From: Bifidobacteriaceae bacterium
GTDB taxonomy: Bacteria; Actinomycetota; Actinomycetes; Actinomycetales; WQXJ01
Reading direction: 5' to 3'
Assembly: GCA_031281585.1 (NCBI GenBank)
Contig: JAITFE010000020.1
Location: forward strand, 1 to 64,000
DNA: 64,000 bases
The notes below the pieces were generated by a model. That model had not been told where the DNA came from, did no database searches, and was given only the letters and a program-made list of their open reading frames with translations. Position 1 is the first letter of the stretch; each line of letters begins with the position of its first letter. Shown here piece by piece: positions 1-64,000 of the stretch. The position numbers and the translations under genes are program-made.

Positions 1-93
1 GAACCACCCCGATTATGCGAAGACCCAAACCCTCCGCGAGGCCCCCACCAGCCCCAACGCCCGCCACTTCACATAACGAAGAACCTCACATCA

Positions 94-124
94 GACGAGT
101 TATGTGAACTCAACATAACTCGTC
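94..124. repeat. Perfect inverted repeat, 12-bp arms, 7-nt loop
   Basis: Arms GACGAGTTATGT (94-105) and ACATAACTCGTC (113-124) are exact reverse complements around a 7-base loop. The leftward DUF4143 remnant ends inside it: its last four codons form the right arm and its TGA lies at 110-112. A related ACATAACG word sits at 71-78. It could be a transcription hairpin or an element end. There is no U-tract, so an intrinsic terminator is not supported. Confidence 0.6.
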
Positions 125-367
125 GATGGCGCTGTCGGAGCCCAGCGTGACCTCGAAACCGGCCCACTCTCCGGAGGCGGTCTCTAGAATGCAGTCCACC
201 TCGTCGCGGCTGTCATGGGACCGGTAATGGAACGCGGTCGCGTCGCACGCCTCCGCGTAAGCGCGAATGTCGTGGACGGTGAGCGACTCGAAGAGCAGCC
301 CGGCGGTCGCGATGTCAAGGCACCCCCGCTTGCCGACGCGGGCCCCGATAGGATTCGGGAGGCAACA
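110..367 (-). pseudogene. C-terminal remnant of a DUF4143 (AAA ATPase) protein
   Basis: About 85 residues in one leftward frame resemble the end of DUF4143 ATPases: a segment like LLFESLTVHDIRAYAEA, then FHYRSHDSRDEVDCILE, then WAGFEVTLGSDSAIDE, matching the family pattern LFESLVVRDLR / HYRD..EVD / GAFEVKLG. The N-terminal AAA domain with Walker motifs, which makes up most of such proteins (usually around 400 residues), is absent; sequence upstream in this frame is overlapped by a rightward gene and shows no match. It is therefore read as a truncated, non-functional fragment. The stop codon falls in the loop of the 94-124 inverted repeat. Confidence 0.6.
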
Positions 368-399
368 GCCGATGGTTTCAATGGCGGGGAAGGGCAACG

Positions 400-702
400 A
401 TGTCTGATGTCGACCGAGGGTTGGACGAGATCGCGGAAGGGCTAGTCCGGGAAGGCGCGGCGCGTCTGCACAGCCGCTTGGCGGATTACGGGCGGGCGGC
501 CCGCTACGACGGCCCTTGCCCGCGTTGCGGGCATTCGCTGAGCCAGACCCGTCCGGTCTCGTTGATCGTGTTCGGGATGCGAGGCGGGGCGGCGGCGGAG
601 CCGCCTGGCTACGCGGACTTCGCCTGCGACTGCGGCTTGGAGGCGGCCGGCGGCGGGTGTGGCGCCACTTTTTCGCTTGAACTCGACGGGGAGCCGGCGT
701 GA
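400..702 (+). CDS. Small zinc-ribbon protein, first gene of the CHAT operon
   Basis: This 100-residue protein has no family I can name. A CPRCGHS knuckle near residue 41 and a second Cys cluster (CDCG, then GGCGATF) near residues 75-90 suggest a zinc ribbon. The ATG has a purine-rich GGGGAAGGG five bases upstream. Its stop overlaps the GTG of the next gene (GTGA at 699-702), which implies translational coupling with the membrane protein and the TPR-CHAT protease. In conflict systems such small metal-binding proteins are often sensors or adaptors; that role here is inference only. Confidence 0.65.
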   Translation: MSDVDRGLDEIAEGLVREGAARLHSRLADYGRAARYDGPCPRCGHSLSQTRPVSLIVFGMRGGAAAEPPGYADFACDCGLEAAGGGCGATFSLELDGEPA

Positions 703-1202
703 ACGGGCCGTCCGATGATCTCCCGGACGCGCCCGCCCCGACCCCGGCTCTAGGCGGGCCGCGCCCGACGGGCCGGGACCAGGAGGCGTGGGCCAGGTTC
801 GCCTCGGATGCGCCGGCGCGCCTGGCCAACGCGGTGCGGGTGTGGCGGAACGGGTATGTCTTGTTGCTCACCGGATTGGGAGCCCTCGCGGTGGCGGCCG
901 CTTCGCTTCTGGCGGATCAGGAGGCGGCGCTCGTGTGGCGGGTGGTGCTGACGTCGCTGCTGGGCGCGGCGATGGCTTGCGCGGGCGGGGCGTTGTGGAT
1001 GTCGATGTCTTCGGAAGTCAGGATGAAAACCGATTTGGTCGGCCTCCGCGAGATCGTGGACTCGCATTTGAGTTTCGAGCAGTACCTAGTGGACGAAGCC
1101 GGGATAGGGATGTTGCGGCTGCGCCGTTCGCACTGGTGGGCCGGGTTGGCCGCCGTGTTGGGTTTGGCCGCTTCGCTGTGCTTGTTCTGGGTGGGAGCAT
1201 GA
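699..1202 (+). CDS. Small membrane protein between zinc ribbon and TPR-CHAT genes
   Basis: The 167-residue protein has a Pro-rich soluble N-terminus (about 45 residues) and then hydrophobic segments around residues 50-70, 78-100 and 145-165. A charged stretch (EVRMKTDLVGLREIVDSH) lies before the last one, so a 2-3 TM topology with a cytoplasmic linker is likely. The GTG start overlaps the upstream stop. The architecture recalls small TM partners found next to TPR-CHAT proteins in predicted counter-invader systems, such as the TRADD-N-associated membrane domain family. I cannot confirm family membership by eye. It could anchor the CHAT protease at the membrane. Confidence 0.65.
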   Translation: MNGPSDDLPDAPAPTPALGGPRPTGRDQEAWARFASDAPARLANAVRVWRNGYVLLLTGLGALAVAAASLLADQEAALVWRVVLTSLLGAAMACAGGALWMSMSSEVRMKTDLVGLREIVDSHLSFEQYLVDEAGIGMLRLRRSHWWAGLAAVLGLAASLCLFWVGA

Positions 1203-1242
1203 CCGGCGCCTCCGGGCACCGGATCCCCGGAGAGAGTCCCGT

Positions 1243-4200
1243 GTGAGCGTCGCCGGCGAGGAGCCGTACACTGTCAACGACGTGCGCCAGATCCTGGCCG
1301 AGTTGGGGGCCGACGACCCAGACCGATCGGTGGTCGCTTGGCATCTAGCCGACCTGTTGTCTGACGTGGGTGTGGCCGACGAAGATCACGGGATCCTGGC
1401 GGAGTCGGCCGAGGTTGCGGAAAGCGTCATCGCCGAACTGGGGAAGAACGCCCCGGAGCGGGCCGGCCTGATGGCTGACTTGGCCATAACCCTGTGGGCG
1501 TGGTGGGAGATGACGTCCGACGAGGCCGTCTTGGCCCGCTGTGTCGACACGCTCAGGTCGGCGTTGGAGTTCGCCGACAACCCGGCGTCTGGCGAGGCCG
1601 TTATCGAGGTCGACGACAGCACGCTCAGGAGCGACATCGCCACCAACTTGGCCGGCGCACTGGCGGCCCGCTTCGACTTGTTCGGAAATCCGGCGGACCG
1701 GCTAGACGCCCTCGCGCTCTTGCGCGAGGCGTTGGAGTGCACGAACCTAACCGGCGAGCAGAGGGCGACGATCGAGGCGGACATATCGGTTGCCCTGGGC
1801 AGAAGCGACGTCCCCGAAAGGGACATCGGACGGGCTGTGGAGTTCGCGCGCCGAGCCGTCGCGGACGGCGACCCGGAATCCCCGGAGCATCCCATGCGGT
1901 TGATCCTGCTCGGGAACTCCCTTGTGGCGTTGAACGCCGCGACGCGCGCCGCGGCGGACCTCGACGACGGCATAGCCCTCCTCGAGGAGGGGCTTTGCGG
2001 CATCGGTCCAGAACACAAGGACTTCGCGGGCTATTGCGGGAACTTGATGCTGGCGTACCGGGCGCGCTACTTCCAGACGGGCCGGTTGGTGGATCTCCGC
2101 ATCGCGTCGGACCTCGTGGCGACCGCCGTCGGCGCGTTGAAACCGGGCAGCCCGGACCGCTGCCACGTGTTCACCTGCGCGGGTACTGCGGTGCGGGAAC
2201 TCGCGTTGCAGTCAGGCGAGCCCGGCGGCCTTGTCAGCGCCGTAAGCCTGTTCCGGACCGCTGTCGACGCCGCCGTCGCGGGCAGCGCGGCACGGTCGAT
2301 GGCCGTGATCGACCTCTCGGCCACGTTGCGCGACGCTGCCGACGCCGACGTGTCGGCCCGGCGGGAAACCCTAGACGAGGCGGTCGCGGTCGCCGAGTCT
2401 GAGATCGCGGTCGTGCCGGAGGACACCGGCCTGCGGCCTGCGGTCCTGGCCACGGCGGCGAACGCCTACCGGGACAGGTTCCGGTGTTTCGGCGACCGCG
2501 GGGACCTGGACAGCGCGCTCGGTTTGGCACAGGAGGCGGTCGATGGGACAAAGCCGGGCGACCCGGACAAAGCCCGCCGGCTGACGAACCTGGCCGTGCT
2601 GATGTCCGACCGGTACGAGGAATACCTGAGCTTGGACGACCTGGACGTCGCCATCGACCTGTACGAGCAGGCCCTGGCGGAGGACGACCCGGCCTACGGC
2701 AGAACAGAAGAACGCTGGTCGAATCTGGCCCAGGCGCTGCGGGAACGGTTCGGGGAGACGGGAGACGTCGCCGACCTCGGCCATTCGGTCCGCCTCGGCA
2801 AACGCATCCTGGCTCGTGTGACCCCAGGCTCGCCCTCCCGCCCGGACTTCGCCACCACGGTGGCGAACGCCTTGGCCGAACGGTTCGGCGCGACGCGGCG
2901 CCTGGCGGATTTGGACGAAGCGCTCGGGTACTACCGTATGGCGGTCGACAGCTCTAGAGACAGGACAAGCCTGTGGGCTGGATACGCGATGAACCTGGGT
3001 TTGGCTCTGGCCCAGCGGGCGGTCGTCGGAGACGACGCAGGCATGATGGAAGAGGCCGTCTCGTGGATGGAACAGTCGATCGGCGCCAGCCCGGCCGGCG
3101 CACGGGACCGGGCGATGCGGTTGTCGAACGCCGCAGACGTGTGGCGGATGCGGGCGGAGGCCGGCCTCGACACCCGCCCATCACACAGTTTGGAGAAGGC
3201 GATCGCGTTGGGAAGAGAAGCGCTCGGCATGGTTGGAGCCGACGACCCGGACCGTTTGCAAGTGATGTCGAACCTCGCGCTCGCGATGCGCCTCAAAGCC
3301 GCAGGCTCGGACGACCGCGGGCTGGCCGACGCGGCGCGGGCTCTTCAGCGGGACGCGACCGCCCTGCCGGTGGCCCGCGCCCACGAGCGGTTCGAGCAGG
3401 CCGCCCGGTGGGCGTATTGGGCGCAGGCCGATGGCTTGGCGGACGAGGCGGTGGAAGCCTACGGCCAAGCGGCCGGTTTGGTCCCGCAGACCGTTTGGCG
3501 GGGCCTTTCGGTCCCGGAGCGTCTCGCGGTCGCGGCCGATGTGGCGGCGGTGATCGGTGACGGGGTCGTGTGCGCGGCCGAGGCGGGAGACTTCGCCCGT
3601 TCGCTGGCGTGGGCCGACGTGGCGAAGTCGGTGGTGTGGGCGCAGTTGGCGGCGACCCCCGGGGATGCCGAGGAGGCGGGTTTGACCGAGCGTGAACGCA
3701 AGGCCGCAGTCTTCGGTGTGTTCGAGGGGAGCCTTCTTGTGCTCCGCAGCTCGCCCGGCGACGACGGGTCAGCGGTGGCTGACTCGTCTGGCTCGGAGGC
3801 CAGGCCGACTTCGGGCGACATTTTGGCAAGGCACCGGGCCGCCCGCGCCATGGACCGGGGCGAGCCCCCGGCGGTGCTCGATCTCGGGTTGTACGAGGCG
3901 TTCGCACCGGAGGGGTGGGTTGTGACGTTGGCCCATTCGACCAGCGTGGACCGCATGGTCGCTGTCCTGGCCGGCCCGGACGACCGCCGCGAGGCGATCG
4001 CGTTGGGTGCCGGCCGGGAAGAGATCCGGGCGTGGCTCGGTTTGCACCGCTCGGCGCAGGGCCGGGCGCTGGTGGCACCCGTCGCCGCCAGGAGGTCGTT
4101 CTTGGACCTCTTGGGATCCCTGTGGCGGCATGTCGCGGGGCCGGTGGTCGCGAGGATCGGCGCGGACCTCCCCGAGGGAGGCGCCGGACAGACGCGGACG

Positions 4201-5031
4201 GCCGCCCCGGCTGTGGGGCGCGTGTGGTGGCAGCCGGTCGGCGACCTCGCCGGGCTCCCGTGGCACGCCGCGGGGATTTACCCCCGCAACGCGCGTCAAG
4301 CTGAGACCTGGCCTCCCGACGACCAGCGCAACATGCCGTCCCTGGCTGTGTCGTCGTATCTGCGGCGTGTCGCGGACCTGGCCAAGCTAAGCCGCCGCGA
4401 GGAGGTTGGCCCGGTCCGGCTCCTGCTGGCCGCCGTCGACCGCGCTGACGGCGAGGAATGCCCCGCTCCGTCGGGCGACTCGGCGATGATAGCCGCCGAG
4501 GCCGAAACCGTGGGCAGGGCGTCCGAGATCCCGGTGACCAGCCTGGTGGGGACTGGGGCGCTGATCGGAAGGTTCCTGGAGGCGTTGCCGGGACACCAGG
4601 TGCTCCACCTTGCCGCCCACGGCCACCGCGACCGGGAACGGCCGTTCGAGTCCGGCGTGAACCTGGCCGATGGGGTTTTGTCGTTGGCGCGGCTGGCCGG
4701 GGTCGGTTTGGCCGACGCCCGGCTCGCGGTGACGTTGGCCTGCGACTCCGGCACGGAAGTCGAGACGGTCCCCGATGAGGCGTTGAACCTGGTGGGAGCG
4801 TTGGAGGCCGCTGGTTTCCGCAGCGTGGTCGGCGCTTTGACAGGCGTCGCCGGGGCAGCGGCCATCAAGGTGGCCGAAGCTGTCCACCGCGAACTCGGGC
4901 AGGCCGACGCGGAAGCCGTCGCACGGGTCCCCAGTGCGGTCCACGGCGCTGTCGAACGCATTCGCCGGTCAAGTCCGGAGATCATGGCGAACCCGTTCTA
5001 TTGGGCGCCGATCGCCCATTTCCAAGCCTGA
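1243..5031 (+). CDS. TPR-CHAT domain protein (caspase-like protease effector)
   Basis: The protein has 1262 residues from the GTG. Residues from about 10 to 800 are helical, with repeated patterns such as DLDEAL.YYR.AV and SNLALAMR typical of TPR-like arrays. The C-terminal 350 residues are a CHAT domain (caspase HetF-associated with TPRs): the catalytic His lies in LHLAAHG (H1126) and the Cys in TLACDSG (C1167), followed by the usual LVGALEAAGFRSVVGAL block. CHAT proteins are cysteine peptidases of the caspase/separase clan and serve as defence effectors (for example TPR-CHAT in type III-E CRISPR). Here the gene is third in an operon with a zinc ribbon and a membrane protein, so a sensor/anchor/protease suicide module is inferred. 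Confidence 0.85.
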   Translation: MSVAGEEPYTVNDVRQILAELGADDPDRSVVAWHLADLLSDVGVADEDHGILAESAEVAESVIAELGKNAPERAGLMADLAITLWAWWEMTSDEAVLARCVDTLRSALEFADNPASGEAVIEVDDSTLRSDIATNLAGALAARFDLFGNPADRLDALALLREALECTNLTGEQRATIEADISVALGRSDVPERDIGRAVEFARRAVADGDPESPEHPMRLILLGNSLVALNAATRAAADLDDGIALLEEGLCGIGPEHKDFAGYCGNLMLAYRARYFQTGRLVDLRIASDLVATAVGALKPGSPDRCHVFTCAGTAVRELALQSGEPGGLVSAVSLFRTAVDAAVAGSAARSMAVIDLSATLRDAADADVSARRETLDEAVAVAESEIAVVPEDTGLRPAVLATAANAYRDRFRCFGDRGDLDSALGLAQEAVDGTKPGDPDKARRLTNLAVLMSDRYEEYLSLDDLDVAIDLYEQALAEDDPAYGRTEERWSNLAQALRERFGETGDVADLGHSVRLGKRILARVTPGSPSRPDFATTVANALAERFGATRRLADLDEALGYYRMAVDSSRDRTSLWAGYAMNLGLALAQRAVVGDDAGMMEEAVSWMEQSIGASPAGARDRAMRLSNAADVWRMRAEAGLDTRPSHSLEKAIALGREALGMVGADDPDRLQVMSNLALAMRLKAAGSDDRGLADAARALQRDATALPVARAHERFEQAARWAYWAQADGLADEAVEAYGQAAGLVPQTVWRGLSVPERLAVAADVAAVIGDGVVCAAEAGDFARSLAWADVAKSVVWAQLAATPGDAEEAGLTERERKAAVFGVFEGSLLVLRSSPGDDGSAVADSSGSEARPTSGDILARHRAARAMDRGEPPAVLDLGLYEAFAPEGWVVTLAHSTSVDRMVAVLAGPDDRREAIALGAGREEIRAWLGLHRSAQGRALVAPVAARRSFLDLLGSLWRHVAGPVVARIGADLPEGGAGQTRTAAPAVGRVWWQPVGDLAGLPWHAAGIYPRNARQAETWPPDDQRNMPSLAVSSYLRRVADLAKLSRREEVGPVRLLLAAVDRADGEECPAPSGDSAMIAAEAETVGRASEIPVTSLVGTGALIGRFLEALPGHQVLHLAAHGHRDRERPFESGVNLADGVLSLARLAGVGLADARLAVTLACDSGTEVETVPDEALNLVGALEAAGFRSVVGALTGVAGAAAIKVAEAVHRELGQADAEAVARVPSAVHGAVERIRRSSPEIMANPFYWAPIAHFQA

Positions 5032-5443
5032 CACTCCATCCCCGCCTCCTGCGGAGCCCCGGTTCCCGCAGAAATGGCTCCACGGCTGAGCCTGTGGCGA
5101 ACGCCATCGAAGCGCGAGAGGCTCGCGAGCCCTCGCCCACCCGCCTGGCTCGCGCGCCTGCTCGATCCTCCGCACAGCCTCGTGGCGGGCGGAATCCGGG
5201 GCCGGCACCCGCTGTCGTTCAGCCGCGGTCTTACCATTGGGGCGGCCGGTTCTCGCACTTGATGGGGATCCTCGCCAGTTGTTTGGCACCCGCTTGCGGG
5301 CGATCCGGAAAGGCCCGAGGAGAAGCGCCAACTCGTTCCTCGATTCGGCGGTGCACCCCTTCGAGCGATTCGACGCCCAAGAGGTATGGCCTATCCGGAT
5401 CTGTTGCCGCGCCCGACCACATCAGCGTTGCTGACCTGCGGCC
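5032..5443. other. Non-coding stretch between CHAT gene and integrase remnant
   Basis: I recognise no gene here. Open frames exist on both strands but give low-complexity Arg/Pro/Ala translations typical of shadow frames in G+C-rich DNA. A short inverted repeat (CTGCGG ... CCGCAG around 5050-5073) just after the CHAT stop could help end transcription but has no U-run. Together with the integrase fragment next to it, the stretch looks like decayed mobile-element DNA. Confidence 0.4.
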
Positions 5444-5842
5444 TTGGCCTTGCTGGATGGTGCAGGGGTGCGCCCGGGTCAGGTGGAGCAAGAGCCCATC
5501 GAACGACACTACCGAGTCCACGAGTTCGTTCGCGGACAAGCCGCGTTTGCCCAAGCGGGCGGCCTGGTCGCCAAGCAGGCCAAGAGCCGCAAGGCCCGGG
5601 CCGTCCCCATCCTGGAGGCGTTGGACCCCGCGCTCCGCCGGCTCGCCGCGGGCAACGCCCCCGAGGCCAGGCTCCTGGCCAGCCCGCGCGGCGGGGCCAT
5701 GGCCACCGCCGCCGCGCGCGACGCCCCCGGCTGGGAGGCCACGGTCGCCGCCCAGGGGCTGCAAGTATTGCCCGCACACGCCGAACCGCCCAAGGCAAGA
5801 GTGAAAGAACACGGAAAACAGGCCCACAAATGTACGAGCTAA
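5444..5842 (+). pseudogene. Tyrosine integrase remnant next to tRNA-Pro
   Basis: From about 5567 the frame reads AKQAKSRKARAVPILEAL, then RRLAAGNAPEARLLASPRGG and RDAPGWEATVAAQGL. This resembles the middle of the catalytic domain of actinobacterial phage-type tyrosine integrases (K..SRRTVP, ARLF..PRGG). The arm-binding domain and the C-terminal HxxR and Tyr region are missing, so it is not functional. It ends 15 bases before the 3' end of tRNA-Pro, the usual position of an integrase gene relative to a tRNA attachment site. This suggests the neighbouring DNA arrived on an integrative element that has since decayed. The match is by pattern only. Confidence 0.4.
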
Positions 5843-5856
5843 AAGTCATCCACCGG

Positions 5857-5930
<74 letters not shown>

Positions 5931-6020
5931 TCAAGGCGTTCCATTCCGCGGGCGCGGCCAAGAACACCAGGGCACGAGCCTAGCGCATGACCTGGGCCAC
6001 GACCCAACAGCGGGGCCGCG

Positions 6021-8042
6021 TCAGACCACGGTCAGTGTGACCGTGGACCCCTTCGGGACGGTCTTGCCCGGCTCGGGGTCCTGGGCCTGGACAATGTTCA
6101 GGAACTGGCCGATCGGCACCCGCTTGACCGCCAACAGGCCGCGTTGCTCCAGCGCCGCGACCGCGGCCTCGTACGTCAGGCCGGTGACCTTGGGCACTTC
6201 GACCGGGGGCATTCCACGGGACACGATCACCGTGACGGTGCGACCGCGGAAGCTGTCCCCCTGGGCCCCGGGCTCTTGGCTGATGATCAGGCCCTCTGCC
6301 ACTTCTTCGGAGTATTCCGGGTCGCCCGGCTCCACCGTCAACTCCAATTCGGCCACGGCCTCCAACGCCTGGTCGAGCGTCTTCCCCCGCAGGTCCGGCA
6401 CCACCACCGGCTCGGGTCCCTTGCTGACCGTCAGAGTGATCGGCTCGTGGTGCGGCACGGTCGCGCCGCCGTTGGGCGTCACCTCTATCACAACCCCTTC
6501 GGGGATGGTCGTGTGGTAGACGCCGTCCTCGGTCACCTTCCCGTCGAGCCCGGCCGCGGACAGTTCGGCCTGGGCGTCCGCCGCCGACTGCCCCACGATC
6601 CCGGTCTCCGGCACGGTCGCCTCCCGCACGCCCTTTGAGACCACCAGGTCCACAATGGTGCCCGGCTTGACCCTGGCGCCCTCCTCGCGCGAGGCGCTGA
6701 TGACAACCCCCTCGGCGACCTCGTCGGAGAAGTCGGTCGCCACCTTCGCCGCCAGGTCCCGCGCCTTCAGGGCCGCGTCCGCGTCCGCTTGGGGCAGCCC
6801 CTCCAGGCGGGGCACCGCCACCAGCGAACCCGGCCCGTGCTCGAAGTACCAGTAGAGGGTCCCGCCGGCCCCGCCGCCCAGCACCAGCAGAGCGGCCAGC
6901 ACAAACCACAGCGCCCGATGCCGTCTCCGCCGCCCCGGCACACCCCTCGCCGCCGGGGGGATGACGGGGGGGATCGTCGGGGGAATCTTGGCGAGCGGCA
7001 GCGCCTGGGTGCCGCCCGTGCCGGAACCCGGCGGCGCGGTGGGCACCGGGTCGGTGGAATCGTCCACAGGACCGGGCGCGGCGCCGGCGTTGTCGGGGGC
7101 TGGGGGCGCGGCGACGGCATCGGGCAACTGCTCGAATTCGCCTTCCTCGAGGGGCGGGACCACCGCCGCTTCGGGGACGCGTTCCGCGATTTCGGGGGGC
7201 AGCCCGGCGCGCACCGCCCGGATCAGCGCCAACCCGGCGGTGGCGTCCTCGGGGCGGTGGGCCGGGTCCTTGGCGGTGAAGGCCAAAACCAGGGAGTCGA
7301 TCTCTTGGGGGAGCCAGCCGACCCGGCTGGAGGGCGGGGGGAACTCGGCGTGGACGTGCTGGAAGGCGACCTGGATGGGCGCGTCCGCGACAAAGGGCTG
7401 GGTGCCGGTCAGCAATTCGAACAAGACCACGCCCACGGCGTAGACGTCGGCGCGTTTGTCGGCCACGCCCTCGGCGATCAACTCGGGGGAGAGATAGGCG
7501 ACGGTGCCCAGCACCACGCCGGAGGAGGCGGCGGTGACTTCGGAGACGGCCCGGGCCAGGCCGAAGTCGGCGACTTTGACCTGCCCGGAGCGGGTGATCA
7601 GGATGTTCTCCGGCTTGATGTCGCGGTGGACAAAGCCGGCGGTGTGGGCCACGGCCAGGGCCTGGAGCACCTGGATGGTGAAGTCCAAGGCCTTCCCCAC
7701 GCTCGGGAGGCCGGAGGAGAGCATCAGGGTGCGCAAGTTCGGCCCGTCGACCAGTTCCATGACGAGGTAGGGCGCCTCGCCCCACGTCCCTTGGTCGTGG
7801 ACGGAGACAATCCCCGGGTCGATCAACCGAGCGGCGGCGCGCGCCTCGCGGCGGAACCGGTCCACGAACCGGGGGCCTTCGGCCAAATGCGGGTGGAGGA
7901 TCTTGACCGCCACGGGACGGTCCAGCCGCATGTCGGTCGCCTGGTAGACCGTGGCCATCCCGCCCCGCGCCAGCCGCGCGTCGATCCGGTAGCGGCCGTC
8001 TATGATCTGGCCGAGCATTGGATCCGACGGGGTGGATGTCAC
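6021..8042 (-). CDS. pknL: PASTA-domain Ser/Thr protein kinase (PknL/PknB type)
   Basis: Membrane kinase of the bacterial eukaryote-like family. From the GTG chosen here it has 673 residues. The cytosolic kinase domain shows the Gly loop (LARGGMATVY), the ATP Lys in PVAVKIL, catalytic HRDIKPEN and DFG in ADFGLARA. A Pro-rich linker follows, then one TM (LWFVLAALLVLGGGAGG). Four extracellular PASTA repeats end the protein, the unit that senses peptidoglycan or muropeptides. The order kinase, polyprenyl synthase, metF matches the mycobacterial pknL-idsA2 neighbourhood, hence the symbol (moderately sure). The start is set at 8042 because TAGACT lies 7 nt upstream, fitting a leaderless transcript; a start at 8084 would overlap idsA. 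Confidence 0.9.
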   Translation of the reverse strand: MTSTPSDPMLGQIIDGRYRIDARLARGGMATVYQATDMRLDRPVAVKILHPHLAEGPRFVDRFRREARAAARLIDPGIVSVHDQGTWGEAPYLVMELVDGPNLRTLMLSSGLPSVGKALDFTIQVLQALAVAHTAGFVHRDIKPENILITRSGQVKVADFGLARAVSEVTAASSGVVLGTVAYLSPELIAEGVADKRADVYAVGVVLFELLTGTQPFVADAPIQVAFQHVHAEFPPPSSRVGWLPQEIDSLVLAFTAKDPAHRPEDATAGLALIRAVRAGLPPEIAERVPEAAVVPPLEEGEFEQLPDAVAAPPAPDNAGAAPGPVDDSTDPVPTAPPGSGTGGTQALPLAKIPPTIPPVIPPAARGVPGRRRRHRALWFVLAALLVLGGGAGGTLYWYFEHGPGSLVAVPRLEGLPQADADAALKARDLAAKVATDFSDEVAEGVVISASREEGARVKPGTIVDLVVSKGVREATVPETGIVGQSAADAQAELSAAGLDGKVTEDGVYHTTIPEGVVIEVTPNGGATVPHHEPITLTVSKGPEPVVVPDLRGKTLDQALEAVAELELTVEPGDPEYSEEVAEGLIISQEPGAQGDSFRGRTVTVIVSRGMPPVEVPKVTGLTYEAAVAALEQRGLLAVKRVPIGQFLNIVQAQDPEPGKTVPKGSTVTLTVV

Positions 8043-8049
8043 GTGCGCG

Positions 8050-8055
8050 AGTCTA
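8050..8055 (-). promoter_or_regulatory. Candidate leaderless -10 element for the PASTA kinase
   Basis: TAGACT on the minus strand, separated by 7 nt from the GTG at 8042. The same TAGNNT plus 6-7 nt arrangement recurs before several genes here. No Shine-Dalgarno is visible. Confidence 0.45.
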
Positions 8056-8076
8056 CGGCGTGTGGCCTCGAAGAGC

Positions 8077-9219
8077 CTACGCACGCGCCGGGGCGAGGAA
8101 CCAATCCGCTATTTCGCGGACGGTTTCGCGGCCCTTGGGGTCCAAGGTCGAGGATTCGAGGGCTTCGAACGCCTGGTTGCGGCGGTCTTGGATCATTTGC
8201 TCCAGTTGGTCCACGGCGCCGGAGGATTGGATGATCCCCTGCAGATGGCGGACCCTGGCCCCCACCGGCGGGGCGTCTCCGCGCAGGAGCGCCCCGGTGA
8301 AGGCCCGCCGGTCTTTCGGGTCGAGCAGTCGCATGGTCAGGCCGACCAGGACCGTCCGTTTCCCGTCGACCAGGTCTTGGCCGACGGGTTTGCCGGACAC
8401 CTCCGGGTCGCCGAGCGCCCCGATCAGGTCGTCTTTGAGCTGGTAGGCCTCGCCGAGCAGCAGTCCGACCCCCATCATGGTGTCCACTTCGGCTCTGGGC
8501 GCTCCGGCGCCCGCCGCGCCGAACGCCAGCGGCGTGCCGGCCAGGTAGCGGGCCGTCTTGGTCCGGATGGTGTCGAGCGCGTTTTGGATGACCTTTTCCG
8601 GGTCGTCCATGCCGGGCATGTAAGGGAGGATCGTGTCGAGCGACTGGCCCATCAGCTGTTCGACACGGGTCAGTTGGTGCAACGAGACCAGGTAGTCGAC
8701 CATTTCGCCGCCCACGCCGTCAAGCGCTTGGTAGAACAAGTCCCCGGAGGCGGCCAGCAGGCAGTCGCCAATCATCAGCGCCAGGCAACGGCCCATGCGC
8801 GCCGGTTCGCCCAGCCAATTCGAGTCGTGGTGAACCCCGGCGTAATAACGGTGCAACGAACTCCGCCCGCGGCGGGTGGCGGAGCGGTCCATGAGGTCGT
8901 CGTGGACCAGGGCGGCGTCCTGGAACATCTCATGGGCGGTGGCCATCAGGGCCATGCGGTGGGGCGTCAGGAGGGCGCCGGCCCCCGGCCCTCCGTGGAC
9001 CAGGTAGGACACCCCCATGAGCCTGGTCACCACCAGGTTGGAGCCGGTGCGGGCGTGGTTGACGCCGTCATACCCCATCATGGGCAGCGGGCCGTACATG
9101 GCCAGGCTCTTGAGGGTTTGCGCCAGGTGGAGGTCGCGTTCGTACTCCGCCTGTTTGACGAACTGGTCCACGCGGTATGCCCCCACCACGTGTTCTAGCC
9201 TAGCTGTGTGTTGCGTCAC
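8077..9219 (-). CDS. idsA: Polyprenyl diphosphate synthase (GGPP synthase type)
   Basis: All-trans prenyl transferase of 380 residues. It condenses isopentenyl diphosphate with allylic diphosphates to make geranylgeranyl or longer chains for menaquinone, carotenoid or lipid carriers. Both Asp-rich motifs are present: the first in VHDDLMDRSATRRG, the second in QLKDDLIGALGD, each binding Mg-diphosphate. The KxVGQDLVDGKRTVL block between second-motif helices is also typical. The gene is transcribed with the kinase (33-bp gap) and diverges from metF, as in other actinobacteria. Chain length cannot be told from sequence. Start GTG at 9219; no strong ribosome site is visible. Confidence 0.9.
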   Translation of the reverse strand: MTQHTARLEHVVGAYRVDQFVKQAEYERDLHLAQTLKSLAMYGPLPMMGYDGVNHARTGSNLVVTRLMGVSYLVHGGPGAGALLTPHRMALMATAHEMFQDAALVHDDLMDRSATRRGRSSLHRYYAGVHHDSNWLGEPARMGRCLALMIGDCLLAASGDLFYQALDGVGGEMVDYLVSLHQLTRVEQLMGQSLDTILPYMPGMDDPEKVIQNALDTIRTKTARYLAGTPLAFGAAGAGAPRAEVDTMMGVGLLLGEAYQLKDDLIGALGDPEVSGKPVGQDLVDGKRTVLVGLTMRLLDPKDRRAFTGALLRGDAPPVGARVRHLQGIIQSSGAVDQLEQMIQDRRNQAFEALESSTLDPKGRETVREIADWFLAPARA

Positions 9220-9272
9220 AGGACGTTATCCCAAATGCTGGAAGGATTTGGCGGCGGCGGCGCCGGGCCCGG

Positions 9273-9278
9273 TAGGTT
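9273..9278 (+). promoter_or_regulatory. Candidate leaderless -10 element for metF
   Basis: TAGGTT, then GTCGGG (6 nt), then the GTG of metF at 9285. It lies in the 65-bp divergent gap with idsA. Confidence 0.45.
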
Positions 9279-9284
9279 GTCGGG

Positions 9285-10175
9285 GTGCCAATCCTCGACG
9301 CCATCCGGTCCGCCTCGCCGTCGGTGTCATTCGAGTTTTACCCGCCTAGGGACGGGGTGACGTTCGGGCCGTTGCTGGAACGCGCCGCGCGGCTGGAGGT
9401 TCTCCGGCCGGATTTCGTCTCGGTGACGTACGGCGCGGGCGGCGGCGCGGACGGCTCGAGCCGCCAGGCGGCGTCGCTCAGGGCGACCGGGCGTCTGGCC
9501 GGGGCGACTTCGGCTCCGCGCCTCGCCCATCTGACGCTGGCCGGCCATTCCCGCTCGGAGTTGGCGCAGGTGGTGGGGGATTTCCTGGCCGGCGGCGTGG
9601 ACGGCTTCATGGCTTTGCGCGGCGACCCCCAAGGGGGGCCGTCCGCCCCTTGGCGGCCGGTCGCCGACGGACTCACGTACGCCTACCAGTTGGTCGAGTT
9701 GATCCGGGAGTTGTCGCCCGCCCCGATCGGCGTGGCGGCGTTTCCGTTTGGGCACCCCTCGGCGGCTTCCTTGGAGCACGATGCCGTCGTGTTGGCCCTC
9801 AAACAAAAGTCCGGCGCCGACTTCGCGCTTTCGCAGGTCCTTTTCGACGCGGACGCCTATTCGCGGATGGTGGAGCGGATGACCCGCGCCGGCGCCACGC
9901 TGCCGATCATCCCGGGCATCATGCCGGTGACGGGCACGGCCCGGCGCGAGAAGCTGGAGTTGTTCTCCGGCGGCCCGCTGCCGGCCGCGTTGGCCGAGCG
10001 CGTGGCCGGGGCGGGCGGCGCGGAGGAAGTGGATCGGATCGGCGTGGACTGGTCCGTCAAACTGGTGGGCGAACTGCTGGAGCGGGGCGCTCCGGGGATC
10101 CACTTCTACACCCTCAACTCTTCGGCGGTGACGGAGGCGATCTGCCGGGAGGCGGGGCTGGACGCGCGCCGATAA
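9285..10175 (+). CDS. metF: Methylenetetrahydrofolate reductase
   Basis: FAD-dependent enzyme that reduces 5,10-methylene-THF to 5-methyl-THF for methionine synthesis in the cytosol. At 296 residues it has the usual length of bacterial MetF. Diagnostic stretches are SFEFYPPRDG (catalytic Glu region), SVTYGAGG near residue 45, HLTLAGHSRSEL, GFMALRGDPQGG, the VAAFPFGHPSA block (substrate loop), SQVLFDADAY and IIPGIMPVTG, and a C-terminal GIHFYTLNSS. The start is the GTG next to SFEFYPP, supported by the upstream TAGGTT. It diverges from idsA and is followed by a DUF4192 gene. Confidence 0.93.
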   Translation: MPILDAIRSASPSVSFEFYPPRDGVTFGPLLERAARLEVLRPDFVSVTYGAGGGADGSSRQAASLRATGRLAGATSAPRLAHLTLAGHSRSELAQVVGDFLAGGVDGFMALRGDPQGGPSAPWRPVADGLTYAYQLVELIRELSPAPIGVAAFPFGHPSAASLEHDAVVLALKQKSGADFALSQVLFDADAYSRMVERMTRAGATLPIIPGIMPVTGTARREKLELFSGGPLPAALAERVAGAGGAEEVDRIGVDWSVKLVGELLERGAPGIHFYTLNSSAVTEAICREAGLDARR

Positions 10176-10241
10176 CCGCTTGTCCACAGGCTTGCGGGCA
10201 CCGGGCGGGTGAGGCTGCCGCTCGGCCGCCAGGGTGTTGGG

Positions 10242-11324
10242 GTGAACACGCCAACTTACCTATTAGAGAAGGCCAGCGGCCTTGACGTCGTTGCGCTCTT
10301 GCCCGCCCACATCGGATTCACGCCCCAGGACAGCATTGTCGTGGGCGCCGTGCATCCTCCTCGGGGACGGCTGGGCGTGGTGGTGCGCCTTGACCGCCTG
10401 CGCGCCGACCGCGACGTTCTGCGGGAACTCGCCGCCGGCCGCGCCGATTGGCTGCGCCAGTCCGGGGCGCGCGCCTCGTTCCTGGTCCGCTACGCCCCTC
10501 CCGGCGCGGAGGCGGTCGAGGAGGACGAGGCGTTCTGGGTCTGGGCGGACGTTCTCGGGGAGCGGCTGCCCGTGATCGGCTGCTGGGACGTCATGGGCGA
10601 AGCCCATCAGGAGCTGGACCCGGCCGCCCGGCGGCGGATCGGGCCCGTCTTCGGGCCCCAGGACCTGCAATCGACGCGGGCCGCCGCCACCCTCGCGCTG
10701 GCGGGGCTGGCGCCCAAAGCCAGGCGGGAGGACCTGGCGCGGATCGAACTGGCGCCCGAGGCGGCCCGCAAGGCGGCCCGGGCGGCGCAGCTCCGCGCCC
10801 GCGATCAGACCCTGGCCTTGGGGCCGGAGCAACTGCGGGGCTGGCGCCTGGCGGGCCTGGAGGTGTGGGCGCGTTGGCAGCGGCGTCTCCTCCAACGGCC
10901 CGGCGCGGCGGTGCCGCCGTCGCAATTGGGCCGGCTGGCCGCGCTGCTGGCCGACCAGGTCGCCCGGGACGCGGTCATGGCCAGCGCCTTCGTCGGGGCG
11001 GGCGAGGCGCCCAAGCGGATCGTGTGCGGCGGGGACGCCTCCGCCCTGTTCGACCCGTGGGCTTCGCGCGGAGTTGACCAAGACCTGGCGGACGCGAGCC
11101 TGGACCTGTTGACCCAGGTCGCCTCCCATCTGACGCCCCGCCGCCGGGGCGCCGTCTACGCGCTGGGCGCCACCTGGCACTGGTGGTGCGGCAACGGTCC
11201 GGCGGCGGAGGAATGGGCGCGGGCGGCCATGGACTGCCACGACTGCCCCCAGCTGGCGGCCCTGGTCTTGGCCGTGCTTGAACGCGAGATCTTCCCGGCC
11301 GCCCTCCAACGCTTGGCGGCCTGA
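10242..11324 (+). CDS. DUF4192 family protein
   Basis: Actinobacterial family of unknown function, about 360 residues from the GTG at 10242 (an in-frame start at 10209 is less likely). The N-terminus has the family hallmark: a short helix, LLPAHIGFTPQDSIVVGAV, then GVVVRLDRLRAD. The rest is Ala/Arg-rich and helical, with several conserved Trp (ATWHWWCGNG, near residue 325). No signal peptide or TM is seen. It follows metF by 66 bp on the same strand and is followed by an inverted repeat before rpoD. No biochemical role can be given. Confidence 0.8.
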   Translation: MNTPTYLLEKASGLDVVALLPAHIGFTPQDSIVVGAVHPPRGRLGVVVRLDRLRADRDVLRELAAGRADWLRQSGARASFLVRYAPPGAEAVEEDEAFWVWADVLGERLPVIGCWDVMGEAHQELDPAARRRIGPVFGPQDLQSTRAAATLALAGLAPKARREDLARIELAPEAARKAARAAQLRARDQTLALGPEQLRGWRLAGLEVWARWQRRLLQRPGAAVPPSQLGRLAALLADQVARDAVMASAFVGAGEAPKRIVCGGDASALFDPWASRGVDQDLADASLDLLTQVASHLTPRRRGAVYALGATWHWWCGNGPAAEEWARAAMDCHDCPQLAALVLAVLEREIFPAALQRLAA

Positions 11325-11325
11325 C

Positions 11326-11341
11326 GGGCGGGCTCCCGCCC
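11326..11341 (+). terminator. Possible weak hairpin after the DUF4192 gene
   Basis: GGGCGG/CCGCCC stem with a 4-nt loop directly after the stop codon, followed by AGATTTCCT rather than a clean U-tract. It may slow or end transcription before rpoD. Confidence 0.35.
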
Positions 11342-11542
11342 AGATTTCCTCTTCGACGCCGTGTCAAGTGAAACAAACCGGCTGGCACTGTCGTTATACT
11401 TACCGGGATTCCGTGTGCCTCCCCTTCCTTCGTTCAGGCTGTCGACGCCTCCGTTCGACTATGCCGAGGGTCGGCCACGGCGTCGATTGCAACGTAGGGT
11501 CGGCCTGGTCCGGCCGCTGTTATGAGGATAAGGAGTGGGTAC
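11342..11542 (+). promoter_or_regulatory. rpoD upstream region with a candidate -10
   Basis: About 200 bp without a gene. TATACT at 11395-11400 is a good -10 match, but the -35 region 17 bp upstream (AACAAA) is poor. An AGGAG lies at 11530-11534, placing the ribosome on the GTG at 11543. Confidence 0.35.
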
Positions 11543-12955
<1,413 letters not shown>

Positions 12956-13792
12956 GTGACCAAACGGCAGTCGGGGTTGCACCGAGACAAGGGCTCCGGG
13001 CGGGATAGCGCCGCGCGGACGGCCGTGCGGCGCTCGGCTGGGCTCGGCGTGGTGGCTGGAGTGGCGCTGGTGCTGGTCGTCTGGGGCGCCGCCAACGTGT
13101 GGGGGCCTTCCGGGGCCGACTGGCTGGCGCGAGTGGCCACCTCGTCCCCTTCAACCAGCCCGAGCCCGGCCGGTCCGAGTCCGGCGAAGAGCGGGTTCTT
13201 GGACCAGTCGGCGGTGCGGGCGGGGGATTGGTCTCCGCCGTCGCCGTCCCCGCCCGTGCCTTCCCCTTCCTCAGCCCCGCCCGCGCCAGCGGTTCCCGTG
13301 CGGGCGACCGTAACTTATGAGATCGCGTCAAGGGGCGCCGTCAGCGCCGACCTGGAGGACTTCGCGACGCAGGTGGCGCGCTACCTAAGCGACCCGCTGG
13401 GCTGGCCGGGAGCCGGCGTTGAGTTCAAACGGGTGGACAGCGGCGGCCTTATCACCATCTGGCTGGTCGAGGACTCCCAGGTGCCCAGTTTCTCAAGCAT
13501 CTGCTCGACAGGCCTGTCCTGCTCTATCGGCCGCAACATCATCATCAACGAAGTGCGTTGGCTCGAGTCGGCGCCGCCCGGCGTCATGGACGAGGTCCCC
13601 CTCGACCAGTACCGCATGATGGTCGTCAACCACGAGGTGGGCCACTGGCTGGGCCACCACAACCACTCGAGTTGCCCCGGACCCGGCCGGGTCGCGCCGC
13701 TGATGATGCAACAGTCGAAGGGCCTGAACGGCTGCACGTTCAACCCGTACCCGCTGCCGAACGAGCTGACGGCACCGGACTTGTTCCCCTAA
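12956..13792 (+). CDS. DUF3152 secreted/anchored putative zinc metalloprotease
   Basis: The 278-residue protein has a basic N-terminus, one TM or uncleaved signal (GVVAGVALVLVVWGAANVWG, residues about 30-50), and a Ser/Pro-rich linker to residue 115. The DUF3152 domain follows, with NHEVGHWLGHHNH near residues 225-237: HExxH ligands H226 and H230, catalytic E227, and conserved G233. In the family the third His is usually 3 residues after that Gly; here it is Asn236 with His at 234, 235 and 237, a small departure. Two Cys pairs (ICSTGLSC, then SSCPG and GC) could form disulfides outside the cell. The gene starts immediately after rpoD. Substrate unknown. Confidence 0.8.
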   Translation: MTKRQSGLHRDKGSGRDSAARTAVRRSAGLGVVAGVALVLVVWGAANVWGPSGADWLARVATSSPSTSPSPAGPSPAKSGFLDQSAVRAGDWSPPSPSPPVPSPSSAPPAPAVPVRATVTYEIASRGAVSADLEDFATQVARYLSDPLGWPGAGVEFKRVDSGGLITIWLVEDSQVPSFSSICSTGLSCSIGRNIIINEVRWLESAPPGVMDEVPLDQYRMMVVNHEVGHWLGHHNHSSCPGPGRVAPLMMQQSKGLNGCTFNPYPLPNELTAPDLFP

Positions 13793-13813
13793 ACGGGGAC
13801 GTAAACGGGGACG
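13791..13813 (+). repeat. Tandem 11-bp repeat, possible REP-like fragment
   Basis: AAACGGGGACG occurs twice with a 12-bp period, starting in the DUF3152 stop codon, and is followed by GTACCAGTTTCAGACGG. Words of the form ACGGGGACGGTACC resemble ends of REP elements associated with IS200-like transposases, but no transposase or paired copy is seen here. Confidence 0.35.
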
Positions 13814-13890
13814 GTACCAGTTTCAGACGGTGCGCTGGCGGGACCGAGCGGCATCGTACATTAGTTCGCCTTTGGGCGGCCTGTCAAATG

Positions 13891-13928
13891 AAAAGCGCTC
13901 CGGACCCTTTCGGATCCGGAGCGCTTTT
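13891..13928. terminator. Bidirectional Rho-independent terminator
   Basis: AAAAGCGCTCCGGA pairs with TCCGGAGCGCTTTT around a short CCCTTTCGGA loop, giving a 14-bp stem with A-run and T-run on its sides. It lies between convergent genes (DUF3152 rightward, DUF7455 leftward) and can serve both. Confidence 0.9.
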
Positions 13929-13951
13929 GGCCTTCGGTGCTCGGGCTGCGC

Positions 13952-14185
13952 CTAGTCGACGCCGGGGATTTGGTCGGTGAAGTCGTCAATGCTGATGGCC
14001 TGCTTCTCAAGGGCAGGCCGCAGCTCGCGTCCGTGATGGCCGCAGAAGAGCAATTCGCCGGACATGAGGCCGACCCGGAAGTAGGCTCGCGCGCCGCAGC
14101 GATCGCACCGGTCGAGGGCGTTCAAGGCAGGTGCCTGTTGAGTTATCGTCACGTTGCCATACAACCACGGGTGCCGCCGATCCAT
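13952..14185 (-). CDS. DUF7455 small zinc-binding protein
   Basis: Protein of 77 residues, near the usual length of this actinobacterial family commonly found close to the principal sigma gene. Residues about 27-52 hold CDRCGARAYFRV and ELLFCGHHGREL, a Cys2...Cys-x-His-His pattern that likely binds one zinc. The C-terminus ends in ISIDDFTDQ, also typical. It is a single leftward gene that converges on the DUF3152 gene through the shared terminator. Function unknown. Confidence 0.8.
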   Translation of the reverse strand: MDRRHPWLYGNVTITQQAPALNALDRCDRCGARAYFRVGLMSGELLFCGHHGRELRPALEKQAISIDDFTDQIPGVD

Positions 14186-14271
14186 GCCCCTCGAAGGGCC
14201 CGTTTCGCTGCCCGCGTAAGGCGCGGGTAACGTGGCTGTTGTCCCCGTCCGGATTCAGTTAGGAGAAGGCC

Positions 14272-15216
14272 ATGGCCGACGAACCGACTGCGGGCCCGCC
14301 CCCGCCAAAGGAAATGCGGCTGCGCTACGCCGGCCAATGTCGGCTCTGCGGCCAGGAGCTGGCCGCCAAGACACGGGCGGTCTACGAACCCGCCTCCAAG
14401 ACGGTGCTCTGCCTGGAATGCGCGGGCGCCGGGGGAGCGGAGACGGAAGGCGCGGAGACCGCCAGCCTGGCGCCACGTGCGCCGGATCCGGTCCCAAGCG
14501 CCCAAGACCCCGCCCCAAAAGCGAAGGATGAACCCGCTCCGGCGCTCCCAGCCGACGTGTACGTCATCGGCGATCCGGGGCGTTCGGCGCGCCAGGAGTT
14601 CGAACGCCGGCACAAGAAGCGCGAAGACCGTGTCCGGACCGCCCACCCGAAGATCGGCGGTTTCCTGTTGGCGATCAGCGACGACCCGCAGTCGACCGCC
14701 GCCTGGAGCACCGGCGCGACCGGCGAGGAGGTGCTGGGCAAACGCATGAACCAAGCGGCCGGACCGCTGTTCAGGGTGCTGCATGATCGGCGGATTCCGC
14801 GTTCGACGGCGAACATAGACCACATCGTTGTCGCCGGCAGCGGGGTCTGGGTGGTGGACGCCAAGCGGTACAAGGGCCGGCCGGCGCTGCGTGTCGAGGG
14901 CGGCATCCTGTCGCCGCGGGTTGAGAAACTGACTGTTGGGGGCCGGGACTGCACCAAATTGGTCGACGGTGTGCTGAAACAGGTCGGCATTGTGCAGGGC
15001 ATTCTTGACCAACACGGGGAGGGCGCCCCGGTCTTCGGCGCGCTCTGTTTTGTCGACGCCGACTGGCCCTTGTTCGGCGGCGCGATCAAGACCAAAGGCG
15101 TGCGCGCGCTGTGGTGGGACAAGCTGTCCGCCGTCATCCGCGCCGCCGGTCCTCTGGGCGAGGCGGACGTGTACCGCGTTTGGAGCCTTCTGGCGGGCGG
15201 CCTCCCCGACCGGTGA
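14272..15216 (+). CDS. NERD-domain putative nuclease with N-terminal zinc ribbon
   Basis: This 314-residue protein starts with a two-knuckle zinc ribbon (CRLCGQEL near residue 24 and CLECAG near residue 47) and an Ala/Pro linker. A NERD (nuclease-related) domain of the PD-(D/E)xK-like fold follows: TGATGEEVLGKRM, VLHDRRIPRSTANIDHIVV, GVWVVDAKRYKGR (catalytic D-x-K). NERD proteins are thought to act on DNA; their biology is poorly known. The ATG follows AGGAGAAGG. No operon partner is certain. The N-terminal Cys-rich module resembles those used to read damaged or unusual DNA; that is inference. Confidence 0.8.
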   Translation: MADEPTAGPPPPKEMRLRYAGQCRLCGQELAAKTRAVYEPASKTVLCLECAGAGGAETEGAETASLAPRAPDPVPSAQDPAPKAKDEPAPALPADVYVIGDPGRSARQEFERRHKKREDRVRTAHPKIGGFLLAISDDPQSTAAWSTGATGEEVLGKRMNQAAGPLFRVLHDRRIPRSTANIDHIVVAGSGVWVVDAKRYKGRPALRVEGGILSPRVEKLTVGGRDCTKLVDGVLKQVGIVQGILDQHGEGAPVFGALCFVDADWPLFGGAIKTKGVRALWWDKLSAVIRAAGPLGEADVYRVWSLLAGGLPDR

Positions 15217-15336
15217 CCGACGGGTTCGGGCTTCGGCGCCCGATGCCGTTTGGTCGCCCAACCGCCCCTCGGCTCGTTGCGGTTTGGGCTGGTTTGGGAT
15301 GTTTTGGCTGGTCATTAGAGTGTCAGGGGTGGGTTC

Positions 15337-15342
15337 TAGGGT
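15337..15342 (+). promoter_or_regulatory. Candidate leaderless -10 for the HNH gene
   Basis: TAGGGT, then 7 nt (TGTTGGC), then the ATG at 15350; no Shine-Dalgarno visible. This supports the start chosen for the HNH protein. Confidence 0.45.
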
Positions 15343-15349
15343 TGTTGGC

Positions 15350-17065
15350 ATGGCGATGGCGCGGCTTGACGACTGGTCGGGGTTCCCGGCGGATCCGGTG
15401 GGGGACCCACGGGCGGGCGTGTGCGAGGCGCATGAGCTTGGTTGGTGTTCCTGCTGGTGGGAGGGTCTGGACGCGTCGGAGTTGTTGGATTTGGCCGCGT
15501 CCTTTGGGCCGGGTCCGCAGGCCGCAATGGTGTTGGCCAGGGTCGCGGACATGGATGAGGTCTCGCAGCGTGACCGCATTCGGTTGGTGGGGCTATGGGA
15601 GGCGCAATCGCGGTGGTGCGCGGGGCAGGGGGCTCTGACTCTGGCGAAGGCGTGCCGGGACGCGGAGGAGCGGGCGGATGAGGCCGGGGTCAGCCCGCCG
15701 CGGTCCCTGATCGCAGAAGCGGCGCTCGTGGCGGGTTTGACCTCGTACGCGGCGCACATGGCGGCCCGGGTTGGGCAGGCTGGCTTGGATGAGCCGGCGA
15801 TCGGCGACGCTTTAGCTGCCGGGGTTCTTGGGGTCAGCGCCGGAAACGCGATTCTGAGGGCCGCCGAGCGCTTGGAGGACCCCGCCAATCAGCGCCGGGT
15901 GCTGGCCCACGGAGCGGCGCTGGCCGCCCAGGGGCAGAGCCGCCCCCGGATTCAGGAGGGTTGCGAGCAGTTGGCGACAGACCTGGACCCGGCTGGCTTG
16001 TCGCACGCCCATGAGGTCGCGTATCTGGAGCGGAGCATCCGTTTTCGGTCGCGTTCGGCCGCGATGGGCGTGATCACAGTCTTCGGGGCCGCGCATGAGC
16101 TGAGTCGGATCATAGAGCTGGTCGGCGCTGCGGCACGGGCCGGTGGACCGGGAGACCCAAGGACCGCCGACCAGCGCCGCTACGACGCATTCGTTGGGTG
16201 TTTTCTAGAGCAGGCGGCCGGGGCGGGCGGCTCACCCGGTGCTGATCCGGTTGGGGGCGACGAAACCGGGTCGGAAGGGGGAGCGAACTCGAGGCGGCGC
16301 CCGCCTGCCGGTGGTCGGATGCCCCGGTGCGAGGTGCTCGTGCGGATGGACGCCACGACCCTGCTGGGGCTGGACAACAGAGCGGGTTTGATTCTCGGCG
16401 TCGGGCCGGTTCCCGCAGAAGTCGGCCGTGCGATCGCGAAGGACGCGACCTGGCGGGGGCTTTTCGTGGACCCGGCGTCGGGGCGCCCTGTGTGGCAGTC
16501 GGAGAGGAGATTCCGGGCTGGAATGGTGTTCGGGGCGGTCTCCGGACAGAGGGCTGGTGCGGGGCCGCCTCAGAACGGTCCGGAGGCGGGTCTCGAACAC
16601 GCCTGTGGGACCAACGGCGATCAAGCCCACAGCGGTTGCTGTTGCGGCGGGGAAGGGGGCGGAAGCTCCCCGCCGGGCACGGGATCGGAGTCTGCGATGG
16701 CGGCGGTCGGCGTCAACCCGTGGGGCGAGGCGAAAGACTGGCCCATGGAGGTGGAGGCGAACAACGCTTACTCGCCCGGCGCGCGGCTGCGCCGGTGGCT
16801 GGCGGTGCGTCAACCCACCTGCGCGAACCCGGCCTGCGGGCGCAAACACGCTGGTTGCGAGGTCGACCACATAGACCCCTACGACCCGTCGTCCCCGGCC
16901 GAGGACCAGACGGTTCTCGCCAACCTGCAGCACTTGACCAAGGGATGCCACGAATTGAAGACGCATTTCGGCTGGGATTACGGGCGCGACCCGGAGACCG
17001 GGATAACGACCATCACGACCCCGCTCGGGTTCGTCTACCAACGCCAACCCGATCGGCTCGCTTGA
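15350..17065 (+). CDS. DUF222/13E12-type HNH endonuclease protein
   Basis: From the ATG at 15350 the protein has 571 residues; longer frames upstream overlap the NERD gene. The N-terminal 300 residues are the helical DUF222-like part common in actinobacteria (often multi-copy). A low-complexity Gly/Ala linker follows, then a C-terminal HNH domain: CANPACGRKHAGCEVDHIDP with two zinc Cys pairs and the DH metal site, then LANLQHLTKGCHELKTHFGW. The role of this family is not settled; recombination or mobile DNA functions are assumed. A downstream Imm5-like gene converges on it, but toxin-immunity pairing is not shown. Confidence 0.82.
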   Translation: MAMARLDDWSGFPADPVGDPRAGVCEAHELGWCSCWWEGLDASELLDLAASFGPGPQAAMVLARVADMDEVSQRDRIRLVGLWEAQSRWCAGQGALTLAKACRDAEERADEAGVSPPRSLIAEAALVAGLTSYAAHMAARVGQAGLDEPAIGDALAAGVLGVSAGNAILRAAERLEDPANQRRVLAHGAALAAQGQSRPRIQEGCEQLATDLDPAGLSHAHEVAYLERSIRFRSRSAAMGVITVFGAAHELSRIIELVGAAARAGGPGDPRTADQRRYDAFVGCFLEQAAGAGGSPGADPVGGDETGSEGGANSRRRPPAGGRMPRCEVLVRMDATTLLGLDNRAGLILGVGPVPAEVGRAIAKDATWRGLFVDPASGRPVWQSERRFRAGMVFGAVSGQRAGAGPPQNGPEAGLEHACGTNGDQAHSGCCCGGEGGGSSPPGTGSESAMAAVGVNPWGEAKDWPMEVEANNAYSPGARLRRWLAVRQPTCANPACGRKHAGCEVDHIDPYDPSSPAEDQTVLANLQHLTKGCHELKTHFGWDYGRDPETGITTITTPLGFVYQRQPDRLA

Positions 17066-17066
17066 C

Positions 17067-17597
17067 CTAGCAGTTCCAGTTGATCTTGGCGGGGTTTGGC
17101 TCGTTCTCCACGGCGATTGATCGGAGGGCCGCTTCCATCTTGGCGCATTCCCGCGCGGCGATGCCGTCGTAGACGTCGGCGGCCTGGTCCAGGCCCACCT
17201 GGTCGTACGCGACGGCTGCGGCGCCGTAGAACGCCATCCCGAGGGAGTGAGTCGGGGCGTGGATCGAGCCGGCCGCTTGGCCAATCGCGCGGGCGGCGGC
17301 CTGAGCCGCCGTATCGGAGTCCAACTCGCGGGCCGCCGCGTGGCACTCGCCGAGGATGATCTTCTTGACTTCGGGCAGTTTGAGCTGTCCCGCTATCCAG
17401 GCGCGGGAGGCGGCTATGGCGTGCGCGGGCCGGCTGTCGCCGGGACGGCGCCGCTCGTAGATCGGCAAGATGCGAACCTCGGCGTAATCCAGGCACCAGC
17501 TCATCAGCGTCGGCTTGCTCTGCGTCTCGATCAGTCGCATCAGGGAGACGATGTACGGCGAGTCGACGGCCCCAAGCGTCTTGCGCGGCTTTGGCAT
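17067..17597 (-). CDS. Imm5-like putative immunity protein
   Basis: About 176 residues from the Met of MPKPRKTLGAVDSPY; a longer start at 17633 is possible. The sequence is helical with RPAHAIAASRAWIAG, ECHAAARELD, AAARAIGQAAGSIHAPTHS and MAFYGAAAVAYD, matching the putative immunity proteins related to Imm5 seen alone in many genomes. Conserved His/Arg may form a binding surface. It is convergent with the HNH gene (2-bp gap) and divergent from the K+ channel. No cognate toxin with secretion features is visible. Several members of this group are orphans, so an immunity role is only a family label. Confidence 0.6.
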   Translation of the reverse strand: MPKPRKTLGAVDSPYIVSLMRLIETQSKPTLMSWCLDYAEVRILPIYERRRPGDSRPAHAIAASRAWIAGQLKLPEVKKIILGECHAAARELDSDTAAQAAARAIGQAAGSIHAPTHSLGMAFYGAAAVAYDQVGLDQAADVYDGIAARECAKMEAALRSIAVENEPNPAKINWNC

Positions 17598-17638
17598 CCG
17601 TAAAGCATCCCATCCCGATTTGGCACACGCCATGGCAG

Positions 17639-17644
17639 TAGCAT
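17639..17644 (+). promoter_or_regulatory. Candidate leaderless -10 for the K+ channel gene
   Basis: TAGCAT, then CTGACC (6 nt), then the GTG at 17651. Confidence 0.42.
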
Positions 17645-17650
17645 CTGACC

Positions 17651-18400
17651 GTGAAACGCCTGGTGTATTCCGTGATCAAGGATCGCCCTGACACAGCCGC
17701 AGGCAGGATCTTCAGTGTTTCGATGTCTGCGCTGATTCTTGTGAACGTGGTTTTTGTGCTCTTGGACACCATGAGGCAGCAGCCGGCGACGTTGGCTGCG
17801 GCGTCAAGGGTCGTGGAAGTTGTCTCTGTGGGCATCTTCAGCGTTGAGTACTTGTTGAGACTGTGGACAGCGGATCTTCTCTATCCCGATTCGAGTCCCG
17901 CCTTGGCGAGGTTCCGCTATGTGCGGTCCGGTATGGCCGTCATTGACCTGGTATCCATCCTGCCGTTCTACTTGGCCACGTTGATGCTGGTGGATCTGCG
18001 GATTCTTCGGGTGTTGCGTTTGGTTCGCCTGGCTCGGGTGTTCAAGCTCGGACGGTACTTCGAAGGGCTTGCGACGGTGGGGCGGGTGCTCAGGAAGTCG
18101 GCTCCTTCGCTCGCCTCGTCAATTTCGGTGGTTGTGCTGTTGATGATCGTCGCGTCGGTGTTGGAGTACTACGCCGAGAACCGTTCGCAGCCGGAACTTT
18201 TCGATTCGGCCTTCGCCGCGTTGTGGTGGGCGGTGGCGACTATCACGACGGTTGGATACGGGGACGTGTATCCGGTGACGCCCGTCGGGCAGGTGATCGG
18301 CGCGGTGATCGCGTTGCTGGGCGTGGCGCTGGTGGCCATTCCGACAGGCATAATCAGCGCCGGTTTCGTGGAGGAGCGGGCCTCGGGGCCCAGACCCTGA
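17651..18400 (+). CDS. Voltage-gated-type potassium channel, 6 TM
   Basis: 249-residue inner-membrane ion channel. S1-S3 are at about residues 22-42, 55-74 and 97-116. S4 carries regularly spaced Arg (RILRVLRLVRLARVFK). S5 lies near 155-178, then the pore helix and selectivity filter TVGYGD (G202-Y203-G204-D205), and S6 (IGAVIALLGVALVAIPTGI). The length fits compact bacterial Kv channels without cytosolic RCK or cyclic-nucleotide domains. It passes K+ and may set membrane potential. It is a single gene; the neighbouring lyase gene converges on it with a 27-bp gap. Confidence 0.92.
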   Translation: MKRLVYSVIKDRPDTAAGRIFSVSMSALILVNVVFVLLDTMRQQPATLAAASRVVEVVSVGIFSVEYLLRLWTADLLYPDSSPALARFRYVRSGMAVIDLVSILPFYLATLMLVDLRILRVLRLVRLARVFKLGRYFEGLATVGRVLRKSAPSLASSISVVVLLMIVASVLEYYAENRSQPELFDSAFAALWWAVATITTVGYGDVYPVTPVGQVIGAVIALLGVALVAIPTGIISAGFVEERASGPRP

Positions 18401-18427
18401 CGGCGCGGCCCAGTTGCTGGAAACGGG

Positions 18428-19960
18428 TCACTGATCGTCGTCGGCGGCGTTCTGCGCGGCTGTGCGGAGGGCTGCCACCACGCGGTCGACTGTCTCCGCG
18501 GTGCTGGCCGACGCGTCGGCGGCGGCGCGGGTTTCCTCGGCGAGGGCTCCGACCTGGCCGCCAAGGACGGGGGAGCCTTGTTCCGAGGCGATCACGCCGA
18601 CCGCGACCAGCGCCTCAATGGCGAGTAACCGCTCGAGGTGGTCTAGCGCGTGATCGGCCAACTGGGCGGCGCTGTAGGCCAGTGACGAATGGTCTTCCAC
18701 GCCGTCGCCGACTGGGGAGCCGGCGAGGGTTACGGGGGCCGCCGCCTGCGTGATTCGGGCGGCTTCGGCGGAGGCGGTTTGAGCCAGGATGAAGGGGACT
18801 GAGAAGGTCCCCGGCGCGGCAGCCGCCGCCATCTGAGCGGCCAGCTCGACGCCCGACCTGAGGCGTTTGATCTGCAGCGCGACCCGTCGCTCGGCCAAGA
18901 TGGCGACGTGGGCGAACGCCACCCGCAGCGCTTCCAGGCTGATCGCGAGGCCGACTATGGAGAAGTTCCCGTTTGAGACGAAAGCCCGCCTGGAAGCGTC
19001 CAGATAGGGGTTGTCGGGAGAACTCGCCAGTTCCGCGGCCACGGCCGTCTCAAGCGCGGCAAGTTGATCAAGCAGCGCGCCATGGACTTGGGGCACGGTG
19101 CGCAGCGATATGGGGTCCTGAATTGAGGACGGCGGGCGTTTTCCCTGGGCCAGGTCGCCGCCGGCCAACGCCGCGCGCAGCCGCCGGCCTGAGGTCTGCT
19201 GGCCTTGCAATGGACGGGCGGCCAGAGCGGCCGAGTCCAAAGGGCTGAGGTTCGCGCCCAGCGCGTCGAAGCTGAGAGCCGCGACCAGGTCCGCGCCGAG
19301 GGCCGCGCGGGCGGCTCTTTGTTGGAGAAGCGCGGCGGCGGCGATCGAAACGGCGTTGGCGGCGACTAAAGCCAGGGCGTCTTTAGGCCCGAGCCGGAGT
19401 GGCGCGAGCCCCCGAGCCCGCAGCGCTTGGGCGCCCGGCAGCGGCGAGTCCGGGCCGGGGATCCACGCCGATCCTTCGCCGAGGAGGACCTGGCCGATCG
19501 CGGCCAGTTGGGAAAGGTCCCCGGCGCTGATGGTCCCGTCGGCCGGGATCACCGGAATGACGTCGCGGTTCAACAGCTCCACCAGCGCGTTGAACAGCCC
19601 AAGGGAGGCGCCCGAGCCGCCCCGCGAAAGGGTGGCCAGCCGGACTAAGATGGCGGCACGCGCCATCCGCTTGGGCAACGGCGGCCCGATCGCGGCCGCG
19701 TGCGAAGCGATCACGAAACGCTGGAACTCCTCTTCGCGGTCGTCCGGAATTTGACTGTCCCGGAGCGGCCCAAGCCCCCGGTTGAGGCCGTAGACCGGCA
19801 CGCCTCCCGCCAGCGCCTCTTCGACCACCGCGCGTTCTGCCGCCAGACGCTCCCGGACGCCGGGATCAACCCGTACGGGCGCTCCGTCGGCGACGCGCGC
19901 CACGTCGCTCGGCCTCAGTTGTCCGCCGATGCCGACCGGGCCCTTGTCGGGTCCGCTCAC
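18428..19960 (-). CDS. Histidine ammonia-lyase-like protein lacking the MIO triad (ergothionase-like?)
   Basis: 510 residues of the aromatic amino acid lyase fold. The N-terminal Tyr loop VYGLNRGLG (Y57) and the core helices (QDPISLRTVPQVHG, SNGNFSIVGLAI) are kept. Typical lyases have Ala-Ser-Gly that cyclises to the MIO electrophile in a GASGDLAPL context; here the site reads TISAGDLSQL, that is Ser145-Ala146-Gly147, so MIO cannot form by the usual chemistry. Ergothionase, which removes trimethylamine from ergothioneine, is a known homologue that works without MIO. Operon partners (urocanase-like, DUF917) match later steps of that route. Last gene of the leftward operon; GTG overlaps the DUF917 stop by 4 bp. 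Confidence 0.75.
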   Translation of the reverse strand: MSGPDKGPVGIGGQLRPSDVARVADGAPVRVDPGVRERLAAERAVVEEALAGGVPVYGLNRGLGPLRDSQIPDDREEEFQRFVIASHAAAIGPPLPKRMARAAILVRLATLSRGGSGASLGLFNALVELLNRDVIPVIPADGTISAGDLSQLAAIGQVLLGEGSAWIPGPDSPLPGAQALRARGLAPLRLGPKDALALVAANAVSIAAAALLQQRAARAALGADLVAALSFDALGANLSPLDSAALAARPLQGQQTSGRRLRAALAGGDLAQGKRPPSSIQDPISLRTVPQVHGALLDQLAALETAVAAELASSPDNPYLDASRRAFVSNGNFSIVGLAISLEALRVAFAHVAILAERRVALQIKRLRSGVELAAQMAAAAAPGTFSVPFILAQTASAEAARITQAAAPVTLAGSPVGDGVEDHSSLAYSAAQLADHALDHLERLLAIEALVAVGVIASEQGSPVLGGQVGALAEETRAAADASASTAETVDRVVAALRTAAQNAADDDQ

Positions 19961-21072
19961 CGTTCGTCCGCCCGGTAAGGCGCACCCGGCCCCAGCACGG
20001 GGTCAAGGTATTCCAAGAAACCGATCCCCATGATCTGCTCGCATTCGGCGAGCCCGGCTCGGTCGATTGACGAACTGGAGACGGGCAGGCGCCCGGCCGG
20101 CGAAACCAGCAGCACAACGTCTTGGCCGCCGCGGGCCGCGTCCTTGACGGCCAGTCCTTCGCCGTTGGCCTTGTCGATCACCACAATTGTGTCCGGATAC
20201 GTCGCCACGCGTCCGTTTGCGTTTTCCACCGCCATGTACTCGTTGAGATAGCTCACGGTGTGCTCGCCGATCCGGAAGGCTCCTCGGTCCCAACCGCCGG
20301 TGGTGCGGGTTCGCTTGGCGATCCGCAGTGGCCCCGCGTCTATGATGTCGGCCTTCAGACGGGCGGCGACGGCCTCGACGGCCGCATCGGCTCCGAACGG
20401 GCGGGCCGCTTCGAGGTCTTTCCCAAGGTCGAGGGCCAGTGAGATCGCGCCGTGGGCGGCATGCCGCTTGACCCAGTCCAGTTCCACCGGGTTGCGGGCG
20501 GAGGCGATGAAACCACCTGTTCGGACGGAGATGTCGCGCAACACGTCATCGACGGTGTTGAGGTTGCCGCGGTTGACCGAAAGGAAGCGACCGTGGCGAG
20601 CCCGGTTGCCGCCGGCGACAACTTGGATCGATTCGTAGCCGGGGCGTTCCGCCAGGCCCAGGCCGCCCAGTTTGCCGGTCGGGTGGGCGCGGACGTCTCC
20701 GGCGCAGTCGAGCACCCTCAGTCCGAGCGCCGCAGCTTGAATCCAGCCGTTGAGCGTTGTCGAATAGCCGTTCTGAGCCGTCATGACCGCTCCGATTGGA
20801 ACGTCGGCCACCTTGATCAACTCTTGCAGCGCGTGGATGTAGTCGATGGGTTGGATCTCCCAGTGCTTTGACGCGGGCGCCCCGATGGCGGTGACGGTGG
20901 CCACCCAGGTGTCTGAGGCCAATTCCTCGGCCGAGGCGAGCACCGGATGGCTGAGGCTGGTCGCCAGCGATCCCATCAATTCGCCGTGGTGTTTCCAACC
21001 GCCGCCGCCACAGGCCAGGACGCCGCCTCCCAGGACTGCGTGGCGGGCGTCGGTTTCGGTCAATTCGCGCAT
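19957..21072 (-). CDS. DUF917 family, S-methyl-thiohydantoin desulfurase-like
   Basis: 371 residues from the ATG at 21072, which has GGAGGAA five bases upstream; a longer frame to 21288 is overlapped by the urocanase-like gene. The N-terminus TDARHAVLGGGVLACGGGG is the family signature, and VGAVMTAQNGYST-like and CAGDVRAHPTG blocks follow. DUF917 proteins include desulfhydrases acting on thiohydantoin intermediates of ergothioneine and S-methyl-thiourocanate breakdown, while others are annotated only as domain of unknown function. The lyase-like and urocanase-like neighbours favour the first reading. It overlaps the upstream gene by 13 bp and the downstream gene by 4 bp, so one transcript is likely. 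Confidence 0.75.
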   Translation of the reverse strand: MRELTETDARHAVLGGGVLACGGGGWKHHGELMGSLATSLSHPVLASAEELASDTWVATVTAIGAPASKHWEIQPIDYIHALQELIKVADVPIGAVMTAQNGYSTTLNGWIQAAALGLRVLDCAGDVRAHPTGKLGGLGLAERPGYESIQVVAGGNRARHGRFLSVNRGNLNTVDDVLRDISVRTGGFIASARNPVELDWVKRHAAHGAISLALDLGKDLEAARPFGADAAVEAVAARLKADIIDAGPLRIAKRTRTTGGWDRGAFRIGEHTVSYLNEYMAVENANGRVATYPDTIVVIDKANGEGLAVKDAARGGQDVVLLVSPAGRLPVSSSSIDRAGLAECEQIMGIGFLEYLDPVLGPGAPYRADER

Positions 21073-22829
21073 GGCTGTTCCTCCAGGTGTCGGTCGGGGC
21101 AGAGGAAGACGGTGGACGTTTGGCCCGTCTCGCCGCCCCGCTGAATTGATAGGTGCGACTCCGGGTAGCCGGCGGCGGCGTGGCGCAGCACGCCCAGACC
21201 GGTGTCCGCGTCGAGACAGCGGCCCAGCCGTTCGGCCGTGTCGTCCCGTCCGTCGGCGATAATCGTCATCCCGGCCGATTGCATCCACCCGGAATAGCCG
21301 CCCCCGCCGGAGTGGATCGCGACCAGGTCGGCGCCGGTCGCGGACAGCGCCATGGCGTCAAGCAACGGAAAGTCGGCGACTCCGTCCGAACCGTCCCGCA
21401 TCCCTTCCGTGCCGATCCGGGGATGGGTCATGCCCGCGGCGTCCAAATGGTCGCGCGTGAACGCGACCGGCGCGGTCAACTCGCCGGTTCCGACCAAGCT
21501 GTTGGCGGCTCGCGCGAGCGCCGAGCGTTCGCCGTGGCCAAGCCAACACGACCGGGCCGGCAGGCCCTGGATCGGGACGTGTTGTTGGGCGAGCGCGAGC
21601 CAGCGGGCGACTTCAGGACGCCGCGGGAAGAGCGACGCGGCGAGGCGGTCCATTCGCGCCAGGTCCTCCAACGCGCCCGAGAGGCAGACCCACCGGAACG
21701 GTCCAATCCCGCGCGCGAACAGGGGCCGCAAGTACCCCTCCATGAATCCGGGTATCCGCCAGATGGATTCCGCTGCCGGGCCGCCCGGATGGGCCGCGGC
21801 CTGAACACGCAGGTTGTTGCCGTTCTCGAAGACGACGCAGCCCGCTTGGGCGAGTTCCAACATGGCCTGGACCTGTTCGGCGATGGACGCCCGCGCGTCC
21901 CGCTCCACCCTCTCCGGGTTGGTTTCGCGTTCGCGGAGCCAGCGGGCGAAGCTGTATCCCTGGGGCAGGTAGCCGTACCGGGCGTCATGGGCGGCGGTCT
22001 GGTCGGTGACGATGGACGGCAGGCGGGCAAGGCCGTTCGCGCGGGAGGCCACGGCGGCGAAGACGTCGGCCGCGTTGGCGACCAAGGCGATCTGCGGCGC
22101 CGCGCCGCCGGCGTCCAACCCCTGGAAGAGCGCTGTGAGGGCCTGGTCCAGGTTGTCGGTCACAAGGTCGACAATCCTGGCCCTTTCGGCTCGACCGGCC
22201 TTCGCGCCGTCGGCTTCCACCACGATCGAGGCCAGGTCCGCCATGCGCGCGCTGATGGGCTGCGAAGAGCCCATGCCGCCAAGCCCGGACGTCAGCAGCC
22301 ACCGTCCTGCCAGGGCTTGGCTCTCCAGGCCGGGCGTGGCGCCGAAATGGCGCCGGGCCACAGTTCCGAGCAGTTCGTAGGTTCCCTGCAAGACGCCTTG
22401 CCGGCCGATGTACTGCCAGGCGCCGGCGGTCAGTCCGCCCCACATGGTCTGACCCTTGGCCGCGCGTTCGTAGAACCTCTCCGGCGTTGACCAGCGCCCA
22501 ACTGTGTTGTTGACGGCGGACATCACCGCCGGCGCGTGGGTTCCGGTCTTGATCACGCCGACCGCCTGGCCGGATTGCAGCACCAAGGTCTCGTCCTCGC
22601 CCAGGTCCAGCAGGGCGCGGGCGATCAGGGCCGCCGCGGGCCAGGACCGGGCCGCCTTGCCAAGGGAGGCGTAAACAATCAGCTCGTCCGGGTTCTCCCC
22701 AACCTCGAGGACGTTTTCGAACATCCGCAGCAGGCCCTCGGCGCGCCAGTTGCGCGCGCGCAGTGTCGGTCCGCGACCAGCCTGGTACGGACCGCCCGGC
22801 CCGGCCAAGAGAAAGCTCGCCTGGCTCAT
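21060..22829 (-). CDS. Urocanate hydratase-like enzyme (thiourocanate hydratase candidate)
   Basis: 589 residues, urocanase family (NAD as electrophilic cofactor, cytosolic). Clear family blocks: TMWGGLTAGAWQYIG, LLTSGLGGMGSSQPI (NAD binding), SIVTDQTAAHDARYGYLP, YLRPLFARGIGPFRWVCLSG, and the Cys region QGLPARSCWLGHGERS. The normally conserved HHGGGVGMGYS region is here HSGGGGYSGWMQS, so the substrate pocket differs from ordinary HutU. No hutI or hutG is nearby, which argues against plain histidine breakdown. With the MIO-less lyase and DUF917 gene it could hydrate thiourocanate or S-methyl-thiourocanate. ATGA overlap with the upstream ABC gene. Confidence 0.8.
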   Translation of the reverse strand: MSQASFLLAGPGGPYQAGRGPTLRARNWRAEGLLRMFENVLEVGENPDELIVYASLGKAARSWPAAALIARALLDLGEDETLVLQSGQAVGVIKTGTHAPAVMSAVNNTVGRWSTPERFYERAAKGQTMWGGLTAGAWQYIGRQGVLQGTYELLGTVARRHFGATPGLESQALAGRWLLTSGLGGMGSSQPISARMADLASIVVEADGAKAGRAERARIVDLVTDNLDQALTALFQGLDAGGAAPQIALVANAADVFAAVASRANGLARLPSIVTDQTAAHDARYGYLPQGYSFARWLRERETNPERVERDARASIAEQVQAMLELAQAGCVVFENGNNLRVQAAAHPGGPAAESIWRIPGFMEGYLRPLFARGIGPFRWVCLSGALEDLARMDRLAASLFPRRPEVARWLALAQQHVPIQGLPARSCWLGHGERSALARAANSLVGTGELTAPVAFTRDHLDAAGMTHPRIGTEGMRDGSDGVADFPLLDAMALSATGADLVAIHSGGGGYSGWMQSAGMTIIADGRDDTAERLGRCLDADTGLGVLRHAAAGYPESHLSIQRGGETGQTSTVFLCPDRHLEEQPCAN

Positions 22830-24535
22830 ACGGAATCACCGGCGCCGCTGTGCGCCAAGACGAGGTCGCGGTAGGGGCCGTCGAGCTGCTCAAGCCGGTC
22901 GGGCGGCCCGTCCTGAACCACCCGGCCGCCGCTCACAACGACCACCCGTCCCATCCTGGCCGCGGTGGCCATCCTGTGCACGATGACGACGATCGTCCGG
23001 TCGGGCGGTTGGGCGGCGAGCAGGGCGTCCACCGCTTGGGCGGTGCGGGCGTCGACCTCTCCGGTCGCCTCATCCAGTATCAGCACGGCCGGGTTGAGCA
23101 GCAAAGCCCGTCCCAGCGAAACCAGTTGGCGCTGGCCGGCTGACAAGCGCGGCCGGGCTTTGGCCACCACCTCCCGTGACAGGCCCAATCCGACTAGCTG
23201 GTCCACCATGGCGTCGACTTTGTCGGGGCTCGCGCCAGACAACGCCAGGTTCTCGCGCACGGACCCCTCGAAGACATGGCCCTCCGACCACACGGCGCCG
23301 ATCCGCTCTCGGATGGGCTCTTCCCCAATGCCGGCCAGGTCGACCCCGGCGAAGGTGATGGCTCCGGCCGTGGGGCGGATGGCCCGAGCCAACAGCCGCG
23401 CCAAAGTGGTTTTGCCCGCCCCGCTCGCGCCGACCAAGGCAAGTCGATCGCCGCTCGGGATGGTCAAGTCGCAGTCGACGACGGCTGGCGGCAAGTCCGG
23501 GCCGTAGGCGTACGTCACCCCCTCGACGCGGAGGGCGCCGGCGGCCGGCAAACTGGCCGTGTCCTCCACAGGCGACGGCACGGCATCGTCCCTGAGCAGC
23601 CAAAGCGCGCGGCCGAAAGCGGAACGGGCGGCCTGCGCCTGGGCGACCACATGGGTGAGCGACTGGATTGGCTCGAAAAAGCTGCCCACGTACAGCACGA
23701 ATCCGACCACTTCTCCGACGGACATCAGGCCAGCCTGGGACAGCCAGGCCCCGCCCAGGATGACGGGCACGTAGGCGCCCACGCCCAGAGCGTCAATGCC
23801 GGCTGAATAGACGGCCGCGAGGTCGTTGCTGCCGACGGCGGCGGCCAACCGGCGGTCGTCGCGCGCGGCGAATCGCTTCACCTGCTCCAACCCCCGCCCA
23901 AGGCGCCGGGAGACGGATATCCCGTGGATGCCCTCGTTTAGCTCGGCCGTCGCCAAGGCGATCGCGGACCTCAACTCGTCGTTGGCGACCCGCGCGCGGC
24001 GCAAGAAGGCCCGCGTCGCCGCTATCACCACCGGGATGGCCAGGGCGAACACGGCGCCGGCCAGGATTGGCGACAAGATGAACAAGAACACCGTGGTGAT
24101 CAGGAGGATCAACGCGTTGTTGGCGGACAGCAGCAGTCCCATGCGGGTGAAGATCGCGATGATCTCAACATCGGACGTGAGGCGGGAGATTGTGGCGCCG
24201 TCCGCCTCTCGGCGACGGTCATGCGGGTCGAGCCGCAAGGCGCGCGTGAAGAGGCGACGGCGCAAACGGGCGACGGCGGTCTCGCTGGCGGTCGCCGCGA
24301 GCCGGGTTTGAGCCGCGGAAAGGACCGTTCCGACCACGTTGAGGACCAAGTAGCCGATCGCCAAGGCCCCGGCCATTCTCAGGCCGCCGCCGCCAAGGGC
24401 GTTGTCGACCGCGCGGGCGATCAGCAAGGGGCCGGTCTGGACGGCGGCGACCGTCAGAACGCCCAGTGCGGCGAAACCGGCCAGACGCCATTTCAGGCCT
24501 GCCAACAGCGTTTTCGCCAGGGCGCGCCCGGTCAT
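22826..24535 (-). CDS. ABC exporter-fold half transporter, active-site competent partner
   Basis: 569 residues: six TM helices over residues 1-300 (type IV/exporter fold), then a nucleotide-binding domain. Walker A is GASGAGKTT, the signature is LSAGQRQLVSLGRA, Walker B is VLILDEATGEVD with the catalytic Glu, and the H-loop is IVHRM. It follows the other half transporter with a 4-bp overlap, so the two likely form a heterodimer. Substrate unknown. Such pairs usually export, but some exporter-fold heterodimers (IrtAB, YbtPQ) import metallophores. Its place between importer genes and catabolic enzymes leaves both directions open. Confidence 0.85.
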   Translation of the reverse strand: MTGRALAKTLLAGLKWRLAGFAALGVLTVAAVQTGPLLIARAVDNALGGGGLRMAGALAIGYLVLNVVGTVLSAAQTRLAATASETAVARLRRRLFTRALRLDPHDRRREADGATISRLTSDVEIIAIFTRMGLLLSANNALILLITTVFLFILSPILAGAVFALAIPVVIAATRAFLRRARVANDELRSAIALATAELNEGIHGISVSRRLGRGLEQVKRFAARDDRRLAAAVGSNDLAAVYSAGIDALGVGAYVPVILGGAWLSQAGLMSVGEVVGFVLYVGSFFEPIQSLTHVVAQAQAARSAFGRALWLLRDDAVPSPVEDTASLPAAGALRVEGVTYAYGPDLPPAVVDCDLTIPSGDRLALVGASGAGKTTLARLLARAIRPTAGAITFAGVDLAGIGEEPIRERIGAVWSEGHVFEGSVRENLALSGASPDKVDAMVDQLVGLGLSREVVAKARPRLSAGQRQLVSLGRALLLNPAVLILDEATGEVDARTAQAVDALLAAQPPDRTIVVIVHRMATAARMGRVVVVSGGRVVQDGPPDRLEQLDGPYRDLVLAHSGAGDSV

Positions 24536-26238
24536 CTGGGCCCTCCCCGTGTCGGCTTGACGGCGTGCAGGCGGCCGTCGGCGAGTTCGAGGACCCGGTC
24601 GGCCGCTGCGAGGAGCCTGGGCTCGGCGGTCACCATGACGACCGTCCGCTGGGAGCGGACGCGTTTCATCAGCCGTGCGAAGGCGGCCACCGTCTCGGCG
24701 TCCAGGGCGGACGTGACGTCGTCCAAAACCAGCACTCGCGCCGGAGACAGGATGCCGCGTGCGAGGGCGGCCCGCTGGCGTTGGCCCCCGGACAGCCGCG
24801 CGCCGCGTTCGCCCAAGTGGGTTTCGAAGCCGTCCGGCAACTCGTCCACCACCGTGTCGAGCACCGCCAAGGATGCCGCCGTCCGCAACTGGGATTCGGG
24901 GGCCTTGGGGTGAGCCAGCCTGAGGTTCTCCGCCAGGGTCCTGGAGAACAGGAACCCGTGCTCGGCCACGAACGAGACCTGGTCACCTCGGCTGGCCGGC
25001 GTCAGCTCCGCGATCTTCGCGGCGCCCACCAGCACGGCGCCCGAGTCAGGGGCCAGGTCGCCTGCGATCAGCCGCAGGACGGTGGTTTTGCCGACGCCCG
25101 TCGCGCCGGTCAAGGCGACGACTTCGCCGGGCGCGATTCGCAGCCGCGCCCGGTCCAGTATTGGGCCGCCGCCGGGGTGGGCGAAGGTGACATCCCGCAA
25201 TTCGAGGCTTGGCGGTTCGCTGTGGGGCACGGCGGTTCGCGGGGAGAACGCGGCCGGCGCCCCCTCCAAACGGCGCATCCGCTTTAGCGCGAGTTTCGCC
25301 CGTGACGCGCCCGCCACCGCGCCGGCGGTGAAGCGGAGCGGCCAGACCGCCATCACGATATAGCTGTTGAAGGCCGTCAACTCGCCAATGCTGATACCGC
25401 CGGACTGCACCCGCGCGACTCCCAGGAACAATCCGATCGCGACCGACACCGTTGGGACGAATTCCACGGCGGCCGTGTAGAACGCCCGAATCCTGGCCAA
25501 CCGGATTCCCGCCTGCCGGATGCGTTCGGTGATGTCGCCGAAGCGGCGCCTGAACACCCGCCCCAGGCCGAGCCCTTGGATGACGCCCAGGCCCGTCATG
25601 GCGTCCGCAACCGTTCCCGTGGCCGCGACGGTCTCCTGTCGCAGCGTCCGGTTGGCCGGCTCGAGCGCGCACAGGAACCGCAAAGAGAGAATCAGAACGA
25701 GCGGCAGGGGCGCCAGCACCGCCAACGCCAGCAGAGGGTCGATCGTCACCATGACCCCGACTATCAGTCCGGTCCAGACCAGATTGTTGGCCAACACCTG
25801 GACCTGCACGCCAAATTGCTCGATGTATTCGGTGTCGTCTCCCAGCACGCCGAGGATTTCTCCTGGACCGTCCGGATCGTGGACCGGCGCGTCTTCGCGG
25901 TGCAGTGACGCATACAGGCCCTGTCGCAGGCTTCCCGCGGCGCGGGCCGAAGATGTGAACATGAGAGAGCGCCGGAACCGCAGAGCCAGCGCCTTTGCCC
26001 CGCCGAGGGCCGCGATGATCGCCAGGACCGGTGCGAGCGAGGCGGCCGTCGGCCCTTCTTTCAAGCGGTCGATAGCCAAACCCGCGACGTAGGGCACGGC
26101 CACGGCGACGCATGACCAGCTAATGCCCGCGACCAGGGCGAGGACCGCGTGGCGGCGTTCCCTGGGGCGGATGCGCCGCCAGAGTTCCAGCAACCAAGGC
26201 GACCGCTTCCGGGTGCCTTGGTCATTTGCCTTGCTCAT
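24532..26238 (-). CDS. ABC exporter-fold half transporter with degenerate ATP site
   Basis: 568 residues, N-terminal six-TM domain and C-terminal NBD. Walker A GATGVGKTT and signature LSGGQRQRAALARG are intact. Walker B reads VLVLDDVTSALD, where the catalytic Glu is Asp, and the H-loop position reads VTAEPR instead of the usual His. This points to a non-hydrolysing site, as in asymmetric heterodimeric exporters; the partner encoded directly downstream has the canonical residues. The ATG overlaps the stop of the Dpp ATPase gene, so the exporter-type pair is built into the importer/enzyme operon. Confidence 0.85.
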   Translation of the reverse strand: MSKANDQGTRKRSPWLLELWRRIRPRERRHAVLALVAGISWSCVAVAVPYVAGLAIDRLKEGPTAASLAPVLAIIAALGGAKALALRFRRSLMFTSSARAAGSLRQGLYASLHREDAPVHDPDGPGEILGVLGDDTEYIEQFGVQVQVLANNLVWTGLIVGVMVTIDPLLALAVLAPLPLVLILSLRFLCALEPANRTLRQETVAATGTVADAMTGLGVIQGLGLGRVFRRRFGDITERIRQAGIRLARIRAFYTAAVEFVPTVSVAIGLFLGVARVQSGGISIGELTAFNSYIVMAVWPLRFTAGAVAGASRAKLALKRMRRLEGAPAAFSPRTAVPHSEPPSLELRDVTFAHPGGGPILDRARLRIAPGEVVALTGATGVGKTTVLRLIAGDLAPDSGAVLVGAAKIAELTPASRGDQVSFVAEHGFLFSRTLAENLRLAHPKAPESQLRTAASLAVLDTVVDELPDGFETHLGERGARLSGGQRQRAALARGILSPARVLVLDDVTSALDAETVAAFARLMKRVRSQRTVVMVTAEPRLLAAADRVLELADGRLHAVKPTRGGPR

Positions 26239-27824
26239 ACGCCCACCACCTGCGCCAATTCAGTCCGGCCGGTCGCCGGCCGGTTGTCCGGGTCGGCCTG
26301 CTGGTACCGTGCGGCGCGCAGCAAGGCTTCGGTGTACGGGTGGCGCGGCGCCGAGTAGATCTGTTCCGCCGGCCCGGTCTCAACGATCCGGCCGTTCCGC
26401 ATGACGGCGATCCGGTCGGCCAGCGCCCGCACCACCGCGAGGTCGTGCGAAATGAACAGGTAGGAGACTCCGGTGGTGGCCTGGAGTTCGCGCAGCAGGC
26501 GGATGATCTGCGCTTGGACCGACACGTCAAGGGAGGAGACGGGTTCGTCGCACACGACCAAGGTGGTTGGTCCAGCGAATGCCCGCGCGATGGCGACCCG
26601 CTGTTTTTGGCCGCCTGAAAGCGCCGAGGGCAGCCGGTCGGCCAGGTTCGGGCTCAGTTGGACCCGTTCTAAGAGGGACTCGACGCTGGTCTCGCCGCCG
26701 AGCAGACGGATGGAACGCCGCAGGATTCGGCGAACGGTCCGGCGGGGATTCAGGGACGCGTCGGGATTCTGGAACACTATCTGCACCGGTCTGGCCTGGC
26801 CGGCGGGGGCGTCGACTTGAATGACTCCCTCGTGATCGGCGAGGCGCGCAATCGCCCGTCCCAGCGTGGTCTTGCCGCTGCCTGACTCGCCCACCAGCGC
26901 GAGCACCTCGCCGCGCCGGATCTCCAAGTCGACCCCGTCGACGGCCGCCGTTCGGCCGTAATGCTTGCGGACTTGGCGGGCCTGCAGGACAACCGGCGCG
27001 TCACCTGGGTTCGGCGCGGGCGGCGCAGACGGCTTGGGGCGGTCGATATCCGGCAGAGCCTCGATTAGTTCGCGGGTGTAGGGATGTTGGGGGTAGGACA
27101 GGACCTGCCGGGCTTCGCCCTCTTCGACCAGTTCGCCGTTCTTAAGGACGCCCACGCGGTCGCAGCGGTGGGCCACCAGCGGCAGATTATGGCTGATCAG
27201 CACCACGGCCGCGTCGAGTTCGGCGCGGAGTTCTTCAATCAACTCGAGCACTTGAGCTTCGATTTGCACGTCGAGCCCAGTGGTCGGCTCGTCAAGGATC
27301 AGGAGATCCGGACGGGCGGCGAGGGCCATGGCGATGACAACCCGCTGAGCTTGGCCGCCCGACAGTTCGTGCGGGTAGCGCCGGGCGATTGCCGGAGGAT
27401 CGGCAAAACCGACCCGGTCCAGCAGGGAGTGGACGGAGGGCTCGCGCCGGGCGGTTGGCGAGCCGCCTTGGCGGATCGAGAACGCCTCGGCGATCTGCAA
27501 GCCGATCCGCATGGTCGGGTTCAGCGACCGGACTGGCTCCTGGTAGACCATCGCCACCTTTTGGCCGCGATAATCCCGCAAGTCATCGCCCTCCAGCGCC
27601 AGAACATCCGTTTGGCCGAGGCGAACCGACCCGCTGGCGACCCGCCCGCTTAGGGGCAGGTAGCGGACCAGCGCCAGGGCGGCGGACGACTTGCCGGAGC
27701 CGGATTCTCCGACCAAACCATAGAACTCGCCGCGTTCGACCGTGAACGTGACATTGTCGAGCGCCCGGACCGGGCCGCTGGGGGTGGTGTACTCAATGGA
27801 CAGGGAGCGCACATTTAGCGTCAT
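26235..27824 (-). CDS. Opp/Dpp-type ABC ATPase, fused double-NBD (DppD-DppF)
   Basis: 529 residues from the ATG at 27824 (overlapping the DppC stop; a frame extending to 27914 is upstream shadow). Two full NBDs in one chain: the first has GLVGESGSGKSS and LSGGQAQRVVIAMALA, the second ALVGESGSGKTT and LSGGQKQRVAIARAFA, each with Walker B and H-loop (LISHN, FISHD). Each half carries the oligopeptide-type C-terminal piece (YPQHPYTRELIEALP, APRHPYTEALLRAA). The fusion powers the DppBC pore for uptake of small peptides or amino-acid-like compounds. Binding protein and permeases are encoded upstream. Confidence 0.92.
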   Translation of the reverse strand: MTLNVRSLSIEYTTPSGPVRALDNVTFTVERGEFYGLVGESGSGKSSAALALVRYLPLSGRVASGSVRLGQTDVLALEGDDLRDYRGQKVAMVYQEPVRSLNPTMRIGLQIAEAFSIRQGGSPTARREPSVHSLLDRVGFADPPAIARRYPHELSGGQAQRVVIAMALAARPDLLILDEPTTGLDVQIEAQVLELIEELRAELDAAVVLISHNLPLVAHRCDRVGVLKNGELVEEGEARQVLSYPQHPYTRELIEALPDIDRPKPSAPPAPNPGDAPVVLQARQVRKHYGRTAAVDGVDLEIRRGEVLALVGESGSGKTTLGRAIARLADHEGVIQVDAPAGQARPVQIVFQNPDASLNPRRTVRRILRRSIRLLGGETSVESLLERVQLSPNLADRLPSALSGGQKQRVAIARAFAGPTTLVVCDEPVSSLDVSVQAQIIRLLRELQATTGVSYLFISHDLAVVRALADRIAVMRNGRIVETGPAEQIYSAPRHPYTEALLRAARYQQADPDNRPATGRTELAQVVGV

Positions 27825-28681
27825 GGCTGCAGCACCTCTCGAAGGTTGTCGGCTATAAGGTTCACCGCGACGACCAGCGTCATGATCGCGATGGCCGGCG
27901 AAGCGACCGACCACCAGGCCGTTTGGATGAAGATTCGGTTCTGAGAAACGACCAAACCCCAGTCGGGCGAGGGCGGTTGCGGTCCCAGGCCAAGAAAGGA
28001 CAGACCGGCCGAGGCGAACACCGCGAAGCCGAGCCGGATGGTCGCCTCGACCACCAAGGTCGGCGCGACGTTCGGGAGCAACTCGCCGAAAAGAATCCGC
28101 CCAGTCGATTCCCCTTGGCTCTTGGCCGCCTCGACATACTGCTTGGAGGTCTCGACAAAGACCGCTGAACGGATCGTCCGGGCGATCATCGGGGCGGAGA
28201 AAAGGCCGATCGCGATGGTGATGGTTAGCGCGGAGCGGCCGAAGGCAGATGTGACCAGCAGGATGGCGATGATTCCGGGCACCGCGTGGAGGATGTCGAA
28301 GGACCGCATGAGGAGGTCGTCCACCAACCGGCGGAAGTACCCGGCGGCGAGGCCCATAGCCGATCCGACCAAGGAGGCGATCAGCGTGGCTGCGGGCGCG
28401 ACCGTCATAATCGGGCCGGCGCCGGCCAAAGTGCGCACCAGCACGTCCCGGCCCAGATTGTCAGTCCCGAGCAAGTGGCCCGGCCCCGGGGGTTGGTTGA
28501 CGGGGCCGGCCTGGCCGTAAGGGTCAAGGCCGCCAACGGCAACCACGACCGGCGCGAGGACCCAAAAGGCCACAACCGCCACGCTGAGGAGAAATGTCGG
28601 CCGGCGGACCAATTGGCCCAGCACATGGCTGCGGCGGGCGCGTTTGAATGCCGCCGCATTGGCCAGTTCGGTGGCGCTCAT
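27821..28681 (-). CDS. Opp/Dpp-type ABC permease, DppC-like
   Basis: 286-residue inner-membrane permease with about six TM helices. The N-terminus shows the DppC-type periplasmic segment ending in HLLGTDNLGRDVLVRTLAGA. The EAA loop that contacts the ATPase is EAAKSQGESTGRILFGELLPN, with the rest of the domain (GLSFLGLGPQPPSPDWGLVV) also standard. Stop and start overlap neighbours by 4 bp on each side. Pairs with the DppB-like protein. Specificity is not in this subunit. Confidence 0.92.
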   Translation of the reverse strand: MSATELANAAAFKRARRSHVLGQLVRRPTFLLSVAVVAFWVLAPVVVAVGGLDPYGQAGPVNQPPGPGHLLGTDNLGRDVLVRTLAGAGPIMTVAPAATLIASLVGSAMGLAAGYFRRLVDDLLMRSFDILHAVPGIIAILLVTSAFGRSALTITIAIGLFSAPMIARTIRSAVFVETSKQYVEAAKSQGESTGRILFGELLPNVAPTLVVEATIRLGFAVFASAGLSFLGLGPQPPSPDWGLVVSQNRIFIQTAWWSVASPAIAIMTLVVAVNLIADNLREVLQP

Positions 28682-29712
28682 CGGGCGCCGGCTTCCGAGA
28701 TGTCGATCCTGGGGTCAAGGGCCATGTAGATCAAGTCGGTGATCAGCAACAACACAATCGAGACAACGGCGGTGACCATCACTGCCGCCTCAAGCACAAA
28801 GATGTCTTTGCGGGTAACGGCGTTGGCCATGGCAAGGCCAATCCCCGGATAGGAGAACAGCGTCTCCACAATGGCGGCTCCCCCCACAAGGTAGGCGAGT
28901 TGGCTGCCCAGCACGGCCACCGAGGGGATGAGCGAGTTCCGGGCGACGTGGCCCGTCAGGATCCTCCAGCGCGGGAGGCCCTTGAGGACAGCGGTGCGGT
29001 AGAAGGCCGAGCCGAGGGTCTCAATGGTGCCGGATCGGACGATCCGGGCTACATAGCCCACCGAAGCGCTCGCCAGCGTGACCGCTGGGAGCGTCATCAC
29101 ATGCAGCCGCCCGAAGGCGCCGGCGTTGTCGGGGATTGCAGAATAGACCGGAAACCAACCCAAGAAGACGGCGAATATCACCAGCAGGACGGTGCCGAAG
29201 GCGAATTCGGGCGTCGAAGACAGGGAGACCAGGCCGATCGTGATTGTCCTATCTGAACGCCTGCCCTGACGAAAGGCCTGGAAGAGGCCGAAACCGAGCC
29301 CAAACACAACCACGAAGGCGAAGGCGAGCAGGCCGAGCAGGGCGGAATTGACGAGCCAGCCTCCCACCAGCGGTCGAACGGGGACGCCGTAGGTCAGCGA
29401 TGTCCCCCATTCGCCGCGCAAGAAGTCCCCCAACCAATCCAGATAACGTTCGAAGGAGGCCCCCGTCACTCCGTGCTGCTCTTTCCACAGCGCCACCTGG
29501 TCGTCGGTGGCGTATTGCCCCAACACGGCTCTGCCGGGATCGCCTGGCACCACTTGAACCAGCCAGAAGATGGCTGCCGAGACTATGAACAGGACGAGTG
29601 GAACCTGGATGAGCCGGCGGAAGATGATCCGCCCGATCGGCCGGCGTTTGACGGCCGCCAGTCGGGGCGAGGTGGTTCCGGCCCCGGCCAGTTCGTCCGT
29701 GAAGATTGACAT
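28678..29712 (-). CDS. Opp/Dpp-type ABC permease, DppB-like
   Basis: 344-residue permease. The first TM with FRRLIQVPLVLFIVSAAIFW and the PGDPGRAVLG motif are typical of DppB/OppB. The EAA-type loop is YRTAVLKGLPRWRILTGHVARN, near residue 220. A hydrophilic N-terminal extension of about 25 residues precedes TM1. It follows the binding-protein gene by 34 bp and overlaps the dppC-like gene by 4 bp. Together they form the inner-membrane pore of the importer. Confidence 0.92.
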   Translation of the reverse strand: MSIFTDELAGAGTTSPRLAAVKRRPIGRIIFRRLIQVPLVLFIVSAAIFWLVQVVPGDPGRAVLGQYATDDQVALWKEQHGVTGASFERYLDWLGDFLRGEWGTSLTYGVPVRPLVGGWLVNSALLGLLAFAFVVVFGLGFGLFQAFRQGRRSDRTITIGLVSLSSTPEFAFGTVLLVIFAVFLGWFPVYSAIPDNAGAFGRLHVMTLPAVTLASASVGYVARIVRSGTIETLGSAFYRTAVLKGLPRWRILTGHVARNSLIPSVAVLGSQLAYLVGGAAIVETLFSYPGIGLAMANAVTRKDIFVLEAAVMVTAVVSIVLLLITDLIYMALDPRIDISEAGAR

Positions 29713-29746
29713 GGGCGATCCGTGAATGGTCTGGACGCCAACGGTG

Positions 29747-31279
29747 TCAGTTTTCGATCCACAAGTCCGTGTAGCCGCCGTCCTCGGGCCAATGCACCTT
29801 GTTGTTTATGAAGGTTGTGTAGCCCCTGAATCCGGCGATCACCACCGGCACGTCGGTCCACTGGATTTTCGCCAATTCGTTGACGATCTCCTGGCGTTCG
29901 GCCGGATCGGTGGCCGCGTCGTACTGGTCAGACAATTGGTCAAGGCGCGGGTTCGAGTACTTGGATGCGTTCCAGCCCGACCCGGTGCGGTAGATCAGAT
30001 CGATGAATTGGGATGGGGTCGACCGCCCGGCCCAACCCGTCACGGTGACGGGAGCGCTCAGCCAGGGCGAGTCGGCGCCCTGGGCGAAGTACACGTCGTC
30101 GGCCAGAATTTCTACTTTGACGTCGAAACTGCCAGTCTGGTTCAACTGTTGCTGAATCAGCGTGGCCAGCGTTTCTTGAGAAGGGCTCGTGGTGATTGTG
30201 AACTCCACCACGTCATCTCCGACAAGTTCCTTGACCTTGGCCAAGTTCTGAGAGCGTTGTTCCAAACCGGTCGGCGTAGTTCCAAATAGGGGAGAGTAAA
30301 CGGTGTCGTTGCCCGGGTCGGCCTCGCCGCCCCAAGCCGTCTCGATGATGGCGTCGCGATCAAGCGCCCAAGCGACGGCTTGGCGCACCTTGACGTTGTC
30401 CAGCGGCGGCGTGTCGACCCGGAACGCGAGCGTCACTATTCCGGTCGACTGCCTGGTTGCGACTTGGTATTGCGACCGGTCCAGAGCGGAGGTCAGCGCG
30501 GCCGGCACCGGCTCGCCGAACAGTCCGTCGATCTCGCCGCTCTGAAGGGCCAGGACTTGCGCTTGCTGGTCCTTGAAGAATTTCAGGTCGATGCCGTCAA
30601 TGTAGATGTGCTCGGCGTTCCAGTAGTCGGGATTGCGGACCAGGGTGAGCCCCTGGCCGGGGTTGAACGCTTCGACCAGGAACGGTCCGGTGCCAACGTA
30701 GGACTGGCTCCAAGTGCCGATTTCATAATCGGCCGGCAGGATTTGGGTGTTGGAACCGGCGACCAGGTAGGGGAAGTCGGAGAATGGTTTGCTCAGTTGG
30801 AAGTCGACCGCGTCCTCGCCGTTGGTTTCGACGGAATGAAGGGCCGCGAGCGAGCCCTTGGCGGGCGACACCGAGTCTTCGGCGATCAGCCGCTCGAACG
30901 TGGCGACCACGTCGGCGGGGGTGAGGGCGGCCCCGTTGTTGAATTTCACGCCTTGCCGGATTTTGAAAGTCCACGTCAAGTTGTCGTCCGCGACCGACCA
31001 TTCAGTCGCCAGCAACGGCTGGACCTGGTAGTTCACGTCAATCCGCACCAGCTTCTCGGTGATCGCGTCGACAACCCCGGTCCCGCCCGGGCTTGAGACC
31101 GTCACCGGGTCGATTTCCGAACCCGGATCGGCGCTGGATTGCCGCAGCACGCCACCTGAGGTCGGAGAGCCGCTGGTGGTGGCGGGGGTCGTCTTCTCTT
31201 CGGTGCTGGAACAAGCCTGAAGCGCCAACCCCATGGAGACAACCGCCAAGATTGCGCTGGTCCTCCGGGAAATGCTCAT
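29747..31279 (-). CDS. Family 5 extracellular solute-binding lipoprotein
   Basis: 510 residues. The signal peptide ends in a lipobox LALQAC with Cys23 as lipidation site, followed by a Ser/Thr linker. The mature part is a cluster C binding protein: LVRIDVNYQVQPLLATEW, TWTFKIRQGVKFNNGAAL, VRQAVAWALDRDAII. It is the first gene of the nine-gene leftward operon and sets its substrate. Family 5 proteins bind peptides, nickel chelates, opines or amino-acid derivatives; the enzymes downstream suggest a histidine-derived betaine. The ATG has AAGGAG 8-9 nt upstream. Confidence 0.92.
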   Translation of the reverse strand: MSISRRTSAILAVVSMGLALQACSSTEEKTTPATTSGSPTSGGVLRQSSADPGSEIDPVTVSSPGGTGVVDAITEKLVRIDVNYQVQPLLATEWSVADDNLTWTFKIRQGVKFNNGAALTPADVVATFERLIAEDSVSPAKGSLAALHSVETNGEDAVDFQLSKPFSDFPYLVAGSNTQILPADYEIGTWSQSYVGTGPFLVEAFNPGQGLTLVRNPDYWNAEHIYIDGIDLKFFKDQQAQVLALQSGEIDGLFGEPVPAALTSALDRSQYQVATRQSTGIVTLAFRVDTPPLDNVKVRQAVAWALDRDAIIETAWGGEADPGNDTVYSPLFGTTPTGLEQRSQNLAKVKELVGDDVVEFTITTSPSQETLATLIQQQLNQTGSFDVKVEILADDVYFAQGADSPWLSAPVTVTGWAGRSTPSQFIDLIYRTGSGWNASKYSNPRLDQLSDQYDAATDPAERQEIVNELAKIQWTDVPVVIAGFRGYTTFINNKVHWPEDGGYTDLWIEN

Positions 31280-31601
31280 TATGTGGCTCCTTACAAAGTT
31301 GACGCTTAGTGGTCCGCCGATCGCCGGTGGTCTTGCCCAGAGGCAGGACTCAGAGGGTGGGCGGGGCTTGGCTTCGGTCGCCCGGCCACTTTAGCGGCGG
31401 CCTAGATATTCACGTCGAGAGAACCGAAAGGGAATCTCGCGGGCCGGGCAATTGTAACGATCGGTGCTGCGGCTCGGCCGCTGCGGCCGCCCCGCAGTTC
31501 AGCGTTCAAACAATTTGTAAAGGAGTGCCGCCTCCTTTTACGACTTACCGAATGGCGAGACCGCAAATGGGAAGGGGGCGGCATGCCCCTACGGTGGCTC
31601 C
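31280..31601. promoter_or_regulatory. Divergent intergenic region with an inverted repeat
   Basis: 321 bp separate the importer operon from the DUF427 genes. It must hold both promoters. GTAAAGGAG (31517-31525) and CTCCTTTTAC (31532-31541) form an imperfect inverted repeat with a 6-nt gap, a candidate operator or hairpin. The upstream 31425-31500 is G+C-rich with no recognised element. Confidence 0.4.
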
Positions 31602-33332
31602 ATGGCGGCAAACCAGACACTCGAAATTGAACGACTGGCAGAAGTCACGCGGGAAACCTTTAGGCCGCGACTGCGCGCATTTGTCGGAGACGAATTGATC
31701 GTGGAATCTGACTCGGCTTTGGTGGTTCGCGAGGAGGGCAAGGTCGTGCCGTTCTTCGCGGTGCCCGTCGAGGACCTGAGGGGCGGCCGGTTGAGGTCGG
31801 CCGACAGCCAAGTAGAAGTGGTGGCGCATCCCGGAGCGGACGCCCACTTCGATCTTGTGACCGCGGGAGTGCGGCGCGCGGCGGCCTGGTCCTACCCGGA
31901 GGGCGGCCTCGGCGGCTACGTCGGGCTGCGCTTTGACGCTTTTGACCGGTGGCTGGAGGAGGATCGCGAGGTCCGCGTGCATCCGCGCACGCTGTCGGGT
32001 CGGGTGGACGCCTTGCGGTCATCGCGCCACGTCGTGGTGCGCAGGGGGCAGACGGTGTTGGCCGACTCGTCCGCGCCGGTGGCGGTGTTTGAGGGAAGCC
32101 TGACCCGCTGGTATTTGCCACGGGACGGCGTCAGGCTGGACCTGCTGACGGAGGTCCCGCTGCAGACCGGCTGCCCGCACAAAGGCGTCGCCTCCTATCT
32201 CGCGCTGGTTGAGGATCCGGAGACGCCGATCGCTTGGTACTACCCGGAGCCGAATCCGGAAGTCGGGGCCATTGCCGGGCTGATCGCGTTCTTCGATGAA
32301 CTGGTCGACATCGAGGTCGACGGCCAGGCCAAAGAGCGGCCCGTGACCCAGTGGAGCTACGGGTTGCGCGACAACCTGAAGGGCGGCGGCTCGGGTCTGT
32401 TCCAGGGCACCGACTCGCCGAGCGACCATCCGGGGCAGACCGGTGGCGAACCGGCTCGCGCCTTGATCGTCGATCTTGATCAGTCCCAACCCGGCGCGCG
32501 CCTGCACCCGCCGAACGCGGAAGGGTTCACCATAGCGCCCAGCTTGAAACGCGTGCGCGGTTTGATCGGAAGCACTGTCGTGGTCGATTCGCGTTCGCCG
32601 GTGCTGGTCTGGGCGCCGGGCGCGGTGGTCCCCGCCTACGCCTTCCCGCGCGCCGACGTGCGCACTGATTTGCTGCGTCCAACCAAAGCCTCAGCGGCCG
32701 GGGGCGAAGCCGGCCAACGCTTTGACCTCGAACTGGAGGGCACCGTCTATCCGGGGCTGGTTTTCGAGTACCCGACTGCGGACCTGCGCGAGCATCTCGC
32801 ATTCGATTGGTTCCGCCGCACCAGCCCCGGCGTGGAGCACTGGTACGAGGAAGAGGAGGAGGTCTTCGTCCACCCGCGTAGCCCCTTCTCGCGGGTCGAC
32901 GCGATCCCGTCCTCCCGCCACGTCCAAGTCTTCTTGGACGGGGAGCGGATCGCGGACACCCGCAACCCGGTCCTGTTGTTCGAGGGCCGGTTGCCGACCC
33001 GCTACTACCTACCCCCCGAGGATGTTGACTTCTCCCGTTTGCGCGCCAGCGACCTCGGAACGGCTTGCCCCTACAAAGGCGCCGCCTCCTACTGGTCGGT
33101 TGAGACCGGCCGGGGCGTGTACCGAGACATCGTCTGGTCCTACCAGGAACCGCTGCCGGCCGTCGCCGCGATCGCGGGTCGGCTGGCCTTCTACAACGAG
33201 TTGGTCGACTTGGTGGTGGACCAAGTTCCCGTCGAGCGGCCTCACACCCACTTCAGCGCCGGCCTAGCGGGTCGGTTCGCCCCCCACGCCCCTCAAACGG
33301 GGCAATCCCAACCGCCTAGAGAAACCGCCTAA
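31602..33332 (+). CDS. Protein with four tandem DUF427 domains
   Basis: 576 residues. I count four DUF427-like units, at about 22-128, 130-245, 305-420 and 425-550. The odd units show WSYPE or VFEYP and DAFDRWLEED-like ends; the even units begin RVDALRSSRHVVV / RVDAIPSSRHVQVF and contain CPHKG or CPYKG and a WYYPEPNPEVGAIAG-like block. Residues about 250-300 are a linker. Most DUF427 proteins have one or two units. No signal peptide or TM. The second half is clearly similar to the next gene, so the pair arose by duplication. Function is unknown. Confidence 0.8.
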   Translation: MAANQTLEIERLAEVTRETFRPRLRAFVGDELIVESDSALVVREEGKVVPFFAVPVEDLRGGRLRSADSQVEVVAHPGADAHFDLVTAGVRRAAAWSYPEGGLGGYVGLRFDAFDRWLEEDREVRVHPRTLSGRVDALRSSRHVVVRRGQTVLADSSAPVAVFEGSLTRWYLPRDGVRLDLLTEVPLQTGCPHKGVASYLALVEDPETPIAWYYPEPNPEVGAIAGLIAFFDELVDIEVDGQAKERPVTQWSYGLRDNLKGGGSGLFQGTDSPSDHPGQTGGEPARALIVDLDQSQPGARLHPPNAEGFTIAPSLKRVRGLIGSTVVVDSRSPVLVWAPGAVVPAYAFPRADVRTDLLRPTKASAAGGEAGQRFDLELEGTVYPGLVFEYPTADLREHLAFDWFRRTSPGVEHWYEEEEEVFVHPRSPFSRVDAIPSSRHVQVFLDGERIADTRNPVLLFEGRLPTRYYLPPEDVDFSRLRASDLGTACPYKGAASYWSVETGRGVYRDIVWSYQEPLPAVAAIAGRLAFYNELVDLVVDQVPVERPHTHFSAGLAGRFAPHAPQTGQSQPPRETA

Positions 33333-33347
33333 AGAAGGAGTCTTGCG

Positions 33348-34202
33348 ATGTCCCCGACCTTGGTCGCCTCCGACCTGACAACCCCCGAACTTTCCCGCCG
33401 CCATCCCGTCCCGCCGGACCAGTTCACTTTTGAGCTGAGCGAACGCCACGTCCGAGGCGTCATCGGGGCGACCGCCGTGGTCGACTCCCACAACCCGTTG
33501 CTGGTCTGGGAGCCGGGGCGCGCCGTGCCTGGTTACGTCTTCGACCGTGGGGACGTGCGCACTGACCTTCTGCGTCCCAACACAGCGCACATCGTGGCAA
33601 AGCACGCGCGGGTCGGCCAACGTTACGACCTTGTGCTGGACGATGCCGTCTATCCAGGACTCGTCTTCGAATACGATGTCGACGGGTTGCGCGGCCGTTT
33701 GGCTTTCGAATGGTTCCGTCCCGGCACCGAAGCGAAGGGTGTGGAGCACTGGTATGAGGAGGACGAGGAGATCTTCGTCCACCCGCGCGACCCGTACAAG
33801 CGGATCGATCCCCTCGCGAGCTCACGCCACGTCGAGGTTTACCTCGACGGAATCAAGCTGGCGGACACCAGGCGGCCGGTGCTCCTTTTCGAGACGAGGT
33901 TGCCGATCCGCTACTACATCCCTCCCGAGGATGTGGACTTCTCCCATCTCATCGCAACCGACCTGGCGACGGCCTGTCCTTACAAGGGGAATGCGAACTA
34001 TTGGTCCGTGACCACCGATCGCGGGATTTACCACAACCTTGTGTGGTCTTACCAGGAGCCGATCAGGGCGTCGGCAAACATCGCCGGGCGCTTGGCGTTC
34101 TACAACGAGTTGGTCGACTTGGTGGTGGACGGGGTAGCCCTCGAGCGCCCCGAATCGGAATTCACCGGGTTGCTGGGCAAGGTCTTCCAACCGCACAGTT
34201 GA
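33348..34202 (+). CDS. Protein with two tandem DUF427 domains
   Basis: 284 residues. It parallels the second half of the preceding gene along its whole length: RGVIGATAVVDSHNPLLVW, VEHWYEEDEEIFVHPRDP, ASSRHVEVYLDG, RYYIPPEDVDFSHL, CPYKGNANYWSV, and AGRLAFYNELVDLVVDGV. A GAAGGAG sits a few bases before the ATG and the gap from the upstream stop is 15 bp, so the two are cotranscribed. The conserved Cys/His/Lys in CPYKG and the acidic WYEEDEE could be a functional site; no reaction is known for the family. Confidence 0.85.
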   Translation: MSPTLVASDLTTPELSRRHPVPPDQFTFELSERHVRGVIGATAVVDSHNPLLVWEPGRAVPGYVFDRGDVRTDLLRPNTAHIVAKHARVGQRYDLVLDDAVYPGLVFEYDVDGLRGRLAFEWFRPGTEAKGVEHWYEEDEEIFVHPRDPYKRIDPLASSRHVEVYLDGIKLADTRRPVLLFETRLPIRYYIPPEDVDFSHLIATDLATACPYKGNANYWSVTTDRGIYHNLVWSYQEPIRASANIAGRLAFYNELVDLVVDGVALERPESEFTGLLGKVFQPHS

Positions 34203-34233
34203 CGGCTCCGGCCCAACGGAGGTCACGGGCGCC

Positions 34234-34932
34234 TCACCGCCAGCGGCGGCCCTTGCTACCCCTTGTGAGCCACCAGGCGACCAGGCTGAACGCCGCAAGC
34301 GTGGCGGCGACCACGACGTGCGAGCTCCCGAAGGCCTGGTAGTTGGGCGCGCGCAGCCACAACAGTTGGCCAAGGGAGGTTTGAACCAAGACGACTGAGA
34401 TCCACAGCCCGGCCGCGAGAGCGACCCCCGCGATTTTGCCGAGGAGGCAAATCCCTATTCCGACGAGGGCCGTCAGCGCGACCGCCCCGGTGATCCAGTG
34501 GGCCAAAGCGAGGCCGGCCCCCGACTGGTCGGCCAACCGCTCCCCGTCGGACGCAAAGACGCGGTGGTAGAACGGCACCATTGAGCTTGGCACGTGGTTC
34601 AGCCACCACCAGGCCAGAGCGGACACGAGCGCCGGAATCAAGAGCCCGAGTCCCAAGGCCGCCGCCGCGTACCACCTCAGTTTGCCTGGGTCGAGCCTCT
34701 CCCAGGTGGGCATCTGCGGCGCGCACCAAATCAGCCAGACCACGGCCGCGGCCGCGGGCACGGCCTCCCAGTTGGACACGGTCACCACTTCCTCCGGCCC
34801 CAAGCCTTTGCTGATGTAGAGAGGGAACCACCAGGTCAACAAGACCCCGGCCACCCCGCCACCGGTCAGCGCCACGAACCGGAGTGGAGTGACGCCCCGC
34901 CCGCTCGCCCAGCGTGACAAGTCCTTGATCAC
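34234..34932 (-). CDS. Integral membrane protein of an ABC export operon
   Basis: 232 residues from the GTG whose GTGA overlaps the stop of the permease gene; frames extending further are shadows. About six hydrophobic segments: GGGVAGVLLTWWFPLYI, AVPAAAAVVWLIWC, AAALGLGLLIPALVSALAWW, ITGAVALTALVGIGICLL, ALAAGLWISVVLVQ, VVVAATLAAFSLVAWW. There are no recognised motifs. It is the third gene of an operon with an ABC ATPase and a larger membrane protein, so it is probably a transporter subunit. It converges on the DUF427 genes. Confidence 0.65.
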   Translation of the reverse strand: MIKDLSRWASGRGVTPLRFVALTGGGVAGVLLTWWFPLYISKGLGPEEVVTVSNWEAVPAAAAVVWLIWCAPQMPTWERLDPGKLRWYAAAALGLGLLIPALVSALAWWWLNHVPSSMVPFYHRVFASDGERLADQSGAGLALAHWITGAVALTALVGIGICLLGKIAGVALAAGLWISVVLVQTSLGQLLWLRAPNYQAFGSSHVVVAATLAAFSLVAWWLTRGSKGRRWR

Positions 34933-36278
34933 GGCATGTCCGAATCCGTGACAGCGCAGACGGCGAGGGCCGAACGGTGGGCTTTCACCCACCGGGCCAA
35001 ATCCGCGTCGGACAGCTGCTCCAGGCCGGTCGGGAGTGGGGAGTTCTCCCGGCGGCCGCTCACGCGGAACGCGATTTCGAGAGCCGCTGAGTACTCGTTC
35101 ATTTCCTCCTCGCTCGTTTCGCCCCCCGACTGGAACTGAGCCTCGAGGCATTCGGGCGAGTCGGCGCCGATGAGCCCCCGCGCGAGCTCGATTGCCACGT
35201 CCCTGCGGAAGCCTTCCCTCCCCTGGGGCAGGTCGGCCGGTGCGGCCACCGTCTGGCCAAAGGACGTGGCCTGGGCTTCGGTCGCCCTTGCTCCGTTGCC
35301 GAGCACCAAGACCGGCACCCCGTCCGGTCCGGCGAGCGCCAACGCCTTCTCCGCCAACGCTGTCAGCTCCGGCAGCGCGGCCGACGCCTCCACGTTGACG
35401 CAGGCCGTCGAACCGCCCCCTCCCACCGGCGCGCAGACCACCGGGGCGTCCGGGTCCGGTCGCACAACCCCCGCCTGGAGCGCGGTCAGCCCGCCGGCCG
35501 CGCCGAGGGGAACCGCCAGGAGTAGAAGGGCGGCCAGCGAACTGGGACTGAACGCCGGCGTCCACCGCCGCAGCCATAGGGCGGCGACCGCCGCGGCCGC
35601 CCCGGCGCCCAGCAGAAACAGGAGCGCCCGGGGGACGGAAACGGACGCGGGCAGTTCCCAGCCCTCAGGGGGGAGCCCGTTTAGCCGCCAGGGCGCGGCG
35701 ATCAGCCAGGGCACCCCCCGGTGGTCCGGCCCGCCCGTGCTCACGGCGCCCGGAAGAATGGCCGCCGCGCCCAACGCGACGGCGCCGGCCGCCACACCCC
35801 ACAGGGAGTTGAACAGGGTAGCGGCCGCCAGCCCGACCGGCGCCCAGACCATCAGGGCGGCGGCGTCCGCGGCGACCGCGAGCAGATCGGGCGAGCCGCC
35901 GGTCGCGGTCAAGGCGAGCCGGACCGCAAGGGGCACGATGCCGACCGCGTACGCCACCAGCCCGGCGCACCAGCAAACCGCCATCACCCGGGCGACGCGC
36001 CTGGCGACGGGCCGGCCCGCGGTGGGCGGCCCCGCCACGTTGGCGGGCGCGAACAAGAGGTGGCACGCGCCGCCGAGCGCCAGCGAACCGAGGGCGAGCA
36101 GGACCGTCGTCTCGCGGGCGTTGACGTCGAACTGGCTCCACGTCATCGGAACCCACGACTTCCCAATCACACCGCTGGCCAGCACGGTGCAGGCTACGCC
36201 GCCGGCCAGGTAGGCCGCGACCCATCCGGCGGGCACGGGGAAACAGGCGCGCCGGAAGGCCGACGCCAGGCGGGTCAC
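34929..36278 (-). CDS. ABC transporter membrane subunit, unusual
   Basis: 449 residues from the GTG at 36278, which overlaps the ATPase stop (GTGA). Hydrophobic segments fill residues 15-270, among them GWVAAYLAGGVACTVLASG, TTVLLALGSLALGGACHLL and GLAAATLFNSLWGVAAGAVALG, with another near 255-270. The last 170 residues are mostly soluble, with two Cys (APVGGGGSTACVNVEA) and a final part (CLEAQFQSGGETSEEEM). No family recognised. Context says a permease partner of the preceding ATPase, of the ABC-2-like export class. Confidence 0.65.
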   Translation of the reverse strand: MTRLASAFRRACFPVPAGWVAAYLAGGVACTVLASGVIGKSWVPMTWSQFDVNARETTVLLALGSLALGGACHLLFAPANVAGPPTAGRPVARRVARVMAVCWCAGLVAYAVGIVPLAVRLALTATGGSPDLLAVAADAAALMVWAPVGLAAATLFNSLWGVAAGAVALGAAAILPGAVSTGGPDHRGVPWLIAAPWRLNGLPPEGWELPASVSVPRALLFLLGAGAAAAVAALWLRRWTPAFSPSSLAALLLLAVPLGAAGGLTALQAGVVRPDPDAPVVCAPVGGGGSTACVNVEASAALPELTALAEKALALAGPDGVPVLVLGNGARATEAQATSFGQTVAAPADLPQGREGFRRDVAIELARGLIGADSPECLEAQFQSGGETSEEEMNEYSAALEIAFRVSGRRENSPLPTGLEQLSDADLARWVKAHRSALAVCAVTDSDMP

Positions 36279-37066
36279 GCTTCCCCCTCTTCGCGGGCGC
36301 GGGCGCTCACCACGCCGTAGGAGACCTCCAACGGCGACGCGAACCGGCCGGCCGCGCGTTCGGAGGAGCGGCCGACCACTTCGAATTCGTCGAGCGTGCC
36401 GGAAAAGCGAATCCGCCCTCCGGCCAGCACGGCGACGTTTGAGGCGATCATCGCCAGGTCGTCGACCATGTGCGTCGACATGAGCACCGGCGCGGTCCGC
36501 GCCACGGATTCCAGGTAGCGCCGGGTCGCCACGCGCTGATCGGGGTCCAGGCCCACGGTGGGCTCGTCCAGCAACAGCACGGCGGGCCGGTGGGCTATCG
36601 CGCAGGCGATCCCCAACCGCTGGCGCATCCCGCCGGAGAGGGCGCGGGCGCGGTCTTTGGCGCGGTCGGCCAGCCCGACCACCGCCAGGGCGTCGGCGGC
36701 GGCCGCCGCGCAACCCGACTCCGGGACGCCGTGCGCCCAGGCCGCGTAGGCGACGTTGTCCGCCGCGGACGACATGCCCATGACTTCGAACCGCTGCGGC
36801 AGGAAACCCAGCGCCTTCCGGGCCGCTTTCAGGCCCTCGGCCGTGGCGGTGTCGTGGCCGGCCACAACGATTTGCCCGGCCGCCGGCTTCTGGACCGTCG
36901 CCAACAGGTTCAGCAGCGTGGTCTTGCCCGCGCCGTTGGGGCCCAGCAGGCCGGTCACCCCTCCCGACAAGCGCAGCGACAGGTCCGAAAACACTTTCCG
37001 CTTGCCGTAGGCGAAACTCACGCCGTCAACGAATGTGCTGCCTGTGTCCTTGGCGGGGGGCGTCAC
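36275..37066 (-). CDS. ABC transporter ATP-binding protein
   Basis: 263 residues from the GTG at 37066, preceded by GGAGGAG; an in-frame TTG lies at 37081. Walker A GLLGPNGAGKTT, Q-loop FLPQRFE, signature ALSGGMRQRLGIA, Walker B VLLLDEPTVGLDP, and the H-loop MSTHMVDD. The type matches CcmA-like subunits of ABC-2 exporters. Operon order is ATPase, permease, membrane protein, each joined by GTGA overlaps. The cargo is not known. The gene lies head-on to the tRNA and pdtaR. Confidence 0.9.
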   Translation of the reverse strand: MTPPAKDTGSTFVDGVSFAYGKRKVFSDLSLRLSGGVTGLLGPNGAGKTTLLNLLATVQKPAAGQIVVAGHDTATAEGLKAARKALGFLPQRFEVMGMSSAADNVAYAAWAHGVPESGCAAAAADALAVVGLADRAKDRARALSGGMRQRLGIACAIAHRPAVLLLDEPTVGLDPDQRVATRRYLESVARTAPVLMSTHMVDDLAMIASNVAVLAGGRIRFSGTLDEFEVVGRSSERAAGRFASPLEVSYGVVSARAREEGEA

Positions 37067-37113
37067 TGGTCTCTCCTCCAATTTGGTTCAATTCGTAGAG
37101 CCGCCGCCACAGG

Positions 37114-37187
37114 TGCCCTGGGTGGGATTCGAACCCACACCGTGCCGGGTTTGAGCCGACTGCCTCTGCCAGTTGGGCCACCAGGGC
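37114..37187 (-). tRNA. tRNA with CAA (Leu) anticodon in a class I body
   Basis: Cloverleaf on the minus strand, 74 nt: acceptor GCCCTGG/CCAGGGC, D-arm GCC/GGC with GG in the loop, anticodon stem GTCGG/CCGGC with loop CTCAAAC (anticodon CAA), variable loop of only 5 nt (ACGGT), T-arm GTGGG/CCCAC with TTCGAAT, discriminator A, no encoded CCA. Bacterial tRNA-Leu normally has a long class II variable arm, which is missing here. Confidence 0.85.
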
Positions 37188-37219
37188 TGGTGCCAACGCA
37201 TCGAATGCGTCCGGGACAC

Positions 37220-37225
37220 TAGGCT
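37220..37225 (+). promoter_or_regulatory. Candidate leaderless -10 for pdtaR
   Basis: TAGGCT, then ACATGCT (7 nt), then GTG at 37233. Placed between the tRNA 5' end and the gene. Confidence 0.5.
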
Positions 37226-37232
37226 ACATGCT

Positions 37233-37832
37233 GTGAATGACAAGAAGGCAAACGAGGTGGCCGCGCGCCGGGTGGTCGTGGCCGAGGACGAAGCGCTGAT
37301 TCGATTGGACGCGGTCGAGATCCTCCGCGAGGCGGGATTCGACGTGGTGGGGGAGGCGGCCAACGGCGAAGAGGCCGTCAAACTGGCCGAGGAGCTCCGC
37401 CCGGACGTGGTGATCATGGACATCAAGATGCCGGTCATGGACGGCCTGACGGCGGCGGACAAGATTGGCCAGGATCGGCTCGCGCCGGTGGTCATGCTGA
37501 CCGCGTTCTCCCAACAGGAACTGGTCGAGAGGGCGAGGGACGTGGGGGCCATGGCGTTCGTGGTCAAGCCTTTCACCGCGGCCGACCTGCTGCCCGCCAT
37601 CGAGATCGCGATCGCCCGCCACGACGAGATCGTCTCGCTCGAAGAAGAAGTCTCCAACATGGAGGAGCGCCTGGAAACCCGCAAACGGGTGGAACGGGCC
37701 AAGGGCCTGTTGATGGAGAAGATGGAGTTGAACGAGCCGGAGGCGTTCCGCTGGATTCAGAAGACGTCCATGAACCGGCGCCTGACCATGCGGGAGGTCG
37801 CGGACGCGGTGATCGCCCAGATGGACGCCTGA
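37233..37832 (+). CDS. pdtaR: ANTAR-domain response regulator (PdtaR)
   Basis: 199 residues. A receiver domain (VVVAEDEALIRLD, phospho-Asp in VVIMDIKMPVMDG, the Thr in MLTAF and Lys in FVVKPF) is followed by a coiled segment and an ANTAR RNA-binding domain (RVERAKGLLMEKMELNEPEAFRWIQKTSMNRRLTMREVADAV). ANTAR proteins act as antiterminators on dual-hairpin RNAs. The start at 37233 avoids overlap with the tRNA and fits the TAGGCT element. It sits 17 bp before polA, as in many actinobacteria. The partner kinase (PdtaS) is not in this window. Confidence 0.93.
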   Translation: MNDKKANEVAARRVVVAEDEALIRLDAVEILREAGFDVVGEAANGEEAVKLAEELRPDVVIMDIKMPVMDGLTAADKIGQDRLAPVVMLTAFSQQELVERARDVGAMAFVVKPFTAADLLPAIEIAIARHDEIVSLEEEVSNMEERLETRKRVERAKGLLMEKMELNEPEAFRWIQKTSMNRRLTMREVADAVIAQMDA

Positions 37833-37837
37833 GCCCT

Positions 37838-37843
37838 TAGCCT
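37838..37843 (+). promoter_or_regulatory. Candidate leaderless -10 for polA
   Basis: TAGCCT, then AGAGCG (6 nt), then the polA ATG at 37850. Confidence 0.45.
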
Positions 37844-37849
37844 AGAGCG

Positions 37850-40531
37850 ATGACTCCGAAGCTGTTGCTGCTCGACGGGCATTCGCTGGCCTTCCGCGCC
37901 TTCTACGCGCTCAGGGACGCCGACTTCACCACCACCACCGGCGAGCCGGTCGGCGCGGTTTACGGGTTTGTGAACATGCTGGCCGGCCAGTTGAAGCGGC
38001 ATCGGCCGACGCATGTGGCGGCCGCCTTCGACGCGTCGCGGCATTCGTTCAGGACGGACGTCTACCCGGAGTACAAGGCCGGACGGTCTGAGACCCCGGA
38101 GGAGTTCAAGGGCCAGGTGCCGTTGATCCAGGACGTGCTCGGGGCGCTCGGCATCCACTGTTTCGAGGTGGCGGACGTGGAGGCCGATGACGTCGTGGCG
38201 ACTTTGGCCGCCAAGGCCGCCGGGGAGGGCATGGACGTCCTCATCATGTCCGGGGACCGCGACACCTTCCAGTTGGTGGGCGACAAGGTCACGGTGCTGT
38301 ATCCGCAGGGGCGCGGCGCCCAGTCCGAGTTGGCGGAGATCACGCCGGCGGAGGTCGAGGCGCGTTACAACGTGACGCCGGCCCAGTATCCGGACTTGGC
38401 GGCGCTGGTCGGGGAGCAGTCCGACAACCTGCCGGGAGTCCCCAAGGTCGGCAAGGTCACCGCCGCCAAGTGGATCAACCAGTACGGCTCGCTGGACCAG
38501 GTGGTGGCCCACGCCGACCAAATCAAAGGAGTGGTCGGAGCCTCGCTCCGCGAGCACCTGGACCAGGTCAAACTCAACCGCCAATTGGGGGAGCTCAGGC
38601 GGGACGTGCCGCTGGACCTCGACCCGAAGGGCCTCAAGCTGGGGGCCGTCAACCGCCAGGAACTGGACCTGCTGTTCGCCTCGCTCCAGTTCGGCCGGAT
38701 CAAGGACCGGCTCTTGGAGTCCGGGGTCTGGGACGCGAACGCGGTCAGGGACCCGCTTCAGGCGCCGCCGGAGGCGGTCAAGCCGATCGTGATCGGCGTG
38801 GGCGGCCTGGCCGCCTTCCTGGACGAATACGAAGGCGAGACGGCCGGCCTCCAGATCGACGGGCGTCTCATGCCCGGCTCCGGCGAAGCCTGGGGGATCG
38901 CGGTCGGCTTTGGCGATGGCCGCGTGACCGTGATCGAGGCGCAGTCGATCGACCCGGCCGACGAGGCGGCGCTCGCCAAGTGGTTGGCGGATCCCGACTC
39001 CGCGAAGGCGGTCCACGACGCGAAGGCCGCCGCCCAGGAACTCCACGGCAGCGGCCTGCGATTGGACGGCGTGGTCTTCGACACGCAGCTAGCCGCCTAT
39101 CTGATCTGGCCCGACCAGCGCGGTTACGAGCTTTCCGACCTGACCGAGCGGTTCTTGGGCGAACGCCTGGCGGAGGAGGAAGTGGGCGGCCAGGGCGTCC
39201 TGGACCTGGGCGACGGCCCCGGCGACCTGCGGCACGCCACGAGCGCCGTGGCGACGGCCCGGCTGGTCGCGCCCCTGACCCAAGAGCTTGAAGACCGCCA
39301 GGCCACCAGCTTGCTGGTGGAACTGGAACAGCCGCTGACCAAGATCCTGGCGAAAATGGAGCGGGCCGGGATCGCCGTGGACACCGACCGCCTGGGCGAC
39401 GTCCGCGCCGAGTTGGCGGGTCGGGTGGAAATGGCCGAACGCGACGCCTTCGCCGCCCTGGAGGGCCGTCAAGTCAACCTGGGCAGTCCGAAGGCCCTCC
39501 AAGACGTGCTGTTCAACGACCTCAGCATGCCCAAGACCAGGAAGACCAAGACGGGCTATTCGACGGACGCCGAATCGCTCGCGGACCTGTTCAAACGCAC
39601 CGAGCACCCGTTCTTAGAACACCTGCTCGCCCATCGCGACGCCATCAAACTGCGGCAGATGGTTGACTCGCTTTTGGGCTCGGTCCAGGACGACGGCCGC
39701 ATCCACACGACCTTCGGGCAGACGGTGGCGGCCACCGGGCGGCTGTCCAGTTCCGACCCGAACCTGCAGAACATTCCCGCCCGCAGCCAGGTGGGGCGCC
39801 AGATCAGGCACTGCTTCGTGGTGGGCCAGGGACACGCCGAACTCATGACCGCCGACTACTCCCAGATCGAAATGCGGATCATGGCGGACTTGAGCGGCGA
39901 CCAGGGCCTGATCGCGGCCTTCAACGAGGGCGAGGACCTGCACCGGACGGTCGCGTCCCGGGTCTTCGGGGTGGAGCCGGAGGACGTCACGGCGGAGCAG
40001 CGGTCCCGCATCAAGGCGATGAGCTACGGCTTGGCTTACGGGCTGTCGGCTTACGGCCTGGCGCGGCAACTCGGCATCGGGCAAAGCGAGGCGGAAGAGT
40101 TGCGCGGCGACTACTTCGCGCGTTTCGGCGGGATCCGCGACTACCTGGAGGGCGTGGTCAGGCAAGCGCGGCGCGACGGCTACACCCAAACGATCCTGGG
40201 CCGCCGGCGCTACCTTCCGGACCTGGGCAGCCAGAACCGGCAGCGCCGTGAGATGGCCGAGCGGATGGCGCTCAACGCCCCCATCCAGGGCAGCGCCGCG
40301 GACATCATCAAGGTGGCCATGCTGAAGGTCGAAGACGCGCTTCGGGAGGCGGACGCGAAGTCGCGGCTGATTTTGCAGATCCACGACGAGTTGGTCGTGG
40401 AGGTCGCCGATGCCGAGTCGCCGCTTGTGGAGCAGATCTTGCGTCGGGAGATGGCGGCCGCCGCGCAGTTGAAAGTGCCCCTGACCGTGTCGGTGGGGCG
40501 GGGCGCCTCGTGGCGCGAGGCGGGTCATTAA
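37850..40531 (+). CDS. polA: DNA polymerase I
   Basis: 893 residues, full length for actinobacterial PolA. The N-terminal 5'-3' exonuclease carries LLLLDGHSLAFRAFYAL and DVEADDVVATL plus IMSGDRDTFQLV and GVPKVGKVTAAKWI. The middle 3'-5' exonuclease domain (about 310-500) lacks obvious DEDD motifs and is probably inactive. The polymerase domain has motif A DYSQIEMRI (D669), the O-helix RSRIKAMSYGLAYG and motif C IHDELVVEV (H845-D846-E847). It fills gaps in excision repair and Okazaki processing. No frame damage. Confidence 0.97.
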   Translation: MTPKLLLLDGHSLAFRAFYALRDADFTTTTGEPVGAVYGFVNMLAGQLKRHRPTHVAAAFDASRHSFRTDVYPEYKAGRSETPEEFKGQVPLIQDVLGALGIHCFEVADVEADDVVATLAAKAAGEGMDVLIMSGDRDTFQLVGDKVTVLYPQGRGAQSELAEITPAEVEARYNVTPAQYPDLAALVGEQSDNLPGVPKVGKVTAAKWINQYGSLDQVVAHADQIKGVVGASLREHLDQVKLNRQLGELRRDVPLDLDPKGLKLGAVNRQELDLLFASLQFGRIKDRLLESGVWDANAVRDPLQAPPEAVKPIVIGVGGLAAFLDEYEGETAGLQIDGRLMPGSGEAWGIAVGFGDGRVTVIEAQSIDPADEAALAKWLADPDSAKAVHDAKAAAQELHGSGLRLDGVVFDTQLAAYLIWPDQRGYELSDLTERFLGERLAEEEVGGQGVLDLGDGPGDLRHATSAVATARLVAPLTQELEDRQATSLLVELEQPLTKILAKMERAGIAVDTDRLGDVRAELAGRVEMAERDAFAALEGRQVNLGSPKALQDVLFNDLSMPKTRKTKTGYSTDAESLADLFKRTEHPFLEHLLAHRDAIKLRQMVDSLLGSVQDDGRIHTTFGQTVAATGRLSSSDPNLQNIPARSQVGRQIRHCFVVGQGHAELMTADYSQIEMRIMADLSGDQGLIAAFNEGEDLHRTVASRVFGVEPEDVTAEQRSRIKAMSYGLAYGLSAYGLARQLGIGQSEAEELRGDYFARFGGIRDYLEGVVRQARRDGYTQTILGRRRYLPDLGSQNRQRREMAERMALNAPIQGSAADIIKVAMLKVEDALREADAKSRLILQIHDELVVEVADAESPLVEQILRREMAAAAQLKVPLTVSVGRGASWREAGH

Positions 40532-40548
40532 CGTTCCGGGCCTGCCAC

Positions 40549-40554
40549 TAGGCT
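40549..40554 (+). promoter_or_regulatory. Candidate leaderless -10 for the MFS transporter
   Basis: TAGGCT, then AGGCGG (6 nt), then GTG at 40561. Confidence 0.5.
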
Positions 40555-40560
40555 AGGCGG

Positions 40561-41766
40561 GTGCCCCACCCGGCTTTGCCCCGCTCCCAAGCCGGTTTGA
40601 TCCTCTTGCTCGGCTCGATGACGGCTTTGGGGGCCGTCGCGGGGGACATCTACCTGCCGTCGCTGCCGGAGGTCGTCAAGGACCTGGGGACCTCCCGGGA
40701 ATGGGTTCAGAACACCATCACGGTGACCATGCTGGGCGGGGCGGTCGGCCAGTTGCTGATCGGCCCGCTGTCGGACAGGTACGGGCGCCGCCAGCCGGTG
40801 CTGGCGGGCTTGGCGCTGCACGTGGCCGCGTCGATCGGGATCATCTTCACGCCTTCGATCAGCTTGCTGATCGGCCTGCGGTTCTTCCAGGGCATTGGGA
40901 ACGCGTCCGCCGGCGTGGTGGCCATGGCGATCATCCGGGACCTGCGCACGGGTTCCGCGGCCGCGAAGCTGCTGTCCCAGCTGATGCTGGTGATCGGGGT
41001 GGCGCCGTTGTTCGCGCCGACCATCGGTACGGCTCTGGCCGGGCTTGGAACCTGGCGTTACGCGTTCGTGTTCCTGGCCACGGTGGGGTTGGCGCTGGGC
41101 GCGTTGGTTTGGGCCAGGGTCCCGGACACGCGCACCGAGGAGGTCAAACGCGCGGCCACCGGCGTGGGCCAGGCCTTCAGGGCCTACTGGCGGCTGTTCA
41201 GGGACTTGCGGTTCATGGGCTACGGGATCATCCCGGGCCTGGCCCAGTCCGCCATGATGTCCTGGGTCATCTCCTCGCCCTTCCTGGTCCGCACGCAATA
41301 TGGGCAGTCGTCGGCCGTGTTCGCGTTGATCTTCGCCTTGTGCGGCCTGTTCATGGTGGGCGGCGCCCAGCTCAACGCCGCCCTGGTGTACCGGTTCAAG
41401 CCGAAGACGCTGCTGCTTGTGGCGTTGCCGGTGGAGTTGGCGTTCGCGTTGGTCGGCCTGGGGTTGAGCTTCACCGGCTGGGGCGGCCTGCCTGGGTTGA
41501 TCGCCGGCATGGCGGCCATGCTGTTCATGAACGGCCTGGTCCCGGCCAACGCCTCGGCTCTCGCGCTCTCCCGCCACGGCGAGGTGTCCGGCGCGGCCAG
41601 CGCGCTGATCGGCACCACCCAACTGGGGTTCACGGCCGGCGTCATGGTTGTGCTGTCGGTTCTGGGCGACACGCAGCGGGACATGGTCACGGTGCAGGCG
41701 GCCGTTCTGGCCGCCGCCCTGGCGATTGTCCTGCTGGGCGGCGGCTACCGCCGCAATCGGGCCTGA
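40561..41766 (+). CDS. MFS multidrug efflux transporter, Bcr/CflA type
   Basis: 401 residues, 12 TM expected. Near the N-terminus GDIYLPSLPEVV and then GQLLIGPLSDRYGRRQPVL (MFS motif A between TM2 and TM3), and a second motif with GLRFFQGIGNASAGVVAMAIIRDL. These are characteristic of the Bcr/CflA drug-H+ antiporters. No regulator is adjacent. Start GTG with the TAGGCT hexamer. Confidence 0.9.
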   Translation: MPHPALPRSQAGLILLLGSMTALGAVAGDIYLPSLPEVVKDLGTSREWVQNTITVTMLGGAVGQLLIGPLSDRYGRRQPVLAGLALHVAASIGIIFTPSISLLIGLRFFQGIGNASAGVVAMAIIRDLRTGSAAAKLLSQLMLVIGVAPLFAPTIGTALAGLGTWRYAFVFLATVGLALGALVWARVPDTRTEEVKRAATGVGQAFRAYWRLFRDLRFMGYGIIPGLAQSAMMSWVISSPFLVRTQYGQSSAVFALIFALCGLFMVGGAQLNAALVYRFKPKTLLLVALPVELAFALVGLGLSFTGWGGLPGLIAGMAAMLFMNGLVPANASALALSRHGEVSGAASALIGTTQLGFTAGVMVVLSVLGDTQRDMVTVQAAVLAAALAIVLLGGGYRRNRA

Positions 41767-41867
41767 GGGCGCCCCTATGATTGTTCTGCCCGGCGGAGGC
41801 CACCCGCGCCGGTTCCACCGGGCGGCCTCCCGCGCCTGAGAGTTCGCGTCGCGGCCCAAATGCGGCT

Positions 41868-41898
41868 AACATCGGGGGAGTTTTGATACACAGATGTT
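41868..41898. promoter_or_regulatory. Candidate operator upstream of sufR
   Basis: AACATC (41868-41873) and GATGTT (41893-41898) form an inverted pair with a 19-nt gap, and a TTGATA word at 41883-41888 could be a -35. The site is in the only upstream region of the suf operon, where SufR would be expected to bind. A guess from position and symmetry. Confidence 0.35.
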
Positions 41899-41931
41899 GC
41901 GCATTAGGGGCGTGGAAGAAGGAGGCGGGAG

Positions 41932-42624
41932 ATGGTTGACGAAGCCACCGCAGATGCCACCACCAGGGCGCAGATCCTCGGCCTGATCGTCACAGACGGG
42001 CCGATCGCGGCGGGTCAGATCGCCGCCAAGCTGTCGCTCGCCGCCGCCGGGATCCGCCGCCACCTGGGGGAGTTGGCCGCCGCCGGGCTGATCGAGGATC
42101 ATCCGGGCCCCGGCCCGGCCGCCCGCCAACGCGGGCGGGGACGCCCCGCCCGCTACTTCGTCGCCACGGCCGGCGCCCACCAGGCCCTCCAACAGGAGAC
42201 GCCGTCCCTGGCGGTGGAGGCCATCGAGTTCCTGGGCCAGGCCGCCGGGCGGGAGGCGATCGGCGGGTTCGCCGGCCAACGCGCCCAGCGGCTGGAGGAA
42301 CGCTACGCCACAATCGTCGAAGCCGCCGGGCCGGACCTGGCCGGGCGGACCCAGGCGCTGGCCGCCGCGATGAACCTGGACGGCTTCGCCGCCACCGTCC
42401 GGCCGGGGCCGAAGGGCCTGACGCTGCAACTGTGCCAAGGCCATTGCCCGGTCCACCAAGTCGCGCAGGCCTTCCCGGAGTTCTGCGAGGCGGAGACGCG
42501 GGCCATCTCGCGGCTGCTGGGCGTCCACGTCCAGCGCCTGGCCACCCTGGCCGGGGGGGAACACGTCTGCACCACCTGCGTGCCGGTCGCCCTGGGCATA
42601 CCAACGTCAAAAGGAGATTCATGA
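41932..42624 (+). CDS. sufR: SufR-type Fe-S cluster transcription regulator
   Basis: 230 residues. An N-terminal winged helix ([24 protein letters not shown], then [15 protein letters not shown]) and a C-terminal Cys module: C168-x3-C172, x12 to C185, x27 to C213, plus C216. The 3/12/27 spacing is the one of the mycobacterial SufR (Rv1460) cluster ligands, as I recall them. It should repress the suf operon when holding a [4Fe-4S] cluster. An AGGAGG-like site lies before the ATG. ATGA overlap with sufB. Confidence 0.9.
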
Positions 42625-44057
42625 CCGCGCCAGCGCCCGGCACCGAAAAGCTCAGCCAGGCCGACGCCATCGCGTCGATCGGCCAGTACCAGTACGGCTG
42701 GCATGACTCCGACGCGGCGGGTCAGGCCGCCAAACGCGGCCTGACCACAGGGGTCGTGGAGGAGATCTCCCGCATCAAGGAGGAACCGGCCTGGATGTTG
42801 GAAAACCGCCTCAAGGCGCTGGCGCTGTTCCACAAGAAGCCGCTGCCGCTGTGGGGCGCGGATCTGACCGACATCGACTTCGACACCATCAAGTACTACG
42901 TCCGGCCCGTCGACCGGCCCGCCACCAGCTGGGACGCGCTCCCGGAGGACATCAAGCGGACCTATGACCGGCTGGGCATCCCGGAGGCGGAGAAGCAGCG
43001 CCTGGTGGCGGGCGTGGCCGCCCAGTACGAATCAGAGGTGGTCTACCACCAGATCAGGGAAGACCTTCAGGCTCAAGGCGTGGTCTTCCTGGACACCGAC
43101 ACGGGCCTGAAGGAGCATCCGGAGTTGTTCCGCGAGTACTTCGGGACCATTGTGCCGGCAGGGGACAACAAGTTCGCGGCCCTCAACACCGCTGTCTGGT
43201 CCGGCGGCTCCTTCATCTACGTCCCGCCGGGCGTCCACGTCGAAATCCCGCTGCAGGCCTACTTCCGCATCAACACGGAGAACATGGGCCAGTTCGAGCG
43301 GACCCTGATCATCGCGGACCAGGACAGCTACGTCCACTACGTGGAGGGCTGCACCGCCCCGATCTACCAGACCGACTCGCTGCACGCCGCGGTGGTGGAG
43401 ATAATCGTCAAGAAGAACGCCCGCGTCCGCTACACCACCATCCAGAACTGGTCCACCAACGTCTACAACCTGGTCACCAAGCGCACACGGGTCGAAGAGG
43501 GCGGCACCATGGAGTGGGTGGACGGGAACATCGGCTCGAAGGCGTCCATGAAATACCCCGCCTGCGTCCTGGCCGGCCGCCACGCGCGCGGCGAGACCCT
43601 GTCGATCGCGTTCGCCGGCCACGGCCAGCACCAGGACACCGGCGCCAAGATGGTCCACGACGCCCCGGACACGTCCAGCTCAATCGTGTCGAAGTCGATC
43701 TCCCGAGGCGGCGGCCGCACCTCCTACAGGGGCCTGGTCAAGATCAACGACGGCGCCGAACGGGCCAAGTCCAACGTCATCTGCGACGCGCTGCTGGTGG
43801 ACGACGTCTCCCGCACCGACACCTACCCCTACGTCGACGTGCGCGAGGACGACGTCACCATGGGCCACGAGGCGACCGTCTCCAAGGTGTCCGAGGACCA
43901 GCTGTTCTACCTGATGTCGCGCGGCCTGGCGGAGGCGGAGGCCATGGCGATGATTGTGCGCGGCTTTGTCGAGCCGATCGCGCGGGAGCTGCCCATGGAG
44001 TACGCGCTGGAGCTGAATCGGCTGATCGAACTGCAAATGGAAGGGTCGGTCGGCTAA
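42621..44057 (+). CDS. sufB: Fe-S cluster scaffold SufB
   Basis: 478 residues from the ATG in the ATGA overlap (a longer frame is shadow inside sufR). Scaffold of the SufBC2D complex. Family blocks include [34 protein letters not shown] (the conserved Cys region), [35 protein letters not shown] and the end [16 protein letters not shown]. No intein is present, unlike in mycobacteria. The stop abuts sufD. Confidence 0.97.
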
Positions 44058-45194
44058 ATGGGGATTGTCACCAAGTCACGCGGCTCCCGCCTGGCCTCCT
44101 TCGACCTGGCCGACTTCCCGCGCCCCACGGGCCGCGAGGAGGAGTGGCGTTTCACGCCGGTCCGCGACCTGGCCGACCTGATGGCGGCCGATTTGGCGGC
44201 CGAGGTGGTGGTCCAGGTGCAGGGCCCGCCCGGCACGGGCGTGACCGTGGACACCGTGGGCCCCGACCATCCCGCCATCGGCCTGGCGCCGGCGCCGGGG
44301 GACCGGGTCGCGGCCGCCGCCTGGGCCGGGCGCGAAACGGCCACTCTGGTGACCCTGTCCGGAACCGCCGCCGATGCCGTCACGGCCGTGCGCGTGATCG
44401 GCGGCGACGGATCGTCCCCGGCCCGCCCGTCGGCCCTCCACCTGGCGATCCTGGCCAAAGCCGGGGCGCGCGGCACCATCCTGCTGGAGCACACGGGCCT
44501 GGCCCACCTGGCCGAGGGCGTGGAGATCGTGTTGGAGGAGGGGGCGGACGTCACCGTGATCGCGGTCCACGATTGGGCCGACGGCTCGGTGCACGCCGCC
44601 TCGCACCGGGCGCGGCTCGGCAAAGACGCGCGCCTGAAACACGCGACGGTCGCGCTGGGCGGCGCGCTGGTGCGGGTGACGCCCCACTTCGAACTCGCGG
44701 GCGAAGGGGCCGACCTGAACGCGCTTGGCATCAACGTGACGGATTCGGGCCAGCATCACGAGGCGCAGCTGTTCGTGGACCACGCGGCGGCGAACTGCCG
44801 CTCCCGGGTCGCCTACAAGGGCGCGCTGCTGGGGCCGGCGGCCCACTCCGTCTGGATTGGGGACGTGCTGATCCGGGCGCGGGCGGAGGGCACCGACACC
44901 TACGAGCTCAACCGCAACCTGGTGCTGTCCAAGGGCGCCCACGCCGACTCGGTGCCGAACCTGGAGATTGAAACGGGGCGCATCCTGGGCGCCGGCCACG
45001 CCAGCGCCACCGGCCGCTTCGACGAGGAACAGCTGTTCTACCTGCAGTCGCGCGGCATCCCCGAGGAACTGGCGCGCTCCCTGGTGGTGCACGCCTTCTT
45101 CGCGGAGCTGATCGGCCAGTTGGGCGCTGGCGAAATTGAAGACGCCCTGAGAGTGGCGGTCGACTCGAAACTGGATCAACGGAGGAACCCATGA
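44058..45194 (+). CDS. sufD: Fe-S assembly protein SufD
   Basis: 378 residues, paralogue of SufB. The C-terminal core has DLNALGINVTDSGQHHEAQLF, AAHSVWIGDVLIRARAEGTDTYELNRNLVLS, PNLEIETGRILGAGHASATG and FYLQSRGIPEELARSLVV, as expected. It binds SufB and SufC. The stop overlaps the Rieske gene start by 4 bp. Confidence 0.96.
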   Translation: MGIVTKSRGSRLASFDLADFPRPTGREEEWRFTPVRDLADLMAADLAAEVVVQVQGPPGTGVTVDTVGPDHPAIGLAPAPGDRVAAAAWAGRETATLVTLSGTAADAVTAVRVIGGDGSSPARPSALHLAILAKAGARGTILLEHTGLAHLAEGVEIVLEEGADVTVIAVHDWADGSVHAASHRARLGKDARLKHATVALGGALVRVTPHFELAGEGADLNALGINVTDSGQHHEAQLFVDHAAANCRSRVAYKGALLGPAAHSVWIGDVLIRARAEGTDTYELNRNLVLSKGAHADSVPNLEIETGRILGAGHASATGRFDEEQLFYLQSRGIPEELARSLVVHAFFAELIGQLGAGEIEDALRVAVDSKLDQRRNP

Positions 45195-45559
45195 CAGCTA
45201 TTGCCATCGCGGCCGCCGAGGAGGTCGGCCCCGGCGAAGTCAAAGCCGTGCAGGTGCGGCTCGGCCCGGAACCGGCGGTCTTGGGGCCCCCGGAGGAGCA
45301 GGGCGCGCCCGGCACAACGGCGATCGTCGTGGCGCACACGGAGGCCGGGGGCTGGTACGCGATCGGCGACGTCTGCTCGCACGGACCAGTGCTCTTGTCC
45401 GAGGGCGAGTTCGACGGCTGCACCCTGGAATGCTGGGGGCACGGATCGCGTTTCGACCTGGCGACGGGCGAACCCGAGAACCTGCCCGCCGACCGGCCGG
45501 TGCCGACCTATCCGGTCACCATCGAGGACGGCCAAATCATGATCGAACTGGGGGAGTAG
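45191..45559 (+). CDS. Rieske-type ferredoxin of the suf operon
   Basis: 122 residues. Rieske [2Fe-2S] ligands in VCSHGPVLL (Cys-x-His) and CWGHGSRF (Cys-x-x-His), with FDLATGEP and PTYPVTIEDGQIMIEL as in NirD/bphA3-like small ferredoxins. Commonly encoded between sufD and sufC in actinobacteria; it may deliver electrons for cluster assembly, but this has not been settled. The ATGA overlap with sufD implies coupled translation. Confidence 0.93.
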   Translation: MTAIAIAAAEEVGPGEVKAVQVRLGPEPAVLGPPEEQGAPGTTAIVVAHTEAGGWYAIGDVCSHGPVLLSEGEFDGCTLECWGHGSRFDLATGEPENLPADRPVPTYPVTIEDGQIMIELGE

Positions 45560-46315
45560 ATGACTACGCTTGCAATCCGCGACCTGCACGTCAGCGTTGA
45601 GGTGCCGGAAGGCGACAAGGCGATCCTGAACGGGGTCGACTTGACGATCAACTCGGGCGAGACGCACGCCATCATGGGGCCGAACGGCTCCGGCAAGTCA
45701 ACGCTGGCGTATTCGCTGGCGGGGCACCCGAAATACAAGGTGACCAGCGGCAGCGTGCTGTTGGACGGCCAGGACGTGCTGGCCATGACCGTGGACGAAC
45801 GGGCCCGCGCGGGGCTGTTCCTGGCCATGCAGTACCCGGTCGAGGTGCCGGGCGTGACCGTGGCGAACTTCCTGCGCACCGCCAAGACCGCCGTGGACGG
45901 CCAGGCCCCGCCGCTGCGGCCTTGGATCAAAGAGGTCGCCGCCGCGATGGACTCGCTGCGGTTTGACCGCGAGTTCCAGGAGCGGTCGGTCAACGAGGGC
46001 TTCTCCGGGGGCGAGAAGAAGCGGCACGAGATCCTTCAAATGGAGTTGCTGAAGCCGAAGATCGCGATCCTCGACGAGACGGACTCCGGGCTGGACGTGG
46101 ACGCGCTCAGGGTGGTCTCCGAGGGCGTCAACCGCGCCAAGGCCACCACCGGAGCCGGGGTCATGCTGATCACGCACTACACCCGCATCCTGGACTACAT
46201 CAAACCGGACTTTGTCCACGTGTTCGTGGCCGGCCGGGTGGCGGAAGAGGGCGGCCCCGACCTGGCCGCCCGGCTGGAGGCAGAGGGATATGACCGTTTC
46301 CTTAGCACCTACTGA
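45560..46315 (+). CDS. sufC: Suf ATPase SufC
   Basis: 251 residues. Soluble ABC ATPase of the SufBCD complex. Walker A GPNGSGKSTL, signature GFSGGEKKRHEILQ, Walker B IAILDETDSGLDVDAL, H-loop ITHYTRIL. These are the standard SufC forms. It begins directly after the Rieske stop and overlaps sufS by 26 bp. Confidence 0.97.
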   Translation: MTTLAIRDLHVSVEVPEGDKAILNGVDLTINSGETHAIMGPNGSGKSTLAYSLAGHPKYKVTSGSVLLDGQDVLAMTVDERARAGLFLAMQYPVEVPGVTVANFLRTAKTAVDGQAPPLRPWIKEVAAAMDSLRFDREFQERSVNEGFSGGEKKRHEILQMELLKPKIAILDETDSGLDVDALRVVSEGVNRAKATTGAGVMLITHYTRILDYIKPDFVHVFVAGRVAEEGGPDLAARLEAEGYDRFLSTY

Positions 46316-47582
46316 ACAAGAACTCGCGGCCATCCGGGCCGACTTCCCCATCCTGGGCCGTCGCCTTGAGGGGGGGCGGCCGCTGGTCTACTTTGACACG
46401 GGGGCCACCTCGCAGCGCCCGCGCGTGGTCATGGACGCCATGCGGGACTTCTCCGAGAACCACAACGCCTCCGTCCACCGCGGCGCGCACGCCCTGGCGG
46501 GCGAGGCGACGGACGCCTTCGAGGACGCCCGCGAGGCGATCGCCGCGTTCGTGGGCGCCAGCGCGGGCGAACTGGTCTTCACCTCGGGCGCCACCGGTGC
46601 GATCAATTTGCTGACGGCCGCGCTGGGCGCGGCCTCGGACGGGCGCGGGCAAGGGCTGGGCCGCCGTTTCGCCATCCTGCCCGGCGACCGGATAGTGGTC
46701 ACGCAGGCCGAACACCACTCAAACCTGGTGCCCTGGCAGGAATTGGCCGCCCGTACCGGCGCCGAGTTGGCGTGGCTCCGGGTGGGCGCGGACGGCCGCC
46801 TGCGGCTGGACGACTTGCGCAGCGTCATCAACCAGCGCACCCGGGTCTTGGCGTTCACGCACGCCTCCAACGTCACGGGGGCGATCAGCGACGTGGGCGC
46901 GATCACCGCCGCGGCGCGCCGGGTCGGGGCGTTGACGGTGCTTGACGCCGCCCAGACCGCCCCGCATCTGCCGTTGGACCTGCCCTCCCTGGGGGTGGAC
47001 TTCGCGGCCTTCTCCGCCCACAAAATGCTGGGCCCCAACGGGGTGGGCGGCCTGTACGGCCGGGCCGAACTCCTGGAGGCGCTGCCACCCGGTTTCACCG
47101 GCGGGTCCATGGTGGAGATCGTCACCATGCGGGACGCGACCTTCCTGCCGCCGCCGAACCGGTTCGAGGCGGGCACCCAGGCGGTCACGCCCGCGATCGG
47201 CTGGGCCGCCGCCGTCGGCTACCTGGGCCACCTGGGCATGGACCGCGTGGCCGCGCACGAACACGGTTTGACCGTGCGGCTGTTGGACGGCCTGGCGGGG
47301 CTTGAGGGCGTCCGCGTGCTGGGGCCCGCCGACGCCTCCGACCGCCTGGGCGCCGTCGCGGTGGACGTGGAGGGCGTCCACGCCCACGACGTGGGCCAAT
47401 ACCTGGACGCCCAAGGCATTGCGGTCAGGGTTGGCCACCACTGCGCCCAGCCCCTCCACCGGGCGCTGGGCGTGCACGCCTCCACCCGGGTCTCGCTCGG
47501 CCTCTACAACACCGCCGCCGAGGTCGACCAGTTCCTCGCCGCCCTCGCAGAAGTCAGGGGCTACTTCGGAGCCGCCGCATGA
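46290..47582 (+). CDS. sufS: Cysteine desulfurase SufS
   Basis: 430 residues. PLP enzyme that takes sulfur from cysteine. The PLP Lys is K245 in FSAHKMLGPNG and the persulfide Cys is C385 in RVGHHCAQPLH. The ATG at 46290 lies inside the sufC 3' end and starts MTVSLAPTEQELAAIRADFP, as in other SufS proteins. A longer frame upstream would run far into sufC. Works with SufU. Confidence 0.96.
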   Translation: MTVSLAPTEQELAAIRADFPILGRRLEGGRPLVYFDTGATSQRPRVVMDAMRDFSENHNASVHRGAHALAGEATDAFEDAREAIAAFVGASAGELVFTSGATGAINLLTAALGAASDGRGQGLGRRFAILPGDRIVVTQAEHHSNLVPWQELAARTGAELAWLRVGADGRLRLDDLRSVINQRTRVLAFTHASNVTGAISDVGAITAAARRVGALTVLDAAQTAPHLPLDLPSLGVDFAAFSAHKMLGPNGVGGLYGRAELLEALPPGFTGGSMVEIVTMRDATFLPPPNRFEAGTQAVTPAIGWAAAVGYLGHLGMDRVAAHEHGLTVRLLDGLAGLEGVRVLGPADASDRLGAVAVDVEGVHAHDVGQYLDAQGIAVRVGHHCAQPLHRALGVHASTRVSLGLYNTAAEVDQFLAALAEVRGYFGAAA

Positions 47583-48058
47583 GCTCGCTCGACGCGATGT
47601 ACCAAGAGCTGATCATGGACCACGCCCGCCACCCCCACGGGCGCGGCCTGGCGGAGGGCTTCGACGGCGAGTCCTTCCAGGTCAACCCCACCTGCGGCGA
47701 CCGCATCCAACTACGGGTCGCGCTTGGGGACGGGCAGGTTTCGGGCATCACCTGGGACGGGCAGGGCTGCTCCATCTCGCAGGCGTCCGCGTCCATGATG
47801 AAAGACCTGGCCGAAGGCAAGACCCTGGAGGAGGTCGCGGCCCTCGGAGACGTGTTCACCGAGTTGATGCGCTCGCGCGGGCGCGGAATTGACGAGGCGA
47901 AGGCCGACCAGTTGGGGGACGCGGTGGCGCTCGAGGGCGTGTCACGCTATCCCATGCGGGTAAAGTGCGCTTTGCTTGGGTGGATGGCCCTGAAGGACGC
48001 CGCCGCCAAGGCCGCCGCCGGGGACTCCAGCCCCGCGCGCATACCGGAAGGGATCTAG
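47579..48058 (+). CDS. sufU: Sulfur transfer protein SufU
   Basis: 159 residues, SufU of the IscU-like fold. Zinc/sulfur Cys at C39 (NPTCGD), C64 (GQGCSIS) and C130 (RVKCALL), with the Asp following C39 as fourth ligand; an insertion between C64 and C130 is typical of SufU. It accepts sulfur from SufS and passes it to SufBCD. ATGA overlap with sufS. Confidence 0.95.
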   Translation: MSSLDAMYQELIMDHARHPHGRGLAEGFDGESFQVNPTCGDRIQLRVALGDGQVSGITWDGQGCSISQASASMMKDLAEGKTLEEVAALGDVFTELMRSRGRGIDEAKADQLGDAVALEGVSRYPMRVKCALLGWMALKDAAAKAAAGDSSPARIPEGI

Positions 48059-48061
48059 GAA

Positions 48062-48511
48062 ATGGCGCCATCGCCTTACACCGGCAGCGACTTCGCGCCC
48101 CCGCCCGGCCCCGTTCAAGGCGGGCCGGCAGCGGCGGGCGACCAAACGGCATCGGGCAACGCGGAACCGGAACTGCCCACAGCGCGGCCGGAGTCCCCGG
48201 CCTGGCCCACGGCGGCGGACGTGGAGGAGGCCCTCAGGGACGTGATCGACCCGGAACTGGGCATCAACGTGGTGGACTTGGGCCTGCTTTACGGCGTGGC
48301 GATCGACCAGGAGGGGCGGGCGGTCGTGGACATGACGCTGACCTCGGCGGCGTGCCCGTTGACCGGGCTGATCGAATCGCAGGCGGCGACCGCGCTGGAA
48401 GGCCTGGTCGAAGACGTGGAGATCAACTGGGTGTGGACGCCGCCGTGGGGCCCGGACCGGATCACAGCGGACGGCCGCGAGCAGTTGCGGGCCATCGGGT
48501 TCAACGTCTGA
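48062..48511 (+). CDS. MIP18/DUF59 family protein (SufT-like)
   Basis: 149 residues with a Pro/Ala-rich N-terminal 50, then the DUF59 domain: VEEALRDVIDPELGINVVDLGLLYGV, MTLTSAACPLTGLIE with the conserved Cys, WVWTPPWGPDRIT. Commonly the last gene of actinobacterial suf clusters; it is thought to help Fe-S cluster maturation. Gap of 3 bp to sufU. Confidence 0.92.
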   Translation: MAPSPYTGSDFAPPPGPVQGGPAAAGDQTASGNAEPELPTARPESPAWPTAADVEEALRDVIDPELGINVVDLGLLYGVAIDQEGRAVVDMTLTSAACPLTGLIESQAATALEGLVEDVEINWVWTPPWGPDRITADGREQLRAIGFNV

Positions 48512-48521
48512 GGCGGCGGCG

Positions 48522-49169
48522 GTGACCATTCCCGATGGCGTCTACCTGCTCTCCTCCGCGGCGGACACGGTCATCTCCCGGCTGATCAGGTTCGGCACGG
48601 GCGCGGTGCACGGCCACTTGGCGGTCGTGTTCCTTGAGGACGGCCAGCTCAGGTCCTATTCGTTCGCGCGGCGGCGGTGGTCCACGCCCCTCGACGGTGC
48701 CTTCGTCGAGGAGGGGCGCGAGCGTTACACCTTCGAGGGCGGGCGGTGCTCGTCCCTGGCCCTGTTCTCGTTGCCGGCCGCCGTCCAGGCCGAAGTCCGG
48801 TCGCGGTTGGAGCGGCTTCGTCCGGAGTTGGAGCAATGCCTCTACAACTTGCCCGATGCCGTCGCCAACTCTTTGGGTCTTCGCGTCCGTTCGCGGGCCG
48901 CCCACACTTGCGTCAGCTACTGCGCGCTGATGCTCGGACTGGACCAGCGCCGCCATGTGGTCTCATTGCGCGACGTGCTGCGGGCCGCCGGGGCGAAGAT
49001 GGTCTACAAGGGATCCCTGGCCGGTCTGGAGGAGTTCACGGGCGCGCGCTTCTGGGACGGCGACTCGGCCTTCTACGCCCGCCGCCTGCCCAAGGCCCAG
49101 GCCGTGGCCACGGTGCTTGGGTCCCAATCCCGCGCGATCGGCCGGATCATCCGGGAACGCCTGCCCTGA
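48522..49169 (+). CDS. Putative permuted papain-like hydrolase (YiiX-type)
   Basis: 215 residues. LIRFGTGAVHGHLAVVFLEDG near residue 30 and AAHTCVSYCALMLG near residue 125 place His before Cys, the order expected in circularly permuted NlpC/P60-like papain folds (YiiX/YebB). The final third (FTGARFWDGDSAFYARRLP) is not recognised. No signal peptide. It begins 10 bp after the DUF59 gene and may be cotranscribed with suf. The fold assignment rests on motif order alone. Confidence 0.5.
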   Translation: MTIPDGVYLLSSAADTVISRLIRFGTGAVHGHLAVVFLEDGQLRSYSFARRRWSTPLDGAFVEEGRERYTFEGGRCSSLALFSLPAAVQAEVRSRLERLRPELEQCLYNLPDAVANSLGLRVRSRAAHTCVSYCALMLGLDQRRHVVSLRDVLRAAGAKMVYKGSLAGLEEFTGARFWDGDSAFYARRLPKAQAVATVLGSQSRAIGRIIRERLP

Positions 49170-49175
49170 CGGCGC

Positions 49176-50387
49176 TCACAGGGCCAGGTCGAGGCCGTCC
49201 GCGACTAGGCGGCCTGACGGCCGGAGCGGGTCGGACAGGTCCAGGGTGGCGGTCACGGCGTTGCCTTCGGCCGTGGTGCGGTAGACGTAGCGGGCGTTGG
49301 TGAGCTCCTGGCGTTCGGTGGTCGCGCGGGCCATCCACGGGTTGGCGCGCCGCCATTGGATGAGGCGGCGGTGCAAGTCGTGGAGCCACCAACCCCAGGG
49401 GGCCAGGTCGGCGGGGTGGGACGGAAAGGCGGGGCGGACGGCATCGTCGCCGCCCAGGCGGTCTTCCTTGACGCCGGTGAAACCCTGCTCGTCGCCGTAG
49501 TAGACGTGGGGCTGGCCGCCCAAAGTCATCAACGCGAACAAGGCCACGGCCGCTCCCTTGGGGCCCACCTGGCTGGCGATGCGCGTGACGTCGTGATTGG
49601 AGATGAACGTCACCGGGGAGTAGGCGGCGAGCAACTCGTTGTGGCGGGAGACCGACCAGTCGAGTTCGAAGAAGTTGCAGTCCTTGATGGAGGACCAGAT
49701 GGCCTTCCACAATTCGTACTGGGTGACCGAATCCATGGTGGAGCGGGCCACGAAGTCCGCGCCGTCGCCGTGGAGGACCTCGCCGAAGAAGAAGGCGTGC
49801 GGGAAACGTTCACGCAGGCCTGGGAGAACGCCGGCCCAAAAGTCGGGGCCGGTGGCGTAGGCGGCGTCAAGGCGCCATCCGTCAACCCCGCGCTCCAGCC
49901 AATGGCCCATCACGTCCTGGGCGAAGTGGGCGACCGCCGGGTCGCCGTGGTTGAGGGTGATCAGCGAGCCGTGGCCCTCGAAAACTTGGGCTCGCGGGCC
50001 GTCCCAGCGGAAGAACCTTTTCGCCGCGGGCTGATCCGGGCCGGGGGTTGTGGCGGCCAAATGAAGGCGGTGCCGGTCCCCAACGTGGTTGAAGACACCG
50101 TCCAGGTAGACCTTGAGCCCGCGTTCGTGGGCTTGTTGGACCAGGTCCAGGAAGTCGGCCTCCTCGCCCAGCCGGGGGTCGATTCGGAAATGGTCGAGGG
50201 TGTCGTAGCCGTGGGTCTGAGACTCGAAGACCGGGCCCAGGCTGAGGGCCTCGAAGCCGAGCGCCTGGGCGTAGTCAAGCCAGTTGGCCAGGTGTTTGAA
50301 GGCACCCGCGCCTTGGGTACGGGAATCGGGTTCCGGCCGGATTGGGAGGCCGGCAAAGCCAAGCGGATAGACATGCCAGGCGATCAT
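49176..50387 (-). CDS. Glycoside hydrolase family 13 (alpha-amylase type)
   Basis: 403 residues, cytosolic (no signal). Region I is GLKVYLDGVFNHVGD, region II GVDGWRLDAAYA with the nucleophile Asp, region III FFFGEVLHG with the acid Glu, and region IV FISNHDVTRI with the third Asp. N-terminus WHVYPLGFAGLP lacks the extra domain of cyclomaltodextrinases. It likely cuts alpha-glucans or malto-oligosaccharides. A GAGGAGC lies before the ATG. Single leftward gene, convergent with the suf operon. Confidence 0.92.
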   Translation of the reverse strand: MIAWHVYPLGFAGLPIRPEPDSRTQGAGAFKHLANWLDYAQALGFEALSLGPVFESQTHGYDTLDHFRIDPRLGEEADFLDLVQQAHERGLKVYLDGVFNHVGDRHRLHLAATTPGPDQPAAKRFFRWDGPRAQVFEGHGSLITLNHGDPAVAHFAQDVMGHWLERGVDGWRLDAAYATGPDFWAGVLPGLRERFPHAFFFGEVLHGDGADFVARSTMDSVTQYELWKAIWSSIKDCNFFELDWSVSRHNELLAAYSPVTFISNHDVTRIASQVGPKGAAVALFALMTLGGQPHVYYGDEQGFTGVKEDRLGGDDAVRPAFPSHPADLAPWGWWLHDLHRRLIQWRRANPWMARATTERQELTNARYVYRTTAEGNAVTATLDLSDPLRPSGRLVADGLDLAL

Positions 50388-50540
50388 TCTTCTCTCAAGC
50401 TCCTCACAGCTCGCGCGTTTGCGGACGGCCTAGTTTGGGGGCGAGAGCGACCTTGGCCCGGCGCCTGGCGGGGCGCCGAAAAACTGACCAATCGAGGGTA
50501 ACTCTTTTACCGCCCACCGCCTAATTCGCGCCCGGCGACT

Positions 50541-50604
50541 CTGGCTTCGCTTGCGGGCGCCAGTCGGCGGGCGGCCAACGTGCGCCGGGCGGTCTCCAAG
50601 CGCG
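50541..50604 (+). repeat. 64-bp direct repeat, copy A
   Basis: Matches 51265-51328 at 63 of 64 positions (the single difference is C at 50596 against T at 51320); CGCCCGGC also matches a few bases upstream. It lies downstream of the DUF5615 toxin gene, so the two copies bracket the toxin-antitoxin pair. Confidence 0.92.
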
Positions 50605-50622
50605 CCGCGCGTGACGTGCGGG

Positions 50623-50991
50623 CTACCGGAAGGGCAATCGGCGAACCCGCATTCTCCCTTGGCGGATGGACACGACTGCGCCGATCTCCAACTCGGCTTC
50701 GACGGTTGCCAGATTCGCAGTCAACAGCGCGGCGAGGGCGGCGGGGATCAGGCCTTCAGCAGACCGAAGGAGAATCACCGATGGCGCAGCCCCGCCTTGA
50801 AGAGCCAGATTCGTGCTGAAGTCGCTATCTGCTGTGACAACAACGTATCCGAGGGCAGCAGCGAACGCCGCGATTTCTTCATCCGTCGCTCGGAGTAGCT
50901 CATGATCAACAACATGGGTCGCGTCGTGGCCTGCGGCCCTCAACCGCTCGGCAAGGCGGGGCGAGAGGTTCGCGTCGATGAGAAGTCTCAT
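50623..50991 (-). CDS. DUF5615 PIN-like toxin
   Basis: 122 residues: MRLLIDANLSPRLAERLRAAGHDA, an AT(D/E)EEIAAFA helix and VVTADSDFS give the acidic residues of a PIN-like (Mut7-C-related) ribonuclease fold. Usually paired with DUF433 antitoxin, as here with a 4-bp ATGA overlap. It would cut RNA when freed from its partner; substrate unknown. The unit lies between 64-bp direct repeats. Confidence 0.88.
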   Translation of the reverse strand: MRLLIDANLSPRLAERLRAAGHDATHVVDHELLRATDEEIAAFAAALGYVVVTADSDFSTNLALQGGAAPSVILLRSAEGLIPAALAALLTANLATVEAELEIGAVVSIRQGRMRVRRLPFR

Positions 50992-51215
50992 GCGGCCAAT
51001 AGCGGCAGTTCTCGCTCCTGGGTGGCTTCAGCCGCGAATGCGAGGGCCTGCAGAACATCCTCTTCCACCAGATATGGATAGTCCGCAATGATGTCGGCGG
51101 GGCTTTTGCCAGCGGCCAGTTGGCCCAGCACAGCCGTGACGGTCACCCGCGTGTCCCGAATGCAGGGCAGGCCGCCCATGCGCCGAGAGTCTATCGAAAT
51201 GCGGTCAAATCCCAT
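50988..51215 (-). CDS. DUF433 antitoxin
   Basis: 75 residues: RISIDSRRMGGLPCIRDTRVTV followed by VLGQLAAGKSPADIIADYPYL is the DUF433 helix-turn-helix-like signature, and a final helix (VLQALAFAAEA) binds the toxin in related pairs. First gene of the two; likely represses its own promoter, situated at about 51216-51260. Confidence 0.9.
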   Translation of the reverse strand: MGFDRISIDSRRMGGLPCIRDTRVTVTAVLGQLAAGKSPADIIADYPYLVEEDVLQALAFAAEATQERELPLLAA

Positions 51216-51264
51216 TCGCCCAGCCTACCTGCGGTCAACGGCGGCTACCAGTCGCCCGGCAGCC

Positions 51265-51328
51265 CTGGCTTCGCTTGCGGGCGCCAGTCGGCGGGCGGCC
51301 AACGTGCGCCGGGCGGTCTTCAAGCGCG
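51265..51328 (+). repeat. 64-bp direct repeat, copy B
   Basis: Second copy of the 50541-50604 sequence, 724 bp away, between the DUF433 start and the hrcA operator. TTCAAG at 51319-51324, within the repeat, is near the expected -35 position of the hrcA promoter (-10 TAGAAT at 51345-51350), so this copy is probably the native one. Confidence 0.92.
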
Positions 51329-51349
51329 GTCTGGACAGGCCTAGTAGAA

Positions 51350-51376
51350 TTAGCACTCGGACCACTTGAGTGCTAC
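51350..51376. promoter_or_regulatory. CIRCE operator (HrcA binding site)
   Basis: TTAGCACTC (51350-51358), 9-nt gap, GAGTGCTAC (51368-51376); the consensus right arm ends in A instead of C. TAGAAT at 51345-51350 is a -10 candidate, so bound HrcA would block the promoter of hrcA-dnaJ. Confidence 0.92.
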
Positions 51377-51404
51377 CGGACGTGGGGGGAGGGGAGAAAC
51401 GCCA

Positions 51405-52418
51405 ATGCTTGACGACCGCCGATTGGCCGTGCTGCGGGCCATCATTGAAGACTACGTCTCAACCGGCGAGCCCGTGGGCTCCCGTGGCCTGGTGGAACGC
51501 CACCACCTCAGCGTTTCGCCCGCGACCATCCGCAATGACATGGCGGTGTTGGAGGAGGCCGGCCTGATCACCCAGCCGCACACTTCGGCCGGCCGGGTGC
51601 CGACCGACGCGGGCTACCGCCTGTTCGTGGACCAGTTGGCGACGGTCAAACCGCTCTCCGCCGCGGAACGGCGGGCCATCCAGACCTTGCTGGACGGGCC
51701 GCTCGACCTGGACCAGATCGTGTCCCGTGCGGTCCGGGCGTTGGCGCAGCTGACCCACCAGGTGGCTGTGATCCAATACCCGTCGCTCCGGATGACCAGG
51801 GTCCGGCACATCGAGTTGATCGAGTTGGCCCCGGCGCGCTGCCTGCTGGTCATGATCACCGACGCGGGCCGTGTGGAACAGCGTTTCATCGAGTTGCCCG
51901 GCCCGCTTGGGCCGGACGCGGCGGCCATGCTGCGGGCGAAGTTGAACGAGGCCACGGCCGGCCCCTCGCTGGAGGAGGCCTTCGAAGACCTTGACAGCCT
52001 TTGGCTCGGCTTCTCCGAGGACGTCAGGCCCGCCGTCCAAGCGGTCGTGGACCGGTTGAAGGAGATCCCTAAGGCGGGCTACCAGGAGCGGCTCGTGTTG
52101 GCGGGCACGTCGAACCTGGCCCGCTCCTCGGCTGATTTCCGGAGCTTCATGCCGGTGCTGGAGGCCATCGAGGAACAGGTGGTGCTGCTCAAGGTCCTGA
52201 CGGAGATGTCCGCCGATTCGGGCCAGATCGCCATCCGGATTGGCCATGAGACAACCGAGGCGGGTCTGGAGGAGACCTCGCTGGTCGCGGCCGGCTACGG
52301 CCCGGGCCGGACCGTCGCCAACCTGGGCGTGCTGGGACCCACCCGGATGGACTACCCTGGCTCGATTGCAGTGGTGCGCGCCATCGCCCTGTACCTTTCA
52401 CGCATATTGGCCGCGTAG
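51405..52418 (+). CDS. hrcA: Heat-inducible repressor HrcA
   Basis: 337 residues from the ATG in front of LDDRRLAVLRAIIEDYVSTG; a G-rich purine tract is upstream. The winged helix (GSRGLVERHHLSVSPATIRNDMAVLEEAGLI) binds CIRCE, followed by QPHTSAGRVPTDAGYRLFVD and a GAF-like domain ending in LGVLGPTRMDYPGSIAVVRAI. Autoregulated with dnaJ through the operator at 51350. Confidence 0.96.
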   Translation: MLDDRRLAVLRAIIEDYVSTGEPVGSRGLVERHHLSVSPATIRNDMAVLEEAGLITQPHTSAGRVPTDAGYRLFVDQLATVKPLSAAERRAIQTLLDGPLDLDQIVSRAVRALAQLTHQVAVIQYPSLRMTRVRHIELIELAPARCLLVMITDAGRVEQRFIELPGPLGPDAAAMLRAKLNEATAGPSLEEAFEDLDSLWLGFSEDVRPAVQAVVDRLKEIPKAGYQERLVLAGTSNLARSSADFRSFMPVLEAIEEQVVLLKVLTEMSADSGQIAIRIGHETTEAGLEETSLVAAGYGPGRTVANLGVLGPTRMDYPGSIAVVRAIALYLSRILAA

Positions 52419-52430
52419 CCGAAGGAGACC

Positions 52431-53588
52431 ATGAACGACTATTACGGCATCCTGGGGGTTGCCAAGGGCGCCACAGCCGAGGAGATCAAGCTGGCGTACC
52501 GCAAAGCCAGCCGCGCCCACCACCCGGACATTGTTGGCCACTCCACCGCCGCCGAGGAGAAGTTCAAGCAGATCAACGCCGCCTACGAGGTCCTTTCGGA
52601 CCCGAAGAAGCGGGAAATGTACGACCTGGGAGTGGATCCGCTGGCCCCTGGCGGCGGCCAGCCCGCCGGCCATCCGTTCGGGGGTTTCTCCGGCTCTTTC
52701 ACCGGTTTCGGCGACATCTTCGAGGCCATGTTCAGCGCCGCCGCGGGCGGCGCGGCGGGCCAGTCCGGTCCGCTGTCCCGCGCCTCGCGCGGCCGCGACC
52801 AGTTGGAACGTTTGACGGTGGAGCTTGAGGAAGCCGTCTTCGGCGGCGCCAAGGAGGTCGCCTATTCGACCTATTTGACCTGCGCCTCTTGCGGTGGCAG
52901 CTGTTGCGCGGCCGGGACCGCGCCGACCCGCTGCTCCGCCTGCCAGGGCCGAGGCGTGCGCGAGCGCCTGGTCCGCTCTTTGCTGGGGACCGTCCGGACC
53001 ATGGATCCGTGCCGCCAATGCCAGGGCTTCGGGAACGTGATCGCCACGCCGTGCCCGGAGTGCTCCGGCCAGGGCCGGGTGCGCGGCCAGACCAGCGTCC
53101 AAATCAACGTCCCGGTCGGGGTTGACAACGGCAACCGGCTGCGCCTGATGGGCAAGGGGGAAGTCGGCCCGGCGGGCGGTCCCGCCGCCGATTTGTACAT
53201 CGAGTTCAAGGTCAAGCGCCATCCCGACTTCGTCCGCGACGGCGACAACCTGTTGGCCACGTTGCCCATCCCCATGACGGCGGCGGCGTTGGGCGCCGCG
53301 ATTGTGATCCAGACTCTGGACGGGCCGCGCGAGGTCGACGTCAAACCTGGTTCGCAGCCCGGCACGGTCATCACCTTGGAGGGCCTGGGCGCCGGCCGCT
53401 TGAACCAGCGCACGCGCGGCGACCTGCGCGTCGAATTGGACGTGCAGGTGCCCACCGGCCTTGACGACTCCCAGCGCGAACTGCTCAGACGCCTCGCGCT
53501 GGAGCGAAACGAGGAGCGCCCGGAAGCGCGCTTCGCCTCCACCGGCGGCATGTTCGCGCGCCTCAAGGACAAGCTGACCGGCAAGTGA
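52431..53588 (+). CDS. dnaJ: Chaperone DnaJ (second copy type, with hrcA)
   Basis: 385 residues. The J domain has [22 protein letters not shown] and AHHPD in place of the strict RYHPD context, yet keeps HPD. A Gly/Phe-rich part follows to about residue 115. Four zinc-binding motifs: CASCGGSCC (irregular), [24 protein letters not shown]; the first lacks the typical CxGxG form. C-terminal substrate domains follow. Actinobacterial hrcA-linked DnaJ2 class. Confidence 0.94.
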
Positions 53589-54430
53589 CCGCGCCGCTGT
53601 TCTGGGCGTCGGCAGCGGCGTTGGCGGCCGCGCGCGTCGGCGATTCCCTGACGGTTGCGGGTGAGGAGGCCCACCACGCCGTCGCCGTCAAGCGTTTGCG
53701 CGTGGGGGAGTCCGCCTTGGTGTCCGATGCCGCCGGCCGGCTCGCCCACACTTCCGTCAGCCGCGTTGTGGCTGGCCGGGCGCCGGAATTGACCGTGCTG
53801 GTGGAGAGCCTCGAGGATGTGCCGATCCGGGTGCCCCGGCTGATCCTGGCCCAGGCGCTGACCAAGCAACGCCGGGACGAGGCGGCGGTCGCCGCCGCGA
53901 CCGGCCTGGGCGTGGACGCGATCATCCCGTGGCAGGCGGACCGTTCGGTCACAAGGTGGCTGGACGGCGCGGCCGCCAAGGCGGCCAAGGGCGTCGAACG
54001 TTGGCAGACCCTGGCCCGGGCGGAGGCCAAGGTGGCCCGCCGCGCGTGGGTTCCGGAAGTCCTCCCCGCGGTGGACTCCCCGGCGTTGGCCGGGCGCCTG
54101 GCCGGGGCGGTCGAATCGGGGGCGGTCGCGATAGTGCTCCACGAGCAAGCGGAGGCGGGCTTGGCAGGCGCGCTAGGGCTGGGCGGCCGAACCCCCGCAG
54201 ACGCGGGGACCAAGGCCTGCGGCCCAACCGACCGGGACGGCATCGGCGGCGCGACGGCGGTTTATCTGATCACGGGCCCCGAGGGAGGGATCGGGCCCGA
54301 CGAACTGGACGCACTGAAACAAGCGGGCTGCGCCACCGCGCGACTGGGCCCGGAAATCCTGCGCGCGGGCCTGGCCGGCCCGGCGGCCCTGGCGGTGGCC
54401 AGCCACCTCCTCGCCCGCTGGCCCCTGTAG
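53585..54430 (+). CDS. rsmE: 16S rRNA m3U1498 methyltransferase RsmE
   Basis: 281 residues. SPOUT-class methyltransferase for U1498 of 16S rRNA, using SAM. The N-terminal PUA-like part includes [17 protein letters not shown]. The catalytic domain shows [27 protein letters not shown]-like sequence and the knot [13 protein letters not shown], then [20 protein letters not shown]. The GTG overlaps the dnaJ stop by 4 bp, an order usual in actinobacteria. Confidence 0.94.
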
Positions 54431-54574
54431 CCCACGTACGTAGGCGCTCCACTCCCGTCGGCAGGCGCGCATTCCCATGCGCGCTGAGACCGCCGAAGAC
54501 GGCCGTCTCAGCGGCCCAGAGTGCATTGGCTCGTGCTTCTTCGGCACGGGGTGCCCTCTGACCACGCGGCCGCC

Positions 54575-54726
54575 TTGGCACCCCCGCGCACGCGGGGGCT
54601 GCTCGCCGGGGCGATCCCTCAGCACCCGCCAGAAACCTCTACCCCCGCACACGCGGGGAACTGCCTGGACCAGAGCCCAGCGCAAACCAACGACCCAACC
54701 TCTACCCCCGCACACGCGGGGCCGTT
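54575..54726 (-). CRISPR. Short decaying CRISPR array (3 repeats, 2 spacers) behind cas6e
   Basis: Repeats at 54575-54602 (degenerate, core CCCCCGCGCACGCGGGG), 54636-54664 (one extra A) and 54699-54726 (last 5 bases changed). Spacers are 33 nt (54603-54635) and 34 nt (54665-54698). The sequence is the reverse complement of the large array repeat, so this array should be read leftward, in the same direction as cas6e, whose stop is 43 bp away. The most altered repeat is the one at the far end from cas6e, as expected for a leader-distal repeat. Confidence 0.88.
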
Positions 54727-54769
54727 ACCGCCAAGCTGTCCCGCAGAGTAGGGCAGCGCTTTAGCGAGA

Positions 54770-55396
54770 CTATGCCTGGATAACCTCACCGTCTGGCGGC
54801 CCGATGAGCCTGACTAGCCCCATCCCGTATGGCTTTCCCCGACCAATTCCCTTCACTAGAGCCTCCGTTGCGGCGCGATGATCGATAACCTCCGCGACGC
54901 CGGAGAGGCGGACCCATGCAATTGGAGGTCGGTCCTGATAGCCAGATTCCTGTTCGCCGCAGATCGCGGCTGAGTCCGGGGCCATGAGCAGGCCATGGCA
55001 GGCCAGACGCGTCCGCGCCCATTGCTCTCGTTCCGCAAGGGGGATCGCCTGTGGTCGCCGCCGAACTCGAAGCTCGCGGGGCAACAGCGCGGGCCCGCCT
55101 GAGCCGTTGGCTTCTGCAGCCAGAATGACGCTGATCCGCATCGACCTGCCTGGCGATGGATTCCAACGGCGCGGCCCCCGCAAATGGAAGCCCTTGGGGA
55201 CTTTCGTCGGGGCGATCGTCGACTGGACGAACAGACTGTGCCCAACTACTTGGCACAGAACACCTGCGTAGCTGCGCGCGTTTGGGGCCGGGATCCGGTC
55301 TGGGAACAGGCTCATGCTCACGTCATGTATGCGCCGGCTGGTCCACGGTTCGTCCTGTGCCTTCGGCACCAGCACTAGCTGAATAAGGCTTCCCAA
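54770..55396 (-). CDS. cas6e: Cas6e-like crRNA-processing endoribonuclease
   Basis: 208 residues. The N-terminus IQLVLVPKAQDE, then RRIHDVSMSLFP, carries H24 where Cas6e has its catalytic His; LFVQSTIAP follows the first ferredoxin fold as in the family. The C-terminus has WVRLSGVAEVIDH and the glycine loop VKGIGRGKPYGMGLV (residues 181-195), matching the Cas6e ending GIGrgKafGcGLL. It should cut the pre-crRNA at the base of the CCCCGC/GCGGGG hairpin. Start is TTG with AGGAG 6 nt upstream. Cas6e belongs to type I-E, yet its divergent neighbours are of the Csb1/Csb2 type, and no cse1, cse2 or other type I-E gene is seen. Confidence 0.85.
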   Translation of the reverse strand: MGSLIQLVLVPKAQDEPWTSRRIHDVSMSLFPDRIPAPNARSYAGVLCQVVGHSLFVQSTIAPTKVPKGFHLRGPRRWNPSPGRSMRISVILAAEANGSGGPALLPRELRVRRRPQAIPLAEREQWARTRLACHGLLMAPDSAAICGEQESGYQDRPPIAWVRLSGVAEVIDHRAATEALVKGIGRGKPYGMGLVRLIGPPDGEVIQA

Positions 55397-55524
55397 GTCT
55401 GGCTCCTGACGACGGCACCGACGGCGATCCCAACTGAGTTGTTGGTTTACGAAACAGTTTACACATTGCGATGCACTACTGTTGCCTTGAAAGGCTGTCA
55501 GCCGCTATTGCCAAAGGAACCCCA
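55397..55524. promoter_or_regulatory. Divergent promoter region of the two cas units
   Basis: 128 bp between cas6e (leftward) and cas7 (rightward). An A+T-rich section at 55439-55470 holds GTTTAC twice with a 12-bp period, a possible regulator site or promoter. AGGAG (about 55403-55407, minus strand) and AAAGGA (55513-55518, plus strand) are the ribosome sites of the two first genes. Confidence 0.4.
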
Positions 55525-56877
55525 GTGACCGAGACATCTCTCTTCGCCGAACTCGCATCCGCGCTTGACCGGGGCGCGGTGGCGATCCGTTTCCGTGACC
55601 AGCTCGAGCCCACCGCGGGCCACCGACAACCATTTCAACCGGCCACCTATCTGGGCGATAGGGCACGTTCCTACGCGACATGGGCACAGGGCGTGGTGAA
55701 CCCGGACGGAACGGCCGCGTTCCACGGGGGGGAACGTCTGACCATCACCTGCGTGACAGTGGACTCGGAGCCAAGTCAGGCGAATCGCGCGGAATCTGGG
55801 ATCGCCGACCTTGTTGAACGCCAAGTGCTGGACCTTCCCAAGCTCGAGGTCATTGTCAATCCCGGCTGCACGCCGGAGCGGCCCGACACGGTGCCCGAGT
55901 TGGAGAGCATTCGCGGCGAACGGCGTTTCACCATCTTCGACACTCCCCATCGCGAGCAGGACCCGCTGTTTAGGTTCGGGCTGGTGCCCAGGGAAGAATT
56001 CGCCTTGGCGGAAACTGAGAAGAATGTCGCGGAACCTGTGCCCGGGTTCGTTCCGTTCGCCCGCACAAAGATTGGCCAATCGATCCTGACCGCGCCGGGA
56101 AACGACCTGTCCGCGCTGCTGCGCCACACGCCCGCTTCATTGGTGTTCGGCTTTTGGCACTCGTATGGCACTGGCCTCACGGCCGAGCGTGCGCGTCTGG
56201 CCAGGCGCTACACGTCAACCATAATAGCGCGTGACGCCCAGCCCGTGGTTGGTGGCACCGCGAAACGGGCGCTCTTCAATGAAGGCAAGGACGTTCAGCT
56301 AACGTTGAGCGACGACGACGACCTTCTGTTTGCTGTGGTGCCTCCTGAGCAGAAGGTCGACAAGACCGTGTCTGTTGGGAAACCCTCGTCGGTCGGGGCA
56401 GGCTCCATACTTGGGGAGTTTGGAGAACGTGGCTTCACCGCCGAAGTCATCGAGTGGATCTCCACCGTCAGTTTGCGCGGTTTTGCCCAGACACCGCTGG
56501 GCGAAGGGGTCAGCGCACAGCAGCGGCGCTCGGTGACCCTGGCCCTCGCCGTGCTGGCGATCGCAGGACGCGCGAGGGCCGATCTCTTCCTGCGGTCCGG
56601 TTGCGACTTGGTGCCGGTCCCAGGCACAAGCGTGATCGAAGCCATCCGCCATGATGGAAAGGCGGAGCGGCTGGAACTCGACCTGACTGACCAATCCTTG
56701 GGCGGGGCGCTAGCGGAAGCCAAGAAGAGTCTCGACGACGCCAGCAAGGGGGCTGGCAGGCAACTCTCGATTGGCGGCAAGGCGGACAGCGTCACAATGC
56801 GGCTATCGCCAGGTTACCGTGAGCTAATCGACGCCTCGAACGCCATACCATCGATTTTCAAAGGCGAAACTGACTAA
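55525..56877 (+). CDS. cas7: Type I-G/I-U Cas7 (Csb1 family)
   Basis: 450 residues from the GTG at 55525, chosen because AAAGGA lies 6 nt upstream; an ATG at 55471 has no ribosome site. Csb1-type backbone subunit: FQPATYLG near residue 40, TVDSEPSQANRAES (residues about 79-91; the family pattern is LVDSvqSQANRmE), PFARTKIGQSI and LVFGFWHSYGTG, then a Cys- and Gly-containing C-terminus. It would coat the crRNA in the Cascade. Overlaps the next gene by one base (TAATG). No recognisable RNA-cutting site. Confidence 0.82.
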   Translation: MTETSLFAELASALDRGAVAIRFRDQLEPTAGHRQPFQPATYLGDRARSYATWAQGVVNPDGTAAFHGGERLTITCVTVDSEPSQANRAESGIADLVERQVLDLPKLEVIVNPGCTPERPDTVPELESIRGERRFTIFDTPHREQDPLFRFGLVPREEFALAETEKNVAEPVPGFVPFARTKIGQSILTAPGNDLSALLRHTPASLVFGFWHSYGTGLTAERARLARRYTSTIIARDAQPVVGGTAKRALFNEGKDVQLTLSDDDDLLFAVVPPEQKVDKTVSVGKPSSVGAGSILGEFGERGFTAEVIEWISTVSLRGFAQTPLGEGVSAQQRRSVTLALAVLAIAGRARADLFLRSGCDLVPVPGTSVIEAIRHDGKAERLELDLTDQSLGGALAEAKKSLDDASKGAGRQLSIGGKADSVTMRLSPGYRELIDASNAIPSIFKGETD

Positions 56878-58184
56878 TGGCCGGCCCAGAACGGCCTGGC
56901 ATCATCCGCATCGATGTGCGCCTAATCGCAGGATTCTTTGACGGCGACATCTCGCCCGGTCGCCACGAGTGGCCTCCGTCGCCCTATCGGGTGTTCGCGG
57001 CTCTCAGAGCCGGTGCCGCAGGGCTGCGTCGAACAGAGTCGCCCGCAGCGGAACAGCGGGCGGTGGATGCGCTCCGGCGCCTCGAACTCGCTGGGCCGCC
57101 AACCATCCACGCTTCGAACGCCGTGGCGCACCGTCGAGACTCTTTTGTGCCTGTAATACCCGACTATGGCGGCACGGGCGTCAACGTGGTGGACGTGGGC
57201 AGGATGGATAACCGAGTGAAGGCCAATTCGTTCCCGGAAATCTCCACTTCCCGGGCGCTCAAGCCAGTTACACGCGTCGCCCCCGACGTGCCAATGGTCG
57301 CCTTTGACATCGAGACTCATGACTTGACGCACGATGACGTGCTGTGGCTTGACCGGGCTGCAGCCGAGGTTGGATATTTCGGGCGTTCTACTTCGCCCGC
57401 GATCGTGAGGGTGTGGACCGAGACCCCGCTGATCCGCGGCACGGTTGCGCATCGGCCGGGGCCCGGTCGGGCCCTGAACGTGTGGGGACCCGGCACACTG
57501 GCCGTTCTCGACGCCAAGCATGCGGCCTTCGCTTGGGGCGACGTGCCTTTTCGCGGCCGGCCGCCAACGGCGAGCGTCCATTACACCATGCCATTCGAGT
57601 CCTGGGAGCCAGTGGGCGAATCCCTCGTCACCTGGGATGTGCTCACGCCATCACGCGGGATCCTGGCGGCGCGCGGCGTCATCCGCGCCCACAGTCAGCT
57701 TGGTGTTCTGGCCGATCAGGCGCCTGCGAAGACCCAGTTGTGCCTGATCGCCAATGTGGGCACCAAATACGCCCGGGGGCAACTCGCGCTGGCTCTGTCC
57801 TGCGATTCAGCTGCTTCCCGAAACACCGTGGTTGGGCGGCTCCGGGAGCTCGGTTGGCTGCCTGACTCACGCGGAGGGTGGCTGCAGCGGCGCACGTGGA
57901 CCGCCTCGGCCCAGACGTTCGCATCGGCCGTGCCTTTCCGGTGCCCCGTCGGCTCGGCTGCCAAGGCGGAGGACCGAGCGCGCGAAATCCTGGGCCGGTG
58001 GGGCGAAATCGACCACCTGGCCATCAGCCGGCAGCCGTTTCTGCGAGGAGTAGAGCCTGTGCCGGATCGCCGGTTCTGGTTTGTCCTAGTGCGCTTCGCG
58101 GACGCTCTCGCCGAAACAGCTTTTCCGCGACGGCTTGGCCGATTCGACGGCACTCTCTATCCGATTGCTGAGAGGCAGCCGTGA
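56877..58184 (+). CDS. csb2: Type I-G/I-U Cas5 (Csb2 family), Cas6 half apparently reduced
   Basis: 435 residues. Csb2 hallmarks: HEWPPSPYRVFAALRAG (residues 30-46) and VGYFGRSTSPAIVRV (165-179). In I-G systems Csb2 is a Cas5-Cas6 fusion, usually about 500 residues, whose end has a Cas6-type glycine-rich loop. Here the end reads FPRRLGRFDGTLYPI with no clear G-rich loop, so the Cas6 half may be inactive or rebuilt, which would explain the separate cas6e. This is by-eye judgement. GTGA overlap with the Cas3 gene. Confidence 0.78.
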   Translation: MAGPERPGIIRIDVRLIAGFFDGDISPGRHEWPPSPYRVFAALRAGAAGLRRTESPAAEQRAVDALRRLELAGPPTIHASNAVAHRRDSFVPVIPDYGGTGVNVVDVGRMDNRVKANSFPEISTSRALKPVTRVAPDVPMVAFDIETHDLTHDDVLWLDRAAAEVGYFGRSTSPAIVRVWTETPLIRGTVAHRPGPGRALNVWGPGTLAVLDAKHAAFAWGDVPFRGRPPTASVHYTMPFESWEPVGESLVTWDVLTPSRGILAARGVIRAHSQLGVLADQAPAKTQLCLIANVGTKYARGQLALALSCDSAASRNTVVGRLRELGWLPDSRGGWLQRRTWTASAQTFASAVPFRCPVGSAAKAEDRAREILGRWGEIDHLAISRQPFLRGVEPVPDRRFWFVLVRFADALAETAFPRRLGRFDGTLYPIAERQP

Positions 58185-61100
58185 GCGATCTGGGGATTGT
58201 AGAGTTCGTGGAGTTCTTCCGGGCGGCCCACGGAGGCCACGACCCGTACAAGTGGCAGATAACGTTGGCTGACCGGGCCATCTACGGCGAATGGCCGCGT
58301 GAAATTGAGGTGCCTACCGGCCTGGGGAAGACCGCCGCCATAACCGCTGCGGTGTTTGCCATGGCCGCACGTGACGATTCTCCAACCAGGGTGGCATATG
58401 CGGTCAACAACCGCATGGTTGTGACTTCCGCGTTTGACCAGGTCTTGAGGCTTCAGCGACTTCTTGTGCGGCACTCAAACTCAAGCAACTCCGGGCCATC
58501 TTCCGGGGCCAATCCGGGTCACGACCAAGATCCGACCGGAGTTCTGGCGGAAGTGTCGCGTCGCCTGCAGGCCCGCGCAGGAATGTTCGGGACGCAGCTT
58601 TGCCTGGCCCCGCTGGTTGTGTCGCGGCTGCAGGGCGGCGAGATGAAGGACACCGAATGGAGGCGTTCCCCGACGGCCCCAACAGTCATTACTGGCACGA
58701 TTGACCAAATCGGGTCGCGCATGCTGTTCCGCGGTTATGGCACCTCAGAAAGAACCCGATCGCTAGAGGCGGGGCTCCTCGGCGAAGACTGCCTGGTCCT
58801 TCTTGACGAACCGCACCTCGCCGTGCCTTTCTTGGAAACCCTTGAATCCCTCAGCGCATACAGAAACCAGCTAGAGGCTTCGCATGAGAACGTGTGCATC
58901 TTGGGTGCCACATTGCCGGGCCGGTCGCGGTGTCTGATGGGTGCCGGAGCGGCGAGTGGGCACGAGCGCGCTTCCGCGCAGTTGGTCTTTGACGCCTCCG
59001 CGGAAGACCCGACAGGGCAGGTCAACCGCCTGATTCGCGTGCGCAAACCACTCCGAACTGTGAAAGCTCCCAAGGCGGCGATAATCGCCGCCTATGTTCG
59101 TGAGGTGCAACGCGCAGCCAATATGGGCAGGCGCCGCGTTGCCGTGATGGTCAACACCGTGGCGTTCGCAAGGGGCGTGTTTGAGGCGCTGCGGAAGGGC
59201 TTGGTCGCCGAGTCTTCGGGGGCATCGAAGCATCAAGTGGACGGTGTGTCGGACGAGGCGGATCCCCGGCCGGCGTTCCAATTCGAGTTGGCAATCGGCC
59301 GGGTGCGTCCGGACGACCGGCGACCCATCGCCGACAGGCTGAACCAGTGGTGTGGTCCGGACGCGGGCAGCGCGGCAAGCGCGGAGTCGCCGAATGAAGG
59401 CAATCCGGTGGTGGTGGTGGCGACCCAAACCCTGGAAGTCGGTGCCGACCTTAGCTTTGATCACGTCATCTCCGAAGCTGCTCCTTGGCCATCGCTGGTG
59501 CAGCGCGCCGGTCGGCTGCACCGCCGGGGCCTGGATAGGGCGGGCCACCAGCCCGCCGGTGAATTTGTTGTTATGTCGTTGTCGGAGGCCGGGGAACGCC
59601 ATCCCGCGTACGGCAAAGCCTCCAAAGAAACCTTCGACCAACTGCGCGCGTGGACTCGTGAGGGAGAAGCGGAAATCGGGTATTTCGGGATTGAAGAAGC
59701 GGCGCGCGCTGGTCGCTTCGGGGAGCAGTGCTACCCCGCTCCAACCAATGCCCCCATTCTGCTCGACGAGCATGTGGAGACCTGGCTCGTCACCGCCCCA
59801 GCGCTCTCGCCCGATTGCGACGTGCCCGTGGCACCCTTCCTTCACGGCGAACAAACAGCAGATGATGTGCGCATGGTTTGGCGCGACGGCATCGCGGATC
59901 TCCTGGCAAGTCGACGGGGCGCGGCGGCAGGAAGCGCGCAGAAGCCGTTCAGCGATGCCGACCTTGGCCTTGATGCCTTACCCGTGCGACCGGGCGAGGT
60001 GATCGAGATCCCCGTCAGTGCGGCGCGCGCTTTCCTGCGCGGAGCCAGAGCGGCCACGGCTTTCGTGGCCGACGACGTTACCGCCCTTGAGGAAGGGCAG
60101 GATGGCTCGGCGGCTCCTCCGGATGGCGCTCACAGGCCGGTCTTCCTCATCCGCGTCGGAGACAACTGGTCAAGGAATCTCGCCGACTTGCGTCCCGGCA
60201 GCCACGTCATGGTCGACTCGCGCGCTGGCGGGTTGCTTCCGGGCAGCGGTACGGGAGGCTCGCGCCAGTTTCTTGGCTGGGATCCCACGGCGACTGTCAA
60301 GGTGACAGATCTTGGGGACGGCGTGGACGGCATCGGAAACTGGCGTGTGCGTGTCTCCAGACTTGCGGCGAACGAGTTTGCAGGGCCATTTTCGCTCGAG
60401 GATGCCGAACGCGACGAGATCGGAAGGCTGCATGGTCTGGACATGTGCACGGGCGAGCAACGTATGGTGGCAGGCGACTCAGTGGCCGACGCGGTGGCCG
60501 AACGTCTTAGAGAACTCATCCAGGCCGCCTTCGACCGCGTTGTCGGCGGAACCGAATTTGCAGCATTGCGGGGCCGGCGCTGCGAAATCGTCTCAATGGG
60601 CGTAGACGGGAGCCCACTCAGGGACATTGTGGCGAGGTTTGCGATCGCCGGGTCAACCGCCGAGCTTGGTGGGCAGGTGGAGTTGAAGTCCCACGCAGAG
60701 CGAACTGCCGCCTTCGCCGCCGATGCTGTCGGCCGCATCGCGGAACCGAAATGGCGGACAGCGGCGGTGTTTGCCGCGTTGCACCACGATGACGGAAAGG
60801 CGCGCCCAGAATGGCAACAGTACGCCGTGGGCGCGAGGGTGACTACGCCCAGTCGGGTGATCGCCAAGTCGGGGCGTTCGCCAGAGCGCGGGGAAAAGCA
60901 AACAGACCGAGCCGGAAGTGGGCTCGAAAGCGGTTGGCGGCACGAGGCGCTCTCGGCCTTGATCGTGGAACGCGCTGTGGCCGGAGAGTCGCAAGAGGAT
61001 AGCGGGTTGCTGGTGGGGCAACGGCCGGACATGGGATCGTTGTGCGATCTGGTGGCCCACCTCGTAGGCAGCCACCACGGGTACGGAAGGCCTTTCTACG

Positions 61101-62359
61101 CGACGCATGTTGAAGGGCGGCCTGAGCAGGTGTTGAGCGATGCGAGGGCTGAACGCTTCCGGAAGCTTAACGCTGAGCTGGGCCCCTGGCGTCTGGCTCA
61201 CATGGAGGCAGTCGTGCGGCTTGCCGATTGGGCCGCTTCTTCGGTGCCAACCGAGATAGGGCAACTGGGCGACGCTAGAGAAGGGCAAGCATCTCCGGTG
61301 GCGACAGCTGGCCGCTGGTCGGTTTTGAAGGGCACGTTTGTCAATGATCGCTTGCGGCCGCCAGTCGAAGTGGCGCTAGCGGGGCTCGGAGGCTCGAATC
61401 TGGCAGACTACTGCGCGGCAGTCGGCATGCTGCGGGCACTGTCTCTGGCCGATCCCTCGGTCACGCTGCGGTGGGACAGCGCGCGAGGGCTGGACACAGT
61501 GCCGGTGGTCGCGTTGCCGGATGTTCTGCCGTCTGAGTTCGAGCAGGAGGGTCCGGCCGCCGCCGGTGTCACGGTCCTTGAGCGGGCGTTGGATGGCCTT
61601 GCCGTGTTCGCGCGGGCGAAGACGGCGGTGTTCGGCTCCAGCGCCGGAGGGTCAGAATCGGGAATCGCGGTCGAGGACTTCCGGCGGATGGCCGAGGCGG
61701 CACGGGTCACCGACTTGGGCGAGTTGCTGGCCCGACAGGACTGCTCGGAATGGTTGTCCGGCACTTACTGTGAGTGGGTTCGGCTCAAGAGCAAGCCTCA
61801 AAGTGTGGCGGCAAGTGTGGCTGCCATCTGGACATCCGGTCGGGGCGACGCGTGGGGGCAGATCAGCGACGCCGTCGGTCTTCGTGAGCGGGCGTCGGGT
61901 ACGGGCCGGGGAGCAACGGCAGCCAAGGAATTGATCAGGTCCGTGGGCGCGGCACTCACAGGGAAGTTCGGTGACCTCCACAGCTTGAGGGACCCAAGGG
62001 CCAAGCTGTTTGGCTTGGACCACGGATCGAGTTCGTTCAGGGCGAAGGCCGAACGCGACAGCGGGTATTACCCGTTGCTTGCCGCCTTCGCGCTGTACGG
62101 CTTCAACGGTCTATACCGTCCGCGCACCCGGTGGACGGCCACGGGGGCCCGCAGGCTAAAGGATGAACGCTTGGTCGAGGTGGACATGTGGTTGCACGCT
62201 TCTGCGATCCGTTACGCCACGCTGAGGCAAATCGCTCTGGTCGGACCCAAGCCAGTGTGGCTCGGTGAGGGTTCGGCCGTCAAGCGCTCCCGCGAGATCG
62301 TGACAAGCGGTCACAGCTCCTTTTTCGGGCCCGCATCACCACTGGACGCAAGGAGGTGA
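58181..62359 (+). CDS. cas3: Cas3 helicase-HD nuclease fused to a Cas8-like domain
   Basis: 1392 residues. Superfamily 2 helicase: motif I VPTGLGKT (K50), DEPH box (209-212), GATLPG, TQTLEVGADLSFD and QRAGRLHRRG (441-450). An HD nuclease follows instead of preceding the helicase, as in I-G Cas3: LHHDDGKARPEW (H868-D871), SHHGYGRP (H965-H966) and RLADWAAS (D1016). From about 1062 a further 330 residues begin VALAGLGGSNLADYCAAVGMLRAL, a start resembling Csx17/Csb3 (Cas8u) large subunits, and end with GYYPLLAAFALYGFNGLY-like sequence. So target recognition, unwinding and cutting may be in one chain. The Cas8 assignment is less sure than the Cas3 part. GTG start; the stop is 95 bp before the large array. 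Confidence 0.85.
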   Translation: MSDLGIVEFVEFFRAAHGGHDPYKWQITLADRAIYGEWPREIEVPTGLGKTAAITAAVFAMAARDDSPTRVAYAVNNRMVVTSAFDQVLRLQRLLVRHSNSSNSGPSSGANPGHDQDPTGVLAEVSRRLQARAGMFGTQLCLAPLVVSRLQGGEMKDTEWRRSPTAPTVITGTIDQIGSRMLFRGYGTSERTRSLEAGLLGEDCLVLLDEPHLAVPFLETLESLSAYRNQLEASHENVCILGATLPGRSRCLMGAGAASGHERASAQLVFDASAEDPTGQVNRLIRVRKPLRTVKAPKAAIIAAYVREVQRAANMGRRRVAVMVNTVAFARGVFEALRKGLVAESSGASKHQVDGVSDEADPRPAFQFELAIGRVRPDDRRPIADRLNQWCGPDAGSAASAESPNEGNPVVVVATQTLEVGADLSFDHVISEAAPWPSLVQRAGRLHRRGLDRAGHQPAGEFVVMSLSEAGERHPAYGKASKETFDQLRAWTREGEAEIGYFGIEEAARAGRFGEQCYPAPTNAPILLDEHVETWLVTAPALSPDCDVPVAPFLHGEQTADDVRMVWRDGIADLLASRRGAAAGSAQKPFSDADLGLDALPVRPGEVIEIPVSAARAFLRGARAATAFVADDVTALEEGQDGSAAPPDGAHRPVFLIRVGDNWSRNLADLRPGSHVMVDSRAGGLLPGSGTGGSRQFLGWDPTATVKVTDLGDGVDGIGNWRVRVSRLAANEFAGPFSLEDAERDEIGRLHGLDMCTGEQRMVAGDSVADAVAERLRELIQAAFDRVVGGTEFAALRGRRCEIVSMGVDGSPLRDIVARFAIAGSTAELGGQVELKSHAERTAAFAADAVGRIAEPKWRTAAVFAALHHDDGKARPEWQQYAVGARVTTPSRVIAKSGRSPERGEKQTDRAGSGLESGWRHEALSALIVERAVAGESQEDSGLLVGQRPDMGSLCDLVAHLVGSHHGYGRPFYATHVEGRPEQVLSDARAERFRKLNAELGPWRLAHMEAVVRLADWAASSVPTEIGQLGDAREGQASPVATAGRWSVLKGTFVNDRLRPPVEVALAGLGGSNLADYCAAVGMLRALSLADPSVTLRWDSARGLDTVPVVALPDVLPSEFEQEGPAAAGVTVLERALDGLAVFARAKTAVFGSSAGGSESGIAVEDFRRMAEAARVTDLGELLARQDCSEWLSGTYCEWVRLKSKPQSVAASVAAIWTSGRGDAWGQISDAVGLRERASGTGRGATAAKELIRSVGAALTGKFGDLHSLRDPRAKLFGLDHGSSSFRAKAERDSGYYPLLAAFALYGFNGLYRPRTRWTATGARRLKDERLVEVDMWLHASAIRYATLRQIALVGPKPVWLGEGSAVKRSREIVTSGHSSFFGPASPLDARR

Positions 62360-62454
62360 TCAGGTCGCCAGGATCACGCAGCCGTGAGGCCATGCTCAGC
62401 TCCGGAGTGGTCAAGAATTGGTAGATGCGTGAGCAAAACTGCACTTCAAGAAGG
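62360..62454 (+). promoter_or_regulatory. Leader of the large CRISPR array
   Basis: 95 bp between the cas3 stop and the first repeat. It is the only place for a leader if the array is read rightward. The 3' part (62413-62454) is richer in A than its surroundings. I see no convincing promoter; the cas transcript could run into the array. No clear match to the sequence beside the short array. Confidence 0.4.
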
Positions 62455-64000
62455 GCAGTCCCCGCGTGTGCGGGGGTAGAGGCGGTCCTCGATCAGGAGG
62501 ATGTTCCCTGACCACGCAGTCCCCGCGTGTGCGGGGGTAGAGGGTTGACACGGCGAGCGCAACCTGAGGAGGCGCAGCAGTCCCAGCGTGTGCGGGGGTA
62601 GAGGTCTTGGCCCAGCTCAATTCTGAGGCCATGGAGCGCAGTCCCCGCGTGTGCGGGGGTAGAGGCGACGGCGGCTCGCAGTTCACGCCGAGGCAGGTGC
62701 AGTCCCCGCGTGTGCGGGGGTAGAGGGTCCGGCAGACTCTCGCAGCCGCCGTCCCAGCCGCAGTCCCCGCGTGTGCGGGGGTAGAGGACCTGGCATGTGG
62801 TGCAGGGCGCGTGGCGGAAAGCAGTCCCCGCGTGTGCGGGGGTAGAGGCGGGTCGCTGGAGACCGTCTTCATCAAGTCCGGGCAGTCCCCGCGTGTGCGG
62901 GGGTAGAGGCGGGTCGCTGGAGACCGTCTTCATCAAGTCCGGGCAGTCCCCGCGTGTGCGGGGGTAGAGGCCAGGTTGACGTGATGGTCGCGTTCCGGGG
63001 CGTGCAGTCCCCGCGTGTGCGGGGGTAGAGGCACGGTCTGGGCGTCGCAGGGCGGGGACTTCCAGCAGTCCCCGCGTGTGCGGGGGTAGAGGCGTGGATT
63101 TGGAGCCGAAGTACGGGATGGGCGGGCAGTCCCCGCGTGTGCGGGGGTAGAGGCGGGCTGCACCTGCTCGGGACGCTGCTGCTGGCGCAGTCCCCGCGTG
63201 TGCGGGGGTAGAGGCATCGGCCGGGGCGCGATCTCGGTGAAGTGGCAGCAGTCCCCGCGTGTGCGGGGGTAGAGGGGACGGGATCGTCGGCCGGTGGCAG
63301 GCCGTGATGCAGTCCCCGCGTGTGCGGGGGTAGAGGCCGCTTCCCGCTCCCATGCCGCAGGCGTGCCCCGCAGTCCCCGCGTGTGCGGGGGTAGAGGCGG
63401 CGCCGGATGCGTTTTGGACTGGGTTTGGTCGCAGTCCCCGCGTGTGCGGGGGTAGAGGTGTGGATCCGGCGACCGTCGCGTCCTGGCTGAGGCAGTCCCC
63501 GCGTGTGCGGGGGTAGAGGGCGTGGACGGATCGGTGTCCAGCGGATGACGGCAGTCCCCGCGTGTGCGGGGGTAGAGGCATAGACATCTCGCACCGCGTC
63601 GGTGATACGGCGCAGTCCCCGCGTGTGCGGGGGTAGAGGCGTCCAACGCGGCGCGCGCGAGCTTGTCGGAACGCAGTCCCCGCGTGTGCGGGGGTAGAGG
63701 GTGGCAGCACCTCAAAGCGGCGCCGCCGGACTCGCAGTCCCCGCGTGTGCGGGGGTAGAGGGCCCTCAGCGGCACAACCGCCGCCAGGCCAGGTGCAGTC
63801 CCCGCGCGTGCGGGGGTAGAGGTCCACGTCGAAGACATGCGACATGACAAAAGCGGCAGTCCCCGCGTGTGCGGGGGTAGAGGGTCCGCCAACAACCGCA
63901 ACCACCTGAAGGGAACGCAGTCCCCGCGTGTGCGGGGGTAGAGGCCCGAGAGAGGACGCGGCCCCGAACACGGCCGCGCAGTCCCCGCGTGTGCGGGGGT
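62455..64000 (+). CRISPR. Large CRISPR array, 26 repeats, cut by the window end
   Basis: Repeats of 28 nt (5-nt GCAGT, stem CCCCGC, loop GTGT, stem GCGGGG, then GTAGAGG) and 33-nt spacers, with an exact 61-bp period. The first repeat is at 62455-62482 and the 26th starts at 63978 and runs past the end; 25 spacers are seen. Variants: repeat 3 (62577) has C to A in the stem, repeat 23 (63795) has T to C in the loop. Spacers 62849-62881 and 62910-62942 are identical. The 5-nt/stem/7-nt layout resembles type I-E repeats and suggests rightward transcription with GTAGAGG as handle. Confidence 0.98.

Follow-up and report, generated by a model that had tools for sequence, protein, structure and literature searches.

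The window analysed here is a 64,000-nucleotide stretch (positions 1 to 64,000 of contig C20, 80,408 nt in full) from a genome assembly of 3.98 Mb in 169 contigs (G000, 95% complete). At its far end lies a hybrid CRISPR locus in which genes for Csb1 (Cas7g), Csb2, Cas3g and a Cas6e-like protein adjoin an array of 34 type I-E-like repeats that continues past the end of the window (Table 1). Downstream of the array, the contig encodes a 368-residue protein, a HIT protein and a PhoH-like protein, in that order. An earlier note on this DNA, made from the sequence alone, had named a complete operon immediately past the window's end as something that might supply missing parts; no further cas genes were seen downstream on this contig, which runs into housekeeping genes instead. 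A separate, complete and ordinary type I-G system is located on another contig of the same assembly (C67, 66000-85000; locus L028); it has Cas4-Cas1 as well as its own extensive array of 36-nt repeats, and provides a useful internal control. In six other genomes of the genus, rsmE and the HIT gene share one stretch, either joined directly or separated solely by a relative of the gene for the 368-residue protein. None of the six has a CRISPR locus between rsmE and HIT, and the locus therefore seems to have been inserted between rsmE and the 368-residue protein gene.

Table 1. Features of the hybrid locus, in window coordinates.
Feature	Position	Strand	Remarks
Short CRISPR array	54580..54725 (approx.)	-	Two full repeats and a degenerate one, 3' of the Cas6e gene
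Cas6e-like crRNA endoribonuclease (predicted)	54770..55396	-	208 aa, TTG start
Csb1 (Cas7g) backbone subunit	55471..56877	+	Profile match; real start possibly downstream of the listed ATG
Csb2	56877..58184	+	Cas5 fold and Cas6-like domain
Cas3g part, helicase then HD	58181..61243	+	Residues 1-1021 of the fused protein
Cas8g domain (predicted)	61358..62359	+	Residues 1060-1392, at the C-terminus of Cas3
Presumed leader side of main array	62360..62454	+	Inferred: degenerate repeats sit at the opposite end
Main CRISPR array	62455..64000, onward to contig base 64493	+	28-nt repeats, 33-nt spacers

The layout sought in other genomes, I-G effectors together with Cas6e, was found again in Arthrobacter horti, Actinomyces oris and three genomes of the window's order (G481, G512 and G549). 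A scan of genome contigs with a Cas3 profile returned A. horti (L048) as the sole hybrid among the best 80 loci, while the A. oris system, which sits on a plasmid and whose processing protein is publicly annotated as a type I-E Cas6, was reached through a match to its array. In an order-wide sample of 396 genomes, G481, G512, G549 and the window's own genome are hybrid (about 1%); in a class sample of 395 genomes, no hybrid besides the window's genome appeared among the loci found with its Cas3, and viral contigs contained no relative of the hybrid system. Two architectures can be told apart. In the first, Cas3 is fused to Cas8g, and cas6e is either divergent (window and A. horti) or the first gene of a same-strand operon (G481). 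In the second, found in A. oris, G549 and G512, the order is cas3-cas8g-cas6e-csb1-csb2, with a separate Cas8g-like gene. The hybrid layout thus recurs in five lineages and is not an accident of one genome.

The 1392-residue Cas3 of the window matches TIGR02621 with 541.6 bits (cut-off 400), carries its HD domain C-terminal of the helicase, and retains the Walker A, DExH (as DEPH) and HD residues in its Cas3g part. The frame extends some 330 codons beyond the usual Cas3 part; in ordinary I-G loci a small Cas8g gene lies directly 3' of cas3. Compared with a profile of 21 separate Cas8g proteins, the C-terminus aligned over 42 columns only (probability 89%, E 2.2e-6). The modelled C-terminal domain (residues ~1060-1392; mean pLDDT 67.9, pTM 0.76) has Cas8g of 8b2x as its top PDB match (Z 13.0, rmsd 4.1, 245 residues aligned), followed by a type I-A Cascade chain (7tr6_C, Z 8.2), with all other entries below 4. 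According to this model, the protein is a Cas3-Cas8g fusion, which explains why the locus lacks a separate Cas8 gene. The claim that Cas8 is missing and that the Cascade is a smaller one accordingly falls, the 8b2x match ruling out Cas8g as a missing gene; the other clade keeps its Cas8g-like gene apart. Since Cas3 of Thioalkalivibrio sulfidiphilus attaches to its complex via Cas8g (PMC9638904), such a tether is mechanistically sensible. Cas3-Cas8g fusions also occur in two otherwise ordinary I-G loci (L043, 7323-11378, and L058, 4943-9013), and are therefore not peculiar to hybrids.

Csb1 (TIGR02570, 41.5 bits, cut-off 38) and Csb2 (TIGR02165, 80.3 bits, cut-off 45) likewise exceed their curated profile cut-offs, so that the I-G effector genes recognised in the earlier note, including a Cas3 with HD after the helicase, are borne out. 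The AlphaFold model of Csb2 (pLDDT 82.8) comprises a Cas5 fold (residues 6-241; 7tr6_P, Z 10.6; 4tvx_H, Z 9.6) and an RRM-like C-terminal domain. Nor is the Cas6 domain absent from this protein; its fold is predicted to be kept (about residues 255-430), and what the domain has lost are the glycine-rich motif and the conserved histidine. Ordinary Csb2 proteins have both an invariant histidine and the glycine-rich motif in this domain, and an alignment-free count found [GC]xxRxxGxG[LMF] in 75 of 76 ordinary Csb2 (the 76th deviates at the last letter alone), in none of the six hybrid Csb2 and in ~0.1% of shuffled sequences. Loss of an invariant arginine in all hybrids was also considered and set aside in favour of the motif count, because it depends on the alignment (one alignment matches the residue). 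The histidine is Phe in the window and Gln in G481 and is retained in the remaining four hybrids, which leaves room for residual Csb2 activity in hybrids. In T. sulfidiphilus, H503 in the C-terminal domain of Csb2 is required for cleavage (PMC9638904); it would presumably correspond to the invariant histidine of ordinary Csb2. The absence of the glycine-rich motif from all six hybrids suggests that crRNA processing has probably shifted from Csb2 to Cas6e.

The Cas6e-like protein scores 43.2 bits against Pfam CRISPR_assoc (cut-off 25) and matches T. fusca Cse3 (5u07, E 4.7e-11) in a PDB profile search; its 20.9 bits against NCBIfam casE lie below the cut-off of 45.2 and do not reach the equivalog level. 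Its His24 and C-terminal GIGRGKPYGMGL loop agree with Cas6e, and a histidine at the catalytic position and a glycine-rich C-terminal loop are present in all six hybrid proteins. With the hairpin repeats described below, this upholds the proposal that the processing parts are of I-E type. In a Cas6e tree, one branch (support 96/92) divides the six hybrid proteins from 16 I-E Cas6e, including those of I-E systems co-resident with hybrids; a genome with both systems would thus have two unlike Cas6e proteins, although long branches make the placement less sure. Between A. oris and G549, dN/dS is 0.089 for Cas6e and 0.25-0.39 for the other four genes, pointing to purifying selection on all five and to a Cas6e gene maintained as strictly as its partners. 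As a separate observation, a 666-aa frame in G050 (L192, 9634-11634) contains a Cas6e match and is perhaps Cas6e fused to another I-E protein.

The main array is built of the 28-nt repeat GCAGTCCCCGCGTGTGCGGGGGTAGAGG at 61-nt spacing (29 exact copies and five with one change), with an I-E-like CCCCGC...GCGGGG hairpin. This repeat is absent from the 58 relatives searched; the period of 61 holds in every hybrid array. Ordinary I-G loci have repeats of 36-38 nt wherever a complete repeat was resolved. In its hairpin part the hybrid repeat is identical to I-E repeats at up to 18 of 21 positions. Compared with the hybrid repeat of their own genome, the I-E repeats of G512 and G481 rank among the nearest (17/21) whereas A. 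horti's does not (9/21), and we therefore do not claim local copying of repeats. The handle behaves differently: I-G handles are mostly [AG]TTG[AC][AG]G (42 ordinary repeats) and I-E handles mostly [AG]TGATCC (13 repeats), and those of the window and A. oris (GTAGAGG), G512 (GTGGAGG) and A. horti (GTAAAGG) are all I-G-like, A. horti least, the log2 odds for I-G over I-E in these four lineages being, in ascending order, +6.0, +10.6, +15.5 and +15.5. That of G481 (GTAGGCC) leans towards I-E (-13.8). Judged by sequence, the hybrid repeats are chimeric, joining an I-E-like hairpin to an I-G-like handle in most lineages. The A. oris hybrid array (L151, 6385-5640) contains many altered repeats, in contrast to that of the window.

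The spacers carry a further mark of I-E. Their first base is C in 79 of 140 hybrid spacers (44.7 expected, p 2e-9, the 140 not all being independent), an excess shared with I-E arrays (601/912) and absent from I-G arrays (289/1063); locus L196 lacks the bias and trends in the opposite direction to the other hybrids. This pattern fits insertion by I-E Cas1-Cas2, and the hybrid spacers were probably acquired by that machinery in trans. Neither cas1 nor cas2 turned up in the vicinity of any hybrid locus (the A. horti contig stops soon after cas3); a weak cas2 match, in a reverse-strand frame apparently near the array end, was taken as spurious. Complete I-E systems are present elsewhere in the genomes of G512, G481 and A. 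horti. The single cas1 of the window's 95% complete assembly is the I-G cas4-cas1 on C67, and no cas1 was found on the A. oris hybrid plasmid (L151) or in G549, its 95% relative, so that, for the window's genome and G549, adaptation in trans would be impossible today unless genes are missing from the assemblies. In an I-G locus of G726 (L201, 12929-14449), the Cas4-Cas1 frame is broken into two adjacent frames. Within the window's array, spacers 7 and 8 are identical (62821-62942), and spacers 13 (63187) and 28 (contig base 64100) are variants of one target. Spacer 29 matches Streptomyces phage DnaE-like polymerase genes at 31 of 33 positions (flank CGA); as this is the sole fair match, and imperfect, we claim no PAM. 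Two exact spacer patterns had no match in viral sequences.

Taken as a whole, we consider it likely (probability about 0.78) that the locus is an interference system derived from type I-G whose crRNAs are no longer processed by the Cas6 domain of Csb2 but by a dedicated protein of the Cas6e family. What the sequences show are the identities of genes and domains, the composition of the repeats, a Csb2 stripped of its Cas6 motif, a layout that recurs and the bias in first spacer bases; from these we infer Cas6e cleavage, complex assembly, trans adaptation and immunity along the following lines. The array would be transcribed and Cas6e would cut every repeat at the base of the I-E-like hairpin, leaving a 7-8-nt handle, GTAGAGG(C), similar in most members to that of I-G, GTTGAGGC. 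On this crRNA, Csb1 and the Cas5 part of Csb2 would then assemble; Cas8g, bound to Cas3 through the fusion, would enter the complex and couple target recognition to DNA destruction, the spacers having probably been inserted by I-E Cas1-Cas2 acting in trans. More tentatively, at somewhat less than even odds, the Cas5-Cas6 fusion by which Csb2 is defined may have been split: Cas6e would hold the 3' hairpin and the Cas5 part would be free to cap an I-G-like 5' handle, the arrangement of other Cascades, while a repeat composed of an I-E hairpin and an I-G handle would let I-E Cas1-Cas2 supply spacers.

The locus could instead be a decaying or chance arrangement, with Cas6e and the I-E-like arrays as remnants of a vanished I-E system next to an unrelated I-G effector whose Csb2 still processes another array. 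Missing adaptation genes, the degenerate A. oris array and the separate I-G array in the window's genome would suit such decay, yet we regard it as very unlikely: the association is repeated in five lineages, the Cas6e gene of A. oris and of G512 lies within a same-strand operon, the Csb2 motif is gone in every hybrid, the window array is nearly uniform, the handle is mostly I-G-like rather than I-E-like, and hybrid Cas6e is distinct from its co-resident I-E counterparts. That the system is a crRNA-guided regulator, or inactive, gains something from the scarcity of convincing phage targets (the one spacer with 31/33 identity to Streptomyces phage polymerase genes), but is improbable given intact helicase and HD residues, purifying selection on the A. 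oris and G549 genes, and the variant and duplicated spacers, which suggest recent change in the array. A question of history rather than mechanism, which would be unchanged, is whether Cas6e was gained twice independently, once by the fused clade (window, A. horti and G481) and once by the unfused one (A. oris, G549 and G512). The Cas3 tree places the hybrids in two supported groups, but a single hybrid clade is not rejected (AU p 0.42) and the hybrid Cas6e proteins cluster together; two gains are possible, if rather doubtful.

The preferred reading, I-G-derived interference served by Cas6e, places the locus between two known types. Like type I-G (formerly I-U) of T. sulfidiphilus (PMC9638904), it has Csb1/Cas7g, a Csb2 with a Cas5 part, Cas3g with HD after the helicase, Cas8g and, in most hybrids, an I-G-like crRNA handle. 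It departs from I-G in a Csb2 without the Cas6 glycine-rich motif, a separate Cas6e, 28-nt I-E-like repeats as opposed to 36-37 nt, the absence of Cas4-Cas1 and Cas2 at the locus and, in one of the two hybrid clades, the Cas3-Cas8g fusion. With type I-E (Cascade of E. coli and T. fusca) it shares a Cas6e-family protein, hairpin repeats within the I-E range of 28-29 nt, the 61-nt period and the first-spacer-base bias. Unlike I-E, it lacks Cse1, Cse2, Cas7e and Cas5e, all other effector parts matching I-G, and its handle departs from the order's I-E handles in four of five hybrid lineages. The four genes thus do not fall into one described subtype. Of the earlier proposal of a subtype-level hybrid with its own minimal Cascade, the first part stands, with I-G effectors joined to I-E processing in five lineages, and the second does not, Cas8g being present. 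By sequence features, the system should be treated as a type I variant that has I-G effectors as its base and is neither plain I-G nor plain I-E.

This rare CRISPR branch illustrates how a core part of a CRISPR system can be swapped: processing enzyme and repeat hairpin appear to have been exchanged between subtypes with the effector-facing handle kept, and one adaptation module may feed two unlike effectors. Where the Cas5-like part of Csb2 sits in type I-G, and what it does, has been stated to be unresolved (PMC9638904), and a natural system with the Cas6 task on another protein would allow that part to be studied alone. In the open-licence literature searched, no I-G system is described as having a separate Cas6e, and the main text of the 2025 classification paper gave no match to I-G. 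NCBIfam NF049934 ('type I-G CRISPR-associated protein, Cas3-extension family') is silent on Cas6e and repeats, and the window's fused Cas8g domain does not reach this model; the separate Cas8g-like protein of hybrid G512 matches it weakly, so that the small Cas8g beside Cas3 is already catalogued.
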